This document shows positions 1-23,785 of a DNA stretch of 23,785 nt, piece by piece. Within the stretch, counting starts at the first letter, position 1; every line of letters starts with the position of its first letter. Where the stretch lies: positions 1-23,785 of IMG/VR virus record IMGVR_UViG_3300031565_000374; one strand, 5' to 3'. This DNA comes from a virus. A program made the translations under genes and the position numbers. The notes under the pieces were generated by a model. It was not told the origin of the DNA, did not search any database, and worked only from the letters and a program-made list of their open reading frames with translations.

Positions 1-588
1 AAAGTTCAAATCACCAATAAGAACATTGTCGCCCTTTACACTCATAAAAGGAAGTTTCTTTGGTAAAAACTCAACCAACAACCTTTTAGAATCTTCAACG
101 GTTTGAGTGTTTTCCTCTAACCATTCTAAAGCATTCTCAAGTCCATGAAAGTTGTCAGTCCTTATCACCATTTTATGCTTCTGGCTAAAGGCATATCCCA
201 AGAATTTTTCCTTTAGTCCACGATGCGGAAATAAATGAGCGTTCCGTAAAAGTTCCTCTCCATATTCATTAGAAAATACAAGGTTTTCCTTGTTTACAAA
301 AAGTTGTTCTAATATATTTGGATTGTTCTCAAGAGCAAGTTTTACAAACTTACGAAACTCATATAAAATCTTATCTACAGCATTCTCGTCGTTCTTTCCG
401 TCAAGACGTTTAGATTTTACGCTCAAATCTACTTCATCAACTCTTTCAAACCCAAATATCATATTTTCATTGGGCATAAAAACTCCACTATAATCAGTGT
501 CGCTGGTTGGAGTTTGAGTTCCATAAAGATTTGAACCAACTTTGTAAACTAACATTTTGTATTTTTCTGCAACTTCTCGTGTGTTCAT
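1..588 (-). CDS. Predicted nucleotidyltransferase, RlaP/COG3541-like (3' end missing)
   Basis: The open frame starts at ATG 588 and runs without a stop to base 1, giving 196 N-terminal residues; the C-terminus lies outside the window. Residues 18-32 carry the polymerase-beta nucleotidyltransferase signature, G-S-x3-G-T followed by S-D-x-D (G18, S19, G23, T24, D30, D32). An acidic/basic stretch near D54-K58 may hold the third carboxylate. Such proteins transfer a nucleotide to RNA or another acceptor. The family linked to phage and bacterial RNA repair (RlaP, COG3541) has this GS...GT...SDxDxxGV opening. I infer a role in RNA repair or counter-defence; the substrate cannot be read from sequence. 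A ribosome site (AAGGAA) lies just upstream, behind a near-perfect sigma70 promoter. Confident on the fold, moderate on the subfamily. Confidence 0.8.
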   Translation of the reverse strand, partial: MNTREVAEKYKMLVYKVGSNLYGTQTPTSDTDYSGVFMPNENMIFGFERVDEVDLSVKSKRLDGKNDENAVDKILYEFRKFVKLALENNPNILEQLFVNKENLVFSNEYGEELLRNAHLFPHRGLKEKFLGYAFSQKHKMVIRTDNFHGLENALEWLEENTQTVEDSKRLLVEFLPKKLPFMSVKGDNVLIGDLNF

Positions 589-612
589 AACCATTCCTTT
601 TTTTTACTCTTA

Positions 613-641
613 AATATACATCAAAAAAATGTATTTGTCAA
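613..641 (-). promoter_or_regulatory. Sigma70-type promoter of the nucleotidyltransferase gene
   Basis: On the minus strand a consensus -35 TTGACA (641-636) is separated by exactly 17 bases from TATATT (618-613). The expected start is near 606, giving a leader of under 20 bases that contains the AAGGAA ribosome site before ATG 588. It is the clearest host-type promoter in the window and suggests early transcription by host RNA polymerase of a unit running off the left edge. Confidence 0.8.
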
Positions 642-648
642 CTGTTTT

Positions 649-942
649 TTACTCGGAGAGTGAAGTTTTTTCGAATACTCTCCATTGAATACCATCGAAG
701 ACTGTGATAACATAATGATAATGAGGCCCTTTTTTCATACTACATTGACATTCGCCATGCCACTCTCTGCCACCATTTATCTTTTTATATTCTAAGGATA
801 GTATCGTGTGAACCAATCCAAACGCACTTATTGGATTTAGATACTCAATGATTTCAGACTCAAGACTTGTCCTACTTCTTATTAATTCTTTCGCCTTTTC
901 GTATTTCAGTTTTTCGTTGCCTAAAACTTTTCTCACAACCAC
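649..942 (-). CDS. Small hypothetical protein (97 aa)
   Basis: I do not recognise a family. The frame is open from 1044 via a TTG codon, but that would overlap the divergent lipoprotein gene and add a phenylalanine/isoleucine-rich stretch encoded by the promoter region. I prefer the GTG at 942, which has GGAG seven bases upstream. The resulting 97-aa protein has a charged helical N-terminal half and a C-terminal half with a Cys/His cluster (C-Q-C, then H-Y-H) between predicted beta strands, which could bind a metal. It lies just upstream of the promoter of the nucleotidyltransferase gene, on the same strand. Reality of the gene is moderately supported; function unknown. Confidence 0.55.
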   Translation of the reverse strand: MVVRKVLGNEKLKYEKAKELIRSRTSLESEIIEYLNPISAFGLVHTILSLEYKKINGGREWHGECQCSMKKGPHYHYVITVFDGIQWRVFEKTSLSE

Positions 943-998
943 TACATTTCTCCAAAGCTGGTATGATTTTTGTATGTTATTATAATGAAACACTCTAC

Positions 999-1012
999 TA
1001 TTTATAAATATA
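999..1012. promoter_or_regulatory. Palindromic TATTTATAAATA between divergent genes, possible late promoter
   Basis: Bases 999-1010 are a perfect 12-base palindrome containing the T4 late-promoter octamer TATAAATA on both strands. On the plus strand (1003-1010) the expected start would fall near 1017, just before the GGAG ribosome site (1021-1024) of the lipoprotein gene, which is the geometry of a T4 late promoter. On the minus strand it lies about 60 bases from GTG 942. Use of a T4-like late sigma system by this phage is inference. Confidence 0.4.
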
Positions 1013-1033
1013 AAGAAAAAGGAGAAATTCAAA

Positions 1034-1672
1034 ATGAGAATCAAACTATTGTTTTTTGTCGTGTTATCGTTTTTACTGTCGTCTTGCTATACCCATTGGG
1101 GATATGTCTATACCAATGAACCTGTTGACGAAGTTTACATTTATGATGTCAACTATGTTTACACTAACCTTTGGTATGACGATTTTTACTGGCAATATGA
1201 TAATGTTTATTTTGGTTTATATTATTATTCGCCAAGGTACTATTCGTACCCCTATCACTATTATTCTAAACCATATTATAGACCACATCATAACTTACAT
1301 TACGGCTCAAGAGATTTTCATAGACGCCAACATAATATCGTCAAAAAACAACGTGATAGACGTTTAACAATGGATAGACCTACCATTAGAAAAAATCTAA
1401 TAGATCAAAAATACAGACAGAGTGTCCAAGTAAAACCTCAAAAACAACGTAAATTCAATAATAAGACGAAAAAACGTGACCAAGTAGTAACTAGGCGAAA
1501 AGAGAATACCTCAAAAAAAAGAACTATTGTTTGTCAAAGGCAACAAAACAATAGTTCAAGAAAATCAACTCAAATTCATCAAAGACAACAAAACAATAGT
1601 TCAAAAAAGTCAACTCAAAGTTCAAACCGTAGTAACAAAGTAAGAAGTTCCACAAAAAAAGGGCGAAGATAA
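1034..1672 (+). CDS. Tyr-rich, basic-tailed lipoprotein (212 aa)
   Basis: This is the only convincing plus-strand gene. Residues 1-18 form a lipoprotein signal peptide: basic start, hydrophobic core, lipobox L15-S16-S17-C18. The mature protein should be lipid-anchored at C18 in the host envelope. Residues 19-90 are extremely rich in Tyr, His and Asp; residues 90-212 are rich in Lys, Arg, Gln and Ser and contain a 15-residue tandem repeat. The start is fixed by GGAG nine bases upstream. Similar low-complexity lipoproteins occur in Bacteroidota (family knowledge). In phages, plus-strand lipoproteins isolated like this one are often expressed alone and can exclude superinfecting phage; that role is only a guess here. 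The stop codon lies in the loop of a terminator hairpin shared with the convergent gene. Confidence 0.8.
   Translation: MRIKLLFFVVLSFLLSSCYTHWGYVYTNEPVDEVYIYDVNYVYTNLWYDDFYWQYDNVYFGLYYYSPRYYSYPYHYYSKPYYRPHHNLHYGSRDFHRRQHNIVKKQRDRRLTMDRPTIRKNLIDQKYRQSVQVKPQKQRKFNNKTKKRDQVVTRRKENTSKKRTIVCQRQQNNSSRKSTQIHQRQQNNSSKKSTQSSNRSNKVRSSTKKGRR
1535..1624 (+). repeat. Two tandem 45-base repeats in the lipoprotein gene
   Basis: Bases 1535-1579 and 1580-1624 are near-identical copies, both beginning CAAAG(G/A)CAACAAAACAATAG. Each encodes 15 residues with the core QRQQNNSS(R/K)KSTQ. Such a repeat can expand or contract by slippage and vary the length of the basic tail. Confidence 0.85.
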
Positions 1673-1680
1673 TCGCCCTT
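1659..1680. terminator. Bidirectional intrinsic terminator between convergent genes
   Basis: AAGGGCGA (1659-1666) pairs with TCGCCCTT (1673-1680) around a six-base loop. The plus-strand reading is followed by TTATTTT, the minus-strand reading by seven T residues. It can therefore end the lipoprotein transcript (plus) and the long replication-module transcript (minus). The TAA of the plus-strand gene sits in the loop, and the minus-strand gene stops at the foot of the stem. Confidence 0.85.
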
Positions 1681-1984
1681 ATTTTGGATATTGTTCGTTC
1701 TCTTTAATTACTCGTATCTTAGCAGGTATTGGCTTTGGTGGTAACCCTGGAGACAATGGACGATTCTCTCTACGTCTCTTATCCCACTCTAAAAATCCTT
1801 GTATTCCGGATCCTCTGGTATATCCACCACATTTTTTACACAAATACATATGCCTATGATATATTAACGCCCAATGACCACGTTCTCGGCGAAAATCTTC
1901 ACCACATAAACAACATTTATGCCAAATAAATAATGGATATATCCTACCCACAAATTCTATTGGTTTAATTGATTTCCTTTTCAT
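1679..1984 (-). CDS. Small zinc-ribbon-like protein (101 aa)
   Basis: No family recognised with certainty. The protein has a C-x2-C pair (residues 25-28, in CLCG) and a C-x2-C pair about 24 residues later (CKKCGG), the spacing of a zinc ribbon or treble clef. Several Trp and His residues lie between them, and the tail is Pro/Arg-rich. It is the last gene of the replication-module transcript. Its start overlaps the preceding 53-aa gene by 20 bases, with GGGG eight bases upstream of ATG 1984, suggesting coupled translation. Nucleic-acid binding is plausible but not shown. Confidence 0.7.
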   Translation of the reverse strand: MKRKSIKPIEFVGRIYPLFIWHKCCLCGEDFRRERGHWALIYHRHMYLCKKCGGYTRGSGIQGFLEWDKRRRENRPLSPGLPPKPIPAKIRVIKENEQYPK

Positions 1985-2126
1985 CCTCTAAACCCCTTTC
2001 TGCTATTTCTTTTTTACGAATACATTCAGGACACACTGATTCATATTCACCTTCATCAGCTATTTGATAATCTTTACTATGAATTATTTTCCTTAAAGTA
2101 TTCCTTAATTTTCTAAGTTTATCCAT
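1965..2126 (-). CDS. Tiny CxxC protein (53 aa)
   Basis: This short gene starts at ATG 2126, sharing the A of the helicase stop codon (TAATG), with GAGGGG eight bases upstream. It encodes a basic N-terminal helix, an acidic middle, one C-P-E-C pair (residues 32-35) and a charged C-terminus, and ends inside the next gene. The tight stop-start overlaps on both sides support it as a genuine translated gene. A single CxxC pair could bind zinc as a dimer. Function unknown. Confidence 0.65.
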   Translation of the reverse strand: MDKLRKLRNTLRKIIHSKDYQIADEGEYESVCPECIRKKEIAERGLEDEKEIN

Positions 2127-3535
2127 TAGCCCATCCCCTCTACACTTTTATTATATTTTCCTGGCATCAACTCATTTACCTTTTCACTTAATAACATTTT
2201 ATTTAGTTTGTCGCCACTTTCCATCGATTTCTTCGTTCTCTTACCCTCAGGTGTTTGTTCATCAAAAATTTGTACCCTACCATTTGACGCATCCATCTTA
2301 CTCGGAAATGTAAATCCATCAGGACCAAATCTATTCTTGATTACATGAATACGACCAGTGTGAGCAATCTTGTCCTTTGTCTTTCGTTGTAAACTTATTA
2401 CAAAATCTGCTATCATTAATTTTCCTAATGATTCACTTACTCTACCAGCTTCAATGTGTTCGTCCTCAAGAGAAGACCTGTTAGCTTGAGAAGCAGTCCA
2501 CAATGGACAATTAACTTCACCGGCAAGCCCCCGCAAACCCTCAAAAATACTATCCAACTCAAATCGTTTTTCAGTCGTCCTATATCCAGAACTCGTGTCT
2601 TTTAATAAGTCTCCATAATCAACCATTATCATGTCCGGTTTGAATCCAAAACTCTCACATCTGTTTATATGTGCCCTTAATGTTTCTATACCCGCCGACT
2701 TTGTTGGAAAATACTTTACAATCATATTACCACGTAATTTCTCTACTTTTTGGTATACTTCATTTTGGTGTAACTTTATATCTTGAGAAGCAAAACCTGA
2801 TACATTAGCATCATATCTCAAACTAACATAATCCTCATTCAACTCTAAAGTATAATGAATTACATTTTTACCTTTTGATACGGCATACGCACCAATGGCG
2901 ACCAATAACCACGATTTACCTAATCCTAATGGAGCGACCACGATTCCAAGTTCGCCAGAACCAATACCACCATCAGTTATTTCATTTAAAATGTCCCACG
3001 GCATTTCTATTGGACTTCGAAGTGTGTCAGCTATTCGTCGTTGAAAAAATGCTTCCTCTTTGTACATTACACCTAAATCCCTTGTCGTTCCGGCTTTTAA
3101 TGCTCTATCTATTACATCCCGCGCTTCCTCATACTTTTTTACATTTACCAAATCTACAGCATCAAATAATGCAAGTTTCATTGTTTGGTCTTTAGCGAAA
3201 TGTAAAAAGTTTTCTTGGACATATTCTAAATCAGGAGCTTCAAAATTTTGGTATACATTTCTTAGATTTTCAATAATAGTTTTTTTCATTACATCAGAAG
3301 TTACTCGTTTTTCTAACTCTATCTTGAAAACTTCCATTGTAGGCGGTTTTTTATATTCTTTATAATATTCTTTAATAATTTTTATTAACCATTTATGTGA
3401 ATTAGAATCATAATACTTTTCTTCTAAAATATCGTGTATTTGTTCTAAAAATTTCTGATCTTTTACCAAAGTTGTTATTGTTTTTGTTTGAAATGAAGTT
3501 CCAAACGATATTAATGTGTCAAATTCTTTTTCCAT
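2126..3535 (-). CDS. dnaB: Replicative DNA helicase, DnaB / T4 gp41 family
   Basis: The 469-aa protein is close in length to T4 gp41 (475 aa) and has the SF4 layout: a helical N-terminal domain (about residues 1-150), a linker, then a RecA-like motor. The Walker A loop APLGLGKS is at residues 201-208 and the Walker B strand MIMVDYGDLL ends in D306, followed by a sensor-like WTASQANRSS. It should be a hexameric ring that unwinds DNA at the phage fork, probably 5' to 3'. I chose ATG 3535 over the in-frame GTG 3544 because AAGGAG lies eight bases before the ATG but touches the GTG. It follows the 5'-3' exonuclease gene by five bases and is followed by a stop-start overlap. No separate primase gene is visible here. 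Confidence 0.93.
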   Translation of the reverse strand: MEKEFDTLISFGTSFQTKTITTLVKDQKFLEQIHDILEEKYYDSNSHKWLIKIIKEYYKEYKKPPTMEVFKIELEKRVTSDVMKKTIIENLRNVYQNFEAPDLEYVQENFLHFAKDQTMKLALFDAVDLVNVKKYEEARDVIDRALKAGTTRDLGVMYKEEAFFQRRIADTLRSPIEMPWDILNEITDGGIGSGELGIVVAPLGLGKSWLLVAIGAYAVSKGKNVIHYTLELNEDYVSLRYDANVSGFASQDIKLHQNEVYQKVEKLRGNMIVKYFPTKSAGIETLRAHINRCESFGFKPDMIMVDYGDLLKDTSSGYRTTEKRFELDSIFEGLRGLAGEVNCPLWTASQANRSSLEDEHIEAGRVSESLGKLMIADFVISLQRKTKDKIAHTGRIHVIKNRFGPDGFTFPSKMDASNGRVQIFDEQTPEGKRTKKSMESGDKLNKMLLSEKVNELMPGKYNKSVEGMG

Positions 3536-3540
3536 AGGCG

Positions 3541-4593
3541 TCACTCCTTGTTTTGTGAAGTTATTGCAAAGGCATTCAACCTATTAAAATTTAAATTTAA
3601 CCAACTATCTATATTTGGAATTGCAGAATACAACTTATCTTCTAAGAATAATTGTTTTAGTTTATACCTATTAAGTATACTCACTGGAGTATCTAAAAGT
3701 TCCCGAATCTTAGCTTTTGTTGTGCCACTAATTTCGATTTCGCCTAACTTCATCAACTTGTAATTTAGCCGTAATTGTTCCTTGTTTTCCGATATTAACC
3801 TGGCTGCTGTATTTTTCCCAGGTTGTCTATCTGCATATTCTATCAAACTATCTAATGAAACTTTTTCTTCGTCAAATAATATTGGTAAATGTTTTTGAGC
3901 AGTTTTTATTCCTATACCCTTCAGTCCAGGTATATTATCACTTTTGTCGCCGTCCAAAATCCTAAAATATATCAAATTCTGCGGCGGTACTAAATAATCT
4001 TCCTTGACACCTTCCCTATCGTAAAGTTTCTTTTTTGTGGGGCTCCAAACTTTTACCCTATCATCCACAAGCTGTAAAAAATCCTTGTCAGTTGACATTA
4101 TTATGACTTCCTCTTTTAGTAAATCTTTCGCCAAATATGACATTACATCGTCAGCTTCAATGTTGTCCTGCATCATCATTTGAACTGGTAAATAATCCAA
4201 ATAGTCGGCGACCCTGCGTAACTGACGATCTGCTTCACTTTCTTCTTCGTCGTGTGTTTGGAAATCATATGTGCGGTTTAATCTTACTCTCAAACCTTTT
4301 CGTTGTGATTTGTATTCAGGGAAAATCTCTCGGCGACGGACACTCCCGCCTTTGCCATCAAATATTATGATACACCGTGTTACATTGAGTGTGCGGATTG
4401 ACGAGGCAACTGTGTTGAAAAATCCAACTATCCCGCCAATGTGTGTTCCATCGTCGTTCATTGCTGGATTTCTACAGAATGCGCGGATATAACTATTTAA
4501 ACCATCAACTAATAAAACCTTTGAGTTGATTGTTGTAGCGTTTTTGTTTTCTTGTTTTATTTCATCAAATAATTTGTTGAGATTGAGATTCAT
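3541..4593 (-). CDS. 5'-3' exonuclease / flap endonuclease (T4 RNase H, FEN family)
   Basis: The 350-aa protein shows the metal ligands of the PIN-like FEN family in order: D30 (LLVDGLNS), D79 (IIIFDG), E146/D148/D149 (NIEADDV), D169/D171 (STDKDF), and D214/D216/D219 (DGDKSDNIPG). The last leads into the helix-three-turn-helix DNA-binding motif around residues 222-236. This enzyme would remove RNA primers and 5' flaps on the lagging strand, the job done in Pol I by its N-terminal domain. Here that domain is separate from the family A polymerase encoded about 8 kb away. The gene overlaps the end of the nuclease gene before it by 29 bases and ends five bases before the helicase start. Confidence 0.92.
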   Translation of the reverse strand: MNLNLNKLFDEIKQENKNATTINSKVLLVDGLNSYIRAFCRNPAMNDDGTHIGGIVGFFNTVASSIRTLNVTRCIIIFDGKGGSVRRREIFPEYKSQRKGLRVRLNRTYDFQTHDEEESEADRQLRRVADYLDYLPVQMMMQDNIEADDVMSYLAKDLLKEEVIIMSTDKDFLQLVDDRVKVWSPTKKKLYDREGVKEDYLVPPQNLIYFRILDGDKSDNIPGLKGIGIKTAQKHLPILFDEEKVSLDSLIEYADRQPGKNTAARLISENKEQLRLNYKLMKLGEIEISGTTKAKIRELLDTPVSILNRYKLKQLFLEDKLYSAIPNIDSWLNLNFNRLNAFAITSQNKE

Positions 4594-4990
4594 ATTTACT
4601 CACCATCTTTTTTAAGAAACGAGCTTTGTCAGATAACCTTTTCCAATCATATTCCCAGATGATTTCTATTTCGTAACCATTTTTTTTGGCATGTTCTATT
4701 TTCTTTTCGTCTTTTTCCCACTTTTCCCACGCATATTGATTTTTGACTTTATCAAAAAAATCAGGCGGATAAATGTTTTTGTTGTAATGCCAGCGGTTGC
4801 CGTTATATTCTATAATCAAGTTCAAATCCATTACAAATATATCATAAGGTAACTCATTGACTATGATTTCATTTTGTACTCTGTATCCAAGTTTCCGAAG
4901 TGCCTTGAACACTTGACTGTGACCCTGACTTTGAGTTGTTGGCTGGCGAGTTTTCCTTTTACTTCGTTTCTTTTTTTTCAATATAAACAA
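4565..4990 (-). CDS. Vsr/EDxHD-like endonuclease (up to 141 aa)
   Basis: After a very basic first 20 residues the protein has the core of a Vsr-type restriction-fold nuclease: a Q/S-rich helix, strand E-I-I-V, PYDIFV with a candidate catalytic Asp, LIIEYNGNRWH with Glu and His, then a K/D/E-rich helix and a strand EIEIIWEYDW. This order resembles very-short-patch-repair endonucleases and the EDxHD homing endonucleases of phages. It could be a free-standing homing enzyme or a repair/recombination nuclease of the replication operon. No ATG is available: the candidates are TTG 4990 or TTG 4981, and the first lies in the arm of a long hairpin. The fold is fairly likely, the role uncertain. Confidence 0.7.
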   Translation of the reverse strand: MFILKKKKRSKRKTRQPTTQSQGHSQVFKALRKLGYRVQNEIIVNELPYDIFVMDLNLIIEYNGNRWHYNKNIYPPDFFDKVKNQYAWEKWEKDEKKIEHAKKNGYEIEIIWEYDWKRLSDKARFLKKMVSKYESQSQQII

Positions 4991-5038
4991 TCCCCGATTT
5001 GAATTGTACTATCTATAAATAGTATTCAAACCGGGATT
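4989..5038 (-). terminator. Long imperfect hairpin after recA
   Basis: AATCCC...TTTGAA...TACTAT (4989-5012) pairs with ATAGTA-TTCAAA-CCGGGATT (5019-5038) through small bulges, with a six-base loop. It lies just after the recA gene on the minus strand and ends at the likely TTG start of the nuclease gene. The following T-tract is weak (TTGTTTATATT), so it may be a leaky terminator, an RNA-processing site or a control on translation of the nuclease gene. It shares the 11-mer AATCCCCGATT with the terminator at 6217-6240. Confidence 0.6.
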
Positions 5039-5055
5039 ATTTACGTTTCTGTTAA

Positions 5056-6195
5056 TTAATAATCACCAATTATTTCATCAGTTACTATAATGTCATCTGA
5101 ATTTAATCCTATATCAGCAGTAGTTTTATACTTCATTATTTGTAAATCACAAATCTTTTGGTATAAAAACTCTTTGAATTCAGGATCATTTTCAATCATT
5201 TCGCCCCAATTCTTGACTTCGAATTTTCGTTCATCTCCTTTGTGGTCAATTATCTTGAATCCAGGATTTGAACGTGAAACTAAATCGTTGTCCTTCATAA
5301 TGTTCAACCAACTCTCATAATCATAAATTCCACGATCAAAATATATGTCAAAATCTGCTATCCTAAATGACGGCCCTATACGATTCTTGATAACTTGTGC
5401 CCGAGCTTTGATTCCAATAACCTGTTCAATAGTACCTGTCTTTTGTTTGATTTGACCCATTGCTTTTAATCTAACCCGAACTGATGCGTGAAATGGTAAA
5501 CCCTTGCCACCAGATGTAGTCCAGGGATCACCAAACATAACTCCCATTTTCTGACGAAGCTGATTGGTAAAAATCAATACAACTTTTTCCTTACCTATTA
5601 ACCTTGTAATCTTACGAAACGCTTGTGATACAATAATCGCTTTTCCTGTCGACCAACCTGTCTTCTCATAATCGTTTTCCATTTCTAACGCCGTGGATGC
5701 AGCGGCCAATGAATCAACCACAATTACCACAAGTTTCTCTTTATCAGATTCCCTTATAGTTGTGACTGTTTGTTCTATTGTTTGAAATATTTGTTCCACA
5801 GTATCAAGTTGTACATATAACATCTTTTCCACATCTACACCAATCGCTTGTAAAAAATCTTTACTCAAGGCATTCTCAGTATCAATGTAAACACCCATAC
5901 CACCCTTTTTCTGAGCACTGGCAATTGCATGAGCAGCGAGTAGGGATTTCCCACTCGATTCAAGACCATTATATTCTATTATACGACCAGTAGGAAGTCC
6001 ACCGTAAAGCCGATTGGAGATAGCTATATCCAACAATGAACTTCCAGTTGGCACCCAATCACTGATATCGGTAGGAGTATCACCATTAATAAAATAAGCA
6101 ACCTTTCCGTCTTGTTTAAATTGTTTATTCAATACATCGGCTAACGAGTGTACTAAATCGTTCTTGTCTAACTCCTTGTCTATTTTTTTCGCCAT
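5056..6195 (-). CDS. recA: RecA/UvsX-type recombinase
   Basis: The 379-aa protein is a strand-exchange recombinase that coats ssDNA and uses ATP for homologous pairing, needed for recombination-dependent replication and repair in T4-like phages. Seen: the RecA-like opening of the core (TGSSLLDIAI, 50-59), Walker A GLESSGKS (77-84), YIDTENAL, Walker B VVIVVDS (156-162), FTNQLRQKMGVMFGDP and the L2-type loop TTSGGKGLPFHASVRVRL up to about residue 243, and an acidic C-terminal tail. The P-loop (G-x-E-S-S-G-K-S) and the TSGGKGLPFHAS segment look more like cellular RecA than T4 UvsX. ATG 6195 has GGAGAG nine bases upstream. Transcription arrives from the SSB gene through a terminator, so levels are probably set below those of SSB. 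Confidence 0.93.
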   Translation of the reverse strand: MAKKIDKELDKNDLVHSLADVLNKQFKQDGKVAYFINGDTPTDISDWVPTGSSLLDIAISNRLYGGLPTGRIIEYNGLESSGKSLLAAHAIASAQKKGGMGVYIDTENALSKDFLQAIGVDVEKMLYVQLDTVEQIFQTIEQTVTTIRESDKEKLVVIVVDSLAAASTALEMENDYEKTGWSTGKAIIVSQAFRKITRLIGKEKVVLIFTNQLRQKMGVMFGDPWTTSGGKGLPFHASVRVRLKAMGQIKQKTGTIEQVIGIKARAQVIKNRIGPSFRIADFDIYFDRGIYDYESWLNIMKDNDLVSRSNPGFKIIDHKGDERKFEVKNWGEMIENDPEFKEFLYQKICDLQIMKYKTTADIGLNSDDIIVTDEIIGDY

Positions 6196-6216
6196 CTATT
6201 CTCTCCAAAAATTAAA

Positions 6217-6240
6217 AATCGGGGAAATTAATCCCCGATT
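6217..6240 (-). terminator. Intrinsic terminator after the SSB gene
   Basis: AATCGGGG (6217-6224) and CCCCGATT (6233-6240) form a perfect eight-base stem around an eight-base A/T loop. On the minus strand the stem is followed by TTTAATTTTT. It lies four bases after the SSB stop codon and just before the recA ribosome site, which would let SSB be made in excess over RecA. Confidence 0.85.
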
Positions 6241-6243
6241 ATA

Positions 6244-7092
6244 TTACTTACCCTCAAACATTTTCTTAAATGCGTCATTGACATTGGCAGCAGCTTTTGG
6301 TGTTTCAACCTTAGCTTCAGCTTGTGGAGTTTCTGCGGTAGATGTTTCTTCGCTAACAGATTCTTCTTTGTCGGTAGATTCTTCTTTGTCGGTAGATTCT
6401 TCTTTGTCAGTAGATTCAGATTCTTTTTGTTCTTCGGCAGCTTCTTCAGGATTCAAATGTTTCTTGAGGGCCTCTTCAAGTTCTTCATAAGATTTAAGAT
6501 CATAAAGTTCCTTGATGTCAGGTTGGTCTTCCGTGATTTTCTTCAAAACATCGACATCTTCCGTGACAGGAGTTGAATGTCGTTTGATTCTCATTTTCGG
6601 TGTCGCGAAATTCTTGCCTTCTTCCTTTACAGTCCAAACAACAATATCACAACCAGTTACAGGATCAGTGATGTCACCATAATCGGGATCAGAAATGTTA
6701 GAAAGTAAATCTTCGTAAATCGTCTTTCCAAATCCCCAAAATTTTACGCCTTCATGCTCTTTACCACGAACAATAACAGGAGCAAATGTACGAAGTTTTG
6801 GTTCTAATGAACGACCAAGTTTCCAATTTTCCTTGTCGCCAGTTGATTTGAGTTTTTGAGCAATCTCCATAATAGGATCACGCTCTCCAAATGATGCCGG
6901 CGATAAATAGGTTTTGTTGTTTAACTCGTAATGGAAATACAATTCGATAAATGGATTGTCAGGATTGAATTTGTAAGGTACGATGCGAATTGTGGTTTCT
7001 TTCTCGGTAGGTTTCCACGTAAGATTTGATTTTTTGTTGGTTTTCTTTAGGGATTCCAAACGACCCTTGATTTGTTTAAGATCTAATGCCAT
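6244..7092 (-). CDS. Single-stranded DNA-binding protein, T4 gp32-like
   Basis: The 282-aa protein has the three-part plan of gp32-type SSBs: a basic N-terminal segment (residues 1-30) for cooperative self-contact, an OB-type core with the TIRIVPYK and ELYFHYEL strands and many aromatic residues (about 33-200), and a long acidic tail with a (TDKEES)3 repeat that ends in a conserved-looking NDAFKKMFEGK peptide. In gp32 the tail recruits helicase, polymerase and recombinase. Only one Cys is present, so the gp32 zinc site (three Cys and a His) is missing. ATG 7092 has AAGGAG seven bases upstream. Its place ahead of recA, the exonuclease and the helicase fits the role. Confidence 0.87.
   Translation of the reverse strand: MALDLKQIKGRLESLKKTNKKSNLTWKPTEKETTIRIVPYKFNPDNPFIELYFHYELNNKTYLSPASFGERDPIMEIAQKLKSTGDKENWKLGRSLEPKLRTFAPVIVRGKEHEGVKFWGFGKTIYEDLLSNISDPDYGDITDPVTGCDIVVWTVKEEGKNFATPKMRIKRHSTPVTEDVDVLKKITEDQPDIKELYDLKSYEELEEALKKHLNPEEAAEEQKESESTDKEESTDKEESTDKEESVSEETSTAETPQAEAKVETPKAAANVNDAFKKMFEGK
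6359..6412 (-). repeat. Three tandem 18-base repeats in the SSB tail
   Basis: Units 6359-6376, 6377-6394 and 6395-6412 share GATTCTTCTTTGTC(G/A)GTA and code for three copies of a six-residue acidic unit (ES-TDKE in rotation). The copies differ at one base, so the expansion is recent. It lengthens the flexible linker between the DNA-binding core and the terminal partner-binding peptide. Confidence 0.9.
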
Positions 7093-7193
7093 AATTAAGT
7101 CTCCTTCGTTAAGTGTTATTTGTTAATAGTTAAATTACACAGCCTAAACCGACTGGTGTAACCTTTTTGTTGTATATAATTTATACTTTCCTA

Positions 7194-7298
7194 TCACGGA
7201 AAAGTTCCATAATTTTTATTATTTTTTGCTTTTGCATTACGAGCTTTTAAAGATGTTGGATGGTCTTTTATATATTTTTCTTGAGCATCTTTGGACAT
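7194..7298 (-). CDS. 34-aa ORF carrying a YIxDHP motif, possible gene remnant
   Basis: The frame begins at ATG 7298 and encodes a 34-aa peptide whose first 20 residues (MSKDAQEKYIKDHPTSLKAR) closely match residues 191-210 of the 734-aa protein of this window (YSEEEQQKYIQDHPASQKAL). The similarity extends three codons upstream of the ATG (W-S-D against W-A-D), right up to an in-frame TAG. This suggests either a small standalone motif protein or the broken remains of a longer protein. GGAG is only four bases from the ATG, a poor spacing. I favour a remnant or repeat copy, with low confidence that it is translated. Confidence 0.4.
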   Translation of the reverse strand: MSKDAQEKYIKDHPTSLKARNAKAKNNKNYGTFP

Positions 7299-7316
7299 AT
7301 CACTCCACTAATTCGA

Positions 7317-7496
7317 TTATTGCATATAATCGTCAGGCCCTCTTTGTTGAATGCCACCACTAAAAGCCTTCTTAATAGATAATTTATAAAAATCTATTTC
7401 TGATAAAAGTATTTTTATGATTTTAGCCGAAGGTGTATTATCTTTAATAAATTTAGCCTTTATAATACGCAAGTCTTTTTCACTTAAATGTTTCAT
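7317..7496 (-). CDS. Small basic protein (59 aa)
   Basis: ATG 7496 is preceded by GGAGAAAAA, a good ribosome site. The product is 59 residues, rich in Lys and Ile, with a predicted helical core and the C-terminal segment GGIQQRGPDDYMQ. No family recognised; the length and charge are common for phage host-takeover or nucleic-acid-binding proteins, but nothing here shows a role. It sits in the gap between the fusion enzyme gene and the SSB gene. Confidence 0.55.
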   Translation of the reverse strand: MKHLSEKDLRIIKAKFIKDNTPSAKIIKILLSEIDFYKLSIKKAFSGGIQQRGPDDYMQ

Positions 7497-7641
7497 TTTT
7501 TCTCCAATTTTACTATTTTAGTCCTCCCCCAAAGTAACTTATTATAAAAGTGTTATATTATAAATATAAGAAGTTTCAAAATTCCAAAAATATTTCAGTT
7601 TTTATTATTTTTTATATTTTTACGTAGCCCATTCATAATAC
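7497..7641. other. AT-rich intergenic region with promoter-like motif
   Basis: No gene seen. On the minus strand it holds TATATTTATA (7568-7559) and a TATAAT-like hexamer about 20 bases further on, in front of the 59-aa gene. It may be the promoter region of the SSB/replication unit. No convincing -35 box was found, and no T-rich hairpin for the end of the fusion enzyme gene. Confidence 0.4.
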
Positions 7642-9312
7642 TTAGCAAAAGTTTTCTGATATCCTTTTCAAATATTCTCTAGAAATTTCTTTTTCTTTAC
7701 ACCCATGAAATGCTAATATTTCATCTTTTTTAATTTTTTCAAAAATAAATTTCCCATGAATATATTCACTATTTTTTTTATAATCATATTGAATATAACA
7801 TCTTCCTAAATTTTTAGGCTCTTCTTTTTCCCATATCAAACAATTCATTATAGATTCGTCGCCAAATGGAAATAGTCTATGATCGACGTATAAATATTTA
7901 TCCAGAACTTTATTAAAAAAATCTAAACAATTTTTATTAAAAATAGAAATACACGCATGTAAATAAACAGTATTATTTGTTATTTTACAATTAAAATATT
8001 TTTTTTCATTATTCAACAAATTATATGGATCTAACAACATAAAATGAACAGGTAACAAAGAATAATCTTCTATCTTGCAAGTATTATTCCATATATTATC
8101 TATTTTAGGAAATGCAATTATATCTGAATCCAACCATACAACTTCATCAAATCCAATTTGAAGACATTTAATATATGATAATACTTTCTGAATGAATATT
8201 GGACATCGATACCTATTTTCTATGTCTAAATGTGAAAAATCGTCGTGTGTAAATGATAATATATTATATTTGGAAAACTTGTTAATACTCTCTACCAATA
8301 CTTGATTTAGTTCATAATCTTCGTTAGAATAAAAAGTAACAAAACACCTCTTTTTATCTTCTTTCTTTTTTATTATTATTAAATTATTGTCTATTTTGTT
8401 TCTAATATGTGGTATTTTATATATATCAATAAATTCTATTTCAAAATCATTTAATAATGTTTCTCTTATAGAATTAAATTGCTCTATTACATAAACATCT
8501 TCTATTATATAATAACCACCCGACTTTAAATTATTAAAAGAATTAATTAAAAAATTAAAGTTTGATTCATATGTATGCAATCCATCATCAATAATTATAT
8601 CGAATAAAACATCTATTTGATTAAACATATCTTTTATTGATTTTGAACTTAATGAATCACAATAAAAAGTTTCTATGTTTTTTTCCTTGAATAATATTTT
8701 TTTATCTATGTCTGCTCCATATATTCTAGCATTTTTAAAATATTCTCTCCATCCCCTAAGTGATGCACCAGGTTTTCCTGCTTTGCCCATATTCGATAGA
8801 ATACTTACATCATTAGAACCAATTCCCAATTCAAATAAATTTATATTTTTATATCTCATACCTTGAAAAAGTGCATGGTAAAATAATGTATAATTATGAT
8901 ATGTTGACTTATCGCTACCATGTTTTTTCATTATTTCACAAAGAGGTGTTTCGCCTAAAGAACCATTTTCGTCCAAATATATGTTTTCTTTATATAAATC
9001 AATTTTTTTATATTCTTTATTTTCATTTAATAATATATGAGATAATATCAACATATCTTCATCTTTATCTATTATTTCTATTCGATATTCTTTACATTTG
9101 ATGTTGCAAATTGCCCAACAATTAATTGGCAGACAATTGTCGGTTATTTCCACATCATACAACATTTTATTGTTTATATTATCATAGAAATGTATTTTAT
9201 AAACTATTACTTTGTCATTGTTTGGTTTTTTAATAAAAACCATTGGCTTACAATCAAGAGTAATATATACATTTATAATTCTATTTTTATAATTAAATTT
9301 GAAATAATTCAT
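7642..9312 (-). CDS. O-methyltransferase-glycosyltransferase fusion with N-terminal beta domain
   Basis: The 556-aa protein has three parts. Residues 1-115 are beta-strand rich and not recognised. Residues 120-315 are a class I SAM methyltransferase of the sugar/macrolide O-methyltransferase type: HGSDKSTYHNYTLFYHALF, SAM loop FELGIGSND (160-168), YGADID (198-203), IIDDGLHTYES (240-250) and GGYYIIEDVYV (265-275). Residues 322-556 are a GT-A glycosyltransferase with the metal-binding DSD (395-397, in VVWLDSDIIAF) and a late HG motif (536-537) reminiscent of GT8. It could add and methylate a sugar on the phage particle, phage DNA or a host surface glycan; the target is unknown. Two sampled 60-base lines have 17-23% GC, against 30-38% in neighbouring genes, and the ribosome site is poor; both suggest an acquired cargo gene. 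Confidence 0.85.
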   Translation of the reverse strand: MNYFKFNYKNRIINVYITLDCKPMVFIKKPNNDKVIVYKIHFYDNINNKMLYDVEITDNCLPINCWAICNIKCKEYRIEIIDKDEDMLILSHILLNENKEYKKIDLYKENIYLDENGSLGETPLCEIMKKHGSDKSTYHNYTLFYHALFQGMRYKNINLFELGIGSNDVSILSNMGKAGKPGASLRGWREYFKNARIYGADIDKKILFKEKNIETFYCDSLSSKSIKDMFNQIDVLFDIIIDDGLHTYESNFNFLINSFNNLKSGGYYIIEDVYVIEQFNSIRETLLNDFEIEFIDIYKIPHIRNKIDNNLIIIKKKEDKKRCFVTFYSNEDYELNQVLVESINKFSKYNILSFTHDDFSHLDIENRYRCPIFIQKVLSYIKCLQIGFDEVVWLDSDIIAFPKIDNIWNNTCKIEDYSLLPVHFMLLDPYNLLNNEKKYFNCKITNNTVYLHACISIFNKNCLDFFNKVLDKYLYVDHRLFPFGDESIMNCLIWEKEEPKNLGRCYIQYDYKKNSEYIHGKFIFEKIKKDEILAFHGCKEKEISREYLKRISENFC

Positions 9313-9342
9313 AGTATTTAACCAAAACCTTTTATTGTTTTG

Positions 9343-9642
9343 TTACGGCCACTCAGTTTTCATTTTTCCAATATATACATTTATATTGGATTCCTTTATT
9401 TCAGTTTTTGGTACAAGATCATAATATTTAGCAAGTACCTGTAACACAATTATTGCGATTTCTCTGTCCTTGTCCTTATCTTCCTCACTCAACTCACTAT
9501 AAGGCTTAAACATATCTTCTTCCCAACGTTTTACTCGCTCAGGACTTATCTTTTCAGTTTTGGTGATGTCCTTTGCCCATGACATCCATTGAGCGTGTTC
9601 TAAATCCGAAAGTTCCTCAAATACCTTTTTCTTTATCTTCAT
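9343..9642 (-). CDS. Small RyR-domain-like phage protein (99 aa)
   Basis: The 99-aa protein has LEHAQWMSWAKDI, then RVKRWEEDMFKPYSELSEEDK and a D-R-E pair near residue 60. This pattern (His-Trp...Trp...Arg-Trp...Tyr-x2-Leu...Lys-x2-Asp-Arg) is common in small phage proteins and resembles RyR-type domains, which bind nucleotide-derived ligands in some proteins. That link is from memory of the pattern and is tentative. GGGAGAAG precedes ATG 9642 and overlaps the end of the upstream 78-aa gene, so the two are co-translated. Confidence 0.65.
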   Translation of the reverse strand: MKIKKKVFEELSDLEHAQWMSWAKDITKTEKISPERVKRWEEDMFKPYSELSEEDKDKDREIAIIVLQVLAKYYDLVPKTEIKESNINVYIGKMKTEWP

Positions 9643-9654
9643 TTAATCTTCTCC

Positions 9655-9891
9655 CTAATCCCAACCATCATATTCTTTATCAAAATAACTTTCTAACTCC
9701 CTAAATGCCTTAAACATTTTTGCCGCTAAATCTTTGATTTTAGCATCCCTTTTGGTTTTTCCTAACTTAGCTAAACCTTGTATTTTGTCGCCGAGATCAT
9801 AGTATATTTTTTTGATGCCTTTAGTGTCTTTTGGTCTTGCTTCACTTAAAATCATTTCTTGTACAATCTCTTTTAATTCTTCTCTCTCCAT
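9655..9891 (-). CDS. Hypothetical helical protein (78 aa)
   Basis: A highly charged, Lys- and Glu-rich protein predicted to be mostly helical, with an opening EELKEIVQEMILSEARP like the start of many phage structural or assembly factors. No family recognised. AGGAG lies eight bases before ATG 9891. It is packed between the 130-aa and 99-aa genes with gaps of about ten bases, so all three are likely on one transcript. Confidence 0.6.
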   Translation of the reverse strand: MEREELKEIVQEMILSEARPKDTKGIKKIYYDLGDKIQGLAKLGKTKRDAKIKDLAAKMFKAFRELESYFDKEYDGWD

Positions 9892-9901
9892 TGATTATCT
9901 C

Positions 9902-10294
9902 CTAAACCTCGCGTATATCAAATATCTTTGTTTGAATTTTTTTCAACCCATTTTCGTCGGTAACTAATAATGTGTTTTGAAATTTTGTAAAATCCACTTC
10001 AAAATTTGGATCAACTTTGCCATCATTTAATAAACTTACTACATGATTTAATGCATTTATCGTGTATAATGTGTTTGTTTGTTTCTTACGATGTATTGAA
10101 ATTGTACTCCGTAATGCTTTACCACTTGGATCAAAATTTACATTATATGTACATATCAATTCCCTTTTATTGTCTAAATTTTCTAATATATATATCCTAC
10201 CAAACGCAATTGTGTACGTCTTTAGTATTTCCTCAATCGTTTCCTCTAATTTGTTCTTACGTGTGAATGTACACAATAATTGTGTTTTTGTCAT
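9902..10294 (-). CDS. Hypothetical protein (130 aa)
   Basis: Not recognised. The 130-aa protein looks alpha/beta: an N-terminal strand (QLLCTFTRK), a helix, then alternating strands (FGRIYILENL, ELICTYNVNF, LRSTISIHRK) and a helical stretch followed by NTLLVTDENGLKKIQTKIFDI. No membrane segment and no catalytic motif seen. GGAG lies eight bases upstream of ATG 10294, two bases after the stop of the 734-aa gene. Confidence 0.65.
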   Translation of the reverse strand: MTKTQLLCTFTRKNKLEETIEEILKTYTIAFGRIYILENLDNKRELICTYNVNFDPSGKALRSTISIHRKKQTNTLYTINALNHVVSLLNDGKVDPNFEVDFTKFQNTLLVTDENGLKKIQTKIFDIREV

Positions 10295-10296
10295 AA

Positions 10297-12501
10297 CTAT
10301 TTCTCCTTTAGTTTTTCGTTTATTTTCTTTATACCATCTTGAAGTTCCGCAATTCCTTCTGGATTTCCTTTATTATCTTTTAACCTTTCTTCATATTCAC
10401 CTTTTAATCTTTTGAAAAAATTATTTCTTTGTAATGGATTCCATTTTTCAACATCAAATGTCTTAAATTTTAAAGCATTCGCCATATATGAAGTTTGATG
10501 TATTTCAAGAGCTGTAGCGGCCCCAATTCCACGAGTCCTTGTTCCAACAGTAAATATTGGATATTCTTTTCCATCTTCGTGTTTTACTTTAATTACACCA
10601 TCATGTGCTCCGTCTTTAAAATCTATATAAATACTATTATTAATACTTTTCATTATCTCGTTTGAATATTTTTTCTTTTCCTCTGGCGTTTTAGCCTTTT
10701 CAAATCCCTCTTTTATTTCATATAATTTTGTAGTTTTTTCGCCGAATAACTCTAATAAACTCTTTTTACTCAATTCAACTCCATCTGGCGATTCACCATA
10801 TACAGTTATGAATTCATCTAATTTTGGATTTTGTTCTAAATTAAGAAGTTCACTTATATGTATTCTTTTAGAAATAAATTTCTTTAATGAAACAGCAAAC
10901 TTTGGGCTTTCTTCAAAATTTTTTAATAATCGTCCAATAAGTCTATAATCCGCTAAATTTATATCGTTATATAAATCAGGGTTCTTTTCATAAATTGGAG
11001 TTCCTCGACCAATAATTCTTGCAAAAGCTTTAATTTCGTCCGTTTTAAGTTTACCACCACTATTCGCTCTTTCAACTATTGAATCCATGTTATCTAATGA
11101 ATCCAAGTATTTTCCATAATTTGGCCCAAATATATTTATAGCTTCATCAATGTTTGATTTATAATATTTAAGTGATGTATTAAATGTAGATTTCATTTCT
11201 CCATCTAATACATTTATAGCTTTTTGTAACTTTTCGTTTCTATCTTTTTTATATGATTCATCACCCGCGGATTCTGTTATTTTTTGTTTTTCTTGTTCAT
11301 TCATACCTTCTAATAAATTCAGCAACGCTTGTTTATATCCACTATTAACTAAATATACATCACCATCTTTCTTTAATGATATTCCTATTCTTTTCCCGTC
11401 TTTTGTTGTAATAAACATATCACTTGGTGTCATGTGTCCTTCAACTCCAATTAATTTTCTACCTGATGGAGTATCCCAAACAACTTCATCTATATTTTCT
11501 GCTCCATATTTATTCACAATAAATTTAGTAGCGTTAAGAGAACTATTAACCCACTCTTTTTTCAAATATGTGTCTTTCTGATTAGCAATATCCGTTAGAG
11601 TGTTTTTTACTTCATCTAAATTTTTCCCTGCAATCAATTGTCTAATCGCATAATGTGTAGCCGCTTCTCCCGCTCTTGATTCAGGAGTTCCCAATCCGCG
11701 GCCTAACACTTCACCACTCTTTTTAGTTTTCTTTTCTGTTTCCGCTTCTGTTTTGGTAAACATTAAAGCTTTGGTGGTTTCTTCATGATCAACATTTCTC
11801 ATTTCATCTTTTTGTTCTTTATTGTCTTTTTCGCCAGACGGCACATCTTTCTCTTTTTTCTTTTTTGCATCCAATGCTTTTTGACTTGCTGGATGGTCTT
11901 GAATATATTTTTGTTGCTCTTCCTCAGAATAATCAGCCCACCAGTCTTCATTCAATTCCTCTATCGTGTTGTCTAAATAATCAAGTTCCTTAACAAGTGT
12001 TCCATTCGTTGTTTCAAGAAAAACCTCTCCTGTCATAAAACACTTAAACTTGTTTTCACTCAATACTTCGTTCTTTGGAATGCTATTTCCGGTTTCAACT
12101 ATACCCATTTTATCAGGATCAAAAATATAGGTTGGAATATAACTTTCTTCTTTTACCGGTTCATCGCCGTCGTCCTCAGCTTCTGCTTCATCATCTTGAA
12201 CAGGTTCTTTAATTTCGGGATCATAATTTTTAAAATCAAAATTTAGACTTCCAGAACTATGTGTTCCATCAAAATCTATGGCGAAAGAACGAGTCGGCCC
12301 ACCAAATGATTCAAGTTCAGTTAGTAACCTCTTTTCTCTCAAATTATCAATAACACTTTCTATCACATCAAACGATATGCCTTTTTCTTCCATTATTTCA
12401 CGAAGCACATATAAATGATCTTCATTCTTTAAATCAGGAATACCATTTGATACTCTATATGATAATTCAAATATAATTTCTTCTATAAACTCTTTAGTCA
12501 T
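10297..12501 (-). CDS. Large protein with PD-(D/E)xK-like nuclease motif (734 aa)
   Basis: The overall family is not recognised. Residues 1-90 look like a helical N-terminal domain; 100-260 are acidic and low in complexity and include WADYSEEEQQKYIQDHP (188-204), a motif repeated in the 34-aa ORF at 7194-7298. From about 265 a conserved-looking block begins (LGRGLGTPESRAGEAATHYA), followed by E354, PSD (359-361) and GISLKK (373-378). The D...S-x-K arrangement after E354 resembles the active site of PD-(D/E)xK nucleases with Ser in place of the second acid. The rest (380-734) is helical and charged. It could be a large nuclease or a structural or injected protein. Start ATG 12501 has GGAG seven bases upstream; it directly follows the 83-aa gene. 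Confidence 0.7.
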   Translation of the reverse strand: MTKEFIEEIIFELSYRVSNGIPDLKNEDHLYVLREIMEEKGISFDVIESVIDNLREKRLLTELESFGGPTRSFAIDFDGTHSSGSLNFDFKNYDPEIKEPVQDDEAEAEDDGDEPVKEESYIPTYIFDPDKMGIVETGNSIPKNEVLSENKFKCFMTGEVFLETTNGTLVKELDYLDNTIEELNEDWWADYSEEEQQKYIQDHPASQKALDAKKKKEKDVPSGEKDNKEQKDEMRNVDHEETTKALMFTKTEAETEKKTKKSGEVLGRGLGTPESRAGEAATHYAIRQLIAGKNLDEVKNTLTDIANQKDTYLKKEWVNSSLNATKFIVNKYGAENIDEVVWDTPSGRKLIGVEGHMTPSDMFITTKDGKRIGISLKKDGDVYLVNSGYKQALLNLLEGMNEQEKQKITESAGDESYKKDRNEKLQKAINVLDGEMKSTFNTSLKYYKSNIDEAINIFGPNYGKYLDSLDNMDSIVERANSGGKLKTDEIKAFARIIGRGTPIYEKNPDLYNDINLADYRLIGRLLKNFEESPKFAVSLKKFISKRIHISELLNLEQNPKLDEFITVYGESPDGVELSKKSLLELFGEKTTKLYEIKEGFEKAKTPEEKKKYSNEIMKSINNSIYIDFKDGAHDGVIKVKHEDGKEYPIFTVGTRTRGIGAATALEIHQTSYMANALKFKTFDVEKWNPLQRNNFFKRLKGEYEERLKDNKGNPEGIAELQDGIKKINEKLKEK

Positions 12502-12504
12502 TTA

Positions 12505-12756
12505 TTATCTCCAATTATTTTTCTTTAAAGCCTTTTCAATTTTGTTTTTTGCAACTAAAGCTTTCTCTTTATCGATAAAGAATAATCTATTATAATCACC
12601 ATCAGTTATCACAGCACCTAACAAATCAAAATATTTTTTTCGTTGTTTTTTTGTTGAATTTTGTAAAAATAATTCATATTTGTAAACAGATTCCCCGGTT
12701 GGATTTATCGAAATAAACAATTTGTCTTCACTTAATAAATTTTTTAATTTTATCAT
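12505..12756 (-). CDS. Small basic alpha/beta protein (83 aa)
   Basis: An upstream start at 12864 is possible in this frame but would overlap the polymerase gene by more than 50 bases. ATG 12756 with GGAG seven bases upstream is better. The 83-aa protein opens MIKLKNLLSED, a pattern seen in many short phage proteins, then has strands and helices with paired Lys residues. It could be a small DNA- or RNA-associated factor. No family recognised. An AT-rich element (TATATTTATATTTATA) lies about 30 bases upstream and may be its promoter. Confidence 0.65.
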   Translation of the reverse strand: MIKLKNLLSEDKLFISINPTGESVYKYELFLQNSTKKQRKKYFDLLGAVITDGDYNRLFFIDKEKALVAKNKIEKALKKNNWR

Positions 12757-12808
12757 GTATTTTCTCCACACATTTATCCACATATAAATATAAATATAAT
12801 TGAAAATC

Positions 12809-14158
12809 CTATTCCGAAATGAAAGTTTGTGTAATGTCTTGTAAATCTTGATAGTTATATCCAAAATATACCTTTGTAGGAAATACTTTTAGTATATCCC
12901 GTAAACCATTTATCATTTCTTTACCATCGTCTTGACTTATATCAAACAGAAAAGAATCGTAAATATACAATACCAACTTTGATTTATAGTTTCGTAAATA
13001 CTCGTTGATTCTTTTCATCAATACTAAATTGGCTTCTGTTTCCATTAATTGTATAAAATAATTAAATACCTTTGTTGGGCTGGCGTCTTCTATTTGTTTT
13101 TTGTATATCTTTCTTCCAGATAAAGGCGATTCATAAAATCCATCTTTTTTTATTTGTCGCCAAATGGCGAAATAAAAATCTTGAACCTCGGCAAAAAATG
13201 GTATCGCATCCCTAACTTCTTTTGGTACTCCACCATATAAATATTGAAAATTCAAAGTTTTGGAGTCGGCATATTCTTCGTCGGTCAGTTCATCCTTTCC
13301 AAAGTAATAACGACCTAAATATGTATGTATACTCTTTTCGCTAAATTCGTGTCCTATCAACTTAGCAATCAAACTCAAATGATATGAATCAAAATCAAAT
13401 AATAACAACGCATCATTTCTTGGAATAAATGACCTTCTGTGACCCTTTTCTTTATCAATCGCAACAAAGTTGAGACCACCATAACGATTTGACGGGCGAC
13501 CCGCGGATGTGTAAAAGTTGTATTCACTGAATATACGACTGTCATCTGATACATAAGGTATTACCTTGTCGCCATAATAATGTTGTAATAATGACAAATC
13601 AACCTTGAGTCCCTGAGATTCCACTTCATACATCGTCGTTAGATTCTCAGTGTAAAAATCAAAGGCAGCCGGTATATAATGATTATGAAGTATCGTAACC
13701 ATCTTCCCCGCATTGTCTTGATGTAACTCTATGTGTTTTGGAAGTGGAATATAAATGTTTATATCTTCTTCTTGACTGAACTTTCTGTTGAAATAAAGGT
13801 GTGTAGGCGTGTCCAGAATCCATTGAGGCACATCGTTGTAATGCAAGTAGTAAAACATATCAACATCTTTTATGTCTTTGTTTTTTATAAAACTTAGAAG
13901 TCTTTTTTGGTTGATAGTCCATATCGTTTTAGGTTGTATTTCTTCTAATAACGATACATCCATATCAACTGTGTCTGTATGATTAAAACCAATAATATAT
14001 TCGTCGTCAGATTCTATAACTCTTACATAAATAAGAGATAAATGATTGTCACAGGGATGCTTATACGGACTCGTCAATGTGGGTAAAATGATTATATCTT
14101 TGTTTTCGATTGTCGCCTTGAAAATGGCGAAATCCTCTATTGTTTCTATTATGTTCAT
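12809..14158 (-). CDS. Family A DNA polymerase, divergent, without visible exonuclease domain
   Basis: The 449-aa protein carries the polymerase core of the Pol I family: SAGRPSNRYGGLNFVAI (218-234; like TGRLSS..NLQNIP), motif A DFDSYHLSLIAKL (255-267, catalytic D255), motif B K300-x3-F304-x3-Y308-G309, and motif C YDS (400-402, catalytic D401). Compared with Klenow, the steric-gate Glu710 is replaced by His260, Arg754 by Tyr296, His881 by Tyr400 and Glu883 by Ser402. Residues 1-190 show none of the usual DxE-type 3'-5' exonuclease motifs, so proofreading must come from another gene or be absent. The 5' nuclease is separate (3541-4593). Rhodothermus phage RM378 also has a split Pol I-type enzyme. 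It is probably the replicative polymerase. AAGG lies six bases before ATG 14158. Confidence 0.85.
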   Translation of the reverse strand: MNIIETIEDFAIFKATIENKDIIILPTLTSPYKHPCDNHLSLIYVRVIESDDEYIIGFNHTDTVDMDVSLLEEIQPKTIWTINQKRLLSFIKNKDIKDVDMFYYLHYNDVPQWILDTPTHLYFNRKFSQEEDINIYIPLPKHIELHQDNAGKMVTILHNHYIPAAFDFYTENLTTMYEVESQGLKVDLSLLQHYYGDKVIPYVSDDSRIFSEYNFYTSAGRPSNRYGGLNFVAIDKEKGHRRSFIPRNDALLLFDFDSYHLSLIAKLIGHEFSEKSIHTYLGRYYFGKDELTDEEYADSKTLNFQYLYGGVPKEVRDAIPFFAEVQDFYFAIWRQIKKDGFYESPLSGRKIYKKQIEDASPTKVFNYFIQLMETEANLVLMKRINEYLRNYKSKLVLYIYDSFLFDISQDDGKEMINGLRDILKVFPTKVYFGYNYQDLQDITQTFISE

Positions 14159-14179
14159 AAATAACCTTTTGGTGAGATG

Positions 14180-14551
14180 TTAACCCTGCCAGAACTGTAA
14201 CATGTTTCTTAAATGTAATGATATCCTTGGCATATATTTTTCTTGAAACGCTACCGTACTACTATTTGAACGCTGTATTGCCTCAAAAGTTCCCCGGATC
14301 AACCATCTTAATTTTATGACATTGTAATGAAGTCCAACTGGTGTCGGAAATAAACCAGTTAAACTGTTATACTCGTCTTTATCTATCTCAATGATTACAC
14401 CTTGCGGATTTGTGCGTGGCTTAGCAAAATATCGTTCAATATATCCAATACGATAATCTTCTGCCGTTAGTTGCGGAAAATATTGTTTGGGATAATTCTT
14501 TATCGTCTTTTTAATTCCCTTTGCTTTGCTATATTCGTTAAGCAGGTTCAT
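14180..14551 (-). CDS. Small structural-type protein (123 aa)
   Basis: The 123-aa protein contains YRIGYIERYFAKPR and later LRWLIRGT, a pattern often found in small virion or baseplate-associated proteins of T4-like phages. I recognise the pattern but not a named family. It overlaps the hub-like gene by 14 bases, has GGAGG seven bases before ATG 14551, and closes the tail gene run. A virion or assembly role is inferred from position. Confidence 0.6.
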   Translation of the reverse strand: MNLLNEYSKAKGIKKTIKNYPKQYFPQLTAEDYRIGYIERYFAKPRTNPQGVIIEIDKDEYNSLTGLFPTPVGLHYNVIKLRWLIRGTFEAIQRSNSSTVAFQEKYMPRISLHLRNMLQFWQG

Positions 14552-16778
14552 CGCTAGACCTCCACTGCGTATTAGTTACATCAAAATTTTCGTCTACTAC
14601 GGGATCATTTTCTTCTTTACCAGTAGATGTTACATTTGCTGTTTTTTCGGCATATGTTTTCTTACTACCAGCAAAAATATTAACCGGTCTAAAATAAGCC
14701 CGTAATGTCGTTTCCCAATCATCAGATGAAATTTCGTGTGAAATTTCAAGAATTTGAAATACTCCATTTTCTCTGTATACCCTTGGTAAATTATCCATTG
14801 TAAAAACATGTCCAGGTAAAATACCACTTATACCATCAATAACTACACTTATTTCTAAAAAATAAATTGGAACATTTTTTAATTTGTTGTCATCGGTTAC
14901 TCGTCGTAAATATTGACCAACAGATTTTCTATCATTTTCATTCTTATAATAAAAAAATAAATCTGATGTTGGTGCACTTTTTGTCCACGCAATTTTTTCG
15001 TCTGAAAGAATTGTAATTAATCTTTTTTTATCTTCCTCTTCAATAGGTGGAGCTTCTTTTAATTGTATTGTATCTTCTTTAAATTGTAATTTTCGCAAAA
15101 CCCGATCAACCGCTGCTCCATATATTGCTTTAATCCCAGTATCAGAATCAGCACTATATACTACATTATTAGAAGTAATCGTATCCTTATTTCTACCAAA
15201 AAAATGAGTTAATGCTACTTGATCCGTCAGTTTAGATGTAAAACTTACACTTCTTAAAATACTTGTTCCACTATAACCACCAAAATTAAAAAGCGCACCT
15301 TCCGTATTCTTTTCTGCTATTAATAATTGTTTTACATCATCTAAAGATTTCTTACTAACAAATTTTTGATCTATTACTTCGGCTTTTTGTTCCTTTGTTG
15401 GATCGGTATGAAGTTTCAAATCCCATAAATCAAATGCAGCATACCTAATTTTATTAATTAATTTTTTTACTGCTTCTTCAAGAGTTTCACTATTTTTAAA
15501 CGCATCTACAAGTACACTTCTTCGTACATATACATTATTTAAAAACCCCACTGTAGTTGACTTTTCATCAACTTTTCCAAATATCTCGGCATTATAATTT
15601 TTCGGAGGCGTAGAAAATTCTATCATTGTATTATTACCATTATTGTTAATAAGTATATCTGAATCACGAGAATATAAAAATCCATCATTTGAAACTCTTG
15701 TGTTTGAACTATCCATTTCAAATACAAACCAATCCGCATCTACTGCCGGGCATCCATGTTTAGTAATTACATTACGTTCTATAAATCCCCAGGTTACATA
15801 AATATCTCCATTTGTTTCGCTCGAATCGGGTAAATTGTAATCTCCTTCTATAAACCTTTTTGTTTGTTTTGGCTCTTCAGTAATCGTTGGAGTTTTTATT
15901 ATATCCTTTTCGTGTCCTTCCGGAAGTGCCTTCATTTGACTATCTAAATTTTCATTACTGAATGCCTTTTCAACATATTCTCTAATACTATATATAGTTT
16001 TTTCGTTGACTTTAACACCTTTTGTTTTTACATCCTTGTTTAAATTTAACGCTAACATCGTTTCGCCAAATGTTGTTAGTTCCGTTGTACAAGTAAATGT
16101 ACCATCTTCATTCATATTCCAAGAAAAATTTGTAATAATACCAATAAAGAAATCTTGATTACCCGCATAATCAGCCTTTGGATCTCCGCCTCTTAAAATT
16201 ATTTTTTTCATAATCAATGCTGGATTTTTATACAAATCTACCATATCAGCAACATTTAAAATATCTAATGGTATCGGCGGTTGACCAATATTTGACCATC
16301 CCCACTCCACTACTACTGAAATTCCTGGCGACAACCAATACGGCATTAAAATATCCAAATCCTCAACACTTGGACAAAGCCAATTTATTGTAATCTTTCT
16401 CAATGAACCATAATCACCTTTAGTTTGTAATGAAATAGATTCTATTCCTGGCATCGGTCTATCTATTATCTCTCGTCCAGTCGCCACTCGTTGATACACA
16501 GGCTCAAAACCACCACGAGTTGCGCCACTTGGACGAAGTAAACCACCAACCATTACATTTAAATCATTTCGTATATCTCCTATTGATGTCGTTTCGCCGG
16601 ATTTTGCAGCTGGAGATCTAACTACCACGGCATCAACTGCATTAGAAATAGCCCTAACCCATGTTGCTCGCGGTTTATTACCATCTCCAAAAGTTTTATT
16701 CTTTCGTCGTAGTAATTCTCTTTTTATGCTTGGTTGAAAATCGGTTAATGCCGGCCATGTTGCATATTCATTTGACAT
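14538..16778 (-). CDS. Baseplate hub-like structural protein (746 aa)
   Basis: The 746-aa protein has hub-like features: an N-terminal part with SPGISVVVEWGWSN and GIITNFSWNMNEDGTFTCTT (typical of tail-hub beta domains that carry a WGW signature), a central insert rich in Asp and Lys, and a C-terminal block GHVFTMDNLPRVYRENGVF and SHEISSDDWETTLRAYF, a common ending of gp27-like and Mu gp44-like hubs. It would sit at the centre of the baseplate under the tail tube. It follows the LysM gene by two bases and precedes the 123-aa gene with a 14-base overlap. T4-family hub role likely; exact orthology uncertain. Confidence 0.7.
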   Translation of the reverse strand: MSNEYATWPALTDFQPSIKRELLRRKNKTFGDGNKPRATWVRAISNAVDAVVVRSPAAKSGETTSIGDIRNDLNVMVGGLLRPSGATRGGFEPVYQRVATGREIIDRPMPGIESISLQTKGDYGSLRKITINWLCPSVEDLDILMPYWLSPGISVVVEWGWSNIGQPPIPLDILNVADMVDLYKNPALIMKKIILRGGDPKADYAGNQDFFIGIITNFSWNMNEDGTFTCTTELTTFGETMLALNLNKDVKTKGVKVNEKTIYSIREYVEKAFSNENLDSQMKALPEGHEKDIIKTPTITEEPKQTKRFIEGDYNLPDSSETNGDIYVTWGFIERNVITKHGCPAVDADWFVFEMDSSNTRVSNDGFLYSRDSDILINNNGNNTMIEFSTPPKNYNAEIFGKVDEKSTTVGFLNNVYVRRSVLVDAFKNSETLEEAVKKLINKIRYAAFDLWDLKLHTDPTKEQKAEVIDQKFVSKKSLDDVKQLLIAEKNTEGALFNFGGYSGTSILRSVSFTSKLTDQVALTHFFGRNKDTITSNNVVYSADSDTGIKAIYGAAVDRVLRKLQFKEDTIQLKEAPPIEEEDKKRLITILSDEKIAWTKSAPTSDLFFYYKNENDRKSVGQYLRRVTDDNKLKNVPIYFLEISVVIDGISGILPGHVFTMDNLPRVYRENGVFQILEISHEISSDDWETTLRAYFRPVNIFAGSKKTYAEKTANVTSTGKEENDPVVDENFDVTNTQWRSSDEPA

Positions 16779-16780
16779 AA

Positions 16781-17089
16781 TTACCTCGTCCTATTAATAG
16801 TATCCAAATCATTGAATATTTTTGCTAAATTTTGTGGGATTCGTAATTGTGTACCAGGAATAACATTTAACGTACCCTTTCCAATCTGATTCGCTTGGGC
16901 AATAATCCACCATAAATTTACATCGTTATAATACTTGCCCGCTAATATATCAAGTCTATCTCCAACATTTGTAAAAATATAAATATCATTGTTATCCAAT
17001 AAAATTTTTGGATATAAAGTCGAAGTAAACTTTCTGAATTTTTTATCTTTATCTCGTGTTTGTTGAGTAAATTCATATCTATATGACAT
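16781..17089 (-). CDS. LysM-type baseplate protein, T4 gp53-like
   Basis: The 102-aa protein has the phage LysM/gp53-type signature: VGDRLDILAGKYYNDVNLWW (about 42-61), then WIIAQANQIGKGTLNVIPG and TQLRIP. In contractile tails this small protein joins wedge subunits and closes the baseplate ring. Its ATG overlaps the stop of the 752-aa gene (TAATG, shared base at 17089), and GGAG lies seven bases upstream, so translation is coupled. Confidence 0.82.
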   Translation of the reverse strand: MSYRYEFTQQTRDKDKKFRKFTSTLYPKILLDNNDIYIFTNVGDRLDILAGKYYNDVNLWWIIAQANQIGKGTLNVIPGTQLRIPQNLAKIFNDLDTINRTR

Positions 17090-19347
17090 TATACAGCTCC
17101 CGTTTCAGTGGTTGGATTTGAATTGGGATTTTCACTCTGGTTCTGCCATTCTTTAATTGCTGAATAAAATGGACTGGTGGAACTTATCGGACGATTTTCC
17201 AAACCAAATGGTGTAAATCCATTTATACTAACTTCTATTAATCTTGGAAGTTTCGCTACTTGAATCTTACCTATTTTTGATGCTTCAACATCATAATCAG
17301 ACAAATGTGGATGTTCATTTCTAACTTCCCAAGTAGCATCATCGCCAACCGTTACAATTATACCACCTTGTAATATCCCTGATACATTCTTAAACAAATC
17401 ACCTATTGTAAGTCTTACAAAAGGCGCCTCCATATAAATACCCATTTTTGATGATAAGTTTCTATATTTTGGATAGTTCAACCCAATAAGATAATTTAAC
17501 TTTTCATATAATGGTTTCATTTCTTTTGGTGAATTTACTACAATAGTAAAAGCAAAGTTAATTGTTCTCTCCGCACCACTATAAGTATAAACTTGATCAG
17601 CACGACCAATATATTTTTTACCACTCCAAGATGGTGTAATTTGATCATTTATTCCGGTTAAAGTAGCACGAAATACTATCCATTTTCTTTCATTTATATG
17701 ATAAAACTTAAATGGTACTAAATCAGTAAAATCTTTCGCTGTTGAAGTTGAATCCTTTGGATCGACTTCATAATCTTCACCATAAGGAAGTAAACTAATT
17801 TGATCTCCAATTCTATCTTCCAGGTTTTTTGCACCAGGACGAGCCATACCATATCCAGTAGGACTGTGTAATATTCTCAATCCCTTTTTTGTTGGTTGAC
17901 TGCCTTCATCTTTTGTCAATGATTCCATGTATTTTGTATATGGTTTTCTATCATCTAATGAAGGTACAAGACTATCAATGTTTGCCGTTCCACTCTTATC
18001 ACCACTTCTTTTTTTCATTACATCACCGTAAGCCTGCATATATTGATTAACTGTTGGCATATCATCTTGTGGATTATAAAGTATACGTTGATCTTGAAAT
18101 CCATCTTGATAACCAGCCGCTCTCTCTAATTTTTGTCGTGACGCAAATGTGAATCCCTTTGGAGGCGATTCAGTACCACTTCCAACTTTTATTACCTTTT
18201 CTATCGTTTGTAACACAGCATCTATTGGTGATTCACTCAAATCTACCGCATATACATCTAATAACTCGCCATCCGCATTTATTATCCTTATCTCATTTCC
18301 ACCATACTCTGAATATGGAAATGTAGGATTGTATCTATTGAATATCTTTATCTTTTCTGCCTTATCTAATATACCATATCCAAATAATCTAAGAATCGTA
18401 TTAGCATAAGGTATATTCTTTAATAATTTTTGTAGAAAACTCGAACCACTTTTTTGATCATTTATTGTTATTTGAGCATCTAATATAGGATTAAATCCAG
18501 ACGCTTTTGTAAACCTGAACGCTTGAGCAGCTAAACCTTTATTCCTTTGTTTTTCTTCGCCAGGAGTAAGCCGATTACTTATTGGTAATCCCGCTCCATC
18601 AGAGCCAATAGGATATAAATAACGATTAGGATTTATACGATTCCATGTCGAATCGTTCATCATATAATCACGACCACTAAATGCAAAATCAATACCCGGT
18701 AAATTTTCACTCGCTATTCTCGCTGCCATAAATGGAGATTGATTTACGTTTCGGCTGTGATGTTCGTTATTCCAAATCGCTTCCGTATAAGACGCTGGCG
18801 CCGAAATACCAAAAACATCAAGTGGAATACCAAATAAAGATGATATTGTCATGTGACGACGCTCATGATAATCAACCAACGGAATAGTTTTACTAAAAAT
18901 AGATAAAGGATTATATATTTTTGATTCCAATGTAGGATTTAGTAATTGTAATGCTATTTGATTCGCTTCAAAACGAAATCCTTTTGGACTTGTTAACCAC
19001 TTAGCCGTCGCTGCACGTCTTGTATTTGTATAATCCGCCTTTGTAGAATATTGATCCTTTGATTCGTTTGGTTTTATAAATACTAATGGTTCAGTAGTTT
19101 GCCCAAGATAATTCGCTCTTAAAAGTGGCGCTGAATCATAATATTCCTCTGCCATCTTTCTTATTGTCGAAGTTGGTATTGGATCACTCGATATTTGAGT
19201 TGGTGTAAGTTTATTGAGTTTATAATCTGTTGGTGAACCTATTGTTTTATTTGCCGTAAACCCATCAGCATAATCATTAGCAAATGAATCTGCTGTCTTT
19301 CCAACTCTCTTGAATATGTCCTTTTTATACAAATCTATTAAAGCCAC
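17089..19347 (-). CDS. Large baseplate/tail-tube-cap-like structural protein (752 aa)
   Basis: The 752-aa protein has a long N-terminal region with many Asn/Tyr/Pro turns and a C-terminal beta domain from about residue 560: LTGINDQITPSWSGKKYIGR, ADQVYTYSGAERTINFAFTI, then EMKPLYEKLNYLIGLNYPKY. This block is typical of proteins at the tube-baseplate junction in T4-like phages (compare gp48/gp54). It starts with GTG 19347, with GGAG seven bases upstream, and lies between tape measure and LysM genes, as expected for such proteins. Virion role confident; exact T4 counterpart unsure. Confidence 0.72.
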   Translation of the reverse strand: MALIDLYKKDIFKRVGKTADSFANDYADGFTANKTIGSPTDYKLNKLTPTQISSDPIPTSTIRKMAEEYYDSAPLLRANYLGQTTEPLVFIKPNESKDQYSTKADYTNTRRAATAKWLTSPKGFRFEANQIALQLLNPTLESKIYNPLSIFSKTIPLVDYHERRHMTISSLFGIPLDVFGISAPASYTEAIWNNEHHSRNVNQSPFMAARIASENLPGIDFAFSGRDYMMNDSTWNRINPNRYLYPIGSDGAGLPISNRLTPGEEKQRNKGLAAQAFRFTKASGFNPILDAQITINDQKSGSSFLQKLLKNIPYANTILRLFGYGILDKAEKIKIFNRYNPTFPYSEYGGNEIRIINADGELLDVYAVDLSESPIDAVLQTIEKVIKVGSGTESPPKGFTFASRQKLERAAGYQDGFQDQRILYNPQDDMPTVNQYMQAYGDVMKKRSGDKSGTANIDSLVPSLDDRKPYTKYMESLTKDEGSQPTKKGLRILHSPTGYGMARPGAKNLEDRIGDQISLLPYGEDYEVDPKDSTSTAKDFTDLVPFKFYHINERKWIVFRATLTGINDQITPSWSGKKYIGRADQVYTYSGAERTINFAFTIVVNSPKEMKPLYEKLNYLIGLNYPKYRNLSSKMGIYMEAPFVRLTIGDLFKNVSGILQGGIIVTVGDDATWEVRNEHPHLSDYDVEASKIGKIQVAKLPRLIEVSINGFTPFGLENRPISSTSPFYSAIKEWQNQSENPNSNPTTETGAV

Positions 19348-19360
19348 TTATTTTCTCCAA

Positions 19361-21688
19361 TTATGTTTTTCGTGCTTCTTTAGCTAACCATTCACCTACT
19401 TTTGCTCCATTCATCTTTAACTCAACACCATTTTTAAACATTGATTCTATTTCATCAAGTTTATTTACTACATCGTCTAATGAAACATTTACATTCGTGT
19501 CGCCCATTACAGTTCCAGCTGTCGTCAACGCCCTCGCATTTACGGCGACACCACCACCAGCACCACCAGTCGCTATCGTTTGAACAGCAGCCGCTACTAC
19601 CGCTAACTTGTCAGAATTATTCGCTAACTCAAGTAACTTGTCTATCATTCCTCCGCCACCACCAAGACCAAAGAAATCTAATATACTACCCGCAGCTAAT
19701 GAAGCAGCTAAAAAGGCAAGAGCTCCACCTAACATATAAATGGCTCCAGCTGCTATAACCAAATCACCGGCTACTCCAGCAATACCTATTAACGATGGTG
19801 CTAATCCATCCATACCAACTTTAACCGCTTGTAATGCTTGTCCAAGTATCCATAACGAAGCAGCCATTCCTACCAATACAAGCATACCAGTTAATAACGC
19901 GACTCCAAGTGGAGACGCCATAAGAACACCAAGTAACGTAGCGGCAACAAGTAATCCACCCATTGCAACACCAGCCATTGCCAAATCTTCCCATTCTACA
20001 TCAGCAAATTGTTTCATCGCAGCTCCCAAAATCCACAGTGTCGCCGCTAAACCTGCCATAATAACAAGTCCTTTTGCAACATCACCCCAAGACATACTAC
20101 CAAATATTCTTCCAAATATACCCTTTTTACCAGCCGCTCCGGCTTTACTGCCACCAAAATTAAATATACTACCAAAATCTAATGATTTTATTAGCCTTCC
20201 AATACCCCAAATAAGAAGTAATCCAGCTGCTGTCAAACCGAGACATTTCAAAAAAGGCACCCACTCAATATTATCAAAATCAAAAGTTAATATACTAATC
20301 AATCCTGAAAGTGCTTCAAATGCTGGATTTAATATTTTAACAAGAATACTTGTTATTCTAATTAAACTATTCATTAATTTTTTAAGTGGATCAATTATTC
20401 CCTCAGCATTTAACACCTCAGATAATGTCGCTCCTTCTGCCATAGCTTTCATTGGTGTAAGAGTACCTTTAACTAAACCATTCAATATTCGTTCACGGCT
20501 AATCATCTTCCCCATTTCATTTACACCAATACCAAGAGCATCAGCCATCGATTTTTTTTGTAACGTGTTCAACTCGCCCCATTCATACTCCGAAATAAGA
20601 TTGTCAGTAATCTCTCTTTGTAATCCAGCCAAATCACCTTCAATGGCTAATTGTCTTGCACGACCAAGATTTAGTTGTTTTCCAGTTAAAACCATTGCGT
20701 TCATTTCATTTTCAATAGAACTTTCAAATGAAAGAAGACTATCAGCAATATCAACAATAGTGCTAACACTAAATCCTAATTTATTTGCGGCGACTGTAGC
20801 ATCTACAATGTTTTGACCTGTTCCCTTCATATACCTCGCAAGACCTTCAGCATTGTCTGTTATATCACGAATCGTTTTACCCATCGGTACACCATTCGCA
20901 TCTGCCGTAGCCGCAGCCATTTTTAACATATTATTCGCCGATTCTTGACTGCCAGCTGTTATGTCCATAAATGAAGATAATGTTTTTGCGGCGTCATCAG
21001 CAATCATACCAAGTGCAACTGTCATCGCAGCTACATTGTTTGCGGATTCATTAGTCAAATAATCAAATGAACCAAACTCCATTGCAATAGCTTGAGTTAT
21101 TTCATAAGATTTTTTTATCCCCACACCCAACTTAGCCCACTCAACATTTAATTCAGTAGATACATCTCGAAGTTTCTCAAATGACTCCCCAGTTACTCCT
21201 AACTCTTGTCGCGCGTCCGTTTGTGCGGATACTAAATCTTTGTATACAACAAATAACGCTGCAGCAACTAATCCAATACCTACCGCAAACCCCTTCCACG
21301 AAGAAAAGAATGCCTTGCCTTTAGCCATAAAACCTCTAAACTTCGTTTCCATATCATCCCATTTAGCATTTATTTCATCCAACGCTTTTTGCTCTATATC
21401 TCGTTGTTTTTCTAAAGCCTGGCCTGCTTTAACTTGTTTTTTTATCAGATCAATTTTTTCTTTCGCTTTATCTAATAATTGTTTATCTACATTATCAGTT
21501 TGCTTTAATTGAGCCAAATACAGTTTAGCTTCATCATTTAACTCGGCCGCAGCATCAACTACATCGTCCAATATATCTTCATTACTTGCATTGAGATCAA
21601 TTATTTGATTTGTCAATTTAGCAAGGCTTTTTAATGAAGATTCGTATAATTTTAATTCCGCTGCTGATAAATTTCCAGGAGTTGCCAT
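19361..21688 (-). CDS. Tail tape measure protein (775 aa)
   Basis: Residues 1-130 are coiled-coil-like and rich in Ala, Lys and Glu. A hydrophobic segment follows near 132-152 (GFAVGIGLVAAALFVVYK), then a helical middle with the ELNVEWAKLGVGIKKSY region, then four or five hydrophobic Gly/Ala-rich segments in the C-terminal half, a Gly-rich turn (FFGLGGGGG) and a hydrophilic end. This is the profile of tape measure proteins, which fill the tail tube and fix its length. At about 0.15 nm per residue a tail near 115 nm is expected (inference; T4 gp29 has 590 aa for roughly 100 nm). The long plus-strand open frame opposite it is a shadow of its Ala/Gly codons. Confidence 0.87.
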   Translation of the reverse strand: MATPGNLSAAELKLYESSLKSLAKLTNQIIDLNASNEDILDDVVDAAAELNDEAKLYLAQLKQTDNVDKQLLDKAKEKIDLIKKQVKAGQALEKQRDIEQKALDEINAKWDDMETKFRGFMAKGKAFFSSWKGFAVGIGLVAAALFVVYKDLVSAQTDARQELGVTGESFEKLRDVSTELNVEWAKLGVGIKKSYEITQAIAMEFGSFDYLTNESANNVAAMTVALGMIADDAAKTLSSFMDITAGSQESANNMLKMAAATADANGVPMGKTIRDITDNAEGLARYMKGTGQNIVDATVAANKLGFSVSTIVDIADSLLSFESSIENEMNAMVLTGKQLNLGRARQLAIEGDLAGLQREITDNLISEYEWGELNTLQKKSMADALGIGVNEMGKMISRERILNGLVKGTLTPMKAMAEGATLSEVLNAEGIIDPLKKLMNSLIRITSILVKILNPAFEALSGLISILTFDFDNIEWVPFLKCLGLTAAGLLLIWGIGRLIKSLDFGSIFNFGGSKAGAAGKKGIFGRIFGSMSWGDVAKGLVIMAGLAATLWILGAAMKQFADVEWEDLAMAGVAMGGLLVAATLLGVLMASPLGVALLTGMLVLVGMAASLWILGQALQAVKVGMDGLAPSLIGIAGVAGDLVIAAGAIYMLGGALAFLAASLAAGSILDFFGLGGGGGMIDKLLELANNSDKLAVVAAAVQTIATGGAGGGVAVNARALTTAGTVMGDTNVNVSLDDVVNKLDEIESMFKNGVELKMNGAKVGEWLAKEARKT

Positions 21689-21705
21689 TTATTATTCTCT
21701 TGTTA

Positions 21706-21921
21706 TTATATTGGTTCTTTTGTAATAGGACGGTTTTTTCTTAAATAATCTAATAGATCCATCATATCATCATTTATGTTTTGTGTTAATTCAGCTAATT
21801 CTTTATCTTTTTTAGCGATAGAAATAACTAATTTCTTGGCCTTTTCTCTATCGCCTAATACCCTTTTTACTTGATCAATAAACCTTTCAATTAATCCTTC
21901 ATTTAATGGTTTTTTAAACAT
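21706..21921 (-). CDS. Small helical protein next to the tape measure (71 aa)
   Basis: The 71-aa protein is almost wholly helical and charged, with an amphipathic pattern (ELAELTQNINDDMMDLLDYL). CAGGAG lies seven bases before ATG 21921. It comes directly before the tape measure gene. A chaperone-like or tail-assembly role is possible from position only; no family recognised. Confidence 0.6.
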   Translation of the reverse strand: MFKKPLNEGLIERFIDQVKRVLGDREKAKKLVISIAKKDKELAELTQNINDDMMDLLDYLRKNRPITKEPI

Positions 21922-21950
21922 TATTTTTCTCCTGATATAATATTCCTAAC

Positions 21951-21960
21951 TATAAATATA
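21951..21960 (-). promoter_or_regulatory. Candidate promoter before the tape measure operon
   Basis: TATATTTATA on the minus strand, 30 bases before ATG 21921 and just after the terminator at 21986-22018. The same ten-base word precedes several other genes here at 27-33 or 61-63 bases. This is the place where a new transcript would need to start. No clear -35 box was found. Confidence 0.45.
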
Positions 21961-21985
21961 AAGATTGTGATTTTTACGAAAATAA

Positions 21986-22018
21986 AAAATGCCTAAAAAT
22001 TTTACTTCTTAGGCATTT
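21986..22018 (-). terminator. Intrinsic terminator after the gp51-like gene
   Basis: AAAATGCCTAA (21986-21996) pairs with TTAGGCATTTT (22008-22018) around a loop of about a dozen bases that contains the stop codon of the gene at 22002. On the minus strand the stem is followed by TTTTATTTT. It separates the baseplate-assembly genes from the tape measure operon. Confidence 0.8.
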
Positions 22019-22277
22019 TAGGTTTACTATATGAAGGCATAGTATAAGAACTCGATGGTTTTAACGATTTCTTCTGTGCTCTATCCATTAGTTCCTTTTC
22101 TTGAATTTTTGCATTTTCTAATAGTTTTAATAAGAATCTGCGCTTCTCCACCGGCAAGTCATACATTTCACGAAAGTTGAAACCATTACCATAATAACAT
22201 AAGGTAAATAGTTCCTCATAAAGTTCCGCTCTATAGCTTGCCGGAAGGCCAAAAAAAGGATATTTCCATTGGTACAT
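22002..22277 (-). CDS. Baseplate hub-assembly-type small protein (91 aa)
   Basis: The frame is open up to 22331, but the extra 18 residues are an accidental hydrophobic stretch inside the preceding gene. ATG 22277 gives MYQWKYPFFGLPASYRAELY and then EELFTLCYYGNGF, MYDLPVEKRRFLLKLL, a pattern I associate with the hub-assembly (gp26/gp51 neighbourhood) proteins of T4-like phages. It overlaps the preceding gene by 47 bases in another frame, around a run of seven T residues, and has no good ribosome site. It may be made by coupled re-initiation or by a frameshift as an extension of that gene. The C-terminus is basic, Ser/Pro/Lys-rich. Confidence 0.7.
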   Translation of the reverse strand: MYQWKYPFFGLPASYRAELYEELFTLCYYGNGFNFREMYDLPVEKRRFLLKLLENAKIQEKELMDRAQKKSLKPSSSYTMPSYSKPKMPKK

Positions 22278-23043
22278 TGAGTTCGTCAGAATGACCACAC
22301 TCAGGACAAACAAAATCAAAAATACTTTCAATGTCAGGAGATGTATTTACTATTTCACCACGTAAAAATAATGAATCTCTTGATAACATAGAATCAACAA
22401 ATTTTGCTACATTTGCTCGGGAAGTATCTCCATCAATTGATATAATCGCGTATTTTAATCGAGTTGTTACTTCTGCATCACCAGATCCAGCTATTTTCTT
22501 TTTGGTTCTTTTTATTTCTTCCGTAAGTGCTGATTCGTCTCCACTTGTTAATATTTTATATTTGATTCTTTTTTTAGAATTTGGTAGATCAACTTCAAAT
22601 TCACTTATACCCTTTAAATATTTTTCAAAATCAATTTCCTTAGCACTCAAATTAGATAAATCAATATTTAAACTAATTTGTTCCTGACAACTTGGACATT
22701 TTAACTTTACAGGATAATCTGTTCCATAAGCAAGTATCCTTGACGCAAACATAATTCCATTTTTGTCGCCTAAAAATATCGAATCATAATCAACCGGTGT
22801 AAGAATAACAGCTTTTAAAAAAGTATCAATCGCAAGACCTTTAGTAATCAAATTCTTTGATGTCAAAATATCTTCCTCCCTTGCAGTAGGATATTTTAAC
22901 TCAACTTCACCAGTAGCAAAAGGATGTTCTTCAGAATAAAAATATCCCTTTGATGGAAGTGTTACCGTTTCCGAAGGATAACCCTCTTGATTTTTTGTTT
23001 GGTGTTCTTGTTTTAAATTTTCAATTAATTGTTTTTCGTCCAT
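22231..23043 (-). CDS. T4 gp26/gp51-like baseplate hub assembly protein
   Basis: The 270-aa protein matches the T4 baseplate-assembly family in layout: N-terminal TLPSKGYFYSEEHP, then VELKYPTAREEDILTSKNL, LKAVILTPVDYDSIFLGDK and IMFASRILAYGTDYPVKLKC, ending with a C-terminal domain. Two CxxC pairs (C116/C119 in CPSC and C246/C249 in CPEC) can form one zinc site across the domain. Such proteins help build the baseplate hub; whether they stay in the virion varies. I prefer ATG 23043, seven bases after GGGAG, to the in-frame GTG 23070, which lies inside the DUF2283 gene. Confidence 0.85.
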   Translation of the reverse strand: MDEKQLIENLKQEHQTKNQEGYPSETVTLPSKGYFYSEEHPFATGEVELKYPTAREEDILTSKNLITKGLAIDTFLKAVILTPVDYDSIFLGDKNGIMFASRILAYGTDYPVKLKCPSCQEQISLNIDLSNLSAKEIDFEKYLKGISEFEVDLPNSKKRIKYKILTSGDESALTEEIKRTKKKIAGSGDAEVTTRLKYAIISIDGDTSRANVAKFVDSMLSRDSLFLRGEIVNTSPDIESIFDFVCPECGHSDELNVPMEISFFWPSGKL

Positions 23044-23047
23044 TTCA

Positions 23048-23278
23048 TTACTCCCTATTTGTTCTTTCACTATAATTTATAATCGTGAATCCATTTAATT
23101 CATTAGTTCCAGGTGTATATCGTATAACGAGCCCAGATTCAGGTTCTTCTGTACGACACGGTTTTGGTTCGCCAAAAGAAATATACATTACATCTGAAAT
23201 TTCATCATAATCAAACATTGGTTCTTTGTAATTTATTTTTTTAAAAGATTTAATTACTTCTTTAATTTTTTTAAACAT
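23048..23278 (-). CDS. DUF2283 family protein (76 aa)
   Basis: Residues 23-72 match the DUF2283 pattern: YDEISDVMYISFGE, an acidic turn, SGLVIRYTPGTNELNGFTII. The family is small, widespread and of unknown function. A basic helix precedes it. AAAGG lies seven bases before ATG 23278. It is the first gene after the strong terminator at 23367-23387 and ends five bases before the hub-assembly gene, so it opens this operon. Confidence 0.82.
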   Translation of the reverse strand: MFKKIKEVIKSFKKINYKEPMFDYDEISDVMYISFGEPKPCRTEEPESGLVIRYTPGTNELNGFTIINYSERTNRE

Positions 23279-23323
23279 ATTACAACCTTTTAAGTTTAGT
23301 AGATTAATAACTTTTTATCCACA

Positions 23324-23360
23324 TTATATTATACTATATGAAACACTTTTTGTTTCATAA
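23324..23360 (-). promoter_or_regulatory. Candidate promoter with overlapping palindrome
   Basis: TATGAAACA (23338-23346) and TGTTTCATA (23352-23360) form a perfect nine-base inverted repeat with a five-base spacer. On the minus strand it is directly followed by two overlapping TATAAT hexamers (23334-23329 and 23329-23324). The repeat covers the place of a -35 box, so it could be an operator for the DUF2283-hub assembly operon. It has no following T-tract and is unlikely to be a terminator. Confidence 0.45.
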
Positions 23361-23366
23361 TAAATA

Positions 23367-23387
23367 GGCGGGATAATATCCCGCCTT
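23367..23387 (-). terminator. Strong GC-rich terminator after the tail tube gene
   Basis: AGGCGGGAT and ATCCCGCCT form a nine-base stem with a three-base loop, followed on the minus strand by TATTTATT. It is the most GC-rich short stretch in the region and lies 17 bases after the tail tube stop codon. It would allow the abundant tube protein to be made on its own transcript. Confidence 0.85.
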
Positions 23388-23404
23388 TCCCATTCCGAAT
23401 AAAA

Positions 23405-23785
23405 TTAATATTCGAGGACTGCCCAGTCGTACGCTAGCGTAAGACTAATTGAAATCGGATCGTCTACAGAAAAATCATAAGAATCAAAATTAGCAGTAAC
23501 AATCTGCGTACCATATAATCGCCACTTCTCAACCAAATCACCTACAGGACCAATACCATAAAGATCAATCTCTTTCTTATAGAAATCAACATAGCCGTCA
23601 CGACCAGTTAAACTTTCATGATGAAGTCGTACCCATTCCATTACAGATTGAGCAGCAGATGGAACAACCGGATCGTATAAGGTTATATCAATCTCGCCCC
23701 ATTCTGCTTTGCCGGCGACATATCGTTTGATATTCATGTAATCAATCGTTACTTTATTGATTGAAATATAAGGTTTCGTAGATGA
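23405..23785 (-). CDS. Tail tube protein, T4 gp19-like (5' end missing)
   Basis: The frame stays open to the right edge, so the ATG at 23737 is internal; 126 C-terminal residues are visible. They read INKVTIDYMNIKRYVAGKAE, then WGEIDITLYDPV, a helix with VMEWVRLHHESLTG, YKKEIDLYGIGPVGD, W-x-LYGTQIV and a closing LAYDWAVLEY. This is the classic second half of gp19-type tube proteins, which stack as hexamers to form the inner tube. The sheath gene is expected upstream, beyond the window. A strong terminator follows. Confidence 0.88.
   Translation of the reverse strand, partial: SSTKPYISINKVTIDYMNIKRYVAGKAEWGEIDITLYDPVVPSAAQSVMEWVRLHHESLTGRDGYVDFYKKEIDLYGIGPVGDLVEKWRLYGTQIVTANFDSYDFSVDDPISISLTLAYDWAVLEY

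Follow-up and report, generated by a model that had tools for sequence, protein, structure and literature searches.

A tailed-phage protein predicted to join a TibC-type β-barrel to a sugar O-methyltransferase and a GT-A glycosyltransferase

Our analysis of a stretch of viral DNA of 23,785 nucleotides (IMG/VR record IMGVR_UViG_3300031565_000374, positions 1 to 23,785; hereafter the window) identifies a gene, P0001, whose product appears to combine the N-terminal β-barrel of bacterial TibC-type protein O-heptosyltransferases with two enzymes, a MycE/TylE-type O-methyltransferase and a GT-A fold glycosyltransferase (Table 1). We give an even chance to the reading that this is a soluble, single-chain enzyme by which a tailed phage glycosylates proteins, and that its acceptor is most likely a virion protein. 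An earlier note on the DNA had already described a single 556-aa three-part protein in a phage genome, with a sugar-type O-methyltransferase, a GT-A glycosyltransferase and an unrecognised β-rich N-terminus. The ORF is indeed intact and three domains can be assigned to it; the domain search that the note proposed found both catalytic domains fused in one chain, the methyltransferase by PDB profile and the glycosyltransferase by model, and both enzyme classes held. The N-terminus is unmatched in Pfam, NCBIfam and PHROGs, as the note would have it, but can now be identified as TibC-type by profile comparison.

Table 1. Features of P0001 and of the segment that carries it (window positions)
Feature	Position	Strand	Basis or remark
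Inserted segment relative to sister phage L178	7218..9342 (ends approximate)	(-)	~2.1 kb in the window versus ~40 bp in L178
P0001, whole ORF, 556-aa three-domain protein	7642..9312	(-)	ATG to TAA, stop codon included
Residues 1-120, predicted TibC-type N-terminal β-barrel domain	8953..9312	(-)	hhalign, HMM, alignment
SLGET (about residues 118-122), counterpart of TibC SLGDT, putative fusion junction	8947..8961	(-)	alignment, hhalign
Residues 121-316, complete MycE/TylE-type SAM-dependent O-methyltransferase	8365..8952	(-)	PDB 3ssm, E 1e-9; stand-alone relatives
D243, H246, E271, D272 of the methyltransferase	8497..8586	(-)	alignment with MycE
Residues 318-556, predicted GT-A fold glycosyltransferase, GT8/GT34-like layout	7645..8361	(-)	AlphaFold2 model, fold matches
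D395-S-D397, DxD motif	8122..8130	(-)	D395 and D397 invariant in two alignments
D485-E486, invariant acidic pair	7855..7860	(-)	two alignments
H536-G-C-K539, C-terminal HGxK motif	7696..7707	(-)	H and K invariant; G in at least 90%

Neither PF21129 nor TIGR04414 matches P0001 directly. The clue to the identity of its N-terminal domain came from WWT39291, a protein of phage Mel-JY01 that has the methyltransferase in common with P0001 and carries, further on, a full TibC-type O-heptosyltransferase (317 bits against TIGR04414, for a cut-off of 200, and E 2e-69 against PDB 4rap). With the TibC module of this protein we fetched viral loci with TibC-like enzymes (at least 80) and derived a barrel HMM from them, the query being left out. 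P0001 scored 18.4 bits against this HMM; 5000 shuffles of its N-terminus reached at most 10.3 bits, and 1691 control ORFs at most 9.5. Using hhalign, residues 14-122 were aligned with the TibC barrel at 96.8% probability (E 2.4e-10), compared with no more than 15% among 200 shuffles and 18.4% among 300 real decoys. Moreover, the alignment of the domain to TibC barrels keeps an invariant W and SLG[DE]T, the motif at the start of the TibC catalytic lobe. On these profile and alignment comparisons, residues 1-120 are a homologue of the β-barrel with which TibC-type protein O-heptosyltransferases begin, and we infer that a TibC-type gene was cut just past SLG[DE]T and then joined to another enzyme. 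TibC itself no longer heptosylates TibA once its first 80 or 95 residues are deleted. Its barrel lies against the catalytic domain and contributes to the dimer interface, and between substrate recognition and enzyme integrity as its role the authors decide for neither (PMC4358343).

The methyltransferase is the only part of P0001 that Pfam and PHROGs recognise when given the whole protein; NCBIfam returned nothing relevant, and matches to tetracycline-leader and coronavirus profiles were taken as chance. Residues 124-275 match the structures of MycE and TylE (PDB 3ssm, E 1e-9). The close subfamily consists of stand-alone enzymes of ~205 aa, mostly 45-54% identical and bearing the motif SNMG..KPGASLR, and because these align to exactly residues 121-316 we consider that the whole methyltransferase is present. 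D243, H246, E271 and D272 are invariant among 26 sequences and are aligned with residues of MycE which we take to be metal-binding and catalytic, P0001 having both the class I SAM fold of the MycE type and its D, H and ED residues. Relatives at 42-50% identity were found in 9 of 197 Pelagibacteraceae genomes, and a SAR11 methyltransferase was the only match in a scan of a genome collection. The relatives closest to P0001 are located in loci devoid of TibC, GT or repeat genes.

Submitted alone to Pfam, residues 318-556 matched no glycosyltransferase family at E up to 10, Glyco_transf_8 included, and by sequence the domain is not GT8. The PDB profile match (6mw5, E 0.15) was too weak to be used alone. 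An AlphaFold2 model covering this domain only, built from the glycosyltransferase alignment, reached a pLDDT of 80.7 and a pTM of 0.82 (a single-sequence prediction gave a pLDDT of 35). Its top Foldseek match is the PBCV-1 capsid glycosyltransferase (E 1e-7), and VIA-align ranked glycogenin (Z 16.3), WbbM (16.2), LgtC (15.4) and PBCV-1 A64R (15.1) highly among hundreds of GT-A matches, the best of which (Z 16.3) extends over 197 residues with an rmsd of 3.5. In the alignments an N is also invariant, besides the DxD, the DE and the H and K of HGxK. On the model, the C-terminal part of P0001 has the GT-A fold and lies in the neighbourhood of retaining enzymes. Its relatives are found in the middle of phage proteins of ~915 aa (GT4 - GT - FkbM) and as stand-alone proteins of ~275 aa, and the family looks virus-enriched, since the profile matched 114 viral stretches but, among 299 genomes from a single bacterial phylum, just one.

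The window is part of a phage genome: among its scanned proteins are gp32-, RecA-, DnaB- and 5'-3' exonuclease-type products and a family A polymerase. Within the phage collection, the window is closest to Microcystis phage Mel-JY01, both by RecA (48% identity) and by one large protein. The polymerase-like protein (12809-14158, minus strand) has just 449 aa and matches the C-terminal part of the Pfam model. The plus-strand ORF at 1034-1672 (212 aa), opposite in direction to its neighbours, encodes a lipoprotein-like signal (LLSSC) and a tail rich in Ser, Lys and Gln, and is conserved in the sister phage L177. Some 5 kb past the right end of the window, a contig of the same phage population (3300031566_003864; L173:1192-2142) encodes a radical-SAM-like protein with a CNFKCPYC motif. 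The window holds no tRNA and no Rfam family, and the number of promoter-like matches in it is near chance level. The P0001 gene recurs, with 0 differences over 1671 bp, in two other IMG/VR contigs of this population (L001 and L002), which are 99.5-99.8% identical to the window across 9-11 kb. After the preceding stop, its frame offers no ATG, GTG or TTG start besides the ATG used here.

The earlier note had pointed to a very low GC content, a poor ribosome site and a recent acquisition; the low GC was confirmed, the poor ribosome site holds in the sense given below, and the recent acquisition is supported. The gene has 22.8% GC (16% at third positions), versus 28-38% for the 12 neighbouring genes tested. 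The sole purine-rich stretch before its ATG, AAAAGG, ends ~14 nt from it, too distant for a good Shine-Dalgarno. The sister phage L178, whose RecA is 86% identical and whose flanks are colinear at 71-84%, has an empty site: ~40 bp separate the counterpart of the gene upstream of P0001 from the gp32 leader. P0001, the GT profile and TIGR04414 found no match in the 168-kb record of the sister phage, which may be incomplete. This empty site and the low GC support a recent acquisition of the P0001 gene. In related phages (L177-L255) the site upstream of gp32 carries variable cargo of ~0.1 to 2.1 kb, and it is a cargo hotspot. A 59-aa ORF (MKHLSEKDLRII...; 7317-7496, minus strand) is also present inside the inserted segment, downstream of the fusion gene.

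How are these modules arranged in other viruses? Loci fetched by the glycosyltransferase alone contain an operon encoding a GT4-GT-FkbM protein, a MycE-like methyltransferase and a GT4-barrel-GT9 (TibC-like) protein. A TibC-like gene lies nearby in 37 of the 49 non-redundant GT loci, and the methyltransferase in 33. At one locus (L294), the closest relative of the N-terminal domain from a dedicated scan (blastp E 5e-8) overlaps an adjacent stand-alone P0001-type glycosyltransferase (E 6e-10). In the loci to which all four models were applied, sampled by patterns and limited to 80 per scan, P0001 is the only barrel-methyltransferase-glycosyltransferase fusion and the only barrel without a GT9 domain. 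As to the search for the same three-domain order that the note proposed, the fused order was found in no other examined locus; the same modules do occur as neighbouring viral genes.

Collagen-like genes made of long (SSGTSG)n Ser/Thr-Gly repeats, with up to two thirds Ser/Thr per 60-residue stretch, accompany TibC-like genes in many of these viruses (L012-L171 and L006, for example L043:7167-9350, L168:10362-12542 and L139:10349-12538), often 30-71 bp from the operon. One repeat protein was compared with PHROGs and matches its tail-fibre and collagen-like minor-tail families, with scores of a kind that low complexity inflates. With clusters defined at 90% identity, 25 of 39 TibC-like clusters that have the glycosyltransferase in the locus also have a repeat gene, which is directly downstream on the same strand in 18; for clusters without the glycosyltransferase in the locus these numbers are 11 and 2 of 43. 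Loci fetched by RecA, an imperfect control as they are not near tail genes, gave 0 of 80. In nearly whole-contig scans, Mel-JY01 and two large contigs had one repeat gene each, at most ~8 kb from a TibC-like gene, and a third large contig had five, one of them adjacent to a TibC-like gene. From their composition and location, the (SSGTSG)n proteins are candidate acceptors of protein O-glycosylation.

In a different group of loci, heptose-kinase-like and heptose-adenylyltransferase-like genes were observed beside TibC-like genes (L062:6972-7712, L299:6199-6945 and L087:7080-7496), as if some viruses made their own ADP-heptose. The kinase-like neighbour scores 84.6 bits against TIGR02198 and the adenylyltransferase-like one 95.8 bits against TIGR02199, both under the cut-off, and an S74-type fibre is also a neighbour in these loci.

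The comparisons establish the domain identities, the conserved catalytic residues, the fusion, the insertion and the linkage of the modules in other viral genomes; from them we infer the catalytic activity of P0001, its acceptor and docking, the order of the reactions and the biological benefit. The TibC-type barrel would hold the protein on its acceptor or within a glycosylation complex. The GT-A domain, presumably metal-dependent and retaining, would move a sugar from a nucleotide-sugar onto the acceptor or onto a sugar already there, and the MycE-type domain would O-methylate that sugar using SAM and a divalent metal. Because the three modules adjoin (SSGTSG)n fibre genes in other viruses, the likeliest acceptor would be a protein of the virion, for instance a tail fibre rich in Ser and Thr; P0001 probably puts a methylated sugar on a virus protein. 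Several facts weigh against this virion reading: P0001 lacks the GT9 heptosyltransferase part that would start the glycan, the sister phage lives without the gene, neither a repeat fibre nor a TibC-like gene was found in the window or in the 6.4 kb known beyond it, and the loci of the closest methyltransferase relatives lack the other modules. Furthermore, the linkage of the modules to repeat fibres is guilt by association, as tail-fibre regions also collect host-recognition genes. A broader proposal, which we put forward tentatively and at rather less than even confidence, is that tailed phages carry TibC-type (BAHT-like) O-glycosylation for Ser/Thr-Gly repeat fibres, some with their own ADP-heptose-type genes, the barrel being a portable docking module that in P0001, the single-chain form, has recruited another glycosyltransferase and a methyltransferase. 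We found no description of a phage system linking TibC-type enzymes to repeat tail fibres in a literature search that covered few subscription journals.

The earlier note had left virion proteins, phage DNA and a host glycan as possible targets. The TibC-type barrel and the operon beside repeat fibres favour the first, as do the resemblance of the GT-A model to enzymes that glycosylate capsids and proteins and the precedent of cluster O mycobacteriophages described below. The main rival, which we regard as unlikely but deserving attention, is that P0001 adds and methylates a sugar on a glycan of the host surface, either the LPS O-chain or the capsule, and so blocks competing phages by superinfection exclusion or serotype conversion. 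Glycosyltransferases of pelagimyophages have been interpreted in this way (PMC7029224), the methyltransferase has relatives in Pelagibacteraceae, the LPS enzymes LgtC and WbbM are among the best fold matches, and P0001 sits by itself as cargo where related phages vary; however, its N-terminal domain comes from protein O-glycosyltransferases, and elsewhere among viruses the modules go together with repeat fibres. That the enzyme modifies DNA, glycosylating and methylating modified bases against host nucleases, seems to us barely credible: the gene does sit among replication genes, and phage DNA glucosyltransferases exist, but those of T4 are GT-B enzymes whereas the P0001 model matches GT-A protein and polysaccharide enzymes, and no base-(hyper)modification gene was seen among the window proteins scanned. 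The DNA target mentioned in the note is thus left without support.

The position of the barrel on the catalytic domain of TibC and in its dimer interface (PMC4358343) would also suit a bifunctional glycosyltransferase and methyltransferase whose barrel is a mere structural or oligomerisation leftover of recombination and whose target is unrelated to TibC-type substrates. This possibility, with which the uniqueness of the fusion among the loci examined agrees, is in our opinion improbable: the barrel persists in an intact ORF, and relatives of the glycosyltransferase and of the barrel stand side by side in operons, pointing to a common pathway. We see very little likelihood in the idea that the gene is a recent arrival, scarcely expressed or decaying, that serves no function at present. 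The very low GC, the weak ribosome site and the absence from the sister phage would be explained by it, but the ORF is intact and identical in three assemblies, and both enzymes keep their conserved catalytic residues. An artefact was also considered and given low weight.

If the virion reading of P0001 is true, a family of bacterial enzymes that glycosylate adhesins becomes connected with phage virions, and the (SSGTSG)n collagen-like fibre repeats become a concrete acceptor. The TibC barrel would be able to work with other catalytic domains, so that its role, recognition or integrity (PMC4358343), becomes testable, and methylated glycans are predicted on the virions of uncultured phages.

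Phage-encoded glycosyltransferases together with an O-methyltransferase are a feature that P0001 shares with a phage system of virion protein glycosylation. In cluster O mycobacteriophages (Corndog type), glycosyltransferase genes adjoin an O-methyltransferase gene, and their products are reported to modify proteins of the capsid and of the tail tube (PMC11600133, citing Freeman et al. 2023). These are separate genes, in other phages and hosts than those of P0001, and no TibC-type barrel is reported for them. Mel-JY01, a distant relative of the phage of the window, comes closer in architecture, as WWT39291 (1227 aa) likewise unites a TibC-type barrel with a MycE-like methyltransferase in a single chain. 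Unlike P0001, it keeps the heptosyltransferase, in the order GT4 - MT - barrel - GT9, and the Mel-JY01 genome has no detectable P0001-type glycosyltransferase. We found no mention of Mel-JY01 or of a phage TibC in the literature searched, subscription journals being little covered.

Each enzyme domain also has its counterpart. MycE and TylE (PDB 3ssm, 8ia9) have the SAM fold and the D/H/E-D residues in common with P0001; their substrates are macrolide sugars and they carry no glycosyltransferase domain, whereas the P0001 methyltransferase is fused and its sugar acceptor is putative. PBCV-1 A64R (PDB 2p6w), which glycosylates a viral capsid protein, shares with glycogenin, LgtC and P0001 the GT-A fold, the DxD and the C-terminal HG, but A64R and the GT8 enzymes are only 10-14% identical to the P0001 domain, which has no Pfam GT8 match. 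Finally, P0001 resembles the TibC/Aah enzymes (BAHT; TIGR04414, Pfam TibC_1st PF21129, PDB 4rap/4rb4) in a predicted β-barrel of ~110 residues, SLG[DE]T included, and differs in having a methyltransferase and a GT-A enzyme in place of the GT9/GT-B catalytic domain. This heptosyltransferase domain was tested and is absent (TIGR04414 does not match P0001, and the TibC-like GT9 model matches other loci only), and with it the iron finger (four Cys) and the β-hairpin thumb that it holds. P0001 therefore lies outside the BAHT family and is made of modules from BAHT-type clusters.
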